DNA of 64,000 nt from Oscillospiraceae bacterium (lineage in GTDB: Bacteria > Bacillota > Clostridia > Oscillospirales > Acutalibacteraceae). The stretch lies in contig SVPH01000013.1 in NCBI GenBank assembly GCA_015065965.1, forward strand, positions 1 through 64,000. Direction: 5' to 3'. The number at the start of each line of letters is the position of its first letter. Position 1 is the first letter of the stretch. Positions 1 to 64,000 of this stretch are shown here, piece after piece. The position numbers were made by a program, and so were the translations under genes. The notes under the pieces are model-generated. The model was not told the DNA's origin and did not search any database. It saw nothing but the letters and a program-made list of their open reading frames with translations.

Positions 1-562
1 TGAATCCATCGCATTGAATCCGATTACCCTCACTGAAGAGGATATGAAGAAAATCAATCAGATGGAAGATGCGGCAACAATGGGCAGCAATCCGTTTATG
101 ATGGCAGGCAGAATGACGGATGCACAGGCAAATGCAATGGAAGCTGCAGCAGCCAACGAAGCAGGAGCAATGACAGGCTTTATGGGTATGGGAATGGCAA
201 TGAATGCAAAAGGCGGCTTCAATCCTGCAGCAATGTATAACGCAGGTGTACAGCAGCAACAGCAGATGGCGGCACAGCAGCAGTCGGCACCTGCAAATGG
301 CTGGAAATGTGCTTGCGGAGCAACGGTAAGCGGCAACTTCTGCACGGAATGCGGCGCAAAGAAGCCTGAAGCAGAGGGCTGGACCTGCACCTGCGGAGCA
401 GTAAACAAAGGCAAGTTCTGCCCCAACTGCGGACAGAAAAAGCCCGAGGGTGCACCGCTTTATCAGTGCGACAAATGCGGCTGGAAACCCGAAGACCCCA
501 ACAACGTTCCGAAGTTCTGTCCCGAATGCGGCGACAGATTTGACGAAAACGATATTAAATAA
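1..562 (+). CDS. C-terminal part of an SPFH-type protein with zinc ribbons (5' end cut by window)
   Basis: The reading frame is open back to the first base (residues ESIALNP precede the TTG at 14), so the gene begins outside the window. The visible 187 or so residues have a Met/Ala-rich helical stretch, a Gln run and three CxC/CxxC zinc-ribbon modules (WKCACGA..FCTECG, WTCTCGA..FCPNCG, YQCDKCG..FCPECG). This is the layout of the tail of SPFH (stomatin/flotillin-like) proteins such as Bacillus YdjI, which sit with a zinc-ribbon membrane protein and a TPM protein, exactly the partners found downstream. The SPFH domain itself is not visible, so that part is inferred from tail and neighbours. First visible gene of an eight-gene operon; 18 bp to the next gene. 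Confidence 0.7.
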   Translation, partial: ESIALNPITLTEEDMKKINQMEDAATMGSNPFMMAGRMTDAQANAMEAAAANEAGAMTGFMGMGMAMNAKGGFNPAAMYNAGVQQQQQMAAQQQSAPANGWKCACGATVSGNFCTECGAKKPEAEGWTCTCGAVNKGKFCPNCGQKKPEGAPLYQCDKCGWKPEDPNNVPKFCPECGDRFDENDIK

Positions 563-580
563 TAAAAAGGAGAATTAATC

Positions 581-1498
581 ATGGGACTTTTTGACAAAAA
601 ATATTGTGACATTTGCGGCGACAAAATCGGACTTTTAGGCAACAGAAAACTCGAAGACGGCAATATGTGCAAGGACTGTGCAAGGAAGCTGTCACCGTTT
701 TTCAGCGACAGAAGAAGCTCAACCGTTAACGAAATCAAACAGCAACTTGCTTACAGAGAGCAGAACAAGCAGACTCTTGCAAGCTTTTCACCGATGTTCA
801 CATTTGGTGAGGACGACAAAATTTATATCGACCCGATGAAGCAGAGCTTTGTTGTTTCACGCCGCAATCCCGGCAGCTGGAGCGATGAAAATCCCGATGT
901 TATTCCGCTTTCAAGCGTCACGGGCTGTAACCTCAGAGTAGATGAAGACCGTGAAGAAATCTATACACAGGGTAAGGACGGCGAGGAGGTAAGTTACAAT
1001 CCTCCCAGATACAAGTTTACATACGATTTCTATATTGACATCAAGGTTAATAATCCCTATTTTGATGAAATCACAGCAAAGCTCAACGATAACGAGGTTG
1101 AGGGTATCGGCACAATGGAATATAACCGCTATCAGCAGATGGCACAGCAGGTTATAAACAACCTCACACAGAACGGTAACGCAGGTATGCCGATGACTGG
1201 CGGCTATAACCAGCCTATGAATAACGGTATGCCTATGAATCAGGGCTATGCTCCTGCAGGTGCTTACGGTCAGCCCAATCCTTATGCACAACCTCAGGCA
1301 AATCCTTATACACAGCCCAATCCCTACGCACAGCAGAATGTTTATGCACAGCAACAGCCTAACCCCTATGCTCAGCAGAATCAGTATAATCAGCCTCCCG
1401 TACAGCAGCCTGTATCGCAGAATTGGGTATGTCCCTCGTGTCAGGCAAATAACGACGGCGGCAGATTCTGTGCGTTCTGCGGCACACCTAAACAGTAA
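581..1498 (+). CDS. DUF4428 and zinc-ribbon protein with Asn/Pro/Tyr/Gln-rich linker
   Basis: 305 aa, ATG with AAGGAG eight bases upstream. The N-terminus (residues about 5-50) has two CxxC pairs (YCDICGDKIG, MCKDCARKL) typical of DUF4428. Residues about 60-190 form a PH-like mixed region. Residues about 205-280 are a low-complexity linker with repeated NPYAQ units. The C-terminus is a double-Cys zinc ribbon (WVCPSCQ..FCAFCG). No enzymatic motif is seen; a protein- or membrane-interaction adaptor in the SPFH/zinc-ribbon operon is likely but inferred. Its stop codon overlaps the ATG of the next small gene (TAATG). Confidence 0.75.
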   Translation: MGLFDKKYCDICGDKIGLLGNRKLEDGNMCKDCARKLSPFFSDRRSSTVNEIKQQLAYREQNKQTLASFSPMFTFGEDDKIYIDPMKQSFVVSRRNPGSWSDENPDVIPLSSVTGCNLRVDEDREEIYTQGKDGEEVSYNPPRYKFTYDFYIDIKVNNPYFDEITAKLNDNEVEGIGTMEYNRYQQMAQQVINNLTQNGNAGMPMTGGYNQPMNNGMPMNQGYAPAGAYGQPNPYAQPQANPYTQPNPYAQQNVYAQQQPNPYAQQNQYNQPPVQQPVSQNWVCPSCQANNDGGRFCAFCGTPKQ

Positions 1499-1656
1499 TG
1501 AACAAAATGAAGGCTGTGATAATCATAGTTTCGGTTGTTGCTTTGATTTTCGCCATTGCGTCAGGCGTTTGGTATTACAAAACCAAGTTCTATGTACCGG
1601 ATAAAGACGGTATGGTTTATTCTCAGACAGATACAAATACGCAAGGAGATGATTAA
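1498..1656 (+). CDS. 52-aa single-pass membrane protein
   Basis: Too short for the ORF track. The ATG overlaps the stop of the upstream gene (TAATG) and the TAA lies 2 bp before the TTG start of the next gene, so it is translationally packed into the operon. The protein starts MNKMKAVIIIVSVVALIF, a strong hydrophobic helix at residues about 5-25, followed by a short charged tail (KTKFYVPDKDGMVYS). No lipobox. Coupled overlaps on both sides and a clean transmembrane profile make it a likely real gene. Function unknown; probably a membrane partner of the zinc-ribbon/TPM proteins beside it. Confidence 0.65.
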   Translation: MNKMKAVIIIVSVVALIFAIASGVWYYKTKFYVPDKDGMVYSQTDTNTQGDD

Positions 1657-1658
1657 CC

Positions 1659-2729
1659 TTGTCAACAATTCTTGAACAGAAATGTCCGTGCTGCGGCGGT
1701 GCGGTTGAGTTCAATACAGGTGCGCAAAAGCTGAAATGTCCCTATTGTGATACCGAGTTTGATATTACCGCTATGCCAGAAGATACATCAAATCAGGTTG
1801 AGCAAATCAACTGGAATTCGCAGGGTACACAGTGGGGAGCAGGCGAAACAGACGGCATGAGCGTTTATGCCTGCAATTCCTGCGGCGGTGAAATTGTCGC
1901 TGACACAACAACGGGTGCAACAACCTGCCCTTATTGCGGCAATCAGGTTGTTATGAAGGGACAGTTTTCGGGTGCGTTGAAGCCTGACCTTGTAATTCCT
2001 TTCAAGCTCGATAAGAAAGCGGCAAAGGAAGCACTCAAAAAACATATCTCAACCAAAAAATTCGTGCCTAAATCATTCCTTACCGACAACCGCCTCGAAG
2101 AAATCAAGGGTGTATATGTACCTCATTGGCTTTTTACCTGTGATGCAATCGGCAACGCAAACTATAAAGCAAAAAAGGTAAAGACGTGGTCAGACGAAAA
2201 TTACGAATACACCGAAACCTCGTATTTTGACATTTACAGAAGCGGAAACATAGGCTTTGACAATATTCCCGTTGACGGTTCAACCAAAATGCCCGATGAC
2301 CTTATGGAATCTGTTGAACCCTTTGATTTGTCGCAGGCTGTTGATTTCAACACGGCATATCTTGCAGGCTATCTCGCCGATAAATACGATGTTACTGCAG
2401 AAGAGAGTATGCCCAGAGCGAATGAAAGAATAAGACAGAGCATAATTGATTCTTTCAAGGAAACCGTAAAAGGCTATGACGATGTTGAAAACCAGAGTGC
2501 AAATATGAATATTGCTAACGGCATTTATAAATATGCGCTCTATCCCGTATGGCTTCTCAACACAAAGTGGAACGGTGAGAATTTCACCTTTGCAATGAAC
2601 GGGCAGACGGGCAAATTTGTCGGCAATATTCCCACGGATAAAAAAGCCGTCACCAAGGCTTCATTGCTTCTCGGTGCAGGCATAGGTGCTGTTATCTACG
2701 GCCTTATGTGGCTGATTGAGCTGCTTTAA
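1659..2729 (+). CDS. YdjG-like zinc-ribbon membrane protein
   Basis: 356 aa with a TTG start; AAGGAG lies about 11 bp upstream and no better ATG exists. Two N-terminal zinc ribbons (CPCCGG..CPYCDTEF at about 8-30 and CNSCGG..CPYCGN at about 68-90) are followed by a conserved mixed domain and a C-terminal transmembrane helix (LLLGAGIGAVIYGLMWLIEL). This is the architecture of Bacillus YdjG and the TFIIB-type zinc-ribbon proteins of clostridia. Likely anchored in the cytoplasmic membrane with the ribbons inside. Sits between a small membrane protein and a TPM protein in one operon. Confidence 0.8.
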   Translation: MSTILEQKCPCCGGAVEFNTGAQKLKCPYCDTEFDITAMPEDTSNQVEQINWNSQGTQWGAGETDGMSVYACNSCGGEIVADTTTGATTCPYCGNQVVMKGQFSGALKPDLVIPFKLDKKAAKEALKKHISTKKFVPKSFLTDNRLEEIKGVYVPHWLFTCDAIGNANYKAKKVKTWSDENYEYTETSYFDIYRSGNIGFDNIPVDGSTKMPDDLMESVEPFDLSQAVDFNTAYLAGYLADKYDVTAEESMPRANERIRQSIIDSFKETVKGYDDVENQSANMNIANGIYKYALYPVWLLNTKWNGENFTFAMNGQTGKFVGNIPTDKKAVTKASLLLGAGIGAVIYGLMWLIELL

Positions 2730-2742
2730 GGAGGTGCGGAAA

Positions 2743-3492
2743 ATGACTAAAAAGATTTTTGCAACTTTGGTTGCGGTTATAATTTGTTTTTCAGCGGTGA
2801 TTTCCGCATCAGCTTATACTCGGGAGTATGTTATTGACTATGCGGATAAGCTCGCATCAAGCGAAATTGAAGAACTCGATTTGTTTGCCGAAAAGCTCGA
2901 GTCGGCTTACGGCGTTAGCGTGCTTTTCTGCATAACCGAAGGTACGGGTGATGTAACTGCCGATGAATTTTCTTCGGGAACATATTCAGATTACACAGAT
3001 AACGAAAACGGACTTATAATCGTTCACGACGATTGGAAAAAAACATATTTTTCTTTCGTTTCGGGTAATGCGGACGAATATTTCAGCAATGCCGCCATTG
3101 ACAGCATGATTGATGCCTATGATTTAAATGAAAGTTATTACGGCGGAATTTACGCCTGCTATGAACTTGCTGAAGAATATCTTGAAAACGGCTACTCGGG
3201 CGGATATGTTAATGACAGCGAGCCTTTGAATAATGATACCGATGCAAAAGGTGCAAGCGAAGAAAAGGACGGCGTTTCAATTATATGGCTGCCCGTTTCG
3301 CTTCTGATAGGTCTGCTTGTCGGCTTCCTTATCATTAACGGTATAGCCTCAAAAAACAAGTCGGTAAAAATGCAGAAAAATGCAACCGTCTATACCCGAC
3401 CCGGCAGTATGATTATAACAGGAAGTGCGGACAATTTCCTTTATAATAACATTGACCGCACCGAAAAACCGAAGCAGACAGAGAAGAAATAA
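2743..3492 (+). CDS. Secreted or membrane-anchored TPM-domain protein (YdjH-like)
   Basis: The ORF track starts at 2716, but AAGGAGG at 2728-2734 points to the ATG at 2743, giving 249 aa. A signal peptide (MTKKIFATLVAVIICFSAV, cut near ASA-YT) leads into a TPM domain (DYADKLASSEIEELD, VSVLFCITEG, FSFVSGNADEYF). A transmembrane helix follows at about residues 182-205 (WLPVSLLIGLLVGFLI), then a basic cytoplasmic tail. TPM proteins face outward and accompany zinc-ribbon/SPFH genes in ydjGHI-type operons. Short for the family; the glycine-rich tail of many TPM proteins is missing. Confidence 0.75.
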   Translation: MTKKIFATLVAVIICFSAVISASAYTREYVIDYADKLASSEIEELDLFAEKLESAYGVSVLFCITEGTGDVTADEFSSGTYSDYTDNENGLIIVHDDWKKTYFSFVSGNADEYFSNAAIDSMIDAYDLNESYYGGIYACYELAEEYLENGYSGGYVNDSEPLNNDTDAKGASEEKDGVSIIWLPVSLLIGLLVGFLIINGIASKNKSVKMQKNATVYTRPGSMIITGSADNFLYNNIDRTEKPKQTEKK

Positions 3493-3505
3493 GGAGGCAT
3501 TACCG

Positions 3506-4117
3506 ATGGGATTTTTTGATTCACTCAAAAGACAGGCAGAATCCGCATTTAAAAGAGAGGTTTCGCAGGGCATTAACAAGGCGGTGAACAATGCCGTACA
3601 GTCAGTAGGCAAGGGCAGAAACCACACCGAAACCTTTACCTTTGCTTCACTTCCGACAAACGTTGCGGAACTTCAGACTCTGCCAGAAGCAAGCCTCGAT
3701 TCCGCCTTCAAAACAACTGCATTAACTCTTGCTGTGCTCTGCAATTATGAGCACAATCCCGATGCAACAATCGAAATGCTCAACTTTTTAAAAGGACCTT
3801 CAGAGGTCAGCGGATTTGAAAAGCAGTTTATTAAAGAGCATCTCGGCTCGGAAGGCTATAAAGCTCGCTCATATTTCGAGGGCGCAACACCGCAGAACAG
3901 CTATAAACCCGACGTACCCTATAAAATTACCGTTATTGAAAATCCTTATTCTTTCGATAATGCTGATTGGGCAACCCTTTATGTTAAAAGCGGCGGCGCA
4001 GATAATCCGAGACCGATGAAGCTTCGCAAAAAGCCTTCAACGGGTCAGTGGTTCTTGGTTGAAATTCAGTGCCTTTCGGATATCCGTGTGCCCGTAGAGG
4101 AAGACCCCTGGGCATAA
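3506..4117 (+). CDS. DUF6935-type cytoplasmic protein
   Basis: The ORF track start at 3425 lies inside the previous gene; AAGGAGG at 3491-3497 fits the ATG at 3506, giving 203 aa. It opens with MGFFDSLKRQAE, an amphipathic start shared by this family, and ends in a conserved block (KITVIENPYS, LYVKSGGADNPR, LRKKPSTGQWFL, EEDPWA). I recognise the pattern as DUF6935, a clostridial family of unknown function. No signal peptide or membrane helix. Thirteen bp after the TPM gene and 20 bp before a lipoprotein gene. Confidence 0.7.
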   Translation: MGFFDSLKRQAESAFKREVSQGINKAVNNAVQSVGKGRNHTETFTFASLPTNVAELQTLPEASLDSAFKTTALTLAVLCNYEHNPDATIEMLNFLKGPSEVSGFEKQFIKEHLGSEGYKARSYFEGATPQNSYKPDVPYKITVIENPYSFDNADWATLYVKSGGADNPRPMKLRKKPSTGQWFLVEIQCLSDIRVPVEEDPWA

Positions 4118-4137
4118 ATATTAAAGGAGATGTAGAT

Positions 4138-5568
4138 ATGAAAAAAATATTCGCATTACTTCTTGCACTTTTAATGGTATTTTCGCTTGCCGCTTGCGGC
4201 GATGATACTCCCGAAAAGCCCGATAACACAAAACAGCCTTCAAGCAATTCCGATGCAGCCATTGAAGCAACACTTTTTACCGTTGCTTACGGTGGCGACT
4301 GGATAAACATTGAGGATGACTTCAAGAATGAAGAAGAATACTCCAAGGCTGTTCTTCAGATTCTTGACCCCGAAGACGAGGAGTATTACCTTATCGAAGC
4401 GGAAATTAAGGTTGAAATTGATGAACCCTATGATTTCCGTGAGGACCTTGTATACTACGGCTTCAACCAGTATGAATACAAGGAAAACAATGCTTATGAA
4501 ACTGTAAAAGTCGGCGGTGTTGACCTTCTTAAGTATGACGACGGCGATGACACACTCATTTATTTCAACCGTGTTGAAAATGCAAACGCATCGGTTTATG
4601 TTGAATTTGATGCAACCGACACCGGCGACAGCCGCATTCAGACTCTCCTTGACGGCATAACCTTCAATCTTGAGGATATCGGAAACGAAGACGGTCCTTG
4701 GGAGTGGGAAGGTGAAAGATTCTCGGCAGATACTGCAAGTGTAAATGCAGGTGCATTCACCGTTACATCAACATTCGTTCCCTTTGAAGCGCCCGTTACA
4801 ACCTTTGAAACCTTTGACCATTCCGTTGCCGCAGTTGGTGACAGAGTTTATGTTCTTGTTGACGGCGAACTCAGCGAATGTCACTATGACGGTTCAACTC
4901 TTGCCTTTGTTAATAAAATCGAGGTTCCCGAAGACGATTATGACAGAATTGAAGCAACAGCGGACGGTACACTTTGGGTCAGCGGCTCGATGAATGACAT
5001 TCTCTGCATCAAGGACGGCAAAACAGTTGCAACATACGAAGACATCGACAACCTCGCAATTCATCCGTCAGGTGCTTGGGGCGTTAACTATTTCACATCA
5101 AATGAATGTGAAATAGTTACATTCAGCGGAAATACATACACCTCAACTCCCGTTGTATTCAAAGAAGCGGATACAATAATGAATCTGTGCGTTGACAAAA
5201 ATAATATTTATGTCTGTGCAAATGCAGCAGACGACAGCGGTCACAAGGTATTCATTTACAACAAAGACGGCGTTCTTCAGAAGACTCTCTGTGATGCCGA
5301 AGGCGAAGGACTCGGAAGTGTTACTTTTGTAACTAAGACCGCAAACGGATATATTGCCTTTGACGGCAATATGAGAGATGTTCTTCTTTGGGATAACAAC
5401 GGCTCATTTGTTGCAGAAATTTCAGACGGCGACCTGTTCAGCACAAATTATCCGTGGTTCTGCGATTCTGCAGTTCTTGATGACGGAAGCATTATTACAA
5501 TTATGACGGATGAACGTGAAGACCGTTCGGCAACAGAGGTTGTTGCGTTCATCGTCAAAGGATTCTGA
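4138..5568 (+). CDS. Lipoprotein of unknown function, repeat-rich C-terminal half
   Basis: 476 aa from the ATG at 4138, preceded by AAAGGAGATG; the longer ORF call is an artefact. Type II signal with lipobox FSLAAC, Cys20, then an acidic Ser/Asn-rich linker. Residues about 190-470 contain repeating short strands (RVYVLVDGELSEC, TLWVSGSMNDILC, GYIAFDGNMRD) that look like a beta-propeller, though no named family is recognised. Exported and membrane-anchored. Its TGA overlaps the ATG of the next lipoprotein (ATGA), so the two are translationally coupled. Confidence 0.7.
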   Translation: MKKIFALLLALLMVFSLAACGDDTPEKPDNTKQPSSNSDAAIEATLFTVAYGGDWINIEDDFKNEEEYSKAVLQILDPEDEEYYLIEAEIKVEIDEPYDFREDLVYYGFNQYEYKENNAYETVKVGGVDLLKYDDGDDTLIYFNRVENANASVYVEFDATDTGDSRIQTLLDGITFNLEDIGNEDGPWEWEGERFSADTASVNAGAFTVTSTFVPFEAPVTTFETFDHSVAAVGDRVYVLVDGELSECHYDGSTLAFVNKIEVPEDDYDRIEATADGTLWVSGSMNDILCIKDGKTVATYEDIDNLAIHPSGAWGVNYFTSNECEIVTFSGNTYTSTPVVFKEADTIMNLCVDKNNIYVCANAADDSGHKVFIYNKDGVLQKTLCDAEGEGLGSVTFVTKTANGYIAFDGNMRDVLLWDNNGSFVAEISDGDLFSTNYPWFCDSAVLDDGSIITIMTDEREDRSATEVVAFIVKGF

Positions 5569-6842
5569 TGTCAATGGATAAACTGAAAAGAATTATCGGC
5601 ATATTACTGGTTTTGTGTTTCACAGTTGCTTTTACCTCTTGCGGAGAAGATTCTCCGCAGGAGGTTACTCCGAACGAAACAACACAGACTGCCGAAAATG
5701 AAATAAGCGAAGAAATAACCGTTCTTTCACTCAACAAGGAATACATTTCTCATTATGAATGGTATGAAGATTATCCAGAAATGCTTGTGAGAAGCGAATA
5801 TACGGATGTTACTCTTGATAAATCAATGGAGAAAAAATACCCGCTTCTTGCCAAAGCCCTCACGGAAACTTCCCTGATGAGAAAAAGAGCAATGGAAGAA
5901 GAAAAGGATAATTTCATCGTTACTGCTACCGAAGAATTTTTGAACGACAGTGAAGCCTTTTCAACCTATGTTTCAACTCTTGACGTTCAGGTACGCCGTG
6001 CCGACAGTGTTGCAGTCAGTATTGTTGAAGATTACAATTCGGAAACTGACAGAGCATTCAACTGCCTTAATTACGACACGGAAAGCGGAAAACTGCTTGC
6101 TTTTTCCGATGTTGTAACGGATGTTTCGACAATTCCCGAATTTGTTGAAAAAGTTATTATGAGCCGTATAGGTGAAGAAGAGCCTTTCGGCAAAACCGCC
6201 ATTCCCGATTATTTCAAAAACACTCCGGAAGAAGATATCACTTGGGTGCTTGAATATAACGGCATAACCTTTTATTTCGAGCCGGGCGCTGTTGCTCCCA
6301 CAAATTTCGGTATTCAGACAGCAACGGTGACCTTTGCTGAATATCCCGATTTGTTCAAAGAAAAATATACTACCGTGCCGAACGCATATACGGTAAGCTT
6401 GCCTTTGTCAGTACCGTTCTATACCGATTTGACAGGCGATGGCAGAAGCGAAGAGCTTGTTGTTTCGGGCAACTACGACCCTGACGGCAGATATTATTAC
6501 ACGCTCGGCATATATTCGGAAAGCTCAAACTATGAGGTAGATTGGTTTTCCTATGACCTGAATCCGTATTATGTCAAAACCGCAGACGGTGACAGCTTCC
6601 TCTATGTTTTCAGCGAGGAAAGCGAAGAGGAAGACCGACAGATGATTCTGAGTGTATTCAGCCTCAAAAACGGTGAAATCAAGCAGGTCAGCGAAACGGA
6701 AACAAGTTTGCTTTACAGAGGCAATAATGTTTTTGCCTTGCCCACAGACCCCGAAAATCTTCTGCTTTCTGTCTATGACGGCTCAACAGATTCTGTTTTC
6801 TCTGCAGATGAAAACGGTATTCCGATGAAAACCGCAAGCTGA
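5568..6842 (+). CDS. Lipoprotein with DUF3298/RsiV-like domain
   Basis: 424 aa; ATGA overlap with the upstream lipoprotein (a second in-frame ATG at 5574 is possible). Lipobox AFTSC, Cys25. Residues about 60-285 resemble the DUF4163/DUF3298 pair found in RsiV and PdaC-type proteins: paired strands, a 'LNYDTESGKLLAFSDVV' turn and a final 'ITFYFEPGAVAPTNFG..VTFAEYPDLF' block. The C-terminal 130 residues contain an acidic DLTGDGRSEELVV stretch resembling a calcium-binding FG-GAP/EF-like loop. Last gene of the operon; the next structure downstream is a terminator hairpin. Confidence 0.7.
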   Translation: MSMDKLKRIIGILLVLCFTVAFTSCGEDSPQEVTPNETTQTAENEISEEITVLSLNKEYISHYEWYEDYPEMLVRSEYTDVTLDKSMEKKYPLLAKALTETSLMRKRAMEEEKDNFIVTATEEFLNDSEAFSTYVSTLDVQVRRADSVAVSIVEDYNSETDRAFNCLNYDTESGKLLAFSDVVTDVSTIPEFVEKVIMSRIGEEEPFGKTAIPDYFKNTPEEDITWVLEYNGITFYFEPGAVAPTNFGIQTATVTFAEYPDLFKEKYTTVPNAYTVSLPLSVPFYTDLTGDGRSEELVVSGNYDPDGRYYYTLGIYSESSNYEVDWFSYDLNPYYVKTADGDSFLYVFSEESEEEDRQMILSVFSLKNGEIKQVSETETSLLYRGNNVFALPTDPENLLLSVYDGSTDSVFSADENGIPMKTAS

Positions 6843-7005
6843 ACTTTGCTCGAATTACCTTTTAATTTGCAAAACATACAATGGAAAATCAACATCCGAA
6901 ATATAATAGTAATTCGTGGCTGGCATTTGTCTTAGCGAGCAATGGATTTGAACGTACAAATCCACAGTTTAGGGGTTTTACCCCATACACCCCGAAGAAA
7001 AAGAA

Positions 7006-7044
7006 AATCAGGTGCAGCAGGAGTATACCCCGTTGCACCTGATT
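7006..7044. terminator. Hairpin terminator after the envelope operon
   Basis: AATCAGGTGCA and TGCACCTGATT form an 11-bp stem, followed on the plus strand by ATGTTTTTTT. It ends the plus-strand operon and can also serve the minus-strand TnpV gene that stops at 7063. Bases 6843-7005 before it hold only an unconvincing 53-codon ORF. Confidence 0.75.
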
Positions 7045-7062
7045 ATGTTTTTTTAGAAATGA

Positions 7063-7440
7063 TTATGCTGTAAAAATCAACTTGTGATTAACAAATTCCC
7101 TTGCCCGTGCTTCAATGTTATTCATACGGGCAACCCACTCCATTTGGTCATCTGCCTTAAGCTTTTTTGTTATGTCCTCATTAACTTTCATCTGTTCTAC
7201 CAGCTGAGAGAACATAGCTGATGCCTGTTCATCAACCTCTGCAAGATGAGTCCACAATGTGCCATTCATAAGCATAATGTTGAATTGCACTCGCTTATGT
7301 CGCATAAGATAATCCTTGCGTTTCAGTCCCCATACACCGATAGGCTTTCTTGCTTCGGCAGCTAATGTGATGTTTGGGATTCTGTAATCGCCAACAGTTC
7401 TGTAACTTCCGCCGTTTTGTTCAAATGATGATTTATTCAT
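7063..7440 (-). CDS. tnpV: TnpV family transposon-encoded protein
   Basis: 125 aa from the ATG at 7440 (AAGGAAGG upstream). The sequence follows the TnpV pattern closely: 'YRIPNITL', 'KPIGVWGLKRKDYL', 'DEQASAMFSQLVEQM', 'MEWVARMNNIEARAREFVN'. TnpV is carried by Tn4451-type and related clostridial elements; its role is unclear. No recombinase is nearby, so this is a leftover or a captured passenger. 14 bp downstream of the DUF6809 gene. Confidence 0.8.
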   Translation of the reverse strand: MNKSSFEQNGGSYRTVGDYRIPNITLAAEARKPIGVWGLKRKDYLMRHKRVQFNIMLMNGTLWTHLAEVDEQASAMFSQLVEQMKVNEDITKKLKADDQMEWVARMNNIEARAREFVNHKLIFTA

Positions 7441-7454
7441 AAACAACCTTCCTT

Positions 7455-7724
7455 TCAATCAGTAAAAAATGTGTCGAATGTAAACTTTGCACCAAACCGA
7501 AAGCCAGAAATAAAACCATCAGCTATACTAACTGTCAGAAAATCGTTATATGCACTTGTGTATGTTACAAACAATTCTTTTTCTTTGCCGCTTAACTTTG
7601 AATAGAGTTCTTCTTCCTTTTCGGTGAGAATTCTTAATTTCTTCTTTAATTCATTTTTTAACTCTGAACAGCATTCCTGCGGTTCAATGTTGCCATAATA
7701 AAAATCTTCAATAAAACCAGACAT
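7455..7724 (-). CDS. DUF6809-type small protein
   Basis: 89 aa from the ATG at 7724, which has GGAGG at the right distance; the ORF-track start lies further upstream without a ribosome site. The protein begins MSGFIEDFYYGNIEPQE and has a Lys/Glu-rich helical middle (ELKKKLRILTEKEEELYSKL) and a C-terminal GFRFGAKF motif, as in DUF6809 proteins that accompany TnpV in clostridial mobile elements. Function unknown. Confidence 0.7.
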   Translation of the reverse strand: MSGFIEDFYYGNIEPQECCSELKNELKKKLRILTEKEEELYSKLSGKEKELFVTYTSAYNDFLTVSIADGFISGFRFGAKFTFDTFFTD

Positions 7725-7788
7725 TTTGTAAACCTCCGTAATAGATTGATAATCCTTACAATTCAATCATTCCGACTGTCTACGAAAG

Positions 7789-7827
7789 CCAAAGGGAGGC
7801 AACTTCCTTATGAAGTGCCTCCCTTGG
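7789..7827. repeat. GGGAGGC hairpin repeat / terminator
   Basis: CCAAAGGGAGGC and GCCTCCCTTGG form a long imperfect stem with an inner AACTT/AAGT pair; a T run (CTCTTTTTTAT) follows on the plus strand. Hairpins of this 'agggaggc' type are dispersed in many clostridial genomes. It separates the mobile remnant from the 7838-9348 gene pair and may end their transcript. Confidence 0.6.
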
Positions 7828-7837
7828 ATGCTCTTTT

Positions 7838-8500
7838 TTATTTATCATTTGTCACATTTCCGTTACCCTGAACGGGTATTGCTTCTCCGAGGTATGTAGG
7901 CTCAGGCTGAATTATGCAATATATAAAATCTTTGTTTCTCGCCAGAATTTCTCTTATATCTCTGTAAAGTTGACCGCTGTAACTTCTCGGATTTGATGCA
8001 ACGCCGTATGCCTCAAGTCCGAGCGCGCGGGCATCATAAATTGCTCTGTAAAGGTGATAGTCCTGCGTTACGATAAGCACTTTTTCGGCCTTAAAAATTT
8101 CCTTTGCACGGTACATACTCTCATAGGTTGAAAAACCTGCATGGTCCATAAAAATATTTTCCGAAGCAACTCCTCTTTCAATGGCAAAATTTTTCATAAC
8201 ATTAACTTCGTCATAATGTTCTCTGCCGTGGTCGCCGCTCATGAGCATTTTGGTGCTTGCACCGTTTTCATAAAGTTCAATGCCCTGCAAAAGCCTGTCC
8301 TCAAGCATATGGCTCGGAGTTTCTCCCCTTACTCCGCAACCAAGAACAAGAATGCAGTCATATCCGCTGCCTACGTTTTCAGGTGTAAGAATATATTTTT
8401 CCGCACCCTTTTTAACATATAAATCAATGCCGAGTGCGCCTGCGCCGCATAATATTGCAATACACAAAACGGCAGATATAAATTTTTTTATTATTTTCAT
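7838..8500 (-). CDS. DUF218 (SanA/YdcF-like) membrane-anchored protein
   Basis: 220 aa; one N-terminal membrane helix (FISAVLCIAILCGAGALGI) then a DUF218 domain: 'CILVLGCGVRG', 'LEDRLLQGIELYENG', 'LMSGDHGREHYDEV', 'STYESMYRAKEIF', 'LIVTQDYHLYRA', 'GLEAYGVAS'. The SanA/ElyC group acts in cell-envelope functions (vancomycin tolerance, lipid carrier handling). Starts 2 bp after the upstream metallophosphoesterase stops, so the two form an operon. Confidence 0.85.
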   Translation of the reverse strand: MKIIKKFISAVLCIAILCGAGALGIDLYVKKGAEKYILTPENVGSGYDCILVLGCGVRGETPSHMLEDRLLQGIELYENGASTKMLMSGDHGREHYDEVNVMKNFAIERGVASENIFMDHAGFSTYESMYRAKEIFKAEKVLIVTQDYHLYRAIYDARALGLEAYGVASNPRSYSGQLYRDIREILARNKDFIYCIIQPEPTYLGEAIPVQGNGNVTNDK

Positions 8501-8502
8501 TA

Positions 8503-9348
8503 TTATTTCTCCATTCTCAATTCACAAACAACAAGTTCGGGTCGGTTAAAAACACGCAGCGGAAAAATACTGTTGCCCAGACCTCTTGAAACAATCATGT
8601 TTGTGTTATCTTTTGTGTGAACACCCTTGGTATATTCGGGGAAAAATCCTTGGTCGGGGCAGAACAAACCGCCAACAAACGGCAGCCTTATCTGACCGCC
8701 GTGGGCATGACCGCAGAAAACAACATCAAAACCCGTTTCGGCATAGATATCAAGAAGTTCGGGTCTGTGAGAGAGCAGGATGCTCGCATTTTCACCTGTT
8801 TCGGCAGCAATTGAACGCAGATTTTCCGCAAATTCAGTACGGTTTTCATTTATCATCGAACCGTTGAAGAAGGTGAGGTCATCAATGCCGGATAAAGCAA
8901 TTGTTCCGCCATCCCTTTCAAAATCAACCGTTTTGCCGTCAAGAACGGTTATACCCATGCTCTCCATTTCTGTTCGCAGTATGCTGTATTCCGCTATTCG
9001 GTTTTCGTGATTACCCGTAACATAATAAACAGGGGCAATTTTGCTGACCGATTCGGCAAAATCCGCGGCAACAGGTATATCGGTATGGTATGAATCAATA
9101 ATATCGCCCGTGATTACTATTATATCAGGCTTTGCGGCAATGATTTTATCCGTTAACTTTTCGCCGAAATCCTTGTTATGCAAATCCGAAACATGAACTA
9201 TGCGAAAACCGTCAAAACTCTTTGGCAGATTAGCAGGAGAAACAGCATATTCGGTTACGGTTATGCTGTTGTTGCCCCAATATAAATAAACTGATGCGAC
9301 GATAACAAAAGCCAGAAAAACTGCGGCAAATCGTTTCAATTTTTTCAT
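8503..9348 (-). CDS. Membrane-anchored metallophosphoesterase (YkuE/YaeI-like)
   Basis: 281 aa with an N-terminal signal anchor (AAVFLAFVIVASVYLYWG). All calcineurin-type metal motifs are present in order: 'VHVSDLHN' (D-x-H), 'VITGDIID' (GD), 'YVTGNHENR' (GNHE), 'LLSHRPE' and 'FCGHAHGGQI' (GHxH). The family includes lipid pyrophosphatases and YkuE-type wall-associated phosphodiesterases; the substrate cannot be told. Active site expected outside the membrane. Confidence 0.85.
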   Translation of the reverse strand: MKKLKRFAAVFLAFVIVASVYLYWGNNSITVTEYAVSPANLPKSFDGFRIVHVSDLHNKDFGEKLTDKIIAAKPDIIVITGDIIDSYHTDIPVAADFAESVSKIAPVYYVTGNHENRIAEYSILRTEMESMGITVLDGKTVDFERDGGTIALSGIDDLTFFNGSMINENRTEFAENLRSIAAETGENASILLSHRPELLDIYAETGFDVVFCGHAHGGQIRLPFVGGLFCPDQGFFPEYTKGVHTKDNTNMIVSRGLGNSIFPLRVFNRPELVVCELRMEK

Positions 9349-9366
9349 AAATTACCTCATAATGAT

Positions 9367-9402
9367 AAAAGACGGAGAACGATATACCGTTCTCCGTCTT
9401 TT
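9367..9402 (-). terminator. Terminator of the WG-repeat gene
   Basis: AAAAGACGGAGAAC and GTTCTCCGTCTTTT form a 14-bp stem with an 8-base loop; A and T runs flank it so it may work in both directions. It lies 130 bp downstream of the 9536 stop and just upstream of the metallophosphoesterase start. The remaining bases 9403-9535 are AT-rich with no ORF. Confidence 0.75.
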
Positions 9403-9535
9403 ATCGGATGGCTCTGACATTGTTGCTCAACTAATGCAGATATATGATATCACTATCATACTCCAACAGTATACCCTATAATTTTTACTAAGTCAACAAT
9501 TTTTTTAAAATAATTCTTAAGAAATCCTTAAGATT

Positions 9536-10789
9536 TTATACATTTACGGTTGTTTGTGTGCCTGTTTGGGTCAAAGTTGAGGGTTCTTTGTATTCAACAA
9601 GGAAATCTGCGCTCACCCAGCCGGAGAACGAATTGTATTTTGCATAAGCCCAGCCGGTAACGGATTTTGTAACATTCAGAACCGTGCCGTTGGGAATCTT
9701 CGCAACAACTGATGAGTTGGGGTCTGCAGATGCTCTCATGTTAAGCACGCTGCCCGAAGTTTTAACCGTATACTTTCCCTTGGGGATTGCAGGATCGCTG
9801 TTAACCGAAACGGGAACAGTTGTTGTGGGAACCATTGTTCCGAGATATTCTTTGTCAATGGTTATTAAGCCCCATTCGCCGCCTTTGCAGGCAATGAAAA
9901 CACCGTTTTCGCCGGGCAGAATTGCGCTGAATTCAAAGCCAACAACGGTTTCCGCATTTTTATTGATAATTCCGAAATATCCGTCCTTGCAAACAGGAGC
10001 AAGCCCGTTAACAAACGCAAATGCGCAATCCTTTCCCATTGCATCGGCAACAGCGCAGGAGTCAAAATCAAAGGGGATGGCAGTTACGCCTCTTTCATTT
10101 ATGTATCCCCATTTTCCGCCTTTTTTAACTGCCGCCATTCCGTCTGAAAAATCCATGGCGTTATCATAAAGAAGAGCAATCTCAAGGCGCAGGCTTCGGC
10201 TTATATAACCGTATTTTGCTCCCTCACCGAGCGAATTTGCAACCGGATAAAATCCTGCTGAAAGGTTGAGTTCACCTGCTTTAACTTCACCGGCATAGCC
10301 TGTTTTGTCTGTCCACGCAAGATGCTTTACCGTTTCGTTCCAACAGGGAATCTGCTCGGGTTCGGTAAGACCGTGATACTGCCTTGAAGTAACCGTACCC
10401 GTTGCGGCATCGGCAAGCAAAAGGTATTCGGAGCGAGGGCTTTCAACGGTGTATCTGTAATTTCTCCACACATCACTGCAAACGGCAAATTCATTATGCT
10501 CCGCTTTCTCCGTAACCTTGCCGCCAAAAGTCATAAGCCCTTTTTTGCCGCTTTCTTTATCGGTAAAAACAGCCATAACGCCGTTAAGGCTCTTGACATC
10601 CGAAATCTCTTCAAAACCCTTTGTGCTGAATGAATAATTCTTCTGCTGTTCGGGTTCCTTGCCGCCGTCTATCGCATTTTTTACAGCAAGAAAAACCGCA
10701 GCAATCAGAACAGCCGACAGCACAACGCAGATTACCGCAATGAGTGCCTTGGGCATTTTCTTTTTCTTTTTAAATTTGATATTTTTCAT
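9536..10789 (-). CDS. Membrane-anchored WG-repeat and SH3-domain protein
   Basis: 417 aa. A Lys-rich N-terminus precedes one membrane helix (ALIAVICVVLSAVLIAAVFL). Residues about 55-325 hold degenerate WG (KWG) beta-strand repeats: 'KKGLMTFGGKV', 'KYGYISRSLRLEI', 'KWGYINERGVTAIPF', 'YFGIINKNAETVV', 'EWGLITIDKEYLG'. Residues about 340-400 are a bacterial SH3 domain (LNMRASADPNSSVVAKIPNG, GWAYAKYNSFSGWVS). Such proteins are exported and may bind the wall. Single gene with its own terminator. Confidence 0.8.
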   Translation of the reverse strand: MKNIKFKKKKKMPKALIAVICVVLSAVLIAAVFLAVKNAIDGGKEPEQQKNYSFSTKGFEEISDVKSLNGVMAVFTDKESGKKGLMTFGGKVTEKAEHNEFAVCSDVWRNYRYTVESPRSEYLLLADAATGTVTSRQYHGLTEPEQIPCWNETVKHLAWTDKTGYAGEVKAGELNLSAGFYPVANSLGEGAKYGYISRSLRLEIALLYDNAMDFSDGMAAVKKGGKWGYINERGVTAIPFDFDSCAVADAMGKDCAFAFVNGLAPVCKDGYFGIINKNAETVVGFEFSAILPGENGVFIACKGGEWGLITIDKEYLGTMVPTTTVPVSVNSDPAIPKGKYTVKTSGSVLNMRASADPNSSVVAKIPNGTVLNVTKSVTGWAYAKYNSFSGWVSADFLVEYKEPSTLTQTGTQTTVNV

Positions 10790-10905
10790 CTCTAATCCAC
10801 CCCTGAATTTATTGAGGAAATAATTGTATTATCAGTATATCACATTTATCCGCATCGTACAATTACAAAAGTGTGACAATAATGTAACAAAATTATAATT
10901 TTCTC

Positions 10906-10934
10906 TTGTATTTCAAGCAGAAAGACATTATAAT
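10906..10934 (+). promoter_or_regulatory. Candidate promoter of the sugar kinase gene
   Basis: TTGTAT, 17 bp, TATAAT, about 110 bp before the kinase start. The -10 lies in a tandem ATTATAATAGG(T)ATTATAATAGGG repeat, so two start points are possible. The long 5' leader (10940-11040) holds no clear riboswitch fold. Confidence 0.5.
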
Positions 10935-11043
10935 AGGTATTATAATAGGGTAATAGTGTATACTTGGGTCAAAAAGTTACTTTTTAGTCACAGTTTTTTA
11001 ACGAATCTTATCCTTTTAAGGATTATAATTACAGGAGGATACA

Positions 11044-12642
11044 ATGGGCAAGAAATACGTTATCGCTTACGATATCGGAACAACAGGCGTTAAAACCTGC
11101 ATTTTCGAAATTGAAAATGAAATCAGGCTCATCGCTGCGGCAATGGAGGGTTATAAACTCTATATTTTACCCGACGGCGGTGCTGAGCAGGACCCTGAAG
11201 AGTGGTGGCAGGCAATCTGCAACACCACAAAAACCGTTTTTGAAAGTTGCGACATCAAACCCGAACAAATTGAGGGTATTTCTTTCTGCTCTCAGATGCA
11301 GGGCCTTGTACTTGTTGACAAAGACCTCAAACCTGTGCACAGAGCGTTCAGTTATATGGACCAGCGTGCCAAAAAGCAGATTAAAGAGGGCATTGCAAAC
11401 GGAATCCAGATTGCAGGCGCAAACATTTTCAAACTCATTCCTTCGCTTATTATCACGGGAGCAGTTTCCGCAAGCGTAAAAGACCCCGTATGGAAATACA
11501 ACTGGGTCAAGGAAAATGAACCCGAAAATTTCAAAAAAGTTTATAAATGGCTCGATGTTAAGGAATACTTAATCTGCCGTATGACAAACAGATGCGTTAT
11601 GACAAGGGATTCTGCTTTCGGTACACTTCTCTATGATATCCGTAAAGGCAAAGAAGGCTGGAGCAAAACCATCTGTAAACTCCTCGGCGTTGATATTAAC
11701 CACATGCCCGAAATTGTGGAATCAACCGATTGGGTAGGCGGTCTGACAGAAAAGGCTGCAGAAGAACTCGGTCTTAAGGCAGGCACAGCCGTTTTCGGCG
11801 GCGGCGGCGATGCATCTCTCATCGGCGTTGGCGCAGGCAGCGTTGAACTTGGCGAAACCCATGTTTACAACGGCACCTCAGGCTGGGTTTCAACCGTTGT
11901 TGACAAGAGCGTTGTTGATGCTTCCGCAATGATTGCTGCCATCATCGGTGCTCAGAAAGACAGTTTCAACTACTTTGCAGAACTTGAAACGGCAGGCAAA
12001 TGCCTCGAATGGGTTAAAGATCACCTTGCCCTTGATGAAATCGGAATTTTCCTTGAAAAAACCGATGTTGTTCAGTCAACGGAAACTGTTTATACCAGCC
12101 TTTACGATTATCTTTCAAAAGTTATTGATGAAATTCCCGCAGGCAGTCAGGGCGTTATCTTCACACCGTGGCTTCACGGCAACCGCTGCCCGTTTGAGGA
12201 CCCGAATGCAAGGGGTATGTTCTTCAATATCAGCCTTGATGTAGGCAAAACCGAACTTATCCGCTCCGTTCTTGAAGGCGTTTGCATGCATATGCGCTGG
12301 TTCCTTGAAACTCAGGATAAGAAAATCAAAACATCAAATGTTATCCGCTTTGTCGGCGGCGGTGCACTCTCTGACGTAACTTGCCAGATTCTTGCCGATG
12401 TTACAGACAGAACCGTTGAAACCGTTGACAGCCCTCAGAATGTAGGTGCTGTAGGCGCAGCGGTTATTATGGCAGTAGGTCTTGGTGTGCTTGAGGATGT
12501 TTCACACGCAAAACGCCTCATCCCGGCAAAGAAAACCTTCATTCCCAACCCCAAAAACAAAGAGGTTTATGACCGCAACTACGAGGTCTATAAGTCACTT
12601 TATAAAAATAACAAAGATGCATTCAAAACCCTCAACGGTTGA
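11044..12642 (+). CDS. FGGY-family carbohydrate kinase (xylulokinase-like)
   Basis: 532 aa, ATG with ACAGGAGGA upstream. N-terminal ATP-grasp-like loop 'IAYDIGTTGVKTCIF', 'SQMQGLVLVD', 'SYMDQRA', C-terminal 'HGNRCPFEDPNARG' and 'RFVGGGALSDVTCQILAD' are hallmarks of the FGGY fold (xylulokinase, gluconate and erythritol kinases). Phosphorylates a pentulose or related sugar in the cytoplasm; exact substrate unknown. No isomerase or transporter lies nearby, so xylulokinase remains a guess. Confidence 0.8.
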   Translation: MGKKYVIAYDIGTTGVKTCIFEIENEIRLIAAAMEGYKLYILPDGGAEQDPEEWWQAICNTTKTVFESCDIKPEQIEGISFCSQMQGLVLVDKDLKPVHRAFSYMDQRAKKQIKEGIANGIQIAGANIFKLIPSLIITGAVSASVKDPVWKYNWVKENEPENFKKVYKWLDVKEYLICRMTNRCVMTRDSAFGTLLYDIRKGKEGWSKTICKLLGVDINHMPEIVESTDWVGGLTEKAAEELGLKAGTAVFGGGGDASLIGVGAGSVELGETHVYNGTSGWVSTVVDKSVVDASAMIAAIIGAQKDSFNYFAELETAGKCLEWVKDHLALDEIGIFLEKTDVVQSTETVYTSLYDYLSKVIDEIPAGSQGVIFTPWLHGNRCPFEDPNARGMFFNISLDVGKTELIRSVLEGVCMHMRWFLETQDKKIKTSNVIRFVGGGALSDVTCQILADVTDRTVETVDSPQNVGAVGAAVIMAVGLGVLEDVSHAKRLIPAKKTFIPNPKNKEVYDRNYEVYKSLYKNNKDAFKTLNG

Positions 12643-12669
12643 GAATGTTGAACGAAAGGAACATTACTT

Positions 12670-13377
12670 ATGAAAAAATATTTTGCTCTTATTATTTCGG
12701 TAATAATTATTCTCAGTTGTTTTACCGCTTGTAAACCCAAAATCAAAAACGGTGCCGTTATCTCTGATGCTGCAAGCAAGAATTACGCAGCAGTAACAGA
12801 AGAAGGCGGCGAAATCGCAAGAGATGAAGCAGGCAACCTCCTTCTCCTTGTTACAGACGAACACGGCAGAAACGTTAAAGACGAAAACGGCGAATACGAA
12901 ACAAAACGAGTAAAAATCGACCATGCTCTTGTAGTAGGCAACAAAATTGAATGCGCCGATTATGCTCTTACCATTCCCAACGGCTGGTCAGACAAAATGA
13001 GTTATGCTGACCTGATTATTTCAAGAGACGGAACAGAAGATATCCTTAAAATCTCCGTAACAGACGATTCTTCTCTCAACAATGTTATGGAAACCAGATT
13101 GAAGAGCATCAATCTCATTAAAAATAACTTCCCCAAAGCGGAAACAGGTTCAAAAGAAATAACTCTCGGTGATGAAATCATCGCTCAGTTCTCATATGCA
13201 TTCGTTGAAGATACAGGCGCAAGAGATGAAAACCTCAATGTTCTCAGTTCATATCTCGGATTCATCTTCTTTGAGCACAAAGGCGAAGTTTACACCTGCA
13301 TGCTCACTTCAAACAGAAACATGACCGAGCAGATTGATGAAATCGCAGGAATTCTCAACACAATTGAATTTATCTGA
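12670..13377 (+). CDS. Lipoprotein of unknown function
   Basis: 235 aa; lipobox CFTAC with Cys21 after a hydrophobic signal. The mature part begins with a short repeat-like segment (TEEGGEIARDEAGNLLLL, TDEHGRNVKDENGEYET) and continues as a 150-residue mixed domain (DYALTIPNGWSDKM, ILKISVTDDSS, TCMLTSNRNM), resembling PsbP/DUF-type surface domains but not a named match. 27 bp after the kinase gene and 33 bp before mreB, so probably co-transcribed with either. Confidence 0.6.
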   Translation: MKKYFALIISVIIILSCFTACKPKIKNGAVISDAASKNYAAVTEEGGEIARDEAGNLLLLVTDEHGRNVKDENGEYETKRVKIDHALVVGNKIECADYALTIPNGWSDKMSYADLIISRDGTEDILKISVTDDSSLNNVMETRLKSINLIKNNFPKAETGSKEITLGDEIIAQFSYAFVEDTGARDENLNVLSSYLGFIFFEHKGEVYTCMLTSNRNMTEQIDEIAGILNTIEFI

Positions 13378-13410
13378 TTTTAACCCTATTCTTAAAAGGA
13401 GATAATAAAT

Positions 13411-14427
13411 ATGCTGTTCACACAAGATATCGGTATAGATTTAGGCACAGCCAACACCCTTGTTTTTGTTAAGGGTAAAGGCATAGTTATAAGAGAACCT
13501 TCTGTTGTTGCCGTTGACCAGAAAAGCAATCCTCCCAGAGTTGTTGCTGTCGGCATGGAAGCAAAAGAAATGATAGGCAGAACACCCGGCTCAATAACCG
13601 CAGTGCGTCCCCTTAAGGACGGCGTTATTGCAGATTTTGAAATCACTGCGGAAATGATTGCCGCTTTCATTAAGCGTACAACAAAAAGAACTCCTTTCTC
13701 ACGAATCAGAGTTCTTATCTGCATTCCCTCAGGCGTTACAGAAGTTGAAAGAAAGGCTGTTTATGACGCCGCAAAGAGCGCAGGCGCAAAATATGTAAGC
13801 CTTATTGAAGAACCCATGGCAGCCGCTATCGGTTCAGGTCTGCCCGTAAGCGAAGCAACAGGCAGCATGGTCGTTGATATCGGCGGCGGTACGGCTGAAG
13901 TTGCCGTTATCTCGCTGGGCGATGTTGTTACCGCAAACTCCGCAAGAGTTGCAGGCGATAATTTTGACGAAGCAATCATTTCTTATATCAAGAAAAAATA
14001 TAATCTTCTTATCGGTGAAAGAACCGCCGAAGATATTAAAATTAAAATCGGCTCTGCATATCCTTATGAGGGCGAAGGCACAATCAACATCAAAGGCAGA
14101 AACCTCATGGACGGTCTGCCCAAGAATGTTGACGTAACAAGCGAAGAAATCCGCGAAGCACTTGCAGACCCCGTTTCACAGATAGTTGACGCCGTTAAGT
14201 CAACCCTTGAAAAGACTCCTCCCGAACTTGCCGCAGACATCATTGACCACGGCATTATGCTCACGGGCGGCGGCGCTCTGCTCAGAGGTCTTGATAAACT
14301 TATCTCAACCGAAACAAAAATTCCCGTTATCATTGCTCAGAATCCTCTTGACTGCGTTGCTGACGGCACAGGCATCTGCCTTGAAAACGATTCTCTCAGC
14401 ATCACAAGCAATAAAAAGTATATCTAA
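13411..14427 (+). CDS. mreB: Rod-shape determining protein MreB
   Basis: 338 aa actin-like ATPase, ATG with AAAAGGAGA. Phosphate 1 loop '[18 protein letters not shown]', '[17 protein letters not shown]', phosphate 2 '[18 protein letters not shown]' and adenosine loop '[14 protein letters not shown]' are intact. Forms filaments at the inner membrane that guide lateral wall synthesis. Followed at 14 bp by mreC, then mreD and a class B PBP. Could be an Mbl paralogue, but the operon position supports MreB. Confidence 0.95.
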
Positions 14428-14441
14428 GGAGAAATTAACCG

Positions 14442-15287
14442 ATGATCCGTTTCCTGAAAAGTTCGGCATTTAAAATTTTTGCAGTTATAGCCGCCGCATT
14501 GTTGGCAGGCTCTGTATTTGCTGTAACTTCAAGAAACGGGTCTTCGCCTTTGACGAGCGTTACAAGCGTTGTATTCGGTCCGCTTTCGCAACTTTCGTCA
14601 TCGGTTGCGGCAAAATTTCAGAATCTCCCCATCTCCTTTAAATCTTCCTCTGAACTTTTAAAGGAAAACGAAGAACTCCGCAAAAAAATTGACGGTTTAA
14701 CAGATCAACTTGTTGACTATGAGCAACTCAGGCATAAAAACGAGTTTTATCAACAGTTCCTTGAAATCAAGGAAGATCACTCCGACTATGTTTTTGCCGA
14801 AGCAGCAATAATCGGCAGAGATGCTGCGGATAATCTCGGCTCATTCACTCTCAACAAGGGTTCAGCTCACGATATAAAGGTTAACGATCCTGTCATCTAC
14901 GGCAACTACCTTGTAGGTGTCGTTGCTTCGGTTACACCAACGCAGTGCACCGTTAACACAATACTTAACCCCAAAGTCAACGTCAGCGCATACGAGGTAA
15001 GAACAAGAGATTTGGGCTACGTTACGGCAACTGTTGCCCTCGCTCAGGAAGGTCACTGCCACATGCCCGGACTTGCATCATCAACAGCGGTTACAGCAGG
15101 CGGAATAGTCTGCACCTCGGGTGTCGGCGGAATTTTTCCCCGTGACCTTATAATCGGCAACATTATTGATGTTGTTGACGGAACTGTTGATATCTCCGCA
15201 AGCGCAATTATTGAACCCGGCGTTGATTTTACTCAGATTACCGATGTTTTTATCATTACTTCATTTGACGGACAGAATACTGACTGA
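14442..15287 (+). CDS. mreC: Rod-shape determining protein MreC
   Basis: 281 aa; N-terminal membrane helix (AVIAAALLAGSVFAV), a coiled coil at about residues 68-105 (SSELLKENEELRKKIDGL) and the MreC beta domain ('AAIIGRDAADN', 'LNKGSAHDIKVNDPVIYG', 'LVGVVASV', 'TSGVGGIFPRDLIIG'). Normal length. Acts outside the membrane as scaffold between MreB and the PBP encoded two genes on. 2 bp before mreD. Confidence 0.93.
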   Translation: MIRFLKSSAFKIFAVIAAALLAGSVFAVTSRNGSSPLTSVTSVVFGPLSQLSSSVAAKFQNLPISFKSSSELLKENEELRKKIDGLTDQLVDYEQLRHKNEFYQQFLEIKEDHSDYVFAEAAIIGRDAADNLGSFTLNKGSAHDIKVNDPVIYGNYLVGVVASVTPTQCTVNTILNPKVNVSAYEVRTRDLGYVTATVALAQEGHCHMPGLASSTAVTAGGIVCTSGVGGIFPRDLIIGNIIDVVDGTVDISASAIIEPGVDFTQITDVFIITSFDGQNTD

Positions 15288-15289
15288 CT

Positions 15290-15808
15290 ATGACTATTGA
15301 ATCACAACGCAAAAACATAATAATTCGCAGAATATGCCTTGCTCTGATTTTGCTGCTGCTGTCCGTTTTACAGAATACTGACGGCTTCTTTCCGCAGATT
15401 TTCGGTGTCAGGGCTTTGTTGCTTATCCCCTGCGTTGTATGTGTTGCAATGTATGAGCGTGACATATGGGGAATGCTGCTCGGCCTTTTTGCGGGCGCAC
15501 TGTGGGATATTTTTGCTTCGGGCGCAAGTTTTAACGCGCTGTTTCTGCTTGCCGTCGGCTTTGCCTGCGGTACGCTGATAAACACCATTATGCGCAACAA
15601 CATAGTAACTGCAACTCTGCTTTCGTTCATCTCTTCTCTGATTTATAATTCAGGTTACTGGCTGTTTAATTTTATCATACCCAAAACAGACAGCGCCGTT
15701 TTTATGCTGCTGCGTTACTATATGCCGGGTGTACTTTATACCTCAGTGCTTACTCCGATTATTTTCCTTGCCGTTCGTGCAGTTGTAAAGCATTTTTCAG
15801 AAGAATAA
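15290..15808 (+). CDS. mreD: Rod-shape determining protein MreD
   Basis: 172 aa with five to six hydrophobic helices (CLALILLLLSVLQNT, LLLIPCVVCVAMYE, LLGLFAGALWDIFASG, LFLLAVGFACGTLI). The 'GMLLGLFAGALWDI' loop is typical of MreD. Position directly after mreC settles the call. The ATG follows the mreC stop after 2 bp with no strong ribosome site, suggesting coupling. Confidence 0.88.
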   Translation: MTIESQRKNIIIRRICLALILLLLSVLQNTDGFFPQIFGVRALLLIPCVVCVAMYERDIWGMLLGLFAGALWDIFASGASFNALFLLAVGFACGTLINTIMRNNIVTATLLSFISSLIYNSGYWLFNFIIPKTDSAVFMLLRYYMPGVLYTSVLTPIIFLAVRAVVKHFSEE

Positions 15809-15841
15809 AATTAATTTTAAAATACAAAAGGAGGAAATTTT

Positions 15842-17893
15842 ATGCATGTTAAAATAACGCCGAAAAGGCGTATTATTTCTGTTTGCGTAATGCTTGCCTT
15901 CTTTGTTTTTTTTGCCTTTGACCTGGTTAAAGTTCAGATTATAGACGGCGAAAAGTATGATGCCGCAAGTTCATCCGTATCGGCTAAAACCGCAACAATT
16001 TCTGCCGCAAGGGGCGAGATTGTTGACTGCTACGGCAAACCTCTTGTTTATAACGACCAAGGGTACTCAATTATTTTTGACGCTGCATATTTTCCTTCGA
16101 CCAAAGAACAGGCGCAGCGCAACGAAATAATAATAAATCTTATCAGACTTTTTGAAAATAATTCTCTTGAATGGAACGATAATCTTCCGCTTATTATTGA
16201 CGAGAGCGGCAACATTGCTTTTAAAGAGGACAGCGAAAAACTCATTAAAGAAATGAAAAGCGAAGATATGCTTGACCTCAACGAATATGCAACCGCCGAA
16301 AACTGCTTTCTCGAACTTGTTGCAGATTATGATTTGCAGGAGTATTCCAAAGAGGATGCAAGAAAAATTGCATCGGTCTGTTACGAAATGCGCCGTATTT
16401 TCTTTAAAATCGGCAATCCCTATACCTTTGCTGAAGATGTTCCCAATGAAATCGTCTCAAATATAAAAGAAAACAGCGATTTCTATAAAGGTGTTGACGT
16501 GCGCGTTGACCCTGTCAGAAAATATACAGACGGCACTCTTGCCCCTCATATCCTCGGCAGAATCGGCGCAATTGATGCCGATGAATACAAAGAAAAGAAA
16601 AATGACGGTTACAAAATAACCGATTATATAGGTAAAAGCGGCATTGAACTTGCCATGGAAAATTACCTCAAAGGTAAGGACGGTGAAGCAACCGTTTATA
16701 CCGATGAAAACGGCAACAACTCAACCGAAGTTACCATTGAACCCGTTCAGGGCAATACCGTTGTGCTGACCATTAATTCGGACTTGCAGAAAGTTGCTCA
16801 GGATTCGCTTGAAGCGGCTCTGCTTGATTATGCAGGCACAAAGGGTAATATGGTTGAAAATGCAGGTGCAGTTATCGTTCTCAACTGTAAGGACAGTTCA
16901 ATTCTTGCCTGTGCAACCTATCCTTCATACGATATTTCAACTTACAGCGAAAATGTTGCCGAACTCAACAGCGCTGCCGGCTCTCCCCTTTGGAACAGAG
17001 CGCTGCTTTCAACCTACGCAACAGGTTCAACAATGAAACCTTCCGTTGCGATTGCCGCACTTGAAGAAGGACTTATTGACGATGAATATACCGTTTACTG
17101 CAGCGGTTTATACACATATCTCGGTCAGCAATTCAAATGCGAACAGTCGCATGTTACAAGATTCGTAAATGTAGTTAATGCTATTGACGAATCCTGCAAC
17201 ACTTTCTTTTATGAAGTCGGCAAAAACCTCGGAATTGAAAAAATGAATGAATACAGAACCCTTTTCGGTCTGGGTTCAAAAACAGGCTGCGAACTGGGCG
17301 AAGCAACAGGTGTTCTTGACAGCCCTGAATACCGCTCATCGCTCAATCAGAAATGGCTGCCCGGTTATACCGTTCAGTCTGCTATCGGTCAGGCAGGCAA
17401 CCTTTTCTCTCCCATTCAACTCGCCAACTACTGCGCAACTATTGCCAACGGCGGCACAAGATATAAAACCCATTTTGTAAAGAGCATAAAGAGTTACGAT
17501 TACTCAGAAACAATCCTTGAAAACGAAGCGGAAGTAGTTGCCGAAACAGGCATCTCGCAAAAAACTCTTGAACTTGTAAAAAGCGGTATGCTTGAGGTTG
17601 GTACAACCGGATACTGCGCAAAATATTTCTCGCATCTGCCCGTTCAAGTTGCCGCAAAAACAGGTACTTCACAGGAAATCCGCAAACTCGGCGGTCATTC
17701 CGTCAAAATAAACAACGGTTTCCTCATCGCTTTCGCACCTTATGATAACCCCGAACTCGCTATTGCCGTTGTAGGCGAAGGTATGACTTCAGGCGCATTT
17801 GTTGCCCCTGTTGTTGCCGATATCGTTGAATATTACTACGGTCAGAGCGATACTCTTGACACATATCAACCCGAAAATACACTTATACCTTAA
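15842..17893 (+). CDS. Class B penicillin-binding protein (PBP2/MrdA-like)
   Basis: 683 aa, ATG with AAGGAGG. N-terminal anchor helix (ISVCVMLAFFVFFAFDLV), dimerisation domain with 'ARGEIVDCYGKPLVYN', and a C-terminal transpeptidase domain with all three active-site motifs: SxxK 'GSTMKPSV', SxN 'ESCNTFFYEVG', KTG 'AKTGTSQEI'. A transpeptidase for peptidoglycan cross-linking, most likely the elongasome partner of MreBCD given the operon. Slightly long for the family because of an insert at about residues 95-200. Confidence 0.92.
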   Translation: MHVKITPKRRIISVCVMLAFFVFFAFDLVKVQIIDGEKYDAASSSVSAKTATISAARGEIVDCYGKPLVYNDQGYSIIFDAAYFPSTKEQAQRNEIIINLIRLFENNSLEWNDNLPLIIDESGNIAFKEDSEKLIKEMKSEDMLDLNEYATAENCFLELVADYDLQEYSKEDARKIASVCYEMRRIFFKIGNPYTFAEDVPNEIVSNIKENSDFYKGVDVRVDPVRKYTDGTLAPHILGRIGAIDADEYKEKKNDGYKITDYIGKSGIELAMENYLKGKDGEATVYTDENGNNSTEVTIEPVQGNTVVLTINSDLQKVAQDSLEAALLDYAGTKGNMVENAGAVIVLNCKDSSILACATYPSYDISTYSENVAELNSAAGSPLWNRALLSTYATGSTMKPSVAIAALEEGLIDDEYTVYCSGLYTYLGQQFKCEQSHVTRFVNVVNAIDESCNTFFYEVGKNLGIEKMNEYRTLFGLGSKTGCELGEATGVLDSPEYRSSLNQKWLPGYTVQSAIGQAGNLFSPIQLANYCATIANGGTRYKTHFVKSIKSYDYSETILENEAEVVAETGISQKTLELVKSGMLEVGTTGYCAKYFSHLPVQVAAKTGTSQEIRKLGGHSVKINNGFLIAFAPYDNPELAIAVVGEGMTSGAFVAPVVADIVEYYYGQSDTLDTYQPENTLIP

Positions 17894-17909
17894 GGGAGGT
17901 AACTCCATA

Positions 17910-18632
17910 ATGGCTCAGATAATTCTTGTTGCTTCAGGTAAAGGCGGCTCAGGCAAATCATCGTTTGTAACAGGCGTTGGCAGGGCGCTCACTGCGCTGG
18001 GCAAAAAGGTGCTTGTTGTGGATTGCGATATAGGACTGCGCTCTCTTGATATTATGCTTGATGTTACTGAAAAAGTTGTTTTTGACTGGGGCGACCTTCT
18101 GCTTGAAAGGTGCAATGCAGAGCAGGCAGTTATCAAAGGCGATATTGATTTGCTTGCCGCACCCAGAAGTTTCTGCGACGAACTCACTCCGGAAGCCACG
18201 GCAAAACTTTTTAAATCTTTTACAGAAGATTATGACTACATTCTGCTCGATTCCCCTGCAGGAATTGACAGAGGATTTTCACTTGCTGCCTCTGCGGCGG
18301 ACAGAGCAGTTGTTGTTTCAACGCCTGATAATGTATGCGTGCGCAGTTGTTCAAGAGCGTTTGACGAACTGCGAAGGATGGGTAAAGAAGATGTCCGCCT
18401 CGTTATCAACATGTTTGAGATTAAACCTGTATGTAAGAGAAAACTGCTTAACATAGACCAATGTATTGATGAAACCGGTGTGCAACTTCTCGGCGTAGTA
18501 CCGAGGGATTATAACATTTCCTTCAGCACTGTAACGGGCAAACAGCCGCCGTCGGATTCGCCTGCAACCCTTGCTTTTTCACGAATTGCAAGGCGAATTA
18601 CAGGTCAGAGAATTCCGCTTATCTGCGAATAG
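17910..18632 (+). CDS. minD: Septum-site determining ATPase MinD
   Basis: The ORF track begins inside the PBP gene; the ATG at 17910 with AAGGGAGGT gives 240 aa. Deviant Walker A 'GKGGSGKSSF', 'VLVVDCDIGLRSLDIML' and 'DYILLDSPAGIDRGF' identify the MinD subgroup of ParA ATPases. MinC and MinE are not in the window. The usual amphipathic C-terminal tail is short (ARRITGQRIPLICE). Placement after mreBCD matches the Bacillus mreBCD-minCD order, with a PBP where minC would be. Confidence 0.82.
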   Translation: MAQIILVASGKGGSGKSSFVTGVGRALTALGKKVLVVDCDIGLRSLDIMLDVTEKVVFDWGDLLLERCNAEQAVIKGDIDLLAAPRSFCDELTPEATAKLFKSFTEDYDYILLDSPAGIDRGFSLAASAADRAVVVSTPDNVCVRSCSRAFDELRRMGKEDVRLVINMFEIKPVCKRKLLNIDQCIDETGVQLLGVVPRDYNISFSTVTGKQPPSDSPATLAFSRIARRITGQRIPLICE

Positions 18633-18642
18633 GACTGATAAT

Positions 18643-20010
18643 ATGGATAACAGAACAATTGCCGCCGTTGCAACTCCGAATGCGCCGGGCGGAATAGGAA
18701 TCGTCCGCATTTCGGGCGAAGAAGCAATTGAGATTGCAGCAAAAATCTTTAAACCCGTCAGCGGCAAAAACCTTACCGAAAGCAAGGGATACTGCGCCCA
18801 TTTCGGAAATGTATATGATGATAACGAAAAGATTGACGAGGCGGTTTGCCTCGTTTTTCGTGCGCCCAGAAGTTATACGGGCGAAGATGTTGCCGAGATT
18901 TCATGCCACGGCGGTCTTTATGTAACAAAGCGAGTTCTCCGTGCCGCTCTCAATGCGGGCGCAACTCCTGCCGAAGCAGGTGAATTCACAAAACGAGCCT
19001 TCCTCAACGGTAAAATCGACCTTGCCGCAGCCGAAAGTGTTATGGCGCTCATCGGTGCATCGGGCAAGCAGGCTGCCGCAGCCGCTCTCAACACTCTTGA
19101 CGGTAACCTCAGCCGTGAAATTAAAGGCGTTGCACAGTCCATTATCTCAATCTGCGCCTCTCTTGCTGCATGGGTTGACTACCCCGATGAGGATATTGAA
19201 GATACAAGCGCAGGGGATATGCTCCCTGTTTTTGAAAATGCGAAAAAAGAACTTTCAGATATAATCCGCCGCTACGACTGCGGGCAAGCCGTAACCGACG
19301 GCGTTGATGCCGTTATAGTCGGCAGACCAAATGTAGGCAAATCGACCCTCATGAATATGCTCACGGGCTTTGAGCGCTCAATCGTCACCGATATTGCAGG
19401 CACAACCCGTGATGTTGTTGAGGAAAAAATTGTCCTCGGCGAAATCATAATGCGTGTTGCGGATACCGCAGGTATCAGAGAAACCGAGAATGTTGTTGAG
19501 AATATCGGTGTCAGCCTTGCAAAACGCCGCCTTGAACGTGCCGAACTCGTGCTTGCCGTTTTTGACGGCAGCGAACCGTTGACTGCGGATGACCTTGATA
19601 TAATAAACCAGAGCAAAAACAAAAAAGCAATTGCTCTTCTCAATAAATCCGACCTACCTCTTTCGGCAGACAGAAAAATCATTGCCGATTCCTTTACCCA
19701 TGTTGTTGAACTTTCAGCATCAACGGGCGAGGGCAGGGATGACCTTGAAAAGGCGGTTGCCGAAATCTGCTCAACCAACGAGTTTGACCCGAACTCTGCC
19801 TGCCTTACGAGCGAACGGCAGAGGCAGTGCTGCGTAAACGCACTGAGCAGCATCGAAGATGCCATTGCTGCCATCAACGGCGGAGTTACTCTTGATGCGG
19901 TTAACGTCTGCGCTGACTGCGCAATTGATGCTCTTCTTGAACTTACGGGCGAAAAAGCAACCTCTGCCGTTGTTGACGAGGTATTCTCCCGTTTCTGTGT
20001 CGGAAAGTAA
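18643..20010 (+). CDS. mnmE: tRNA modification GTPase MnmE
   Basis: 455 aa from the ATG at 18643 (MDNRTIAAVATPNAPGG), 10 bp after minD with a weak AGGA site. N-terminal folate-binding domain ('GGIGIVRISGE'), helical domain, inserted G domain ('GRPNVGKSTLMN', 'DIAGTTRDVVEE', 'DTAGIRETE', 'NKSD') and the invariant C-terminal 'FCVGK'. With MnmG it installs the 5-carboxymethylaminomethyl group on U34 of certain tRNAs. Confidence 0.96.
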   Translation: MDNRTIAAVATPNAPGGIGIVRISGEEAIEIAAKIFKPVSGKNLTESKGYCAHFGNVYDDNEKIDEAVCLVFRAPRSYTGEDVAEISCHGGLYVTKRVLRAALNAGATPAEAGEFTKRAFLNGKIDLAAAESVMALIGASGKQAAAAALNTLDGNLSREIKGVAQSIISICASLAAWVDYPDEDIEDTSAGDMLPVFENAKKELSDIIRRYDCGQAVTDGVDAVIVGRPNVGKSTLMNMLTGFERSIVTDIAGTTRDVVEEKIVLGEIIMRVADTAGIRETENVVENIGVSLAKRRLERAELVLAVFDGSEPLTADDLDIINQSKNKKAIALLNKSDLPLSADRKIIADSFTHVVELSASTGEGRDDLEKAVAEICSTNEFDPNSACLTSERQRQCCVNALSSIEDAIAAINGGVTLDAVNVCADCAIDALLELTGEKATSAVVDEVFSRFCVGK

Positions 20011-20202
20011 TTTTCTGTTCTTATTTTTCTTTTTTATAATTAAGACGGGCGTTTTTAATTCTTTATCAGCATTATTATGCCGATTTTGGAATACAGACGA
20101 TTGCTTGAATCAAAATGACCTGAGCATCGTTTCAAAAATTTCCATTGGCTGTAAACAAGCGTTTTATTTTTCTCATTTATCAATATTGTTGTGGTGTAAT
20201 TT

Positions 20203-22077
20203 ATGGAATACATTTCTGAAAATTTTGATATTGCCGTTATCGGTGCAGGCCATGCAGGTATAGAAGCAGGGCTTGCCGCTGCACGCCTCGGATGCAAAAC
20301 GGCGGTTTTCACAATCAATCTGGATTGGGTCGGCAACATGCCGTGTAACCCGTCAATCGGCGGCACATCAAAAGGTCACCTTGTGCGTGAAATTGATGCG
20401 CTCGGCGGTGAGATGGGTGTTGCGGCAGACCTCAACACTCTGCAAAACAGAATGCTCAACCTCGGCAAAGGGCCTGCCGTTCACAGCCTGCGTGCGCAGA
20501 TTGACCGCCGCGCATACTGCGATTACATGAAATTTGTCATGGAAAAGCAGGATAACCTCTATCTCCGTCAGGCAGAGATTGTTGATATCCGCAAAGACGG
20601 CAGCGAATGGATTCTCAAAACACGCCTCGACGCTCTCCACAGAGTAAAGGCGGTTATCATTGCAACCGGCACTTTCCTTGCAGGCAAAATATTTATCGGT
20701 GATGTTTCTTATGACAGCGGACCTGACGGCATGTTCCCCTCAGTTGAACTTGCTCGCTCTCTTAAGGAACTCGGAGTAATGACACGCCGCTTCAAAACAG
20801 GCACTCCGCCAAGAATTAACCGCCGAAGTGTTGATATTGAAAATCTCGAGCCGCAATACGGCGATGAAAAAATAACTCACTTTTCATACAGAAAAGATAT
20901 TGAGGTTCGCAACAGCGAACCCTGCTATATAACATATACGGGCGAAGAAACAAAAAAGATTATTCTTGAAAATCTTCACCGTTCTCCCCTTTATTCGGGC
21001 AAAATTGACGGTGTTGGTCCGCGTTACTGCCCCAGTATAGAGGATAAAATCGTGCGTTTCTCCGAAAAAGAGCGCCATCAGATATTTGTTGAGCCCTGCG
21101 GAGCAAACACAGACGAGATGTATCTTCAGGGTCTTTCGTCCTCGCTGCCCGAGGATGTTCAACTTAAAATAGTCCGCAGCATACCCGGTCTTGAGAAAGC
21201 AGAGTTTTTGCGCACGGCATATGCAATTGAATATGACTGCGTTGACCCGCTTTCACTCAGGCAGACACTCGAATTCAAGGATTTTGACGGTCTTTACGGC
21301 GCAGGTCAGTTCAACGGCTCCAGCGGATATGAAGAAGCCGCCGCTCAGGGACTTGTTGCAGGCATGAATGCTGCGCTTAAAGTTCAGGGCAAAGACCCGG
21401 TTATTCTTGACCGCACAACATCATATATCGGCACTCTGATTGACGATTTGGTAACAAAGGGCTGCTCAGATCCTTACAGAATGATGACTTCACGCTCGGA
21501 ATACCGACTTATTTTAAGGCAGGATAATGCTGACCGCCGCCTTACTGAAATCGGCTATAAGGCAGGACTTATCAGTGAGGAAAGATATCAGTCCTTCCTT
21601 AAAAAACTTGAACTTATCGCCGAAGAACGTGAAAGAGTTGCAAATCTTTCAATCCCAAAAACTCCCGAACTTGACGGTATGCTTGTTTCACGTGAAACAT
21701 CTGCGCTTGAAAAGGGTGTTAAAATGATTGAACTTCTGCGCAGACCTCAGATTAACTACGAAGCACTTGCACCTTTTGATAAATCCCGACCCGATTTACC
21801 CGATGAGATTTTTGAACAGGTTGAAATCGACATTAAGTATGAGGGCTATATCAAACGCCAGCAAATGCAGATTAACGAACTGCGCCGCCTTGAAGTAAAA
21901 AGGCTGCCTTCAGACCTCGATTATAACCTTATTACCGGTCTGCGGCTTGAAGCAATTGAAAAACTCAGCAAAATCAGACCCGAAACAGTCGGTCAGGCAT
22001 CAAGAATCTCCGGCGTTTCCCCTGCCGATATCTCGGTTTTACTTATCTATCTTGAGAGGAACGGTATAAATGTTTAA
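20203..22077 (+). CDS. mnmG: tRNA modification FAD enzyme MnmG
   Basis: 624 aa. FAD loop '[20 protein letters not shown]', MnmG signatures '[18 protein letters not shown]' and '[16 protein letters not shown]', C-terminal helical MnmE-binding domain ([14 protein letters not shown]). Partner of MnmE. The 192-bp gap before it has AT-rich sequence only. A perfect parS lies inside this gene, and its end overlaps rsmG by 8 bp. Confidence 0.97.
21684..21699. promoter_or_regulatory. parS: parS centromere site inside mnmG
   Basis: TGTTTCACGTGAAACA, a perfect 16-bp palindrome identical to the Bacillus Spo0J/ParB consensus, encoding part of the 'LVSRETS' stretch of MnmG. Origin-proximal parS sites within gidA/mnmG are known in other bacteria. 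Confidence 0.95.
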
Positions 22078-22780
22078 TACCTCACTTTTAATCTCTGATG
22101 CAGAAAGGCTTGGCATTGCACTTACTGATGAGCAACTCAGCCGCTTTGATGCTCTTTCCGATTTGCTCGTTGAGCAGAATAAAACAATGAACCTCACCGC
22201 CATAACCGATCCGGACGGAATTGCAACAAAACATTTTGCGGACAGTATCTCCGTGCTTTCCGCCGCAGAAATTCCGCAAGGAGCAAGGGTGCTTGACGTA
22301 GGCACCGGTGCAGGTTTCCCCGGCATTCCCCTGCTGATTATGCGCCCCGATATTGACCTTACCATGATTGACAGTACTGCAAAAAAGTTGAAATATGTTG
22401 AAAACACGGTTAACGAACTCGGCCTTATCGCAACAACTCTCCACACAAGGGCTGAGGAAGCAGGTCAGAGCAAGGAATACAGAGAAAAATTTGACTTTGT
22501 TTTTTCAAGAGCAGTTGCCGCACTGAACATTCTTTGCGAATACTGCCTGCCGTTTGTTAAACAAAACGGGCTTTTCATAGCAATGAAAGGCGCAAAAGCA
22601 CAGGAAGAAATTGATGCCGCAAAGGCTGCTATCAAAACTCTCGGCGGCAAAATAATTGCAGAAAAGACATTTTCACTTGCCGACGGCGGCGAAAGAACCC
22701 TTGTTATTATCAAAAAGATATCGCAAATTCCGCCCAAATATCCAAGACCCTCTGCTCAAATCGCTAAAAAACCGCTTTAA
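22070..22780 (+). CDS. rsmG: 16S rRNA m7G527 methyltransferase RsmG
   Basis: 236 aa. SAM loop '[17 protein letters not shown]', '[13 protein letters not shown]', '[14 protein letters not shown]' and '[12 protein letters not shown]' are typical of RsmG (GidB). Start overlaps mnmG by 8 bp. Third gene of the conserved mnmE-mnmG-rsmG-noc block. Confidence 0.95.
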
Positions 22781-22834
22781 ATTTAAAATTCATTGTCGAT
22801 TAGCCATGCTTTTTGGCGCACGAAATTGCTGGAC

Positions 22835-22879
22835 AATCCCCCTTTTCGGTGATATGATTGAGTCATCGAAAGGGGGATT
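22835..22879 (+). promoter_or_regulatory. Hairpin enclosing the noc ribosome-binding site
   Basis: AATCCCCCTTTTCG pairs with CGAAAGGGGGATT (13 bp, one bulged T). The 3' arm contains the only plausible Shine-Dalgarno (AAAGGGGG), 7 bases before the TTG start of noc. As RNA this stem would hide the ribosome site. There is no poly-T after it, so it is not a terminator. Confidence 0.6.
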
Positions 22880-22885
22880 TACTTT

Positions 22886-23716
22886 TTGAAAAACAGCAAA
22901 TATAAAATCGGCGGACAGATAATTCTTGTCCCTCAGGAGGAAATCTACCCCAACCCAAATCAGCCGCGTATGAGGTTTGACTTTGATGAACTTGAAGGTC
23001 TTGCGCAAAGCATTCGACAAAACGGCATAATTCAGCCCATCGCCATAAGAATAAATGAAAAAGGTCAATATGAACTTATTTCGGGCGAACGCAGACTGAG
23101 GGCATCAAGACTTGTCGGCATACCGAGAATTCCGTGTATTATCATGGAAGCGAACGACAGCAAATCGGCACTGTTTGCCCTTATTGAGAACATACAGCGC
23201 ACCGACCTCGGGTTTTTTGAAGAAGCGCAGGCAATCGAAAAACTGCTGACGGACTACGGGATGTCACGCGATGAAGTCTGCAAAAAACTCGGTAAAGCAC
23301 CGCCGACTATATCAAACAAACTCCGACTTCTACGCTTACCCGAAGATGTCAGGCTCAAAATAGTTCAGGAAAATCTTACCGAACGCCACGCAAGGGCACT
23401 GCTAAGGCTTACATCAGTCAGCCAGATTGAAAGAGCGCTTTCAATCATTGCTGAAAAAAGGCTTACAGTTACCGAATCCGAAAAACTGATATCGCAGATT
23501 CTCAGCAGCGACAGCAGAAAGAAACAGCCGCCCATGAAACTGTTTAAAGATGTCAGAATTTTTGTTAACACGCTTAACCATGCGGTTGACACCATGCGCA
23601 GGGCAGGCATTGAAGCCGACTCAGCAAAAAGCGAAACCGATGAATACATCGAATATATTGTGCGCATACCCAAAACAGGCAACTGCGTTATAAAAACGAA
23701 AAAATCATCGGCATAA
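22886..23716 (+). CDS. noc: ParB-family nucleoid occlusion protein
   Basis: 276 aa with a TTG start. ParB N-terminal nuclease-like domain ('IYPNPNQPRMRFD', 'LISGERRLRASRL', 'ENIQRTDLGFFEEA'), HTH ('MSRDEVCKKLGKAPPTISNKLRLLRLP', 'ERHARALLRL'). Two ParB-like genes flank soj here; the one next to rsmG is the usual Noc. Noc and ParB are close paralogues, so which parS-like site it binds cannot be read from sequence. Translation may be limited by the hairpin just upstream. Confidence 0.85.
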   Translation: MKNSKYKIGGQIILVPQEEIYPNPNQPRMRFDFDELEGLAQSIRQNGIIQPIAIRINEKGQYELISGERRLRASRLVGIPRIPCIIMEANDSKSALFALIENIQRTDLGFFEEAQAIEKLLTDYGMSRDEVCKKLGKAPPTISNKLRLLRLPEDVRLKIVQENLTERHARALLRLTSVSQIERALSIIAEKRLTVTESEKLISQILSSDSRKKQPPMKLFKDVRIFVNTLNHAVDTMRRAGIEADSAKSETDEYIEYIVRIPKTGNCVIKTKKSSA

Positions 23717-23779
23717 ATCATTCTTATTTATTTTAACCACTTCTAACTTACCATATCTTTCTCTTTCACACCCACATCC

Positions 23780-23819
23780 ACAGCAAGAGGGGCAGGTTAA
23801 TTCCTGCCCCTCTTGCTGT
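23780..23819. terminator. Bidirectional terminator between noc and soj
   Basis: A 17-bp stem (ACAGCAAGAGGGGCAGG with CCTGCCCCTCTTGCTGT) around a 6-base loop, with CTTTCTCT after it. It separates the mnmE-noc transcript from the soj-spo0J transcript. Confidence 0.8.
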
Positions 23820-23836
23820 CTTTCTCTCCGTCGAAA

Positions 23837-23852
23837 TGTTTCACGTGAAACA
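23837..23852. promoter_or_regulatory. parS: Intergenic parS site upstream of soj
   Basis: A second perfect TGTTTCACGTGAAACA, 104 bp before the soj start. ParB bound here could both load condensin and repress soj-spo0J. Confidence 0.95.
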
Positions 23853-23955
23853 ATTTAAATTTTTATATTTTATCTTTCATTTCTCGGTTATATATGATAT
23901 ACTATAAAAAAAGAGAATTCTTATATTAATTACATTATATAATGGAGAGATTATT

Positions 23956-24723
23956 TTGGGCAAAACAATTGCTATAGTCAATCAGAAAGGCGGAGTCGGC
24001 AAAACAACCTCTGCCGTTAACCTCACTGCTGCACTCGGCAGCAAAGGATATAAGGTTCTGCTTGTTGATATTGACCCTCAGGGAAACTCAACGAGCGGAC
24101 TCGGCGTTAACAAAAGAGGGCTTGAAAAATCCTCTTATAATGTCCTCATCGGCGGCTGCCCTGCAGAACAGGCAATAGTTGAAACACCTTATTCAAATGT
24201 CTTTGTTATGCCGTCGAGCATGGACCTTGCAGGTGCGGAACTTGAACTTGTTGATATTCAGAAAAGAGAATCAAAACTCAAAAACTCCCTTGCCGCAGTA
24301 AAGGACAGATTTGATTTTATTTTTCTTGACTGTCCACCGTCGCTCGGTTTAATTACGCTAAACGGTCTTTGCGCGGCTGATACGCTGATTGTCCCCATTC
24401 AGTGTGAATTCTTTGCTCTTGAAGGACTTTCTCAACTTATCTCAACCGTGCGCACTGTAAAAAGACTCTACAATCCTTACATAGAAATTGAAGGCGTGCT
24501 TCTCACAATGTATAACGGACAACTCAACCTCACCCAGCAGGTTGTTGAGGAAGTCAAGCGTTGCTTCCCAAAAAAAGTTTATTCAACCGTTATCCCCAGA
24601 AATGTCCGTCTATCTGAGGCTCCGAGTTACGGTCAGCCCGTTATGTATTATGACAAATCATCAAAGGGCGCTCACGCTTACAGCGACCTTGCAGACGAAT
24701 TTCTTAAATTAAACGGAAGGTAA
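23956..24723 (+). CDS. soj: Chromosome partitioning ATPase ParA/Soj
   Basis: 255 aa, TTG start with TGGAGAG upstream. Deviant Walker A 'NQKGGVGKTTSAVNLTAAL', 'VLLVDIDPQGNST', 'FIFLDCPPSLGLITLNGL', 'RNVRLSEAPSYGQPV': textbook Soj. Works with Spo0J on parS to move and position the origin; also influences DnaA in Bacillus. 8 bp before spo0J. Confidence 0.96.
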   Translation: MGKTIAIVNQKGGVGKTTSAVNLTAALGSKGYKVLLVDIDPQGNSTSGLGVNKRGLEKSSYNVLIGGCPAEQAIVETPYSNVFVMPSSMDLAGAELELVDIQKRESKLKNSLAAVKDRFDFIFLDCPPSLGLITLNGLCAADTLIVPIQCEFFALEGLSQLISTVRTVKRLYNPYIEIEGVLLTMYNGQLNLTQQVVEEVKRCFPKKVYSTVIPRNVRLSEAPSYGQPVMYYDKSSKGAHAYSDLADEFLKLNGR

Positions 24724-24731
24724 GATGAAAT

Positions 24732-25598
24732 ATGGCACCTAAAAAAAGCGGTCTCGGCAGAGGTCTTGATTCTCTGCTTTTTGATAATTCATTGGAAGAA
24801 ACAAGCGCTTCTCATCCCGTTAAACTCAACCTCATGGAAATTGAGCCTAACAAGGAACAGGCAAGAAAACAGTTTGACAATGATGCTCTTTCTGAACTTG
24901 CGGATTCAATTGCTCAGCACGGCGTTCTTCAGCCCTTGCTTGTCCGCCCTATGATTGGCGGCGGCTATCAACTTGTTGCAGGCGAAAGACGCTGGAGAGC
25001 GAGCCGTATTGCAGGGCTTACACAAGTGCCCGTTGTTATAAAGGAACTCAGCGATACCGAAGCGGCTGTTATTTCCTTGATAGAAAACTTGCAGCGTGAA
25101 GACCTGAACCCTGTTGAAGAAGCATTCGGTTTTGCAAGCCTTATGAAAGATTTCAACTTGACTCAGGATGAGGCAGCGCAAAAGGTAGGCAAATCACGCC
25201 CCGCCGTTGCCAATGCTCTTCGCTTGCTCAAACTTCCCGAAGCAGTTCTTGATATGGTCCGCGAAAATAAACTCTCCGCAGGTCATGCAAGAACACTCGC
25301 CTCTCTTAATGATGAAAAACTGATTATTTCAACAGCAGAGTTCATCATCGCAAAATCTCTCTCTGTAAGGGCAGCAGAAAAACTTGTTAAATCCCTTACA
25401 GCCGAAAAGAAAGAAAAAAAGAAAACTCCGTCAAGAAACACATTCTTTGACGAAGTTGAACTTTCACTCAATAACAGCCTTGGCAGAAAAGCGAAGGTCA
25501 TCACCAAAAACGGCAAAGAAAGCGGCACTCTTGAAATTGCTTTCTATGATAAAGATGACCTTGCAAGGATTGCATCAATACTTTCAGCGCTTGAATAA
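24732..25598 (+). CDS. spo0J: Chromosome partitioning protein ParB/Spo0J
   Basis: 288 aa. 'GLGRGLDSLL' N-terminal ParA-interacting motif, CTP-binding box 'GERRWRASRIAGL', 'ENLQREDLNPVEEA', HTH 'LTQDEAAQKVGKSRPAVANALRLLKLP', 'LSAGHARTLASL', basic linker (TAEKKEKKKTPS) and C-terminal dimer domain. Binds the two parS sites in this window. Confidence 0.96.
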   Translation: MAPKKSGLGRGLDSLLFDNSLEETSASHPVKLNLMEIEPNKEQARKQFDNDALSELADSIAQHGVLQPLLVRPMIGGGYQLVAGERRWRASRIAGLTQVPVVIKELSDTEAAVISLIENLQREDLNPVEEAFGFASLMKDFNLTQDEAAQKVGKSRPAVANALRLLKLPEAVLDMVRENKLSAGHARTLASLNDEKLIISTAEFIIAKSLSVRAAEKLVKSLTAEKKEKKKTPSRNTFFDEVELSLNNSLGRKAKVITKNGKESGTLEIAFYDKDDLARIASILSALE

Positions 25599-25603
25599 AA
25601 AAC

Positions 25604-25628
25604 ATCCACCCGACAAAATCGGGTGGAT
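25604..25628 (+). terminator. Terminator after spo0J (copy 1 of a duplicated hairpin)
   Basis: ATCCACCCGA...TCGGGTGGAT, a 10-bp stem with a 5-base loop, followed by ATTTT. The identical 25-mer recurs at 25881. Confidence 0.8.
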
Positions 25629-25880
25629 ATTTTACTGTCGATAAAGTCGTCAGAACATGAACAAAATCAAACAAATGGCAGGAATGCTTTTTCCTGTCGT
25701 TTCCTTATTGTAGGGGTCGGCGACTCGACGACCCGTAATAATGTTTTAATCTTTTTGTTCATTCGACGTTTTTTCTCCCATCGGAGTATCTTTATACACC
25801 TTCGGTCGAAGAAAACGCCGTCTGACTTCCTTTCTCAACAGCCACTCAGTTTGTCAAAAACTTGTTTTTGACAAACTGAA
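25629..25880. other. Structured non-coding spacer between two identical hairpins
   Basis: 252 bp without a credible gene (the 82-aa track ORF has no ribosome site). It contains a CAGGAA..TTCCTG hairpin near 25678-25697, a GGGTCGGCGACTCGACGACCC dyad near 25713-25734 (shared in type with the 37022 repeat) and a perfect 15-bp stem TCAGTTTGTCAAAAA/TTTTTGACAAACTGA at 25846-25879. It may be an inserted repeat element or encode a structured RNA. Confidence 0.5.
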
Positions 25881-25905
25881 ATCCACCCGACAAAATCGGG
25901 TGGAT
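25881..25905. repeat. Copy 2 of the ATCCACCCGA hairpin
   Basis: Exact repeat of 25604-25628, followed by TCTTCTTTT. Probably a second terminator arising by duplication or insertion. Confidence 0.75.
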
Positions 25906-25975
25906 TCTTCTTTTAAAGAAATAAAAATGTTGATAACGTGTTGAAAAAGTGAATAACTCCCTTTGAAAACACGAA

Positions 25976-25997
25976 AATCCGCTTCAATGAAGCGGTT
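25976..25997 (-). terminator. Terminator of tRNA-Gly
   Basis: CCGCTTC/GAAGCGG stem with flanking AA/TT pairs; the minus strand reads into ATTTTC. It starts directly after the tRNA 3' end. Confidence 0.65.
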
Positions 25998-25998
25998 A

Positions 25999-26074
25999 TG
26001 GAGCGGATGACGAGGCTCGAACTCGCTACCTCCACCTTGGCAAGGTGGCGCTCTACCAGATGAGCTACATCCGC
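25999..26074 (-). tRNA. tRNA-Gly (GCC)
   Basis: Reading the minus strand gives a full cloverleaf: acceptor GCGGATG/CATCCGC, D arm AGCTC..GAGC, anticodon loop CTTGCCAAG with GCC, T arm GTTCGAGCC, and an encoded CCA preceded by discriminator T. 76 bases including CCA. Confidence 0.96.
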
Positions 26075-26087
26075 AACTGCAAGAGAG

Positions 26088-26116
26088 ATTATAGCAAAGA
26101 CTTAAGCAATTGTCAA
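26088..26116 (-). promoter_or_regulatory. Promoter of tRNA-Gly
   Basis: On the minus strand TTGACA, 17 bp, TATAAT: full consensus, with the -10 ending 14 bp before the tRNA 5' end. Confidence 0.85.
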
Positions 26117-26237
26117 GAGTTATTTTAATTTTTTTATAACCTTTTTTTCGATAAAAAATTTGAAAAGGTGTTTATTTGTTTTTGATTTGCTGTTATAATT
26201 AAATATATCGTATTATTTCTTTTTTCGGAGGGATTTT

Positions 26238-26978
26238 ATGTATAATATTCTTATTTGCGATGACGAGACGGATATCCGCGCTGCTCTGCGTATTTATCTT
26301 TCACATGAAAATTATAATATCCTTGAAGCGGAAAACGGAAAACAGGCTCTTGAAATGATTGAGAAAGAAGATATTCATCTTCTCCTTATGGATATCATGA
26401 TGCCTGTGCTTGACGGTATACGCACGCTTACTAAACTGCGTGAAAACGGAAATAACATTCCTGTTATTCTGCTTACTGCAAAAAGTCAGGATACCGATAA
26501 AATCCTCGGTCTTAATGCCGGCGCAGACGATTATATAACAAAACCTTTTAACCCCGTTGAAGTTATAGCAAGAGTAAAATCACAGATTCGCCGTTATATA
26601 CGCTTTGGCGGTTCAACTGCAGGAACATCCGGCTCAAAATCAAATGTGCTGCGTAACGGAAGCATTGAACTTGATATCAACTCAAAAACTGTTACCCGTG
26701 ACGGTGAACCCGTAAACCTCACCCCTACCGAACTTATGCTTCTTAAATTCTTTATGGAAAACCCTGATAAGGTATATTCGCCCAAGGATATTTACAGAAA
26801 TGTCTGGGGTGATGACCCACTCGGCGCAGAAAACACGGTTACGGTGCATATCCGCCATTTGCGTGAGAAAATCGAAATTGACCCTGCAAACCCTGATTAT
26901 CTTAAAGTTTCATGGGGACACGGCTATAAAATGGTAAGCAAAAAAGTTCCTGAAATGATAACAAGGAGTGATTCCTGA
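26238..26978 (+). CDS. OmpR/PhoB-family response regulator
   Basis: 246 aa. Receiver domain with acidic pocket DD8-9, phosphoacceptor D52 ('LLMDIMMPVLDG'), T/S 'LLTAK' and K in 'ADDYITKPF'. Winged-helix output domain from about residue 140 ('LTPTELMLLKFFMENPDKVYS', 'TVTVHIRHLREKIE', 'VSWGHGYKM'). Stop and start of the sensor kinase overlap by one base. GGAGG ribosome site. Confidence 0.93.
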   Translation: MYNILICDDETDIRAALRIYLSHENYNILEAENGKQALEMIEKEDIHLLLMDIMMPVLDGIRTLTKLRENGNNIPVILLTAKSQDTDKILGLNAGADDYITKPFNPVEVIARVKSQIRRYIRFGGSTAGTSGSKSNVLRNGSIELDINSKTVTRDGEPVNLTPTELMLLKFFMENPDKVYSPKDIYRNVWGDDPLGAENTVTVHIRHLREKIEIDPANPDYLKVSWGHGYKMVSKKVPEMITRSDS

Positions 26979-28948
26979 TGAAATTCGGAAAACTGCACTC
27001 TGACAGCGACCGTTCCGCTGCCATTATATTGCTTATTACGCTTTCAATCATTGCGGTAGGCTGTATTCTCGGCATGGCATATCTTTTTGAATACCATTTT
27101 TATGAAAAAGGCGATAACGGTGAAACAGCCAGAAACGTTGCGGTTCAGATTTATTCAATGGATGATACAGAACTTGCAAAAGATTACTATAACTACACCA
27201 TAAATGACAAAGATTCTCATATGGTAAAGTATTACAAAGACAAGTTCTCCCGTGATAATTCAAACTTTGCTTTTGTAATTACGGAAACCGTTTCCGGCAA
27301 AGTCTGCCTTAACAGCACAGACTCAGGCGGCGATTCTTTTGAAGAATTGAAAGCCAAATCAAAATATACGGGTAAATCCAACTTTTATATTACCGATGAA
27401 AACGGCAATATTGTTTCAATGACATTGAACTATGCAATCGTTGATAAAGAAGACCAGCAGGCATCCGATAAATATACCCTTGCTTTCCGCTGGATAAATG
27501 CCGCCAACTATCTGAAGAACTTTCTCTTTATCGTCCTTTTCCTTGTTGTTCTGGTTATAGTCATTCTTCTGACCTTGCTAGCAATAAACGCAGGCACAGA
27601 GGATGAGGAAAACGGAGAAATTATACCCGGCTTTATAGATAAACTGCCGCTTGACTTCTGTACGGTGGTATTTGTTCTTCTGTTTGTTGTTGCGTGGATA
27701 ATCATTAACCTTACCTCTGCAGCAGCGGTTGACATGGTTCTCAACAATGTTGTTGTTGTTATAACCTGCGTTATTGCAGTTATTGTTACCATGACCTATC
27801 TTAATACTCTTTCTGTCAGAGTCAAAATGGGTAAAATACATAAAAACACCGTTATTTACAGGATATACCGTAAATTCAAACGCAAAACTTCAAGAAATGT
27901 AAGGCGAAAGATAAGCAGCATAACATTTTTTGAAAAAATGGTTGTCTGCATTATTTTGTTCTTCCTTATAGAAGCGGCAATTCTTATTACCCTCGCTTAT
28001 TTCGGTGTTCTTAACGAAACAGATAACTCAAGGTCTGTTATGCTGATATTCATTGTGGTATGGGGAATAACAAGGCTTATTCTTATTCCCATTGTTGCAA
28101 TGATTGCCATTAACCTTAACTATGTTAAAGAAGAAGGTCAGCGTCTTGCAGAAGGCATCCTTGGAGATGAAATTGCATCAAAACTCTCGATTTCGAGTAT
28201 CAGAGCGCACGGTAAACACCTTGACAGCATAAAAAAAGAAATCAACAAAGCCGTTGAGCAGGAACTTAAAAGCGAAAGGCTGAGAAATGAACTTATAACA
28301 AATGTTTCTCACGATATCAAAACTCCTCTCACATCTATCAGAAGTTATATTGACTTTCTCCAAAGGGATGATTTAACCGAGGAACAGCGTAAAGAATACC
28401 TTGCAATCGTTGTTAAACACACCGATAAATTAACATATCTTACAAATAACCTTATGGAAGTTTCTCAGATTACATCGGGAAATATTGAAGTTAAGAGAGA
28501 AAAAACCAGTCTTAACATTATAATTGAACAAACCCTTGATGAATTTGCTTTGAAACTTGAACAGAGCGAACTTCTTCCCAGAGTAAACATTCCCGAAGAA
28601 GATGTTTTCATTATGGGCGACGGCGAATGGCTCTGGCGAATTTTTTCAAACCTTTTCAACAACGCATGCAAATATGCCGCTCCCGGCACTGACCTTGAAA
28701 TATCTGTTGATGAAAATGACGGAAAAGCAGTTGTCAGCATTTCAAACCTTTCAAAAACTTCTCTCAATATTGAAGGCGATGAACTTTTTGAACGCTTTGT
28801 CAGAGGCGACAGTTCAAGGCATACTGAAGGTAACGGTCTCGGTCTTTCAATAGCAAAAAGTCTTGTTGAACTTCAGGGCGGTACTCTCGATATTTCTGTA
28901 AGAGAAGAAAAGTTTGCTGCTGTTATGATTTTTGATATAGCAGAGTAA
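26978..28948 (+). CDS. Multi-spanning sensor histidine kinase
   Basis: 656 aa. One N-terminal helix (about 13-37), an extracytoplasmic domain of about 140 residues, then about five more helices between 178 and 381, unusual for a simple HK. HisKA box 'NVSHDIKTPLTSIRSYI' (His near 444), N box 'NLFNNACKYA', G box 'GNGLGLSIAKSLVE'. Partner of the preceding OmpR-type regulator. The membrane bundle resembles VanS-type clostridial kinases with extra spans; the signal is unknown, possibly envelope-related given the CAP lipoprotein downstream. Confidence 0.92.
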   Translation: MKFGKLHSDSDRSAAIILLITLSIIAVGCILGMAYLFEYHFYEKGDNGETARNVAVQIYSMDDTELAKDYYNYTINDKDSHMVKYYKDKFSRDNSNFAFVITETVSGKVCLNSTDSGGDSFEELKAKSKYTGKSNFYITDENGNIVSMTLNYAIVDKEDQQASDKYTLAFRWINAANYLKNFLFIVLFLVVLVIVILLTLLAINAGTEDEENGEIIPGFIDKLPLDFCTVVFVLLFVVAWIIINLTSAAAVDMVLNNVVVVITCVIAVIVTMTYLNTLSVRVKMGKIHKNTVIYRIYRKFKRKTSRNVRRKISSITFFEKMVVCIILFFLIEAAILITLAYFGVLNETDNSRSVMLIFIVVWGITRLILIPIVAMIAINLNYVKEEGQRLAEGILGDEIASKLSISSIRAHGKHLDSIKKEINKAVEQELKSERLRNELITNVSHDIKTPLTSIRSYIDFLQRDDLTEEQRKEYLAIVVKHTDKLTYLTNNLMEVSQITSGNIEVKREKTSLNIIIEQTLDEFALKLEQSELLPRVNIPEEDVFIMGDGEWLWRIFSNLFNNACKYAAPGTDLEISVDENDGKAVVSISNLSKTSLNIEGDELFERFVRGDSSRHTEGNGLGLSIAKSLVELQGGTLDISVREEKFAAVMIFDIAE

Positions 28949-28971
28949 AGGTAAAACAAAGGTGAAATAAA

Positions 28972-29889
28972 ATGAAAAGAAGAATTATTTCTGCGGCAAT
29001 TGCAGTGCTGATGATTTCGTCTCTTTTTGCCTGTAATAACACAAATCCTGCTGAGGAAAAAACAACTCTTGCTTCTTCTTCAACAGTGCAGGCAACAACA
29101 GCCGCTGTCAACTCAACAACCTCAACAACCGCAAAAATTGAAACAACAACCGCTGCTGTTGTGCAGACAGTAACGGAAACCTCAACAACCGTAAAGTCAA
29201 CCACAACAACGCAGGCGGAAACCACTTCAAAACCAACAACTACCGCTGCAACAACCACCTTGCCGACTTATGATGAAAATAAACCTGAGGGTTATTACAA
29301 AACTATTCAAAATGCCTTCAGAGAAGATCTGAAATACGGCGTTTTCCGCAGAAGAAACGTAATAAACCATATTGAAACGCTTATTGACGGCACGGAAATT
29401 ATTGTAAAACAGGATATTACGGAATACTATAACCGATTGTTTTACTATGCCGATTTTGATGACCTTCTCCCTGCTGCAATTGAAAACAAGGATACTTATT
29501 CTGATGAAATAAGTCTTGTTCTGGATATCATAAACGGTTACAGAAAAGAGCAAAACATTGCTCCGCTCACCTTGAGCAATGAACTTACGGAAATTGCATG
29601 TGCAAGGGCAGAAGAAATCGCATGGTCAGGCGAACATTCACACCGCAGACCAAACGGCACAATGTTTTCAACTCTCCTCAAATCAGCCGGAATTTCAGAC
29701 GGCATTGTCGGCGAAAATATCGGCTGGGGCTATGAAACTGCCGAGTCTGTCTGCATAGCATGGAGAAATTCAGAGTCTCATTATGATAATATTATGAATC
29801 CCGAATTTGTTAAAATCGGAATCGGTGTTGCCGCTGACCCTGACCCTGACGGCAAACTTTGCTGGACTCAGATATTCATGAATGAATAG
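28972..29889 (+). CDS. Lipoprotein with Thr-rich linker and CAP (SCP-like) domain
   Basis: 305 aa; lipobox SSLFAC with Cys21, then a Thr/Ser-rich, likely glycosylated linker (residues about 30-100). The C-terminal CAP/SCP domain has 'ILDIINGYRKEQNIAPLTLS', 'CARAEEIAW', 'HSHRRPNG', 'GENIGWGYETAESV', 'WRNSESHYDNIMNPEFVKIG' with the conserved His/Glu cluster. Secreted, surface-held. 23 bp after the kinase gene and likely under the same promoter, hence a possible target or accessory. Confidence 0.85.
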   Translation: MKRRIISAAIAVLMISSLFACNNTNPAEEKTTLASSSTVQATTAAVNSTTSTTAKIETTTAAVVQTVTETSTTVKSTTTTQAETTSKPTTTAATTTLPTYDENKPEGYYKTIQNAFREDLKYGVFRRRNVINHIETLIDGTEIIVKQDITEYYNRLFYYADFDDLLPAAIENKDTYSDEISLVLDIINGYRKEQNIAPLTLSNELTEIACARAEEIAWSGEHSHRRPNGTMFSTLLKSAGISDGIVGENIGWGYETAESVCIAWRNSESHYDNIMNPEFVKIGIGVAADPDPDGKLCWTQIFMNE

Positions 29890-29894
29890 TTTTA

Positions 29895-29922
29895 CCCCGT
29901 TATGAAATCAATCATAACGGGG
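29895..29922. terminator. Terminator between CAP gene and the convergent P-loop gene
   Basis: CCCCGTTATGA..TCATAACGGGG, an 11-bp stem, with GCACTTTTTATT on the plus strand. Serves both converging genes. Confidence 0.85.
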
Positions 29923-29928
29923 CACTTT

Positions 29929-31014
29929 TTATTCACTCCACCATTCACTCTGCCATATTCTTTCAATCAGATTTTTCGATATTTCCTCAATTTTCTCAAA
30001 ATCCATTGCTCCGATATAGCAACTTTCAAGTTCATCATGGTTTTCCTTTGCGAGTTTAAGCGATAATACCGCCTCAGCAAGCAGTTCATTTGCTGCCTTT
30101 TTTGCGAATGTAAGCCTTGCCTTGTGAGCAGAAATTTCAGATAACGAATAAAATCTGCGCAGGTTTACGGTTTTTGTAGGTTCAATATTAAGTTCGCATA
30201 ATTTATCAGCAGTAAAAAATCCGAGTGAAAGTTCTTTTATAATAATATGGCGTGCAGTTTTCTCTTTGCTGATACTCGGGCTTGTTATAACGGAAAAACC
30301 GCTTGCAAGGGCATATGAACGTATTTCTCCGATAAGTTTCGATGACGCAACGCCGAAATCATCTTCAAATACTATTTTTTCATCGCAGAGCATGTTAACC
30401 GTTTCACTGAGAAAATAATATCCTTTTGGAGTTATGGCATCAAGCATTCTGATTTTTTCCATGCCGATTTTTCCGCTCGGTTTTTTAAAATGACGGCTTG
30501 AAACTCTTGAAGCATAACGCATAAGCCTGTTTTCATCAAGACATTCACGGCAGATTTTTTCGCCGTCGCCAAAGATTGAAAATGCGGATTCTATAAATCT
30601 TCTGCTTCTTTGATGGCAGGCTTTGTTTTTATCCGTAAGCCTTATGATTTCTTCTCTGTTATCGTGCAGTTTCTGCTTATCCCAACAGTCACCGAGGTTA
30701 ATTATTTCCCCCGTTGCGCCGGGATAATCGGGGTCAAGGGTGTGAGGTGATGTTCCGTCACAAATGCTGACTCTCAGTGACGGAAAAATAACTCCGTCAA
30801 GCGAATTCGGGTCAGATGAACAATAGATTCTCTCGCATTCAATATCTCTTTTTTCCATTTCTTCTGCTATTTTTCGCATCAGTGATGATTTGCCGGTACC
30901 AGGTCCGCCTTTTATGATGTAGGTATACTGCCCGTCAATTTTCGGTGTCAGTTGAGAAAAACAGGAAAAAAAACCGTTTTTACCGCTTGAACCGAGAAAA
31001 TATGATTCTTTCAT
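29929..31014 (-). CDS. P-loop ATPase of the PRK06851-like clostridial family
   Basis: The ATG at 31014 with AGGAGGG upstream gives 361 aa; the track ORF extends too far. 'YIIKGGPGTGKSSLMRKIAEEM' is a Walker A, with 'ECERIYCSSDPNSLDGVIFP' and 'SICDGTSPHTLDPDYPG' after it. This pattern is that of clostridial proteins annotated only as ATPases or nucleotide-kinase-like, with two weak P-loop-like halves ('LSLGFFTADKLCELN'). Cytoplasmic; function unknown. Confidence 0.65.
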   Translation of the reverse strand: MKESYFLGSSGKNGFFSCFSQLTPKIDGQYTYIIKGGPGTGKSSLMRKIAEEMEKRDIECERIYCSSDPNSLDGVIFPSLRVSICDGTSPHTLDPDYPGATGEIINLGDCWDKQKLHDNREEIIRLTDKNKACHQRSRRFIESAFSIFGDGEKICRECLDENRLMRYASRVSSRHFKKPSGKIGMEKIRMLDAITPKGYYFLSETVNMLCDEKIVFEDDFGVASSKLIGEIRSYALASGFSVITSPSISKEKTARHIIIKELSLGFFTADKLCELNIEPTKTVNLRRFYSLSEISAHKARLTFAKKAANELLAEAVLSLKLAKENHDELESCYIGAMDFEKIEEISKNLIERIWQSEWWSE

Positions 31015-31134
31015 ATAAGCACCCTCCTGTGTTGTTATCAATATCAAATTATTCAAAATATATGAAAATGTTAAAAATTGACCTGAAAACAGCCTTGTTT
31101 TTTTGAAAATACATTGTTTTGTCAAAAATTACTC

Positions 31135-31163
31135 TTGATATTATTATAAATATATTATATAAT
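31135..31163 (+). promoter_or_regulatory. Promoter of the SRP RNA
   Basis: TTGATA, 17 bp, TATAAT, with the expected start near 31170, just before the terminal stem of the SRP RNA. Confidence 0.7.
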
Positions 31164-31185
31164 ATATCGGTAAATATAACGGCAG

Positions 31186-31331
31186 AAGAGTTTTCTTTTG
31201 GTCATGTGGCGTGTGGGTCCTGTGCGACAGGGCACCGTGAACCATGTCAGGCGGGTGAACCGAGCAGCATTAAGCGGACAGTCTTGTGCGCCACAGTCTG
31301 CCTACCGCCATATGACCAAGATAAAACTCTT
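31186..31331 (+). ncRNA. ffs: Signal recognition particle RNA (4.5S/6S-like)
   Basis: A long hairpin: AAGAGTTTT and TTGGTCATGTGGCG pair with CGCCATATGACCAA and AAACTCTT. The tip carries the conserved helix 8 signature (ACCATGTCAGG..GAACCGAGCAGCATTAAGC). Placed directly before dnaX as in many Firmicutes, and followed by a TTATTTTTT run. Binds Ffh for membrane targeting. Confidence 0.9.
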
Positions 31332-31369
31332 TATTTTTTAAGGTAAACGGATAATAAGGATGTGAGAAA

Positions 31370-33001
31370 ATGTATCAGGCACTTTACCGCAAATGGAGAC
31401 CGCAGGATTTTAACGATGTTTACGGTCAACCTCATGTTACAAGAACTCTGCAAAGCCAACTTGAAAGCGGCAGAATTTCTCACGCATATCTTTTTACAGG
31501 TTCAAGAGGTACGGGTAAAACCACCTGTGCAAAGATTCTTTCAAAAGCCGTTAACTGCCTTAATCCCGTTGACGGCAATCCCTGCAACGAATGTGAAATC
31601 TGCAGAGGTATTGATAACGGTTCAATTCTTGATGTTATTGAAATTGACGCTGCCAGCAACAACGGCGTTGATAACATAAGAGATTTGCGTGAGGAAGCAA
31701 ACTTCACTCCTGCAAATGCAAAGTTCAGAGTTTATATTATTGACGAGGTGCACATGCTCTCAATCGGTGCTTTCAATGCACTGCTCAAAACTCTTGAAGA
31801 ACCGCCCTCACATGTTATTTTTATCCTCGCAACAACAGAAATACACAAACTGCCTTCAACTATTCTTTCAAGATGCCAAAGATTTGATTTCAAGCGCATC
31901 GCACCCGAAGATATAACGGCAAGGCTGATGTATGTTGCGGAAAAAGAAAATGTAAACTTAACTTCAAACGCTGCAAGCCTTATCGCAAGAATTGCAGACG
32001 GCGGCATGAGAGATGCTCTCTCGCTGCTTGACCGCTGCTTTGCAATGGGCAGTAATATTGATGAAGAAACTGTCAGTGATGCAGCAGGCATTGCAGGAAC
32101 AATCCATCTGTTTTCATTCTCAGAATATGTAGCAAAAGGCGATTTTACAAGCGCACTTAAACTTGTTTCAAAACTCCACAGTGACTCCTGTGATATTGAC
32201 AGCCTTTGTACTGAACTTACTCTGCATTTCCGCAATCTTATGGTTGCAAAAACCGTTAATGACTGCGAAGGTCTGATTGTCTGTTCAAAAGACGAACTTC
32301 TTAAAATTAAAGAAAGAGCAGGCGAACTCAAACTTTCAAAAATTCTTTCATGTATAGAAATTCTCGGTCAGACCGCTAAAAATATTAAAAATGCGGCAAA
32401 TAAAAAAATTCAACTTGAAGCGGCAGTTATTAAAATGTGCGCTCCGTCTGCTTCATCGGGTGAAGGAATTTCTGCCGAACTTGAAGACAGAATCAGCGCA
32501 ATTGAAGAAAAACTTGCTTCTCTTTCAAGCGGAACTCCGATTATTGCAAAAACGGAACCCATAAAGACATCCGAGCAAAAACAAACACCTGCACCGGTTA
32601 TGCCTGCTCCGCCCGTATCAGCGCCTGAGCCGCCGCCGGAAGAGGAAAAATTACCGCCTCCCCCTGCGCCGGAAACAGATTCGGCAATACCGGACGGACC
32701 TTTTGAAAACTGGCCGGAAGTTCTTGATAAAATCAAAATTTACGATATTCCTCTTTACGGAATTATGGCTAATTCAACCGCATCAATCAAAAACGGCAGA
32801 GTTGTAATTCATTCAGAAAATCCTACTCTTTTTGATTTTATCTGCACAGATACTCATTCAAAAGAACTTGCCAGAGCGGTTTTTGATATTATGGGCAGAA
32901 AAATGAAAATTGCGGTTTCAAACAATGAAAAACCAAAACAGGCAACAAGTCCTTTGGAAAATCTTAAATCAAAAATAAATAATTTTAACAGTAACCAATA
33001 A
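31370..33001 (+). CDS. dnaX: DNA polymerase III subunit gamma/tau
   Basis: 543 aa. 'YRKWRPQDFNDVYGQ', Walker A 'GSRGTGKTTCAKIL', zinc knuckle (CLNPVDGNPCNECEIC), Walker B 'VYIIDEVHML', SRC 'TILSRCQRF'. A Pro-rich linker at about 400-430 leads to a tau-like C-terminal domain. Clamp-loader ATPase. First gene of dnaX-ybaB-recR. Confidence 0.97.
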   Translation: MYQALYRKWRPQDFNDVYGQPHVTRTLQSQLESGRISHAYLFTGSRGTGKTTCAKILSKAVNCLNPVDGNPCNECEICRGIDNGSILDVIEIDAASNNGVDNIRDLREEANFTPANAKFRVYIIDEVHMLSIGAFNALLKTLEEPPSHVIFILATTEIHKLPSTILSRCQRFDFKRIAPEDITARLMYVAEKENVNLTSNAASLIARIADGGMRDALSLLDRCFAMGSNIDEETVSDAAGIAGTIHLFSFSEYVAKGDFTSALKLVSKLHSDSCDIDSLCTELTLHFRNLMVAKTVNDCEGLIVCSKDELLKIKERAGELKLSKILSCIEILGQTAKNIKNAANKKIQLEAAVIKMCAPSASSGEGISAELEDRISAIEEKLASLSSGTPIIAKTEPIKTSEQKQTPAPVMPAPPVSAPEPPPEEEKLPPPPAPETDSAIPDGPFENWPEVLDKIKIYDIPLYGIMANSTASIKNGRVVIHSENPTLFDFICTDTHSKELARAVFDIMGRKMKIAVSNNEKPKQATSPLENLKSKINNFNSNQ

Positions 33002-33014
33002 GGAGATAAATAAT

Positions 33015-33347
33015 ATGAAAGCAAGAATTCCCGGCGCTCCTCAGGGCGGCAATATGATGAAAAAAATTCAGGAAATGCAGGAGAATATGGCTGCTATCCA
33101 GCAGGAAGTTGAAGCAACCGAATTCTCATCATCAGTCGGCGGCGGCGCAGTTGAAGTTATCGTAAACGGTGCTCACGAAGTTACCGCTGTTAACCTTAAA
33201 CCGGAAGTTGTTGACCCCGAAGATATTGAAATGCTTCAGGATCTCATAATCTCAGCCTTTAATGAAAGCATCCGCAAGGCTAACGAAGCAATGGAGCAGG
33301 GAATGGAAAGAGCAAAAGGCGGTCTTTCAATCCCCGGTCTTTTCTGA
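33015..33347 (+). CDS. YbaB/EbfC nucleoid-associated protein
   Basis: 110 aa; '[24 protein letters not shown]' helix, '[33 protein letters not shown]' core. DNA-binding dimer, normal length. Ends at the first base of the recR ATG (TGATG overlap). Confidence 0.95.
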
Positions 33348-33946
33348 TGAGCGGATTTACACCTTCACTTGACAAACTCATTGACCAGTTTGCACGCCTC
33401 CCATCTGTCGGCAGAAAAAGCGCTCAGAGGCTTGCATTCCATGTTCTTTCAATGAGCGATGCAGATGCGCAAAAATTTACCGAAACAATTCTCAACGCAA
33501 GAAGTTCGATAAAACGCTGCGAAATCTGCTGCAACCTTACCGACGGCGAGGTTTGTTCGGTTTGTTCTTCACCATCAAGGGATAAATCAACAATCTGCGT
33601 TGTTGAAGACCCGAGAGATGTTATTGCCATTGAGCGTACACACGAGTATAACGGACTTTATCATGTTCTCCACGGCGTTATTTCACCCATGAATGATATC
33701 AACCCTGAAGATATATGCATAAAAGAACTGCTTTTAAGGCTCGGCGATGATACGGTTAAAGAAATAATCATGGCAACTAACCCTACCGTTGAAGGCGAAG
33801 CAACTTCAATGTATATTTCAAGGCTCATAAAGCCGCTCGGCATTAATGTAAGCCGCCTTGCTTACGGCGTACCCGTTGGCGCAGACCTTGAATATGCGGA
33901 TGAATTTACGCTCATCCGTGCGCTCGAAGGTAGAAATGAACTTTAA
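33347..33946 (+). CDS. recR: Recombination mediator RecR
   Basis: 199 aa. HhH '[17 protein letters not shown]', C4 zinc finger ([16 protein letters not shown]), Toprim '[16 protein letters not shown]' and '[15 protein letters not shown]', ending '[12 protein letters not shown]'. Works with RecF (also in this window) in gap repair. Confidence 0.97.
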
Positions 33947-34241
33947 AAAGTTTTCCACTTATTTATACTTTTCCACTTTCACTTTTTCCACATTTACACA
34001 TTGGTAAAAACTGTGAAGTTGATAACTTCAACTTATCCACAATTCAGCGTTGAATAATTTTTTTAAAAAATCCAGTATTTTCAACGCATTCCGAAGTTTT
34101 ACCATATTTTCACGCACTCTACTATTACTACTATAATAATGATATTATATCCATTCCTATAATAAGAAAAAATTCTTTATTTTGCCGCAAGCGGCACTTA
34201 AATTAAATTTTCCGAGTGGATAAATCCAAGGAGGAAGAAAG
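33947..34241. other. oriC: Candidate oriC: DnaA-box cluster between recR and dnaN
   Basis: Within 91 bp (33951-34041) there are a perfect DnaA box TTATCCACA (34033-34041), TTTTCCACA (33984-33992), two TTTTCCACT (33951, 33969) and an 8/9 match ATTTACACA (33992), all in one orientation. An AT-rich stretch with A/T runs follows (34050-34080), then a TATAAT near 34132 that may start dnaN. The location beside dnaN and within 12 kb of parS fits an origin, but dnaA itself is not here. Confidence 0.6.
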
Positions 34242-35351
34242 ATGAAAATTTTCTGTAACACGGTTGAACTTTCAGAGGCTTGCCAGAATGTTCAGAGAGC
34301 GGCTTCAACCAAAACCGCTATCCCTGCAATTGAAGGTATCCTTATGGTTGCCAAAGAGGGCACTCTTACCCTTACCGGTTATGACCTTGAAATGGGCATA
34401 ACAACTTCAATCCCTGCAAGAATTGAAGAAGAAGGCGAGCTTGTTCTCAATGCCCATATGTTCAGCGAAACTCTCAGAAAACTGCCTGAAAGCGTTGTAA
34501 GCATTTTCAGCGATCAAAGAAATATTGCTGCAATTGCATGCGGTGAGTTTGAGTCTACCCTCATTGGTATTTCTGCTGAGGAATATCCCGACCTTCCCTC
34601 AGTTACGGGCGGATATCCAATAACAATAAATCAGGAACTTCTCAAAGACATGGTAAAAAAGACAATTTTCTCCGTTTCCGTTAAGGACAGCAAAATTGTT
34701 CACACCGGTGTTAAGTTTGAGATTGAAGAAAATCATATAAGACTCATTGCGGTTGACGGCGTACGCCTTGCAATCAGAAACGAAAATATTGATTACAGCG
34801 GCGAAGTTCTTTCATTTGTTGTTCCTGCAAAAACTCTTTCGGAAGTTGTTAAACTTATGAAAGAGGACGATGAAAACGTAACAATCGGCGTCGGCAAAAG
34901 ACATATTATCTTTGAACTCGGCGGTTATCAGATTATTTCTCGTCTGCTTGACGGCGAATTTCTCAACTATAAGGCTGCAATTCCCTCAGCAACAAAAACC
35001 GTTATCAATGTTAATACAAGAAGTTTTATTGAAAGTATAGACAGAACATCTCTTATCATTACAGATAAGATTAAAAGTCCTGTTAAGTGCGTTTTTGAAG
35101 ATAATCTTATCAAGATTTCAAGCATTACTTCTCTCGGCACTGCAAACGATAAAATTTCCGCAAAAATTGAGGGTGAAAGTTGCACAATCGGCTTTAATAA
35201 TAAGTATATGATTGAAGCGCTCAGAGTTTGCGACACTGACGAAGTCAGAATTATGCTCAACGGAGCAGTTGCTCCCATACTTATCGTTCCAAATCAGGGC
35301 GATGAATTCATATTCTTAATTCTTCCCGTGAGGCTGAAAAATGAAGATTAA
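34242..35351 (+). CDS. dnaN: DNA polymerase III beta sliding clamp
   Basis: 369 aa with AAGGAGG. Three-domain clamp: 'AIPAIEGILMVAKEGTLTLTGYDLEMGI', 'SVKDSKIVHTGVKFEI', 'LLDGEFLNYKAAIP', C-terminal 'LILPVRLKNED'. Overlaps the S4 gene by 11 bp. dnaA, the usual upstream neighbour, is replaced by the DnaA-box spacer and recR. Confidence 0.97.
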   Translation: MKIFCNTVELSEACQNVQRAASTKTAIPAIEGILMVAKEGTLTLTGYDLEMGITTSIPARIEEEGELVLNAHMFSETLRKLPESVVSIFSDQRNIAAIACGEFESTLIGISAEEYPDLPSVTGGYPITINQELLKDMVKKTIFSVSVKDSKIVHTGVKFEIEENHIRLIAVDGVRLAIRNENIDYSGEVLSFVVPAKTLSEVVKLMKEDDENVTIGVGKRHIIFELGGYQIISRLLDGEFLNYKAAIPSATKTVINVNTRSFIESIDRTSLIITDKIKSPVKCVFEDNLIKISSITSLGTANDKISAKIEGESCTIGFNNKYMIEALRVCDTDEVRIMLNGAVAPILIVPNQGDEFIFLILPVRLKNED

Positions 35352-35580
35352 AGTTAAAGTTGCGCAAAAACAGCAGGTGTCAAAAAAAATTGATACAGAT
35401 TTTATAAGGCTCGATTCTTTTCTTAAGATGTGTGATGCCGTTCAGACGGGCGGACACGCAAAAATGGTTATTCAGGACGGAGAAGTAAGAGTAAACGGCG
35501 AAGTATGCACTCAGAGAGGTAAAAAACTCAGAAGCGGTGACTGCGCCGAGTTTGAAAATGTAATTTACAGCGTTGAATGA
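35341..35580 (+). CDS. S4-domain RNA-binding protein (YaaA-like)
   Basis: 79 aa; S4 motif 'IRLDSFLKMCDAVQTGGHAKMVIQDGEVRVNGEVCTQRGKKLRSGD'-type core without further domains. Between dnaN and recF as in Bacillus yaaA. Starts inside dnaN, so translation is coupled. Confidence 0.9.
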   Translation: MKIKVKVAQKQQVSKKIDTDFIRLDSFLKMCDAVQTGGHAKMVIQDGEVRVNGEVCTQRGKKLRSGDCAEFENVIYSVE

Positions 35581-35601
35581 TATCTGAAAGGGGCGGAAAA
35601 T

Positions 35602-36696
35602 ATGATAATAAAACATCATTCCGCCAAAAATTTCAGAAATCTTCAGTCTGTTTCCTTTGACCCTCATCCCGAAATGAATGTTATTTACGGTGAAAACGGT
35701 CAGGGTAAAACAAATATAATTGAAAGCATCTGGATTCTGACGGGTTTTTACAGTTTCAGAGCAAGAAAAAATGCCCAACTCATTGAGCAGGGCAAATCAG
35801 AGGCTGAAATTGAAAACATATTTTATTCACACTCGCGTGAACAAAATGCGGTTATGAAAATAAATAAGCGCAAAGAAATTGTTCTCAACGGAGTTAAAGA
35901 AGAATCGCCTAGAGTAATGATGGGCAAGTATTATGCCGTTGTTTTTTCACCGTCAACGCTCGGACTTGTTCAGGATGGGCCCGGTGAAAGGCGGAAGATG
36001 CTTGATGTTGCGCTCAGCCTTGTAAAACCGAATTATGCGGTTATTATGTCACGCTATCTGCGTGTGCTTGACCAGAGGAATGCTCTGCTCAAAAAATTCG
36101 GTGAGCGCAGTTTTGAATACGATTATATTATGCCGTGGGATAATGAACTTGCATCTCTCGGCGCAAAAATAATAAAATATCGCCTTGATTATGTTGAACA
36201 ACTTTCAGCACTTTCAAGTGAAATTTATAAAGGCATAAGTTCGGGCAGAGAAGAGTTTACTTTTCACTATGATTTTTCCGCGGAAAACATCAGCGAAGAA
36301 GAGATAAAAGAAAAACTTATTGCTGATATAGAAAAAACAAGGGAAGCCGATATAAAAAGGCTCTATACAAACGCAGGTCCGCATACCCATGACCTTGTTC
36401 TCAACCTCAACGGCAGGGATGCAAGAACTTTCGGCTCGCAGGGTCAGCAAAGGTCATGCGCGCTTGCAATGAAACTGGGCGAAGCCTCAATTATTGAAAA
36501 AATAACCGGTGAATGCCCTGTTGTTTTGCTTGACGATGTTATGAGTGAACTTGACGAAGGCAGGCAGACATTTATACTTAATTATCTTGATAATTGGCAG
36601 GTATTTATTACTTGTTGTGACCCGTCACAATTGCTTCGCTCAAAAAAGGGCAAGGCGTTTGAAGTTATAAACGGCGAAATAAAAGAAATGGAGTAG
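35602..36696 (+). CDS. recF: DNA replication/repair protein RecF
   Basis: 364 aa SMC-like ATPase: Walker A 'YGENGQGKTNIIESIW', signature 'GSQGQQRSCALAMKLGEA', Walker B 'PVVLLDDVMSELDEGRQ'. Loads RecA at gaps with RecR. 3 bp before remB. Confidence 0.97.
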   Translation: MIIKHHSAKNFRNLQSVSFDPHPEMNVIYGENGQGKTNIIESIWILTGFYSFRARKNAQLIEQGKSEAEIENIFYSHSREQNAVMKINKRKEIVLNGVKEESPRVMMGKYYAVVFSPSTLGLVQDGPGERRKMLDVALSLVKPNYAVIMSRYLRVLDQRNALLKKFGERSFEYDYIMPWDNELASLGAKIIKYRLDYVEQLSALSSEIYKGISSGREEFTFHYDFSAENISEEEIKEKLIADIEKTREADIKRLYTNAGPHTHDLVLNLNGRDARTFGSQGQQRSCALAMKLGEASIIEKITGECPVVLLDDVMSELDEGRQTFILNYLDNWQVFITCCDPSQLLRSKKGKAFEVINGEIKEME

Positions 36697-36699
36697 GCT

Positions 36700-36972
36700 A
36701 TGTATCTTCACCTTGGTATGGATAAAGTTATAACTTTTGATGAAATCATCGGCATTTTTGACCTTGATACATCAACTGTTTCAAAAAGCACAAGAAATTA
36801 CCTTGCCATGGCTGAGAAGGCAGGAATAGTCGAAAATATCTGCTATGATTTGCCTAAATCATTTATAGTATGCCGCGATAAAAACGGAAAAGATAAGGTT
36901 TATATTTCGCAGATTTCATCCGCAACTCTGCTGAAAAGAACAAACTTTGTGGACAGCCTTAATAATGTATAA
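36700..36972 (+). CDS. remB: Extracellular matrix regulator RemB (DUF370, YaaB)
   Basis: 90 aa; 'MYLHLGMDKVITFDEIIGIFDLD' and C-terminal 'VYISQISSATLLKR' define the RemA/RemB family. Same position after recF as Bacillus yaaB; gyrB, which follows there, is missing here and replaced by a terminator and a small HTH gene. Confidence 0.88.
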   Translation: MYLHLGMDKVITFDEIIGIFDLDTSTVSKSTRNYLAMAEKAGIVENICYDLPKSFIVCRDKNGKDKVYISQISSATLLKRTNFVDSLNNV

Positions 36973-36975
36973 AAA

Positions 36976-37004
36976 AATCCGCTTTGTTTTATGCAAGGCG
37001 GATT
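36976..37004 (+). terminator. Terminator after remB
   Basis: AATCCGCTTTG..CAAGGCGGATT, 11-bp stem with one wobble pair. Preceded by an 18-mer (ATGTATAAAAAAATCCGC) that is repeated exactly at 37299. Its sequence read in reverse complement nearly equals the second terminator at 37310. Confidence 0.8.
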
Positions 37005-37016
37005 TATAAATTTTGA

Positions 37017-37063
37017 TGTAAGGGACGGTGACCTCAACGTCCCGTATGCACCGTAAGGTGCAT
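37017..37063. repeat. Dispersed GGGACG/CGTCCC double hairpin
   Basis: GGGACG..CGTCCC followed by TGCACC-GTAA-GGTGCA. The type (TGTAGGG..CGTCCCG) resembles 25710-25739 and the short palindromic repeats common in clostridial genomes. Confidence 0.55.
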
Positions 37064-37095
37064 AATAATTATTGTCAATATAGGGAGTAAAAACT

Positions 37096-37296
37096 ATGAT
37101 TATTTTTGATAAACTCTGGGATACAATGGAATCCAAAGGGGTTTCAACATATCAACTCAGAGAAAGTTGCGGTATAGACAGCAAAACAGTCAGAAGGCTT
37201 AAGGCTAATGAGAATATAGAAACCAAAACCTTAAATAAACTCTGTTCTTTTTTAAACTGCAAACTTGAAGATATTGCTGAATATATTGAAGATTAA
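37096..37296 (+). CDS. Small XRE-family HTH regulator
   Basis: 66 aa, TAGGGAG ribosome site. Whole protein is one Cro/C1-type HTH ('LWDTMESKGVSTYQLRESCGID', 'SKTVRRLKANENIETKTLNKLCSFLNCKLEDI'). DNA-binding repressor typical of mobile DNA or toxin-antitoxin loci, but no partner gene is present. Bracketed by two inverted near-copies of one terminator. Confidence 0.85.
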   Translation: MIIFDKLWDTMESKGVSTYQLRESCGIDSKTVRRLKANENIETKTLNKLCSFLNCKLEDIAEYIED

Positions 37297-37310
37297 ATAT
37301 GTATAAAAAA

Positions 37311-37337
37311 ATCCGCCTTGCATTAAGCAAAGCGGAT
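37311..37337. terminator. Terminator between the HTH gene and the minus-strand genes
   Basis: ATCCGC..GCGGAT stem with CTTG/CAAA extension, then AATTTTTTAAT. Likely bidirectional; inverted near-copy of 36976-37004. Confidence 0.75.
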
Positions 37338-37350
37338 AATTTTTTAATTA

Positions 37351-37785
37351 TCAGTCGTCGCAATCGTCACAGCAGTCATCGCAATCGCAGTCATAGTCGA
37401 TTTCGAATTCAAGAAGTTCGTTGCAGTTGGGGCAATTGATGCTTCCTTCTTCAAGGATATCGCCGTCAACGCAGATAACTTCGCCGCAACTGGGGCATTC
37501 AACATCATAATATTCTTCGTCCTCGTCTTCGTCGCAGCAATCATCGCAGCAGCAATCGTCGAGGTCTTCATAAACATAACCTTCAAGTTCATCAAGATCT
37601 TCGTCAACAGCGTCAAGTTGCTCGCTGAAGAGGTCAAGACCGTCCTCAAGATCGCTTACTGAAAGAGCGATATCATCGAGAACATCAATCATAGCATTGA
37701 TAATTTTTGCTTCGGGCTTGCTCTCATCAAGTGCAAGGCCTTCTGCAAGACCTTTGAGGTATGCAACCTTTTCAGTAATGGTCAT
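37351..37785 (-). CDS. CD1247-like protein with acidic Cys-rich tail
   Basis: 144 aa. N-terminal helical domain (MTITEKVAYLKGLAEGLAL, VLDDIALSVSDLEDGLDLF) as in the CD1247 N-terminal family of clostridia. The rest is strongly acidic: 'DDCCCDDCCDEDEDEEYYD', a zinc ribbon 'VECPSCGEVICVDGD..INCPNCNELLEF', and a final Asp/Cys run (CDCDDCCDDCDD). Metal binding is likely; function unknown. 39 bp downstream of efp on the same strand. Confidence 0.75.
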   Translation of the reverse strand: MTITEKVAYLKGLAEGLALDESKPEAKIINAMIDVLDDIALSVSDLEDGLDLFSEQLDAVDEDLDELEGYVYEDLDDCCCDDCCDEDEDEEYYDVECPSCGEVICVDGDILEEGSINCPNCNELLEFEIDYDCDCDDCCDDCDD

Positions 37786-37824
37786 TTCTTTGTCCTCCGT
37801 AAAATATATTATATTCGTTACCCT

Positions 37825-38382
37825 TTATGCACGGCTGAGATATTCGCCTGTGCGGGTGTCAACAACAATCATTTCACCCTCGTCGATGAACAGGGGAACT
37901 TTAACTTCTGCACCTGTTTCAAGAGTAGCGGGCTTAGTTGCGTTAGTTGCAGTGTTGCCTGCAAAGCCGGGATCAGTCTTTGTTACCTGAAGAGTAACTG
38001 AGTTGGGGGGTTCAACGCCGAAAACGCTGCCTTTGTATGAAAGAACACGGCATGTTTCATTTTCCTTAACGAACTTGAAGTTCTCGGGAAGAGTGTCAGC
38101 GCCGATGGGAACCATATCATAGGTTTCGGGATCCATGAAGTAGTAAAGATCACCGTCTGCATATGAATATTCCATTTCCTTACGCTCAATGTAAGCGGTG
38201 GGGAACTTTTCTGTGGGGTTGAATGTACGCTCAACAACTGCGCCGCCGATAACGTTTCTTATCTTTGTTCTTACGAACGCTGCGCCTTTACCGGGCTTAA
38301 CATGCTGGAATTCGATAATCTGATAGACCTGACCTTCCATTTCGAAGGTTACGCCGTTTCTGAAATCGCCTGCTGATACCAT
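37825..38382 (-). CDS. efp: Elongation factor P
   Basis: 185 aa three-domain EF-P: 'FEMEGQVYQIIEFQHVKPGKGAAF' with the tip residue region at PGKG, OB domains and C-terminal 'PLFIDEGEMIVVDTRTGEYLSRA' signature. Rescues ribosomes at polyproline. AAGGAG upstream of the ATG at 38382. Confidence 0.96.
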   Translation of the reverse strand: MVSAGDFRNGVTFEMEGQVYQIIEFQHVKPGKGAAFVRTKIRNVIGGAVVERTFNPTEKFPTAYIERKEMEYSYADGDLYYFMDPETYDMVPIGADTLPENFKFVKENETCRVLSYKGSVFGVEPPNSVTLQVTKTDPGFAGNTATNATKPATLETGAEVKVPLFIDEGEMIVVDTRTGEYLSRA

Positions 38383-38474
38383 AAAATTATTTCTCCTTAT
38401 TTATATGTTTTCACAGTTATTTTATACTATTCACATATATTTTTCAAGTCTTTTTTATTAATTATCCTTATATA

Positions 38475-39530
38475 TTAAAGAATTATAAGGTTTTTAGGGC
38501 TTTTTGTAAGGTTTTCAAAGCCGTTTTCGGTTATAAAAGCCATATCTTCAATGCGCACACCGAACTCTGATGGCAGATAAATGCCCGGTTCAACCGTAAC
38601 TATATCGCCCGATTTAAGAATATCCTTTGATTTCGGATTAAGAGTCGGCGCTTCGTGGATTTCAATGCCTACTCCGTGACCCGTACCGTGACCGAAAAAG
38701 TTTCCGTAACCTGCGTTTTTGATAACATCTCTTGCGGCGGCATCGGCATCTTTGCAGGTAACGCCTGCTTTCAGAACTTCAAGGCTGTTTTTCTGCGCCT
38801 TAAGAACAGTTTCGTAAACTTCTGCCTGTTTTGATGAAACACTGCCGACTGCAACCGTGCGTGTCATATCGCTGTGATAGCCGTCAATAACCGCGCCATA
38901 GTCCATAGTTATGAAATCGCCTTTTTCAACCTTTTTGTCAGACGGAACGCCGTGGGGCATAGATGAATTTTTACCGCTGACGGCAATGGTTTGAAATGAG
39001 ATATCTTCTGCACCGTTTCTGAGCATGAAAAAGTCAAGAGTCAGCGCAATTTCACGCTCGGTTACGCCTTCTTTGATAAATGTCAGAATATTATCAAATG
39101 CTTTTTCGGCAATTGCCTGAGCAGCAAGAATTTTATTTTTTTCTTCCTCGCATTTTATGCGGCGCAGTGCGCTGATTTCCTTATCCGCTTTGGTGAATAA
39201 ACAGTCACAGCAGCAGATTTTTTTGATTGATTCCGCCTTTGAAACGCTCAGTGAACCTTCAAGGTGGAGTTTTTTTATTGAAAGCAAATCAATGTATTTG
39301 GGCAGTTGCTTTGAAAAATTCTTAAGCAATGCAATCTCAGAGCAGCAGGTGATTTTACTCTTTGCCGCTTCGATGTATCTGCTGTCAATAAGAAAAACGG
39401 ATTCGGTTTTTGTTATCAGAAGATAGCCTGCAGATGAAGGAAAACCTGTAAGATATCGCCTGTTTTCAGGTGAAATTATAAGATAGGTTTCGCCTTTTTT
39501 AAGGCTTGCCTGAAGATTCTGAATATTCAT
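38475..39530 (-). CDS. M24B Xaa-Pro aminopeptidase-like enzyme
   Basis: 351 aa from the ATG at 39530 (AAGGAGAATTTT before it). Creatinase N-domain ('YLIISPENRRYLTGF') and pita-bread domain with metal ligands 'MDYGAVIDGYHSDMTRT', 'GHGTGHGVGIEIHEAP', 'TVEPGIYLPSEFGVRIED'. Cytoplasmic peptidase removing Xaa-Pro ends. 92 bp upstream of efp, a common clostridial pairing. Confidence 0.92.
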   Translation of the reverse strand: MNIQNLQASLKKGETYLIISPENRRYLTGFPSSAGYLLITKTESVFLIDSRYIEAAKSKITCCSEIALLKNFSKQLPKYIDLLSIKKLHLEGSLSVSKAESIKKICCCDCLFTKADKEISALRRIKCEEEKNKILAAQAIAEKAFDNILTFIKEGVTEREIALTLDFFMLRNGAEDISFQTIAVSGKNSSMPHGVPSDKKVEKGDFITMDYGAVIDGYHSDMTRTVAVGSVSSKQAEVYETVLKAQKNSLEVLKAGVTCKDADAAARDVIKNAGYGNFFGHGTGHGVGIEIHEAPTLNPKSKDILKSGDIVTVEPGIYLPSEFGVRIEDMAFITENGFENLTKSPKNLIIL

Positions 39531-39551
39531 AAAATTCTCCTTAAAAAGGGA

Positions 39552-39582
39552 CAATGCCGAATGTGTGCAGCATTCGGCATTG
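39552..39582 (-). terminator. Terminator of the aminopeptidase M18 transcript
   Basis: CAATGCCGAATG/CATTCGGCATTG 12-bp stem; minus strand continues CCCTTTTTAA. The spacer 39583-39766 is AT-rich without a gene and likely carries the M24B promoter. Confidence 0.75.
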
Positions 39583-39766
39583 TTGGGGAAAGAGAAAATA
39601 AAAATGAAAAAAGAAGTTGTCTGAATAATAAGACAAAATTTTGTCTATTTGTATAATATTGCATGATTTCTCCATTTGTGTTGTAGAAATATGAACAAAC
39701 TGTAAACAAATATACAAATTCAGACGATTTTGTATGCTGCACATATTAAATTTTTATTTTAAGTTA

Positions 39767-41167
39767 TTACTGTTCAAGGAATGCTTTGAAACCTTTGTAT
39801 GCCATATAAACATCAAGTTTTGAAACAACCTCAAAAGGAGCATGCATTGAGAGAACGGGAACGCCTACATCAACAACCTCAACGCCGAGATTGGCAACAT
39901 ATTTTGCAACCGTTCCGCCGCCGCCTTCATCAACCTTGCCGAGTTCGCCGGTCTGCCATGCAACGCATTTGCTGTCAAAAATTGTTCTGATTTTTGACAT
40001 GAATTCTGCGTGTGCATCGTTTGTGCTGCTCTTGCCTCTTGAGCCTGTGTATTTTGTAACTACAATGCCTTTGTTTATGAAAGCGGCATTGTTTTTATCG
40101 TGAACCGAAGGATAAGTCGGGTCAAAGCCTGCGTTTACATCGGCTGAAAGGCATTCCGATGCTCTGAGAACATCTCTGCCGCAAAGACCCTGAGTTTTTG
40201 CGATATCGGAAATAAAATGCTTAAGATATGCGGAGTTAAGTCCTGTGTTTCCGTCTGAACCTGTTTCTTCCTTATCGGTGATAACGGTAACGGTTGTGTA
40301 TTTGGGTGCTTTAACCTCAAATGCCGCGATAACCGACGGATAAGCGCAAACTCTGTCGTCATGGCCGTATGAGCCGATCATGCTGCGGTCAAAGCCGATA
40401 TCCGCCGCTTTGAATGCAGGCACCATTTCAAGTTCTGCCGAAAGAAAATCCGCTTCAACAATGCCGTATTTCTCGTTGAGAAGTTTCATGATGTTGAGTT
40501 TAACCATTTCACTGCCCTTATCTTTACCGAAAGGACGGCTGCCGACAAGGATATTGAGGTTTTCGCCGAGAATTGCATCTTCAAGCGGCTTTGCTGCTTG
40601 TTTTTTATCAAGGTGAGGAAGAAGATCGGTTACTACAAACTGAGGATCACCCTCATCTTCACCCAGGCGGACTGTTACGCAACTGCCGTCACGGCGGTAA
40701 ACAACACCGTGAAGTGAAAGGGGAATTGCTGTCCACTGATATTTCTTGATTCCGCCATAGTAATGAGTTTTGAAAAGAGCAAGTTCGGTGTCCTCATAGA
40801 GCGGATTGGGTTTAAGGTCAAGGCGCGGTGAATCAATGTGCGATGCAACGATTTTTGCGCCTTTTTCGAGGCTTTCAGTGCCGAAAGTGCAGAGAATGAG
40901 CGCTTTTGAACGGTTAAGGTAATAAACCTTATCACCTGCTTTGTAGGTTGCTTTTGCATCAAAGGGAACATAACCCTCTTTTTCCGCAAGGTCGGTTACA
41001 TAAGCGGCTGCTTCTCTTTCTGTTTTGCACATATCGAGGAATTTCTTGTAACCCTCACAGAATTCATCTGCTTTGGCAATTTCATCATCGCTGCAGGTAT
41101 ATGATGCGTGGTCGGGAGAATAAAAAAGTTCTTCCTTAAGAATTTCTGCCTGTGTTTTTTCTGACAT
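39767..41167 (-). CDS. M18 family aminopeptidase (aspartyl aminopeptidase type)
   Basis: 466 aa from the second ATG at 41167: AAGGAAGG abuts the first ATG (41176) but sits 9 bases from this one. 'ASHIDSPRLDLKPNPLYED', 'TDKEETGSDGNTG', 'KYTGSRGKSSTNDAHAEF', 'VLSMHAPFEVVSKLD' carry the two-zinc site. Cleaves acidic or neutral N-terminal residues in the cytoplasm. The lytic transglycosylase gene upstream ends inside the start region. Confidence 0.92.
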   Translation of the reverse strand: MSEKTQAEILKEELFYSPDHASYTCSDDEIAKADEFCEGYKKFLDMCKTEREAAAYVTDLAEKEGYVPFDAKATYKAGDKVYYLNRSKALILCTFGTESLEKGAKIVASHIDSPRLDLKPNPLYEDTELALFKTHYYGGIKKYQWTAIPLSLHGVVYRRDGSCVTVRLGEDEGDPQFVVTDLLPHLDKKQAAKPLEDAILGENLNILVGSRPFGKDKGSEMVKLNIMKLLNEKYGIVEADFLSAELEMVPAFKAADIGFDRSMIGSYGHDDRVCAYPSVIAAFEVKAPKYTTVTVITDKEETGSDGNTGLNSAYLKHFISDIAKTQGLCGRDVLRASECLSADVNAGFDPTYPSVHDKNNAAFINKGIVVTKYTGSRGKSSTNDAHAEFMSKIRTIFDSKCVAWQTGELGKVDEGGGGTVAKYVANLGVEVVDVGVPVLSMHAPFEVVSKLDVYMAYKGFKAFLEQ

Positions 41168-41172
41168 TGTAT

Positions 41173-41739
41173 TCATCCTTCCTTATAGAGGTTTGTATAT
41201 ATATTTATTGCTTTATTAACCTTGTTTACATAGTGTGCCGTTTCGGCAACAGGGATATTGTTGAGAGTTTTGCCGTCGGGCGAAATATTGCTGTCCTCAA
41301 GCCATTCGTTAACCCGTCCCCTGCCTGCATGATAGGCAGCAAGAGCGGTGTCTGTGTTTTCAAATTCATCCATCAGATAACCGAGAAAGAATGCGCCGTA
41401 TTTTATTGAAGTTTCAGGGTCAAATAAGGATAAATCCTCACTTTCTTCACCGAGTTTTGTTTTAAGCCAGTCAAAAGTTTCGGGCGTTATCTGGGTCAGA
41501 CCGGCTGCATCGGCATCCGAAACAGCATCCGGATTAAAAGAACTTTCGGTTTTAATGACCGCATAGAGCAGTTCTTTTTCAATGCCGTATTCCTTACTGT
41601 ATTTTTCAACATATTCTGAATATTTTACGGGATAGAGCACTTTCATAATGCTTTTACCCGATACACAGAAAGCAGCAAACAAAACCGCCGCTGAAACAAC
41701 AAATATTAAGATTGTTTTTATTCTGCCTTTAGGTGTCAT
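41173..41739 (-). CDS. SLT-type lytic transglycosylase
   Basis: 188 aa from the ATG at 41739 with GGGAG. N-terminal anchor (TILIFVVSAAVLFAAFCV), then the SLT fold: 'YGIEKELLYAVIKTESSFNPDAVS' with catalytic Glu, 'GLTQITPETFDWL', 'GAFFLGYLMDEF', 'LAAYHAGRGRVNEWL'. Cuts peptidoglycan glycan strands outside the cell. Operon with the Sua5-CoaE gene, 13 bp apart. Confidence 0.9.
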   Translation of the reverse strand: MTPKGRIKTILIFVVSAAVLFAAFCVSGKSIMKVLYPVKYSEYVEKYSKEYGIEKELLYAVIKTESSFNPDAVSDADAAGLTQITPETFDWLKTKLGEESEDLSLFDPETSIKYGAFFLGYLMDEFENTDTALAAYHAGRGRVNEWLEDSNISPDGKTLNNIPVAETAHYVNKVNKAINIYTNLYKEG

Positions 41740-41752
41740 ATTTTCTCCCGAA

Positions 41753-43348
41753 TTAAAAATCTGCAAGTTGTCCGTTTAAATCCAAACCGTTGTTATCTAT
41801 AATTATATCCGCTTTTTCTGTGTAGTATTCCGCAGGCGGCTGAGCACCCATGCGAAGAAGTGCATCTTTTTCTGATAATGAATCACGGTTCATGATTCTT
41901 TCAAGGCGCAGTTTTTCATCGGCAATAACGCTGATATTTTTTTCGCATATCGCAACAAGAGGACTGTCAAATAGCAGAGCAGCATCAATAACTGCTGCCT
42001 TTGCGCCGCATTTTTCGGCAGTATGTATTTCCTCAACGGCAAGCCTTGTGATTTCGGGATGCGTGATTGCGCTGAGAGCGGCGGTGCCATCTTTGGATGC
42101 AAAAGCACGCCTTGCAAGTTCACGGCGGTCAAGAATGCCGTCATTTATAATATCAACGCCGAAACGCTTTGTCAGCAATGCAATAACTTCGGGATTTTCA
42201 ACTGCTTTGCGGGCAAGAATATCGGTGTCAACAATGTGATATCCCTTATTTTTGAGGATATCGGCAACCGTTGTTTTGCCTGAGCCTGTCTGACCCGTAA
42301 GACCGATAACCGGTATGCTGAATTCAAGGTCAATAACTCTGAATGCCGCTGAGCGGAGCAGTCTGTTATACACCGCAAGCCCTACACCGCTTGAAAGCGG
42401 ACAGCGCACAAACGCACTTTCGCAGCCCATTGCATCAACTTCACGCAAGGCGTCAAAAATATGATGTGCCTGCGAAATATCGTCATTTTCTTTGCCGTAC
42501 TCAATATATTTTTCAAAATTTTTGCCTTCGCCCTCAAAGCATACGGCACAAACCGTGCCTTTTTGAGCAAGGACAAATTTTTTGTAGTTTTCAAAACTGC
42601 CTTTTACAATTGTAACCTGAGCAGAAGGAGCATAGTGCTTATACTTCATGCCGGGTGATTCTGCCTTTTCGCCTTCACGCAGTTTTTCAAAAACCGCAGG
42701 CGAAATCTGAATGGAGCCGAGTACATCTTCAAGTTGCTCGGGTGTGATTCCGCCGGGTCTGAGCAGAGTAGGCGGAGTTGTAACAAGGGTAACAACCGTT
42801 GATTCAACGCCTACGGAGCATTCGCCGCCGTCAACAACGGCATCAATCTTTCCGTCAAGGTCCTCAATAACATGGGATGCCTTTGTAGGGCTGGGTTTAC
42901 CCGATGCGTTTGCGCTCGGAGCGGCAAGCGGCAGACCCGATGCCGAGATAATTTTTCTTGCACCATCGTGAGAGGGCATTCGGATTGCAACCGTTTCAAG
43001 CCCTGCGCTGACTTCGTCGGGGATAAGAGCGGATTTTTTCATTATAACCGTCAGCGGACCGGGCCAGTATTTTTCCGCAAGGGCATAAACTCTCGGGTCA
43101 ACGGATTCAACAAGCGGCTCAATTTCACTCAGCGAAGAAACATGAACAATCAGCGGATTATCCTGCGGTCTGCCCTTGGCAATGAATATTTTTTTGACCG
43201 CATCGCCGTCAAGCGCATTTGCCGCAAGGCCGTAGACCGTTTCAGTCGGTATGGCAACAAGACCTCCGTTTTTAAGAATTTCCGCAGCGGTCTTTATTGA
43301 ATTTGTATCCTGTTCTTTAAGATATAGTGTTTTCATGCTGTCACTCAT
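41753..43348 (-). CDS. Sua5/TsaC threonylcarbamoyl-AMP synthase fused to dephospho-CoA kinase
   Basis: 531 aa, two enzymes in one chain. Residues about 10-335 are a YrdC/Sua5 protein ('GGLVAIPTETVYGLAANA', 'KGRPQDNPLIVHV', 'APSANASGKPSPT', 'LLRPGGITPEQL', Sua5 linker 'SPGMKYKHYAPS'). Residues about 345-531 are CoaE with P-loop 'IGLTGQTGSGKTTVADIL', 'VDTDILARKAV' and 'VIDAALLFDS', 'RMGAQPPAEYYTEKADIII'. No stop or frameshift at the junction. The first makes t6A precursor for tRNA, the second the last step of CoA synthesis. The start overlaps the prfA stop; a downstream ATG (43336) is possible. Confidence 0.88.
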   Translation of the reverse strand: MSDSMKTLYLKEQDTNSIKTAAEILKNGGLVAIPTETVYGLAANALDGDAVKKIFIAKGRPQDNPLIVHVSSLSEIEPLVESVDPRVYALAEKYWPGPLTVIMKKSALIPDEVSAGLETVAIRMPSHDGARKIISASGLPLAAPSANASGKPSPTKASHVIEDLDGKIDAVVDGGECSVGVESTVVTLVTTPPTLLRPGGITPEQLEDVLGSIQISPAVFEKLREGEKAESPGMKYKHYAPSAQVTIVKGSFENYKKFVLAQKGTVCAVCFEGEGKNFEKYIEYGKENDDISQAHHIFDALREVDAMGCESAFVRCPLSSGVGLAVYNRLLRSAAFRVIDLEFSIPVIGLTGQTGSGKTTVADILKNKGYHIVDTDILARKAVENPEVIALLTKRFGVDIINDGILDRRELARRAFASKDGTAALSAITHPEITRLAVEEIHTAEKCGAKAAVIDAALLFDSPLVAICEKNISVIADEKLRLERIMNRDSLSEKDALLRMGAQPPAEYYTEKADIIIDNNGLDLNGQLADF

Positions 43349-44408
43349 TTTTTAGTTTTTCCGCTGTATCGGCAGTCACCAAAGCGTCAATAATCTCATC
43401 AAGGTCGCCGTTGAGGATTGCCTCAATGCGGTAAAGGGTGAGATTTATTCTGTGGTCGCTTACTCTGCCCTGCGGATAGTTATATGTGCGTATTCTTTCG
43501 CTTCTGTCACCGGTGCCGACCTGTGCTTTGCGCTCGCCTGCTATTGCATCGTGCTGCTTTTCGCGCTCGGCTTCAAGGATTTTGGAGCGGAGAATTTTCA
43601 TTGCTTTGTCTTTGTTTTTATGCTGGCTGCGCTCATCCTGACATTCAACAACAGTGCCTGTAGGCAAGTGAGTGATGCGGATTGCGCTTTCGGTTTTGTT
43701 AACATGCTGACCGCCTGCGCCGCCTGAGCGGTAGGTGTCAATCTGCAAATCTGCAGGATTTATTTCAACATCAACCTCTTCCGCTTCGGGAAGAACGGCA
43801 ACGGTTACGGTTGAAGTATGGATTCTGCCCTGACTTTCGGTTTCAGGCACACGCTGAACTCTGTGAACGCCGCTTTCAAACTTGAAGCGTGAGTATGCGC
43901 CGTCACCGGAGATGCTGAAACTGATTTCCTTAAAACCGCCGAGTTCTGTGGGATTTGAGTTAAGAATTTCGGCTTTCCAGCCCTTTGTTTCGGCATACAT
44001 TGAATACATTCTGAAAAGCACGCCTGCAAAAAGAGAGGCTTCTTCGCCGCCTGCACCGCCGCGGATTTCAACGATAACGTTTTTATCGTCATTCGGGTCG
44101 CGTGGCAGCAGAAGAATTTTAAGTTCTTCCTGAAAAGTTTTAACATCCTCCCCTGCCTGCTCAAATTCCTCCTGCACCATTTCGCGGAAGTCTTTGTCAA
44201 GCCCGCCTGCATCGAGCATTTCCCTTGCTTCTGTGAGAGTTGCCTGAGCAGATTTGAGTTGACGGTATTTTTCAACAATCGGGGTTAAAACCTTAAGTTC
44301 CTGCATAAAATTTTTATACTGCACCATATCTGACACAACATCGGGGTCGCAGAGTTTTTTATTGATATCTTCAAAGCGTTCTTCAACTTTAATCAGTTTA
44401 TCAAGCAT
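43341..44408 (-). CDS. prfA: Peptide chain release factor 1
   Basis: 355 aa; 'EIRGGAGGEEASLFAGVL', GGQ loop 'YRSGGAGGQHVNKTESAIRITH', 'GDRSERIRTYNYPQGRVSDHRI'. Length and lack of the prfB frameshift favour RF1. No prmC follows; the fused Sua5-CoaE gene takes that place. 3 bp after DUF951. Confidence 0.95.
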   Translation of the reverse strand: MLDKLIKVEERFEDINKKLCDPDVVSDMVQYKNFMQELKVLTPIVEKYRQLKSAQATLTEAREMLDAGGLDKDFREMVQEEFEQAGEDVKTFQEELKILLLPRDPNDDKNVIVEIRGGAGGEEASLFAGVLFRMYSMYAETKGWKAEILNSNPTELGGFKEISFSISGDGAYSRFKFESGVHRVQRVPETESQGRIHTSTVTVAVLPEAEEVDVEINPADLQIDTYRSGGAGGQHVNKTESAIRITHLPTGTVVECQDERSQHKNKDKAMKILRSKILEAEREKQHDAIAGERKAQVGTGDRSERIRTYNYPQGRVSDHRINLTLYRIEAILNGDLDEIIDALVTADTAEKLKNE

Positions 44409-44411
44409 GGA

Positions 44412-44600
44412 TTACTCCTCTTCGTCACGGATGATTTTTTTGATGTTTTTTTCAACTTTAACTCTTTCGAGCATAACTTCTCTGCCGCACTGAAGGCATT
44501 TTATGCGGAAATCCGCACCGATGCGCAGAACAGCAAATTTATCGCAGCCGCAAGGATGCTTTTTTTTCATCAGCAGGGTATCGCCCAGTCTTACATCCAT
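44412..44600 (-). CDS. DUF951 small zinc-binding protein
   Basis: 62 aa: 'MDVRLGDTLLMKKKHPCGCDKF', 'KCLQCGREVMLERVKVEKNIKKI'. Four Cys arranged for one zinc. Conserved in Firmicutes, often near parB or prfA; role unknown. Confidence 0.88.
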   Translation of the reverse strand: MDVRLGDTLLMKKKHPCGCDKFAVLRIGADFRIKCLQCGREVMLERVKVEKNIKKIIRDEEE

Positions 44601-44756
44601 AAATATCTCTCCGTTAAAAATATATTTACATTATAATATAACATAAAAAATACGGAAAGTATATGCCGAGTGTAAAATTTTTTGGAATTTTATTGAAATT
44701 TAAGCCATATATTTGATTGACGATAATAAAGCCGAAAGGCGGAACGGTGGTCAGAA

Positions 44757-45677
44757 ATGAGAACATTCAAACCAGAAGGTCAGATTATAACAACTGAAGA
44801 AAACAAGAGATATCTTTCAAGTCCGTTTGCTTTGCGTGATGCCTTTTATGGCGAGGCAGTGCTTGAAGGAAGAGTTATCCGCTGCGACAGCGAGCATAAC
44901 CTGCATGTTGATTTGGGCAGTATGAGGGGAATTATACCCAGAACAGAGGGCGCAATAGGCATTGAAGAGGGAACGGTGAGGGATATTGCCCTTATTTCAA
45001 GGGTCAACAAACCCGTTGCTTTTATTATAAGCGGATTCCGCACGGAGAACGGCGAAAATGTTGCGATTCTCAGCCGCCGCAGGGTTCAGGCGGAATGCAT
45101 GAGAGATTATATTTCACGCCTTAAATCGGGTGATGTTATCCCTGCAACGGTTACACATATCGAGGGCTTCGGAGTATTCTGCGATATCGGCGCAGGCATA
45201 AGTGCGCTCATGCCGATAGACAGTATTTCCGTTTCAAGAATACCGCACCCGAGCGCAAGGTTTGCGGCAGGACAGAATATTTTTGCCGTTGTAAAAAGTA
45301 TTGACGAGAGCGGCAGAATTACGCTCAGCCACAAGGAACTGCTCGGTACATGGGAGGAAAACGCCGCAATGTTTTCAATCGGAGAAACCGTGCCGGGAAT
45401 AGTGCGTTCGGTTGAAAAATACGGAATTTTCGTTGAACTTTCACCGAACCTTGCAGGGCTTGCCGAATTCTCCGAAGGTGTTGAGGCAGGCAGCCATGCA
45501 GGGGTTTATATCAAAAGCATTATCCCCTCAAAAATGAAGATAAAACTGATAATTGTTGATTGCTTCGATGCCGATTACCCTGTTGCTGCGCCGAAATATT
45601 TCATAAACAGCGGCCACATTGATACATGGACCTATTCCCCTGCCGAAAGCCCGAAGATAATTGAATCGAGTTTTTGA
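44757..45677 (+). CDS. S1-domain RNA-binding protein
   Basis: 306 aa. Three S1-like OB repeats: about 37-105 (degenerate, 'LHVDLGSMRGIIPRTE'), 125-190 ('GDVIPATVTHIEGFGVFCDIGAGISALMPI') and 205-270 ('GETVPGIVRSVEKYGIFVELSPNLAGLAEF'). Resembles the clostridial ribosomal-protein-S1-like group, shorter than true S1. Diverges from DUF951. Confidence 0.85.
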   Translation: MRTFKPEGQIITTEENKRYLSSPFALRDAFYGEAVLEGRVIRCDSEHNLHVDLGSMRGIIPRTEGAIGIEEGTVRDIALISRVNKPVAFIISGFRTENGENVAILSRRRVQAECMRDYISRLKSGDVIPATVTHIEGFGVFCDIGAGISALMPIDSISVSRIPHPSARFAAGQNIFAVVKSIDESGRITLSHKELLGTWEENAAMFSIGETVPGIVRSVEKYGIFVELSPNLAGLAEFSEGVEAGSHAGVYIKSIIPSKMKIKLIIVDCFDADYPVAAPKYFINSGHIDTWTYSPAESPKIIESSF

Positions 45678-45680
45678 AAA

Positions 45681-45721
45681 AAAACCGCCTGTGTATGTAC
45701 AAAGTACATCAAGGCGGTTTT
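45681..45721. terminator. Bidirectional terminator (S1 gene / lipase gene)
   Basis: AAAACCGCCT/AGGCGGTTTT with an inner ATGTAC/GTACAT pair; A and T runs on both sides. Confidence 0.85.
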
Positions 45722-45729
45722 CCTTAATT

Positions 45730-46818
45730 TTATTTAAGGCTGTTTATCATATTCAGGTGTTCGGTGTAGAGGTCTTCAACATCGGTATTAACCTTAAGAA
45801 GACCGCCCTGAAGCGACATATGGTCGCCCTGATAGGTGGGCATAATATTCCATGTACCCTTGGGTATATTGTTTTCGTCAAATGTTTTTGACGGTGCGCA
45901 GGACGGTGCGGCTGCCGAAATCGTGTTTACAAGGCCATCGTTCTCAAGCCAACTTTCGTCAACAACATATCCGCCTGATGTTGTGCCGGTGAGTTTACCC
46001 ATTTCATCTGCACTGCTGTGGAAGAGAATCTCCATTCTGTTTTTATCAGCAACATATGTTCCGTTTTCGGTCAGCGTTGTTGCGGTGCAGGGAATTGAAA
46101 AATAGTATGTTTGCCCATCGGTAACTATTGTTTTGTTAAGTTCAAGCGCATGGTCAATAAACATATCGTATGCGGCAGTATCCGTATTTTCCGGTGCGGA
46201 ATTTTCAAAACCGTAAGCGGTTGTGCCGTTGTGAGGAGCGGCAAGAGCAGTCAGCGAGTAAATCCAATCACTTTTACCGCCTGTAAAGAAAGGCGAGATA
46301 TCATTTTTATCCGTTGCCTCAACCTCTGCTGCGTTACCCTGTGCCATGAGTGAAGCAAAGACGCGGATTGTTGCTCCGCCGAAAGAGTGACCGAGAAGGT
46401 TTATTTTGTTTTCTGCATCCCATTTTTCAATAAGGGCATTACCCGTAAAGTCTTTGCCGAAACGTTCGTGGCCGCAACGCTCGCTGTGAGCCTTGCCGTA
46501 GTCAACAACCGTGCCTGTAAGTTGCGCATAAAGTTCACAGGCTCTGTCCCATGCGCTGTCGCTCGGTGCAACGGATGCTGCATAACATTCATAGCCCTTA
46601 TCGTTGAGTTTGCCGAGCAATTCGCCGCCGAACATTCCCCAGTAGGGCATGATTTTATACTGCGGATCGTATTTGCCCCAGCCCATCAGACCGTGAACAA
46701 AAACATAGGAATAATTTGTGTTCCACTGAGTTTTGTCAATTTCTTCTTCCTTGCAAGGGAAAAGGAGCGAAAGGATGCTCATTATTATTGCAAGTGGGAT
46801 TGAAACGATTTTTGCCAT
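45730..46818 (-). CDS. Secreted lipase-like alpha/beta hydrolase
   Basis: 362 aa with an N-terminal hydrophobic signal or anchor (IVSIPLAIIMSILSLLFPC). 'YVFVHGLMGWG' oxyanion HG motif, nucleophile 'INLLGHSFGGATIRVF' (GxSxG), 'LAAPHNGTTAYGF', late 'DGLVNTISA' Asp and 'YQGDHMSLQG' His. Resembles the staphylococcal/Geobacillus lipase group (family I.5). GGAGGAA before the ATG. Confidence 0.85.
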   Translation of the reverse strand: MAKIVSIPLAIIMSILSLLFPCKEEEIDKTQWNTNYSYVFVHGLMGWGKYDPQYKIMPYWGMFGGELLGKLNDKGYECYAASVAPSDSAWDRACELYAQLTGTVVDYGKAHSERCGHERFGKDFTGNALIEKWDAENKINLLGHSFGGATIRVFASLMAQGNAAEVEATDKNDISPFFTGGKSDWIYSLTALAAPHNGTTAYGFENSAPENTDTAAYDMFIDHALELNKTIVTDGQTYYFSIPCTATTLTENGTYVADKNRMEILFHSSADEMGKLTGTTSGGYVVDESWLENDGLVNTISAAAPSCAPSKTFDENNIPKGTWNIMPTYQGDHMSLQGGLLKVNTDVEDLYTEHLNMINSLK

Positions 46819-46987
46819 AAAACTTCCTCCGATTTTTATTTTCTCTATATAACACAGCCGTCCTTTGATTGTTCAAAATAAGCGGCTGTTTATATCTCTT
46901 ACTTACCTTCATAATATGCAATTTTTGCCGTAAAGTCAACATAATCAGGAGATTTACATTATGTTACAAATTTTGCATTAACGCATC

Positions 46988-47016
46988 TTGAATATATTAT
47001 TTACAAGGCGTATAAT
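46988..47016 (+). promoter_or_regulatory. Promoter of the DUF1295 gene
   Basis: TTGAAT, 17 bp, TATAAT, 32 bp before the ATG. Confidence 0.65.
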
Positions 47017-47048
47017 CATTGTATAAAATTGATTAAAGGAGAACTAAT

Positions 47049-47858
47049 ATGTCTGCAGTAATTCCCCTGTCATTCTGGCTGCTTTTTGCCGCAGCAATGC
47101 TTATCAGTGCAATCGGTTTTTACAAGTATGTTTATTTCATTTCTCTCGGTTACGGTTTTTCAATCGCAGGTCTCGGAGCATTGATGCTGATTCTTTTCCG
47201 TGACGGTCTGAGTGTCGGCACCGTTATTGCATGCGTTCTTTTCATCGTTTACGGTATCCGTCTTGGCGGCTATCTTCTTGTGCGTGAACTTAAGAGTGCC
47301 GCTTACCGCGGAGCAATGAAAAAAGAAATCAAAGACGGTTCAACAATGAAATTCGGCGTAAAATGCGCAATATGGGTAACCTGTGCGGCACTTTATGTAA
47401 CCCAAGTGCTCCCCGTATTCTACCGTTTGCTTAACAAAGAAACCACAGACGGATGGTGCATTGTCGGTACGGTTATCATGGTATTCGGTATTATCTTTGA
47501 ATCTGTTGCCGATATGCAGAAGAACGCATCAAAGAAAAAGAATCCGAACCGTTTCTGCGACACGGGTCTTTACAAAATTGTTCGCTGCCCCAATTACCTT
47601 GGAGAAATGATTTTCTGGACAGGTGTACTTATCTCAGGCGCAAACGTGCTTGAAGGAGCAGGACAGTGGATTCTTGCTCTTATCGGTTATATCGGTATTA
47701 TTTTTGTTATGTTCAGCGGTGCACGCCGCCTTGAACTCAGGCAGAACAAAAATTACGGCGATGACCCCGAATATCAGGCATATGTAAAGAAAGTGCCCAT
47801 CATGGTGCCGTTTATTCCTCTTTACAGCGTTGCAAAATATAAATTTTTGGTAGCATAA
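47049..47858 (+). CDS. DUF1295 / steroid-reductase-fold membrane protein
   Basis: 269 aa with about seven membrane helices and the ICMT/5-alpha-reductase fold signature near the end ('FCDTGLYKIVRCPNYLGEMIFWTGVLISG', 'DDPEYQAYVKKVP'). Family members are isoprenylcysteine methyltransferase-like or reductases; substrate unknown. Single gene with promoter and terminator. Confidence 0.85.
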   Translation: MSAVIPLSFWLLFAAAMLISAIGFYKYVYFISLGYGFSIAGLGALMLILFRDGLSVGTVIACVLFIVYGIRLGGYLLVRELKSAAYRGAMKKEIKDGSTMKFGVKCAIWVTCAALYVTQVLPVFYRLLNKETTDGWCIVGTVIMVFGIIFESVADMQKNASKKKNPNRFCDTGLYKIVRCPNYLGEMIFWTGVLISGANVLEGAGQWILALIGYIGIIFVMFSGARRLELRQNKNYGDDPEYQAYVKKVPIMVPFIPLYSVAKYKFLVA

Positions 47859-47869
47859 ACAGAACAGAA

Positions 47870-47899
47870 AAAAGGACTACAGGAATGTAGTCCTTTTTT
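47870..47899 (+). terminator. Terminator of the DUF1295 gene
   Basis: AAAAGGACTAC/GTAGTCCTTTT 11-bp stem followed by TTT. Confidence 0.85.
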
Positions 47900-47979
47900 T
47901 GATATAATTTATCTTCAGTGAAAAACCAACTGAAGATTGAGGTTTTGAATCAGGCTGACCGGTAAAGGGATTTTACATA

Positions 47980-50745
47980 TCAAAAGAATATAGGAACCCA
48001 CGGAAAAATTATCTGAATATAGTGCATTTCTCCGCATTCGCAAACGGGCAGAATACCAAAAAGTCTGTGGAAGAAGTTTCCTATTGTCCAGATGAATTTC
48101 AGGAACCTGTTGTCACTGTGGCAGATATGCTCACATTCTTCTTCCCAGATGTTTTCTTTGCCGCAAAGGTCGCATGTTTCATCAAAGTTATCATCAACAT
48201 GATATCCTTCATCAAGCGGTAATTCTTCGTGACCGTAGACAAATTTTTCGCATTCGTTACAGTAAAGTCCGTTGGTATAGCCGTGTTCCGTGCAATTTGA
48301 ATATGTACCTTCAACATAATCAAAATCCGTATGTTCTGTGCCGTTGTCTGAGGTATGGATTATACGATTAACGGAAACAGTGAAAGTTCCTTCGGGGTAA
48401 CAGTTGTGAGCATCAAAATAATAGGTTTCTCCTGCCTCAAAACAGTAAATAAGGTCAAAATCCGAACCGTTGACATCATTGCTGTAGAAAACCCATTCGC
48501 CGTCTGCGTCATAAAGGATACAGTCAGGGTCAGCATTTTCGGAAACCGATTTGAATGAATAAAAACCGCTTACTTCGGGAGCAAATCTGAACCAGAAAAT
48601 CTCAGTTTCTGCAGCGTTTTCAAGTTCAAATTCATCGCCGTCATTTATGTCTTTTCCAAGGAATTTTTCACCGCAGGGACAGTAGCCGAGAAATGCAATT
48701 TTGCTGTGGTCGCAGTTTTTGCCGCAGATAACGCAAGTGCCGTCATCAAAATTATGACCGCAATCAATAACAAGCGCAAATGTTTCTGCGCTATCTGAAT
48801 AAGTATAAATATTCAGATAATATATTTTGCCTGCTTCAAACTCATATTCAAGACGGAAATCACCGCTTTCTTCGGTATCATCCTGATATTCGCCAAAAAT
48901 CTCTTCGCCGTTTGAATCAAACAGGAAAGCACCGGTGTCAACTCCGTCAGATTCGGTTCTGAAAATATATTTACCGGATTTTTCGGGAACAAACTTAACA
49001 AAAACGCCGTCGGCGGATTCTGTTTCAATTGTCAGCGTATCGCCGTATTCCGTTTCATAATCACTTTCAGGAGCGTTGGGACTATTGGAGATAATTGTGA
49101 TTCTGCCGTCACCGTTGGGGTTGCCGTATTTTTCGGCAGTTATTTTTCCGCCGAGATTTTCTGTGAAATATTTAATGAGCATTTCGGAATCGCAAGGAAG
49201 CCCTTCCTGCTGAAGAACTCTTGCACCGTCAAGCATTGTAAGTCCGTCGCCGCCCTGAAGAAGCACATAAGTGCTGCCTGTGAGTGTATACTTTTTGTCA
49301 AGATCAACAGGTTCACCGCCAATACAGACATCCTGAACACGGCGTTCCATTGTTTCGTCAACCTCCACAAAATCACCAAGCTGATCGGTAATAACGGGAG
49401 TTTTTCTGTATGTGTGAATTTCGAATGTCATACCCGAAACCTGGAAAAAGCTGCCGAGTTCTTCGGGGCACTTGCGTGCACCGTGCTCAAGTATGTCAAT
49501 AATCTGCTGACCCGTAACCTCAAGAACACACATATTGTTATTGAATGCATTCACATCCATAAGACTCTTTCTTGTTACGCTTCCGACCTCAACCTCTGCA
49601 CGGATACCGCCGCCGTTAGCTATTGCTACATCAGAGCCGGTTACCGCACGGTAAGCGTCGGCAACAAAATCACCTGCATTGGTTTCTCTCTTTCTTACAG
49701 CTCTGCTCAAATCGGAATCACGGATAATAAGATTTGCTTCGGATGTGCCTATTTCTTCAAAAAGATATGCAATGTCTTCGTTGTAACCGTCAATTTTTTC
49801 CTTAACGGCAGTGTAAGCCGATTTTGCGTCCGACGACATCGTTTCAATATCAACATTATCGGGATTTATAAGTTCAAAGCTTTTATTGTCACCGCTGATT
49901 GTGAACATACCGAAGTTTGCAAACTTTTCACCCGTTGATGTAAGGAAAACATCTTCGTTATCTTTGTTTTTATAGACTGCTTTTTCCGTTGTTTCATGGG
50001 AATGAGCGTCAATGAAGCAGTCTATACCGTCGGTATTTGCAATGATATCGCTTGATTTCCAACCGTCATTCGAACCGATAATTCCCGCATGACCTACCGC
50101 AACAACATAATCCGCACCGTCATTTATCGCTTTGTCAACGCTTTCCTGAACATTCTCGTATAAATCTTCGTTTGTCATTCCGCCGGGATATACGGGAAAT
50201 CCGTAAATAAAATTGCCGCTTTCATCCTTGAAATATTCGGGAGTTGTTGAGGTGATTGTATCCGGAGTTGAAATGCCCACAAAGGCAATCTGATATGCTC
50301 CGAAATCTTCAATGGCGTAAGGTTTAAGCACGGGCGAAACAGAGGTAAGGTCATAGAAATTTGAGCTGATATAATCATATTCCGCCTTGTTCTGTGCAAG
50401 GTCAAGGAATACCTCCATGCCGTAGTCAAATTCGTGGTTGCCGGGCACCGCATAGTCATAGCCGACTGCATTCATAATATCAACTATAGCTTCGCCTTCG
50501 GTTGTTGAGCCGATAACCTCGCCCTGAATTGCATCACCTGCGTCAACAACAACAACATTTTTGCCCTTAGCAACAAGGTCTGCCTTATAAGCTGCAAGAA
50601 CCGCATAATTCTCGATTGCACAGTGAACGTCGTTTGTATAAAGAATAATGGTTTCAGTATCGGTTGCGACAGCAACAGAAGGTAAAAACGCAAGAAGCAT
50701 TGCCGCTGCAAGCAGCATGCTTATGAGTTTGTTTGTTTTTTTCAT
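47980..50745 (-). CDS. Secreted 5'-nucleotidase/UDP-sugar hydrolase with Cys-rich C-terminal modules
   Basis: 921 aa. Signal peptide (ISMLLAAAMLLAFLPSVAVA). Metallophosphoesterase domain at about 30-300: 'LYTNDVHCAIEN', 'VVDAGDAIQG', 'VPGNHEFDYG', 'VGHAGIIGS', 'DAHSHETT'. Nucleotidase C-domain at about 335-545 ('ETNAGDFVADAYRAVTGSD', 'NGGGIRAEV'). After that two beta-sandwich modules resembling pre-peptidase domains, separated by CxxC-rich pieces, and a final tail 'HICHSDNRFLKFIWTIGNFF..VCECGEMHY'. Hydrolyses extracellular nucleotides; the tail may be a surface-retention signal. 42 bp downstream of a TetR gene. Confidence 0.9.
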   Translation of the reverse strand: MKKTNKLISMLLAAAMLLAFLPSVAVATDTETIILYTNDVHCAIENYAVLAAYKADLVAKGKNVVVVDAGDAIQGEVIGSTTEGEAIVDIMNAVGYDYAVPGNHEFDYGMEVFLDLAQNKAEYDYISSNFYDLTSVSPVLKPYAIEDFGAYQIAFVGISTPDTITSTTPEYFKDESGNFIYGFPVYPGGMTNEDLYENVQESVDKAINDGADYVVAVGHAGIIGSNDGWKSSDIIANTDGIDCFIDAHSHETTEKAVYKNKDNEDVFLTSTGEKFANFGMFTISGDNKSFELINPDNVDIETMSSDAKSAYTAVKEKIDGYNEDIAYLFEEIGTSEANLIIRDSDLSRAVRKRETNAGDFVADAYRAVTGSDVAIANGGGIRAEVEVGSVTRKSLMDVNAFNNNMCVLEVTGQQIIDILEHGARKCPEELGSFFQVSGMTFEIHTYRKTPVITDQLGDFVEVDETMERRVQDVCIGGEPVDLDKKYTLTGSTYVLLQGGDGLTMLDGARVLQQEGLPCDSEMLIKYFTENLGGKITAEKYGNPNGDGRITIISNSPNAPESDYETEYGDTLTIETESADGVFVKFVPEKSGKYIFRTESDGVDTGAFLFDSNGEEIFGEYQDDTEESGDFRLEYEFEAGKIYYLNIYTYSDSAETFALVIDCGHNFDDGTCVICGKNCDHSKIAFLGYCPCGEKFLGKDINDGDEFELENAAETEIFWFRFAPEVSGFYSFKSVSENADPDCILYDADGEWVFYSNDVNGSDFDLIYCFEAGETYYFDAHNCYPEGTFTVSVNRIIHTSDNGTEHTDFDYVEGTYSNCTEHGYTNGLYCNECEKFVYGHEELPLDEGYHVDDNFDETCDLCGKENIWEEECEHICHSDNRFLKFIWTIGNFFHRLFGILPVCECGEMHYIQIIFPWVPIFF

Positions 50746-50787
50746 AGGGTTTCCTCCTTTGTATGTGAATACAAATTATTAACGTAA

Positions 50788-51459
50788 TTAAAAAGCATTT
50801 TCTTTTTCAACGTATTCTTTGAACTCGTTGAAAATGCGTTTGCCGATTGAACGGTAATCCATTGCAAGAACTTTTTCAATCTTTATCCTGCGGATTTCTT
50901 CGGGCACATTGTAAATTGTCATAATGGCATTCAACGCTCCCGAAATACGAGTTTCAAGCGGTACGGTTTTATCAATGGCATTCAGCGTTGCGTGTTCAAT
51001 GCCTGCAACAAGAATTTCCGCTTCTCTGAACTGCTCATCTGTCCAATCGGGACAGTATTCCGCAAAAACCTCTTTTGCACGGGCGGTATCATTGTTGTGG
51101 ATGATTTCAAGGCATTTCGGACTCTGATAAGTCGAAACGAAAAAGTCTTTCGCAACCTCGCTTTCTTCGCAAGCCGCCGCCATTGACATCAGTTCAAGGC
51201 ATATTGCAAGCAGATTGCTTATTCCGTCATCCGCTTCGTTCCTCATTAATTTCCATTGAAATTTGCAGAGAATTCCGACAAGTTCGGCAAGAATATCGTC
51301 TTTTGAATGAAAATGAAAGGTGAAATTGCCTTTGCTGATTCCAAGTTCGCTGCAAACGAACTGAATCGTAGTCGGAGTATAGCCGTTTTCAAGAAACATT
51401 CGGGTTGAAACACGGAGTATTTTATCTCTTGTATTTTCTTTTTTAACTGTTTGAGCCAT
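50788..51459 (-). CDS. TetR/AcrR-family transcriptional regulator
   Basis: 223 aa from the ATG at 51459 (AAGGAGGAAC). N-terminal HTH 'RDKILRVSTRMFLENGYTPTTIQFVCSELGISKGNFTFHFHSKDDIL', variable ligand domain after it. Sits upstream of the nucleotidase gene on the same strand and downstream of a perfect palindrome overlapping its own promoter, so it probably represses the two-gene unit. Confidence 0.9.
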   Translation of the reverse strand: MAQTVKKENTRDKILRVSTRMFLENGYTPTTIQFVCSELGISKGNFTFHFHSKDDILAELVGILCKFQWKLMRNEADDGISNLLAICLELMSMAAACEESEVAKDFFVSTYQSPKCLEIIHNNDTARAKEVFAEYCPDWTDEQFREAEILVAGIEHATLNAIDKTVPLETRISGALNAIMTIYNVPEEIRRIKIEKVLAMDYRSIGKRIFNEFKEYVEKENAF

Positions 51460-51484
51460 TGTTCCTCCTTGAATTTTTTGAAAC

Positions 51485-51532
51485 TGCACATGTACTAATT
51501 CACAGTTTAGTACATGTGCAATATTTTGTCAA
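51485..51532 (-). promoter_or_regulatory. TetR-type operator overlapping the promoter
   Basis: Inverted repeat TGCACATGTACTAA / TTAGTACATGTGCA, 14 bp per arm with an 8-bp centre (51485-51520). On the minus strand TTGACA (51527-51532), 17 bp, TAAACT (51504-51509): the -10 lies inside the palindrome. Binding would block the tetR promoter. Confidence 0.8.
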
Positions 51533-51639
51533 CAGGTTATTTGAAAATTTGTATGTTTTATTTTACCGCACAACAAAAGATTGGTCGAATGTATAATATA
51601 TTAAATCAATTTCACTATTTATACCTGAGAGACAGAAAA

Positions 51640-51680
51640 AATCCGAACGCTTCTCCTACTTTGAAGAGAGGGTTCGGATT
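51640..51680 (-). terminator. Terminator beside the tRNA-Pro fragment
   Basis: AATCCGAAC/GTTCGGATT outer stem with a CTCTC/GAGAA inner part; the minus strand reads into TTTTTTCTGTC. It has the position of the original tRNA-Pro terminator before the element inserted. Confidence 0.7.
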
Positions 51681-51689
51681 ATCATCTTT

Positions 51690-51734
51690 TGGTCGGAGTG
51701 CAGAGTTTCGAACTCTGGGCCTCGTGGTCCCAAA
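51690..51734 (-). pseudogene. 3' fragment of tRNA-Pro (candidate att site)
   Basis: 45 bases identical to 53496-53540: from the anticodon loop through the T arm to the acceptor and CCA. The 5' half of the tRNA is absent. This is the usual scar of an element integrated into a tRNA 3' end. Confidence 0.85.
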
Positions 51735-51741
51735 TTTTAGT

Positions 51742-51758
51742 GGCGGATGTTTTCCGCC
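51742..51758 (+). terminator. Short GC hairpin inside the element end
   Basis: GGCGG-ATGTTTT-CCGCC followed by GTTTTTTATT on the plus strand. Confidence 0.5.
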
Positions 51759-51829
51759 GTTTTTTATTGCAAAAATCAAGGAATATCAACAGTTTTTGTT
51801 CCAATGATGTCCACAGTTTTCCATAGATG

Positions 51830-51851
51830 TTTAGTCACTTTTTAGTCACTT
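51830..51851. repeat. Tandem TTTAGTCACTT repeats near one element end
   Basis: Two abutting copies of TTTAGTCACTT; the core TTAGTCAC recurs at 53419-53426 near the other end. Possible arm-type recombinase sites. Confidence 0.45.
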
Positions 51852-51868
51852 GGCAATGTGTACCTATA

Positions 51869-53299
51869 TTATAATGTTCTGCTTGTGACTTCAACCTGAG
51901 TAATTACTTCTTTCAAAGTTTCTCCTGTAGCAAGTTTATAAGTCAGCAATTCATCTACGGTATCATATTCACGGTCGGTTTCGTTGTGTCCGACCTGACA
52001 TATTCCGACTTTGCCATTAAACCAGGTAATTGTATAATCAATATCTTTCCAGCAAAATTCAACTTCTGCGCCGCCGTTTATACACCATTTAAAATCGCTG
52101 ATTGTATCAAAATTATCACACGATGTAATGATGTTTATTTTTTCACCCGGATATTTCTTTTCTAATTCCTTTAATAACTCTTCACTTATATAACTCATAT
52201 CAATATCCTTTCTGAATTTGAATTCAGGAACATCAGATCCTTCCGGATAGTTTATTATCTGATGCTGAGGGTTAGGTTTTCCGGTAATGGGATCCCATGA
52301 GAATATATGGTCATGAGGATTGGTGTGATTTGTCCTATCATGAGTTGTATAGTGCCTTTCTTTTACAGCACGACCATCCTCACCTATTTTTGTTTCAGCA
52401 ATATATCCGCCTTTTTTACCGGGCATAGAAGTTCTTTTAATTTCTCCGGGTTTTCCTAAAAATCGCTCCGCCAATTCGTTTTTGGGTTGCCATTTTCCGC
52501 CATAAGCACTTCCCATGCCCTTAAAGCATTCCGGCATGACAAATCCATAAATTTGTTTCTTTTTTGAGTTTTCAGAAATACTGTTGTTTGTTATTGCTCC
52601 GAATTTTTCAACAAACACTGTATTTGCAGATTTACCAATGTCATCACCGTAATGCTGCCAAGAACTCAAATCATAGTCAACAAAAAGAATGTTACCTTCC
52701 ATTTCGGGGAACGGAGTGTTGTAACAGATAACCAACTCAGGTTCAATGCGTTTGAGCATTTCGTTGTAGCCTTTTAAGAAAAATTCCTTTTGGTCTTTGT
52801 GGCTTCCGTGTTCGGATACCATATAGGTTGAAACCGCAACTGTTGAACCTTTTTCAATACCATTAAAACAGAAATCAAATGTATTTTCAAGACCCCAACT
52901 TACAGTCGGAATAACTTTGATACCCTTTTCCGCAAGATATGCCCCGACCCAACGGTTTCTGAATGTGTTATACAACTGCATAACGGGATTCATTTCAATA
53001 TACATACTGTAATCGGGAGACAAAACCGCTTTGTATTTTTTGAGCATATCAATATATTTATCGGGTTTTGTCCATATATCCTCAAATTTATAATCATACA
53101 GGAAAAAGTGAACGATTCTTTCGTAATGTTCATCTTTTCCTGTTTTTATTTTGTCAAATCCAATCAGGCGTTGATCGTCAAAAGGAGTTAATCCCAAATC
53201 CACTTTTGAAATAACAGGTATATTCCATTTACCTTCACCTTTAAATTGATTCCGTAAAAACATAGGGCTTGTGCGATAGTTATAGTTCTCTTCTGTCAA
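51869..53299 (-). CDS. DUF4417 protein with C-terminal extension, likely SOS-controlled
   Basis: 476 aa, TTG start with TGGAGGT upstream. Residues about 1-220 match the DUF4417 pattern: 'HFFLYDYKFEDIWTKPDKYI', 'VLSPDYSMYIEMN', 'NTFRNRWVGAYL', 'IPTVSWGLENTFDFCFNGI', 'VAVSTYM', 'VICYNTPFPEMEGNILFVDYD'. Residues about 265-350 are a Gly/His-rich piece ('HYTTHDRTNHTNPHDHIF', 'NYPEGSDVPEFKF') seen at the ends of phage- and element-borne proteins. The last 120 residues are a separate small domain. DUF4417 genes are common on phages and mobile elements; no activity is established that I know of. Sole cargo of the tRNA-Pro element. Confidence 0.8.
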   Translation of the reverse strand: MTEENYNYRTSPMFLRNQFKGEGKWNIPVISKVDLGLTPFDDQRLIGFDKIKTGKDEHYERIVHFFLYDYKFEDIWTKPDKYIDMLKKYKAVLSPDYSMYIEMNPVMQLYNTFRNRWVGAYLAEKGIKVIPTVSWGLENTFDFCFNGIEKGSTVAVSTYMVSEHGSHKDQKEFFLKGYNEMLKRIEPELVICYNTPFPEMEGNILFVDYDLSSWQHYGDDIGKSANTVFVEKFGAITNNSISENSKKKQIYGFVMPECFKGMGSAYGGKWQPKNELAERFLGKPGEIKRTSMPGKKGGYIAETKIGEDGRAVKERHYTTHDRTNHTNPHDHIFSWDPITGKPNPQHQIINYPEGSDVPEFKFRKDIDMSYISEELLKELEKKYPGEKINIITSCDNFDTISDFKWCINGGAEVEFCWKDIDYTITWFNGKVGICQVGHNETDREYDTVDELLTYKLATGETLKEVITQVEVTSRTL

Positions 53300-53323
53300 T
53301 ATTTAACCTCCATAAATTAAAAA

Positions 53324-53381
53324 TGTAGCGAACGAATGTTCGCTACAAATGTATTATAGAGAATAAATTCTATTTTGTTAA
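53324..53381 (-). promoter_or_regulatory. Promoter with LexA-type operator for the DUF4417 gene
   Basis: On the minus strand TTAACA (53376-53381), 17 bp, TATAAT (53353-53358). Ten bases after the -10 lies CGAACGAATGTTCG (plus strand, 53329-53342): GAAC-N4-GTTC, 13 of 14 positions of the Bacillus CGAACRNRYGTTYC box. The dyad extends to TGTAGCGAAC/GTTCGCTACA. A repressor here would cover the transcription start. Confidence 0.75.
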
Positions 53382-53447
53382 GTGTTTTTCACCATTAGCG
53401 GTTATGTTTTGAAAAATATTAGTCACCTGTCTGAATTTCAAACAAAG

Positions 53448-53491
53448 AACTCCTTGCGTCAACGGCTGAAACCGTTGATATACAAGGAGTT
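53448..53491 (-). terminator. Terminator of the intact tRNA-Pro
   Basis: Nested stems AACTCCTTG/CAAGGAGTT and TCAACGG/CCGTTGA directly after the tRNA 3' end; minus strand ends CTTTG. It differs from the terminator beside the fragment, as expected if it came with the element. Confidence 0.7.
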
Positions 53492-53495
53492 TGAG

Positions 53496-53571
53496 TGGTC
53501 GGAGTGCAGAGTTTCGAACTCTGGGCCTCGTGGTCCCAAACCACGCGCGCTACCAGCTGCGCCACACCCCG
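53496..53571 (-). tRNA. tRNA-Pro (TGG)
   Basis: Minus strand: acceptor CGGGGTG/CACTCCG, D arm GCGC..GCGC, anticodon loop with TGG in TTTGGGA, T arm GTTCGAAAC, encoded CCA. 76 bases including CCA. Confidence 0.95.
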
Positions 53572-53589
53572 AATTTAGTTTTCCTGTAT

Positions 53590-53618
53590 ATTTTATGATA
53601 TTTGAGAGAGAATGTCAA
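53590..53618 (-). promoter_or_regulatory. Promoter of tRNA-Pro
   Basis: Minus strand TTGACA, 17 bp, TAAAAT, 19 bp before the tRNA 5' end. Confidence 0.75.
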
Positions 53619-53622
53619 CAAG

Positions 53623-54183
53623 TTATTTTATTAATTTATTTATTTCTCTTACAACCTTTGCCACCGGCAGACCGACTATGTTGAAATAATCGCCCTCAAT
53701 TTTTTCAACAAGGGTGCAGCCTTTACCCTGAATGCCGTAACTGCCTGCCTTGTCCATGGGCTCGCCCGTTGCAACATAGGCTTCAATTTCTTCATCAGTC
53801 AGTTCATAAAATTTGACTTTACTGACCTTTACAAAACTCTCCGACTTGCCTTCGCAGACAAGGCACACACCTGTTATTACTTCATGTTCAATGCCCGAGA
53901 GCATTCTGAGCATTGCGGCAGCATCCGCTTTATCCTTCGGCTTGCCGAGGATTTTATCCCCTGCAACAACTATTGTATCCGCGCCGATAACAATATCATC
54001 CTTATGGCTCTCTGCTGTTGCAAGAGCCTTTTTTGTTGCCGTCAGTTTTGCGGCATCGAGCGGTTTTGTGCCCTCGGGAATGCTTTCGTCAACATCGGCA
54101 ACGCATACTTCAAACTCAATGCCTGCTGTTTGGAGAAGTTCTTTTCTGCGAGGTGATGCCGATGCAAGAATTATTTTTTTCAT
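53623..54183 (-). CDS. maf: Maf-like nucleoside triphosphate pyrophosphatase
   Basis: 186 aa. 'ILASASPRRKELLQTAGIEF', 'IVIGADTIVVAGDKILGKP', 'YVATGEPMDKAGSYGIQG' with the catalytic Asp (GADT). dTTP/UTP pyrophosphatase house-cleaning or septum-related role. Start overlaps the NUDIX gene stop by 4 bp (ATGA). Confidence 0.94.
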   Translation of the reverse strand: MKKIILASASPRRKELLQTAGIEFEVCVADVDESIPEGTKPLDAAKLTATKKALATAESHKDDIVIGADTIVVAGDKILGKPKDKADAAAMLRMLSGIEHEVITGVCLVCEGKSESFVKVSKVKFYELTDEEIEAYVATGEPMDKAGSYGIQGKGCTLVEKIEGDYFNIVGLPVAKVVREINKLIK

Positions 54184-54731
54184 CTGCCTATAGTTCCCCT
54201 TCTCTGCATTTCGGCAACACGCATAACAAGTGCCTGAGTTTTACCGTCACAGATTTCGCCGTTGAGTACCATATCAACTGCTTTATCAAGAGGAATTTTC
54301 TCAACTTCAAGGTATTCGTCGTCGTCAAGATTCATGCCGGTTTCCCTAAGTTGCCAGCCGACATAGAGATAGATAATTTCTCCGCAATAGCCGGGTGTGG
54401 GGTAAAACTTGCCGAGGCTTGCATATTTTTCGGCAACGCAGCCCGTTTCTTCTTCAAGTTCACGCTTACCGGCCTCAAACGGGTCTTCGCCCTTTTCAAG
54501 TTTGCCTGCAGGGAGTTCAAGGATAACTTCCATATAAGGATACCTGAACTGGCGGACAAACATCAGTTCGTTTTTATCGGTGATCGCTGCTACGCATACT
54601 CCGCCGTTATGCTCAACAACCTCTCTTGTGCAGGGCTTGCCTGTGGGAAGAGCGGCTTTATCGCAGCGGACATTTATTATTTTGCCCTCATATACATAGT
54701 TTTTCTCTAAAGTCTTTTCAAAAAGTTCCAT
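54180..54731 (-). CDS. NUDIX hydrolase, ADP-ribose pyrophosphatase type
   Basis: 183 aa. Nudix box 'GKLEKGEDPFEAGKRELEEETG', preceded by 'LMFVRQFRYPYMEVILELPA' as in ADP-ribose pyrophosphatases. Hydrolyses ADP-ribose or similar in the cytoplasm. First gene of the maf operon; diverges from the M14 peptidase. Confidence 0.9.
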   Translation of the reverse strand: MELFEKTLEKNYVYEGKIINVRCDKAALPTGKPCTREVVEHNGGVCVAAITDKNELMFVRQFRYPYMEVILELPAGKLEKGEDPFEAGKRELEEETGCVAEKYASLGKFYPTPGYCGEIIYLYVGWQLRETGMNLDDDEYLEVEKIPLDKAVDMVLNGEICDGKTQALVMRVAEMQRRGTIGR

Positions 54732-54795
54732 ATGCAGCCTCCGTGAATTTATAGTGTTGTTTCGGAATATTATTAACCGAAAGGGGTTGCTTTTT

Positions 54796-55692
54796 ATGAA
54801 TTATATCACAAAACCTATGATAATGACAGATGAAAATCAAAGAAAAATGATTTTTTCATTAAAAAAAGCGTATCCGCTGCTGAATATCAGGGTTATAGGC
54901 AAATCATTATGCGAAAGAAGAATTTTTTCGCTGCATATCGGAAGGAGTGAAAATCCTTTGCTCATTGCGGCAGGCTTCCACGCTCAGGAATGGCTTACAA
55001 CCCTTCTTGCCCTGCGATTTGCAGAGGTTATTCTGCACGCAAAAGCGAACCGTAAATCCGTATGGAGCATTCAGCCCTGCGCCTTTTGCAGAGAGATTAT
55101 AATTGTTCCTTGTGTTAACCCCGACGGAATGCAGATTGCGCTCAGCGGAGCAAAAACCGCAGGTAAGTATGAGCAGACCGTCCGAAAAATCAGCGAAAAT
55201 TCAGCCGATAAATGGAACGCAAACGCAAGAGGAGTTGATATAAACCATAATTTTGACGCAGGATGGAAAGAACTGCGGCAAATTGAGATTGAAAGCGAAA
55301 TAGTTGCACCTTCGCCGAGAAGATACGGTGGCTTTATGCCCGTCAGCGAGCCGGAAACAGCGGCAATCGTTGCCCTTTGCAAACAGCGTCAGCCGAGAAC
55401 GGCAATTGCTTTGCACAGCCAAGGCGAGGAAATCTTTTGGGAATACGGCAAAAATAAGCCGCAAAGAAGCCGTGAACTTGCAAAAATTTTTGCAGCCGTG
55501 AGCGGATATGAACTTGTTGAAAACAGCGGACTTGCCTCGCACGGCGGATTTAAGGATTGGTTTATAGATTACTTTAACCGGCCTGCGTTCACCGTTGAAA
55601 TCGGCAAGGGTGAAAATCCGCTGCCGCTTACGGATTTTGACGGAATTCTTGAACATATGCTTCCGCTTCTGAGCGTTGCGGCGGTGTTATAA
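54796..55692 (+). CDS. M14 zinc carboxypeptidase (wall peptide type)
   Basis: 298 aa from the ATG at 54796 with AAAGGGG; the track ORF starts 42 bp too early. Zinc ligands in 'AAGFHAQEW' (HxxE) and 'AIALHSQGEEIFW' (H), substrate 'NPDGMQIAL', 'NARGVDINHNFDAGW', catalytic Glu in 'AFTVEIGKGENPLP'. Resembles gamma-D-glutamyl-diaminopimelate peptidases. No signal peptide, so likely acts inside on recycled wall peptides. Confidence 0.88.
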   Translation: MNYITKPMIMTDENQRKMIFSLKKAYPLLNIRVIGKSLCERRIFSLHIGRSENPLLIAAGFHAQEWLTTLLALRFAEVILHAKANRKSVWSIQPCAFCREIIIVPCVNPDGMQIALSGAKTAGKYEQTVRKISENSADKWNANARGVDINHNFDAGWKELRQIEIESEIVAPSPRRYGGFMPVSEPETAAIVALCKQRQPRTAIALHSQGEEIFWEYGKNKPQRSRELAKIFAAVSGYELVENSGLASHGGFKDWFIDYFNRPAFTVEIGKGENPLPLTDFDGILEHMLPLLSVAAVL

Positions 55693-55698
55693 GGCAAA

Positions 55699-55725
55699 AA
55701 AAATAGCCGCCCTTTTGGGCAGCTA
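55699..55725 (-). terminator. Terminator of 5S rRNA
   Basis: Minus strand TAGCTGCCC-AAAA-GGGCGGCTA then eight T. Also convergent with the M14 gene. Confidence 0.85.
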
Positions 55726-55736
55726 AATTAAAAAGT

Positions 55737-55853
<117 letters not shown>

Positions 55854-55888
55854 AAAAAAACGCAACGGCGTTTTTTGAATGCTTGATG

Positions 55889-55917
55889 ATTATATACTGT
55901 TTGTTGAGTTTTGTCAA
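55889..55917 (-). promoter_or_regulatory. Consensus promoter of the 5S rRNA
   Basis: Minus strand TTGACA, 17 bp, TATAAT. Between it and the 5S lies AAACGC-CGTT-GCGTTT with a T run, a terminator-like or processing hairpin. Confidence 0.8.
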
Positions 55918-56032
55918 TAGTTTTTTTAAAAAATTTTAATTTTTTTGAAATATCTGTAATAAATCAACGTTTTATGTTGACCAATATTAAAATTAAGAAT
56001 AAAATAAAACAAAAATATTAGGGAGAAAATAC

Positions 56033-57022
56033 ATGTTTATAATAAAAATATTCTACTTCCTTCTGTTTATGATTATTTCGGACAGATGCTTGAAATGGGT
56101 ATGGAAAGCCGTTTACCGCTCATCATACAAAAGGGAAGAAGATGTTGAACGTCACAAAGAGTTAAACAGTTTTGGCAAACGAAGAGATAATACTACAGGC
56201 TGGGTAATTAATTCGTCGCCAAATCCCTATAAAACTCTTGCACTCGTTGCTTTGTTTTATATAGGTCTTTTGCCTGCCGCAGCGGGTCAGTTTCTTGTGC
56301 TTTTCAGCCTTCTTTCTCCTTCAATGGAAAAGGTTGTAAATATTTTTATTGTTGCAGTACCGGTCTTATGTGTTATTTATCTTTTGTTGGGTTTTATTTA
56401 TAATAAGGTTGCAAAAGAACCTGACTATGATAAATTCAGCAAAGAACACATAACTGATTATGAATCACAAAAACTTGCAAATTATGCTGAGGATTGGGAA
56501 ACGGGAGAATATAAAAGCAAATCCCGTCTTGTACCGTCACGGCTTCCGCAGTATCTTCTTATTATTGTGATGGTTGGCGTTTTTGCTTCAACCGCAATAA
56601 TTGCATCACTGAATGGTGGAAGAATAAACCTGCGCTCAAACGATATGCAGGAATATCGAGATGCGCTTGAAGAGCAAGGAATATCCGTCAGCAACTACGG
56701 AAGGCTGAGCGAAACATACAGTTATCTTATTGACGGCTTTCATATTAGTGAAAGTGATATTCTTATGAGTGTTTATTTATATGATAGTGCAGAAAACGCC
56801 ATTGAATACAGCAAAAAAGAAATGGCAGGCGATACTTATACTCATTATACAGACGGAGAGTGTGAGGTTTTTATCGGAAGACTGATGTACAGATACATTA
56901 TCTATATCTGCAGAGACAGATATGTTGCTGAAATAAATTGCAGCGATGACAGTTTACCCGATTTAAACGATATGCTCAGCAGTATGGATTTTTGTGAAAT
57001 ACAATATAAAGAAGAAAACTGA
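56033..57022 (+). CDS. Membrane protein of unknown function
   Basis: 329 aa; membrane helices at about 2-20 (IIKIFYFLLFMIISD), 68-92 (TLALVALFYIGLLPAAAGQF), 100-125 (VVNIFIVAVPVLCVIYLLLGFIY) and 170-190 (YLLIIVMVGVFASTAIIASL). The C-terminal 140 residues look extracellular, mixed alpha/beta. No family recognised. GGGAGAA before the ATG; preceded by a 90-bp AT-rich leader. Confidence 0.6.
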   Translation: MFIIKIFYFLLFMIISDRCLKWVWKAVYRSSYKREEDVERHKELNSFGKRRDNTTGWVINSSPNPYKTLALVALFYIGLLPAAAGQFLVLFSLLSPSMEKVVNIFIVAVPVLCVIYLLLGFIYNKVAKEPDYDKFSKEHITDYESQKLANYAEDWETGEYKSKSRLVPSRLPQYLLIIVMVGVFASTAIIASLNGGRINLRSNDMQEYRDALEEQGISVSNYGRLSETYSYLIDGFHISESDILMSVYLYDSAENAIEYSKKEMAGDTYTHYTDGECEVFIGRLMYRYIIYICRDRYVAEINCSDDSLPDLNDMLSSMDFCEIQYKEEN

Positions 57023-57029
57023 TAATTTT

Positions 57030-57120
57030 TTCATTCTGAGCGACAGTGAAGAATCTTTTATAAAAAAAATACCGCTTTTAAAATCCTTGGTTAATCTCAG
57101 GATGACAAAAGCGGTATTTT
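57030..57120. repeat. Degenerate TTCTGAGCG-type repeat inside a bidirectional terminator
   Basis: TCATTCTGAGCGACAGTGAA..ATC and ATCC..TCTCAGGATGAC resemble the dispersed 'cattctgagcgaagcgaagaatc' element of clostridia. Outer arms AAATACCGCTTTT/AAAAGCGGTATTTT form a terminator between two converging genes. Confidence 0.6.
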
Positions 57121-57195
57121 TGATTTTTTCGGCGGTTTGTGGGCAAACCGCCTCACAGTATTAATTTGCTCACTGCATAATAGTTGCTGATATGA

Positions 57196-57774
57196 CTATA
57201 TGCGGTCATTCATTGATTTTAATATTTTCCCAACAGCAATAAGACCGACTACCGTAAGAATCAGTTCAATTGCCATGTATGAGCCGTTATATATAAAGGA
57301 ATACAGTGCAACAGCCATTCCTTCGGGGCAGTAGCCGGTCCAGATTGTAATGCCGCTGATAAAGTGGCAGATAAATCTGATAATGCATACCACCGCACCG
57401 CCCAGCGCAAGTTCTGCAGTCTGTCTGCTGCCGAATCTGCCCTTGAACATTCCGCCAAGGCCGAGGCAGCCGAAAGCGATAATATAATCCGCAAACGCAA
57501 CGATAAGATAAGCCGCAATGCCCGAAACATATGAAAAGTTCTTATATCCCATCATCATTTCAAAAATTGCAAGCACGCTTGAAGCGGCAAGGCCGTTTTT
57601 TATGCCGTGGCGGTAAGAGAGGAGGATTATCGGCACTTGACCGAACAGGCTGAAGCCTCCGCCGTAAGCATAGGGCCACGGAATGAAATCTGAAACGATG
57701 AACACTGCGATTGAAAGAGCAACCATCATTGCACTTTCGGCAAGAATTTGATTTTTTGTGAGTTTTTTTGACAT
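57196..57774 (-). CDS. thiT: Thiamine ECF transporter substrate-binding protein ThiT
   Basis: 192 aa from the ATG at 57774 (GAAAGGAGA). Six hydrophobic helices; 'AESAMMVALSIAVFIV', 'WPYAYGGGFSLFGQVPIILLSYRHG', 'ICHFISGITIWTGYCPEGM' match YuaJ/ThiT. Lies behind a TPP riboswitch. The shared ECF energising module is not in the window. Confidence 0.93.
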   Translation of the reverse strand: MSKKLTKNQILAESAMMVALSIAVFIVSDFIPWPYAYGGGFSLFGQVPIILLSYRHGIKNGLAASSVLAIFEMMMGYKNFSYVSGIAAYLIVAFADYIIAFGCLGLGGMFKGRFGSRQTAELALGGAVVCIIRFICHFISGITIWTGYCPEGMAVALYSFIYNGSYMAIELILTVVGLIAVGKILKSMNDRI

Positions 57775-57844
57775 AAGTATTTCTCCTTTCAAATGAAAGG
57801 GTGTGCAAATTATACTTTTTGTAATTCCATCACAAAAAATACAA

Positions 57845-57868
57845 GCCCGATGCTAAAATGCATCGGGC
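57845..57868 (-). terminator. Riboswitch expression-platform terminator
   Basis: GCCCGATGC-ATTTTA-GCATCGGGC on the minus strand, followed by TTGTATTTTTTG. Its 5' arm (GCCCGATG) sits next to the aptamer, so ligand binding could set its formation. Confidence 0.8.
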
Positions 57869-57879
57869 GTAAAATTTGC

Positions 57880-57966
57880 ACTGAGGCCTTTTTCCTACGC
57901 CCGCATTACCGGGATCAGGTTTGAGGGTATAATCTCAGCCGCCTTAAGGCAGCACCCCTTTGTCAA
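57880..57966 (-). promoter_or_regulatory. TPP riboswitch (THI element)
   Basis: Minus strand shows the conserved order GGGGTGC, GGCTGAGA, ACCCTC, ACCTGATCC, GGTAATGC, GGCGTAGGAA. Thiamine pyrophosphate binding should turn off thiT by termination. Confidence 0.95.
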
Positions 57967-57970
57967 CGAT

Positions 57971-57999
57971 ATTATAATGGATAATTTTACGGATGTCAA
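57971..57999 (-). promoter_or_regulatory. Promoter of the riboswitch-thiT transcript
   Basis: Minus strand TTGACA, 17 bp, TATAAT: full consensus directly before the aptamer. Confidence 0.85.
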
Positions 58000-58020
58000 T
58001 ATTTTTTCTGCGGCTACCGT

Positions 58021-58497
58021 TTATTCCGTAACCGTAACATCAAGCAGTTCAGCGCCTGTATACTCTGCAAGTGCATTCGGCTCAATTCCGAGCATTGTGC
58101 CGCGCACACCTGCACTGACATATATTTTGTCAAAGAGAACTGCGGTTTCGTCAATCACGGTAGGGAACTGCTTTTTCATGCCGACAGGCGAGCAGCCTCC
58201 GCGGATATAGCCCGTTGTTTTCAGCAAATCCTTGACATGGAGCATTTCAACCTTTTTTTCTCCAAAGGCTTTTGCAACTTTTTTAAGGTCAAGTTCCTCA
58301 CAAGTAGGTATGCAGCACACGCCGAAACCGTGCTTTTCACCGCTGAAAACAAGGGTTTTGAATATCTGCGACGGGTCTTTCCCCGTCTTTTTTGCAATGC
58401 TTGTGCCCGAAAGGTCACTCTCGTCAACCGCATATTCCATAACTTCAAACGGAATTTTTGCCGCTTCAAGCAGACGCATTGCGTTGGTTTTGGTCAT
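58021..58497 (-). CDS. YbaK/EbsC-type Cys-tRNA(Pro) deacylase
   Basis: 158 aa. 'KIPFEVMEYAVDESDLSG', 'QIFKTLVFSGEKHGFGVCCIP', 'CEELDLKKVAKAFG', 'GYIRGGCSPVGMKKQFPTVID' are YbaK hallmarks. Removes Cys mischarged on tRNA-Pro. 16 bp after the beta-galactosidase gene, so read as an operon. Confidence 0.93.
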   Translation of the reverse strand: MTKTNAMRLLEAAKIPFEVMEYAVDESDLSGTSIAKKTGKDPSQIFKTLVFSGEKHGFGVCCIPTCEELDLKKVAKAFGEKKVEMLHVKDLLKTTGYIRGGCSPVGMKKQFPTVIDETAVLFDKIYVSAGVRGTMLGIEPNALAEYTGAELLDVTVTE

Positions 58498-58513
58498 TTA
58501 TATCACTTCTGTA

Positions 58514-61663
<3,150 letters not shown>

Positions 61664-61669
61664 TTATGT

Positions 61670-61698
61670 TTGTCTACAATGGATTTGTGTGGTATAAT
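61670..61698 (+). promoter_or_regulatory. Promoter of the RibD-like reductase gene, facing lacZ
   Basis: TTGTCT, 17 bp, TATAAT, 28 bp before the ATG at 61727. On the other strand TAGACA, 17 bp, TATATT (61670s to 61640s) may start lacZ, so the divergent promoters nearly overlap. Confidence 0.6.
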
Positions 61699-61726
61699 CA
61701 ATATGAATTCAGCAAAGGAGAATGTT

Positions 61727-62413
61727 ATGAACAGACCCTATGTTATATGCCATATGGTGGTATCCGTTGACGGCAAAGTGACGGGTGATTATCTTGCCGC
61801 ACCCGAATGCGTTAAAGCAACCGATTTATATTATGAAATAAACCGTGAATACAAGGCGGATGCCTTTGCTTGCGGCAGAATTACGATGGAAGGCAGTTTT
61901 ACGGGCGGATGGTACCCCGATTTATCCGCTTTTGATGCCGTTGAGGATGAAGAGGATTTTGTTCCCGATACACTTGAGGGGTTTTATGCCGTTTCTTTTG
62001 ACCCCAAAGGCAGACTCGGATGGAAAGAGAATAAAATCGTCGACGAAGACCCCGGCTACGGCGGCGCTCAGATTATTGAAGTGCTGACATCTCAGGCAGA
62101 CCCGAAATACCTCGGTTATCTCAGAGCAACGGACATTCCTTATATCTTTGCAGGCGAAACGGAAATTGACGTTGACCGTGCGCTCTTAAAACTGAAAGAG
62201 AAATTCAATATAAACAAACTCCTGCTTGAAGGCGGAAGCATTATAAACGGCTCATTCCAAAGGGCAGGTGCGATAGACGAACTCAGCCTTGTGACTGCCC
62301 CGATTATTGCAGGCGAGGGCAAGCCGCTGTTTGATGAATGCGGATTCTGCGCATATTCCGAAACGCAAGTCAGAATCCATGACGGCGCAGTGTGGATAAG
62401 GTATAAAAAATAA
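61727..62413 (+). CDS. RibD C-terminal/DHFR-like reductase
   Basis: 228 aa from the ATG at 61727 (AAAGGAG); the ORF-track start lies at the promoter. 'VICHMVVSVDGKVTGDYL', 'ADAFACGRITMEGSF', 'LLLEGGSIINGSFQRAGAIDELSLVTAPIIAGEG' are the NADPH-binding reductase pattern of the RibD C-terminal domain family. Substrate unknown; single-domain members are often not in riboflavin synthesis. Confidence 0.87.
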   Translation: MNRPYVICHMVVSVDGKVTGDYLAAPECVKATDLYYEINREYKADAFACGRITMEGSFTGGWYPDLSAFDAVEDEEDFVPDTLEGFYAVSFDPKGRLGWKENKIVDEDPGYGGAQIIEVLTSQADPKYLGYLRATDIPYIFAGETEIDVDRALLKLKEKFNINKLLLEGGSIINGSFQRAGAIDELSLVTAPIIAGEGKPLFDECGFCAYSETQVRIHDGAVWIRYKK

Positions 62414-62434
62414 AGACCGCAGACGCGGTCTTTT
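62412..62434. terminator. Terminator between converging genes
   Basis: AAAGACCGC/GCGGTCTTT stem then TTAATTTT. Overlaps both stop codons. Confidence 0.8.
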
Positions 62435-63161
62435 AATTTTCTTCTTTTTCTTCGGTTTCTTCTTCTGATTTTTCTGCTTCTTCCTCTGCTTTTTTGGATT
62501 TGACTGCGTATTTTATAATCCATATAATCAGCGCAATCGGCAGAAGTATTGCGGCTGCAAGAGCGATTTTATCCATCGGCACATAATCATATAGTCCGTC
62601 ACCGAGGATTGTGAAAAGGATAACTCTCGGCAGAATGCCGCCGATTGAAATGAGAAAATAGGTTAAGAATTTCATCTTGACTGCGCCGAAAAACAGGCTG
62701 ACGAGGTCAATCGGAAAAACGGGCAGAAATCTTATTGCAAAAATGGCGGAAAGTTTGTTTTTGCCGTGGAGTTCAAGAACTTTGTTGCCGTATTTTATCT
62801 TTTGAAGTTTCGCGATAACATAGTTGCCGCCCATAATACGACCGAAAAGGTATGAAACGGAAACTTCAATAAAAATTCCGACGGCGTTGATAAGAATTGC
62901 CCAATGGGCAGGGAATGCCATGCCCACTGCAATGTAAATCAGCGATGCGGGGATAACAAAAACCATGGATTTCAGCAGGTAAATGCCCCATACCGCAAGC
63001 AGAGCGGTAAATACGCTTGAACTTGCCTCAACAATTCCCCTGACATCCATCGTTTTAAAATCCTCATATTTCCAGATAATCAGGGCAATAATAAATACCG
63101 AAACAACAATCCTTGCCGCAAGCCCGACTGCGTGCGAGCCGCGCTGAAGTTCTTTTTTCAT
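62433..63161 (-). CDS. TVP38/TMEM64-family membrane protein
   Basis: 242 aa, about five membrane helices. 'GMAFPAHWAILINAVGIFIEVSVSYLFGR' and 'FLPVFPIDLVSLFFGAVKMKFLTYFLISIGGILPR' are the SNARE-associated/VTT domain signature of DedA-like proteins. The C-terminus is a charged Glu/Lys tail. Family members handle lipid flipping in the membrane; role here unknown. Confidence 0.88.
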   Translation of the reverse strand: MKKELQRGSHAVGLAARIVVSVFIIALIIWKYEDFKTMDVRGIVEASSSVFTALLAVWGIYLLKSMVFVIPASLIYIAVGMAFPAHWAILINAVGIFIEVSVSYLFGRIMGGNYVIAKLQKIKYGNKVLELHGKNKLSAIFAIRFLPVFPIDLVSLFFGAVKMKFLTYFLISIGGILPRVILFTILGDGLYDYVPMDKIALAAAILLPIALIIWIIKYAVKSKKAEEEAEKSEEETEEKEEN

Positions 63162-63320
63162 AATATCCTCTCCAAAAAACTTTGGTTTTGAATCAATAAT
63201 ACTCTATTTTGGAACTTAAAGCAAGAAAATTAACAATTTAAAAATAAAATTTTTGTAGACAGAAAGTTAATCCTGTGTTATATTTATATAGTATGCTTTT
63301 GCGAAGGAGGGAAGTTCGCC

Positions 63321-64000
63321 ATGATGACAATGAAAGAGAAACTTGAAAGAGCCTCGGCTGCGGTTGCTTTTGACGGTATTTATAAGTATGTCAAAAAGAA
63401 CCCCGAAGAAAATATAATTAAACTTATCAACCTTGCTCAGAAACTCATGGGCGGCGCTTTCCCCGAAAAGAATTTTGATGCATTCCGCAAGGCGGTTCAG
63501 GATAAGGATAATGTATGGCGTACTTTTGCGCTGAACATAATTGAAAACTGCGATGAAAGCGTAATCAAAAATATGCTTCTTGCGCTGGGTCTCGGTGCAG
63601 GCGTCAACGGCACGAAGGCTGTGCGTGCGAACAGAGAAAAATATAAGTGCAACATTCCTTTCCTCATGCTTTTTGACCCGACAAGTGCCTGTAACCTTCG
63701 CTGTAAAGGCTGCTGGTCGGCGGAATACGGCCACAAGTCAAACCTCACTCTTGATGAGATGAGAAGCATAATCAATCAGGGCACCGAACTCGGCACCCAT
63801 CTCTATATGCTCACGGGCGGCGAACCTCTTATCAAGAAAAAAGAGATTCTCACTCTCTGCCGTGAAAATCCGGACTGTGCATTCCTTGCCTACACAAACG
63901 CCACTCTCATTGATCAGGCTTTCTGCGATGAGATGAAGAGCGTCGGCAACCTCTCGCTTGCGTTAAGTATAGAGGGTACGGAAGACAGCAACGATGCAAG
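63321..64000 (+). CDS. Radical SAM protein (3' end cut by window)
   Basis: No stop before the window end, hence absent from the track. ATG at 63321 with GAAGGAGG. 226 visible residues: helical N-terminus (about 1-110, KEKLERASAAVAFDGIYKYV), then the radical SAM core with CxxxCxxC 'DPTSACNLRCKGCWSAE', GGE 'MLTGGEPLIKK' and 'LALSIEGTED'. A 4Fe-4S/SAM enzyme; SPASM or peptide-modifying subgroup cannot be judged without the C-terminus. Confidence 0.9.
   Translation, partial: MMTMKEKLERASAAVAFDGIYKYVKKNPEENIIKLINLAQKLMGGAFPEKNFDAFRKAVQDKDNVWRTFALNIIENCDESVIKNMLLALGLGAGVNGTKAVRANREKYKCNIPFLMLFDPTSACNLRCKGCWSAEYGHKSNLTLDEMRSIINQGTELGTHLYMLTGGEPLIKKKEILTLCRENPDCAFLAYTNATLIDQAFCDEMKSVGNLSLALSIEGTEDSNDA

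Follow-up and report, generated by a model that had tools for sequence, protein, structure and literature searches.

A putative chromosomal origin of replication at dnaN, separated from dnaA, in an Oscillospirales genus

Gene order and DnaA boxes of the recR-dnaN gap

The DNA analyzed here (the window, 64 kb) comes from an uncultured gut Oscillospiraceae bacterium, a relative of Clostridium, and carries, all on the forward strand, the genes dnaX-ebfC-recR, a 295-bp intergenic gap (33947-34241), dnaN, an S4-domain gene, recF and remB. The dnaX and ebfC genes are located at 31370-33347, upstream of recR (33347-33946), which harbors the Pfam RecR domains and, as the last gene of its group, is the upstream neighbor of the putative origin. 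Downstream of the gap lies dnaN (34242-35351), encoding the sliding clamp with three beta-clamp domains (Pfam), followed at 35341-36972 by the S4-domain gene, recF and remB, the customary right-arm neighbors of dnaN. The Pfam assignments agree with a preliminary description of this DNA, according to which the gene upstream of dnaN is recR and not dnaA; recR is also located upstream of dnaN in all genus-level relatives.

Four forward DnaA boxes, with a spacing conserved in relatives, were identified in the gap: box A at 33951-33959 (TTTTCCACT), box B at 33969-33977 (TTTTCCACT, A + 18), box C at 33984-33992 (TTTTCCACA, A + 33) and the perfect box D at 34033-34041 (TTATCCACA, A + 82). The preliminary description had counted one perfect box and four near-matches, all in one direction. 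The perfect box at 34033 and the near-matches at 33951, 33969 and 33984 were recovered, while the fourth near-match was probably ATTTACACA at 33992, which has one mismatch to TTWTNCACA and is not conserved in relatives. The common direction applies to the upstream group but not to the whole gap, as a reverse near-match (TTATCCACT) is located on the minus strand at 34215-34223, near the ribosome-binding site of dnaN, and is present in several relatives. A weak reverse box (TTATCAACT, minus strand, 34017-34025) is partly conserved. Forward TTWTCCACN sites occur four times in the 64-kb window, every one of them inside the gap, which also contains one reverse site. Four boxes on one strand were obtained in 0/20,000 dinucleotide shuffles of the gap, so the intergenic DnaA-box cluster, a hallmark of oriC, is beyond chance. 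A three-site row similar to TTATNCACA (TTATRCACA-like) at 1282-1350 of the window was rejected as a false box cluster, being a coding repeat (NPYAQ).

DnaA-trio and predicted unwinding element

The gap also bears a DnaA-trio run on the forward strand at 34119-34136 (CTACTATTACTACTATAA; 3'-GAT-5' on the other strand), which was absent from the preliminary description and is the sole such run in the window. It reaches the three or more trios expected of a basal unwinding system (BUS), and an equally good run appeared in 0/20,000 dinucleotide shuffles of the gap. With up to one mismatch allowed, the trio 15-mer has a single occurrence in the 2.33-Mb own genome, in the recR-dnaN gap. Alignment and a genus pattern scan revealed two abutting degenerate trio-proximal boxes upstream of it on the forward strand (TTTTACCAT and ATTTTCACG, 34097-34114), with two to three mismatches to TTWTNCACA and a core (GTTATACCATATTTTCACG) that is near-invariant in relatives. 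Published BUS searches used a spacer of 16 bp and a box with at most two mismatches to TTATCCACA within 16 bp of the trio (PMC8287927). Here, ATTTTCACG is located 4 bp from the trio and has four mismatches to TTATCCACA and two to TTWTNCACA; the nearest good box lies 78 bp away and the strong boxes 78-168 bp upstream of the trio. A duplex-unwinding element is predicted by stability computation at 34119-34182, adjoining the boxes. The AT-rich stretch reported earlier after the boxes is thereby confirmed: within the gap, stability is lowest in the 60-mer beginning at 34123, which ranks in the least stable 0.03% of the window.

DnaA boxes can regulate promoters. The boxes could accordingly be read as a DnaA-responsive promoter or operator of dnaN-recF, or as a DnaA-titration site, with the origin elsewhere, and the reverse box near the dnaN ribosome-binding site would fit such a role. 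We consider this very improbable, since it leaves unexplained the trio and the unstable segment, as well as the skew minimum at dnaN and the partition locus described below.

Conservation among relatives

All genomes compared are draft assemblies. The box offsets 0/+18/+33/+82 are kept in about 18 related species of the window's subclade, with varying recR distance and flanks, and the block GTTATACCATATTTTCACGCCCCCTACTATTACTACTATAA shows hardly any variation among the recR-dnaN gaps of congeners, although the sequences on either side of it have diverged. A degenerate pattern of the trio core gave 25 matches in 45 genus genomes, once per matching genome and always upstream of dnaN by at most about 160 bp; the reversed pattern, used as a control, gave 0 matches across the same 45 genomes. 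In canonical relatives, the trio element with two adjoining boxes is located between dnaA and dnaN in most gaps examined. Outside the genus, seven split genera (G039, G049, G067, G081, G100, G105 and G113) have the element, sometimes weaker, upstream of dnaN; the upstream context is recR in G039, G049, G067, G081 and G113, and parA-parB-serS in G105. In three genomes with long DnaN branches (G001, G026 and G033), no such element accompanies dnaN, and these genomes were left out.

Location of dnaA

The dnaA gene of the same genome was found on another contig (C12), with ftsY on one side and the divergent rpmH-rnpA-yidD-yidC-jag on the other, and dnaA and dnaN are on different contigs in 39/39 genus genomes having both, which bears out the split proposed from the window. 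In G135, the contig ends put the distance between dnaA and dnaN at no less than about 296 kb. Across the family, dnaA and dnaN are separated by about 1.2 kb in roughly 100 of the 120 genomes sampled. Given that all genomes are drafts, some with up to 5% contamination, the split might be taken for an artefact of metagenome assembly or binning; however, dozens of genomes assembled separately, and other genera as well, show the recR-dnaN junction, and dnaA-ftsY recurs as an alternative neighbor pairing, so that an artefact is hardly credible.

No stronger box cluster was detected at dnaA. Sites matching TTWTNCACA with at most one mismatch number 4 in the 300 bp upstream of the own dnaA versus 6 in the recR-dnaN gap, and the genus means by the same count are 2.1 and 5.4, respectively. 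Neither in the genus nor in relatives with adjacent dnaA and dnaN does the region upstream of dnaA contain a trio, and it has at most a few boxes. The bipartite Firmicutes arrangement (rpmH-dnaA-dnaN), with oriC1 and oriC2 flanking dnaA, is lacking. An origin that went with dnaA (the rpmH-dnaA gap, oriC1 half), leaving a relic at dnaN, could draw on the tandem TTATACACA and TTATCCACC upstream of the own dnaA. Yet the absence of a trio, the few boxes in relatives and the strong conservation of the dnaN gap, along with the skew on three dnaA contigs, which has no comparable step (see below), make it exceedingly improbable.

GC skew

The skew sample comprised four dnaN contigs and three dnaA contigs, all of relatives; the window's own 64 kb are too short for a clear skew, with a local minimum near 35 kb and a lower value at 55 kb. 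A cumulative GC-skew minimum at the locus, set beforehand as a check, was found on three of the four long dnaN contigs, at 1.1 kb from the dnaN start in G143 (350-kb contig), 1.1 kb in G134 (300 kb) and 6 kb in G135 (240 kb). Only 1.6% (G143), 0.7% (G134) and 3.2% (G135) of positions have a larger skew step than dnaN. On the dnaA contigs of G135, G131 and G133, the steps at dnaA are +0.015, -0.026 and -0.001, none of them comparable to that at dnaN.

G142 disagrees, with a minimum 75 kb from dnaN (contig G142:C29, minimum at 123 kb versus dnaN, trio and parB at 198-208 kb). A recent rearrangement, e.g., inversion of a left-arm segment, or a misassembly or bin error is a possible cause. On the same contig (L223-L235), the skew is strongly positive between the minimum and dnaN. 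The 109-kb dnaN contig of G133 was left out of the dnaN count; the three dnaA contigs include that of G133. The GC content of the dnaN contig (G133:C25, L191-L195) is near 0.50, versus about 0.44 on the dnaA contig (G133:C27). Mis-binning of the dnaN contig is possible.

Partition locus and left-arm neighbors

A noc, parA and parB cluster is located on the forward strand at 22886-25598 (Pfam ParB_N, HTH_ParB and AAA_31), 9-11 kb from the putative origin. Perfect parS sites (TGTTTCACGTGAAACA) are present at 21684-21699 and 23837-23852, which places a parABS locus 9-12 kb from the gap, as expected near an oriC. ParB genes are situated 7-19 kb from dnaN in 9/10 congeners; the origin region is rearranged repeatedly while the partition genes stay within 20 kb. 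The mnmE, mnmG and rsmG genes are customary left-arm neighbors of the origin; here they lie on the forward strand at 18571-22780, in reversed orientation and pointing at the putative origin. In a deeper congener (L036, 14841-19000), parB-parA-rsmG-mnmG is found to the right of dnaN, reversed again.

Interpretation of the gap as oriC

The preliminary description had suggested that the origin was perhaps kept at dnaN. The boxes, the trio, the AT-rich segment, their conservation and the nearby partition locus, together with the GC-skew switch in relatives, point in the same direction. On this sequence evidence, the recR-dnaN gap is very probably a functional chromosomal origin (oriC), corresponding to the oriC2/incC half of an ancestral rpmH-dnaA-[oriC2]-dnaN arrangement that was left at dnaN when dnaA moved. 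Against this reading stand the left-arm genes pointing towards the origin, contrary to the usual leading-strand preference, the degenerate boxes adjoining the trio, the skew of G142 and the shortness of the window for a skew of its own. The orientation of the left-arm genes can be attributed to inversion of the left-arm block. Taken alone, gene orientation, with genes converging on about 37 kb, would speak against an origin; this argument was rejected because both the skew and the partition markers point to dnaN and the reversed block accounts for the directions of the genes.

If DnaA acts as in B. subtilis and C. difficile (PMC8287927, PMC7561715), binding, unwinding and initiation would all take place at the gap. 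DnaA produced from its distant locus would bind the tandem boxes A-D and the two degenerate trio-proximal boxes and extend as an ATP filament onto the single-stranded DnaA-trios; the AT-rich segment downstream (about 34119-34182) would then melt, and the helicase would be loaded there. The shift to a monopartite origin may have preceded the departure of dnaA, because oriC1 has no nearby counterpart here and related genera with dnaA still in place already have few boxes in oriC1.

Evolution of the split

In the canonical locus L037, noc, rsmG, mnmG, mnmE, jag, yidC and rnpA run leftwards, followed by dnaA and dnaN rightwards, whereas in the window mnmE-mnmG-rsmG-noc-parA-parB run rightwards towards dnaN. 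In G105 (L268), the order rsmG-noc-parA-parB-serS-[trio]-dnaN leads rightwards directly up to dnaN and resembles what an inversion with one of its breakpoints between dnaA and oriC2 would directly produce. The separation most likely began when the left-arm block (dnaA-rpmH...parB) was inverted, one breakpoint falling between dnaA and oriC2; in further shuffling afterwards, dnaX-ebfC-recR would have been placed in between and dnaA carried away with rpmH-jag. Parsimony on a weakly supported DnaN tree gives 5-6 changes for the dnaA/dnaN split; the recR-dnaN arrangement may have a single origin.

In a sister clade within the genus (e.g., G120, G123, G133, G151, G157 and G161), the recR-dnaN gap is almost devoid of TTWTCCAC. 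The sister-clade gaps considered were L024, L025, L029-L034, L036, L133, L134, L140 and L143, and the DnaA loci L274-L285. In 13 sister-clade gaps, TTCAC occurs 63 times forward versus 8 times reverse (shuffle mean 5.1, maximum 12), with repeated offsets from the core of -140, -130, -120, -111 and -92, some of which equal old box positions. The DnaA helix-turn-helix reads LTQQ..RDRT[AT]IHYA in the sister clade versus LTQK..RDRTTILYS in the window's clade, and a third clade has RDHTTV. In Epsilonproteobacteria, TTCAC-core boxes occur with a changed DnaA DNA-binding motif (PMC6052347). There is roughly an even chance that, after dnaA left, the sister clade recoded its origin from TTWTCCAC to forward TTCAC-core boxes, with the DnaA helix-turn-helix changing along, as a convergent and recent equivalent of the Epsilonproteobacteria boxes at a dnaA-free, effectively monopartite Firmicutes origin. 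Coevolution of boxes and DnaA in this clade is plausible from the sequences compared, which provide one phylogenetic contrast. If true, the DnaA box code would have changed within one genus.

Comparison with known origins and significance

One close parallel is oriC2 of the bipartite origin of Clostridioides difficile, which likewise has a box cluster, a nearly identical trio (CTACTACTATTACTACTA) and an AT-rich segment after it, just upstream of dnaN (PMC7561715). In that species, DnaA-dependent unwinding was mapped to the dnaA-dnaN gap, where the same motif is found as 5'-CACCTACTACTATTACTACTATGA-3' (PMC7561715). However, C. difficile keeps rpmH-dnaA-dnaN together, while in the present genome a different contig carries dnaA and the oriC1 position; moreover, melting of C. 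difficile oriC2 in vitro needed oriC1 too (PMC7561715), which is box-poor here. The BUS of Bacillus subtilis (PMC8287927, PMC6669920) shares the same order of boxes, short GC-containing spacer, trio and AT-rich DNA, but in the present gap the trio-proximal boxes are degenerate, the strong boxes are 78-168 bp upstream and dnaA is absent. The oriC of Synechococcus elongatus, as far as it is cited in PMC7198777, is also located near dnaN at a GC-skew switch; that is a cyanobacterium and an independent event, whereas the present case belongs to Clostridia (Oscillospirales), a group in which conservation of the rpmH-dnaA-dnaN context had been assumed. Our search of the available literature found no report of a dnaA/dnaN split in Ruminococcaceae, and one may still have been published.

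Origins of Firmicutes are usually located via the dnaA-dnaN gene pair. Followed in this lineage, the rule would mislead annotators, as dnaN is the gene marked by trio, skew and parS. The lineage also offers a natural experiment on whether a bipartite Firmicutes origin can function with its unwinding half alone, lacking the dnaA-proximal half, and on what becomes of DnaA gene dosage once dnaA is no longer at the origin.
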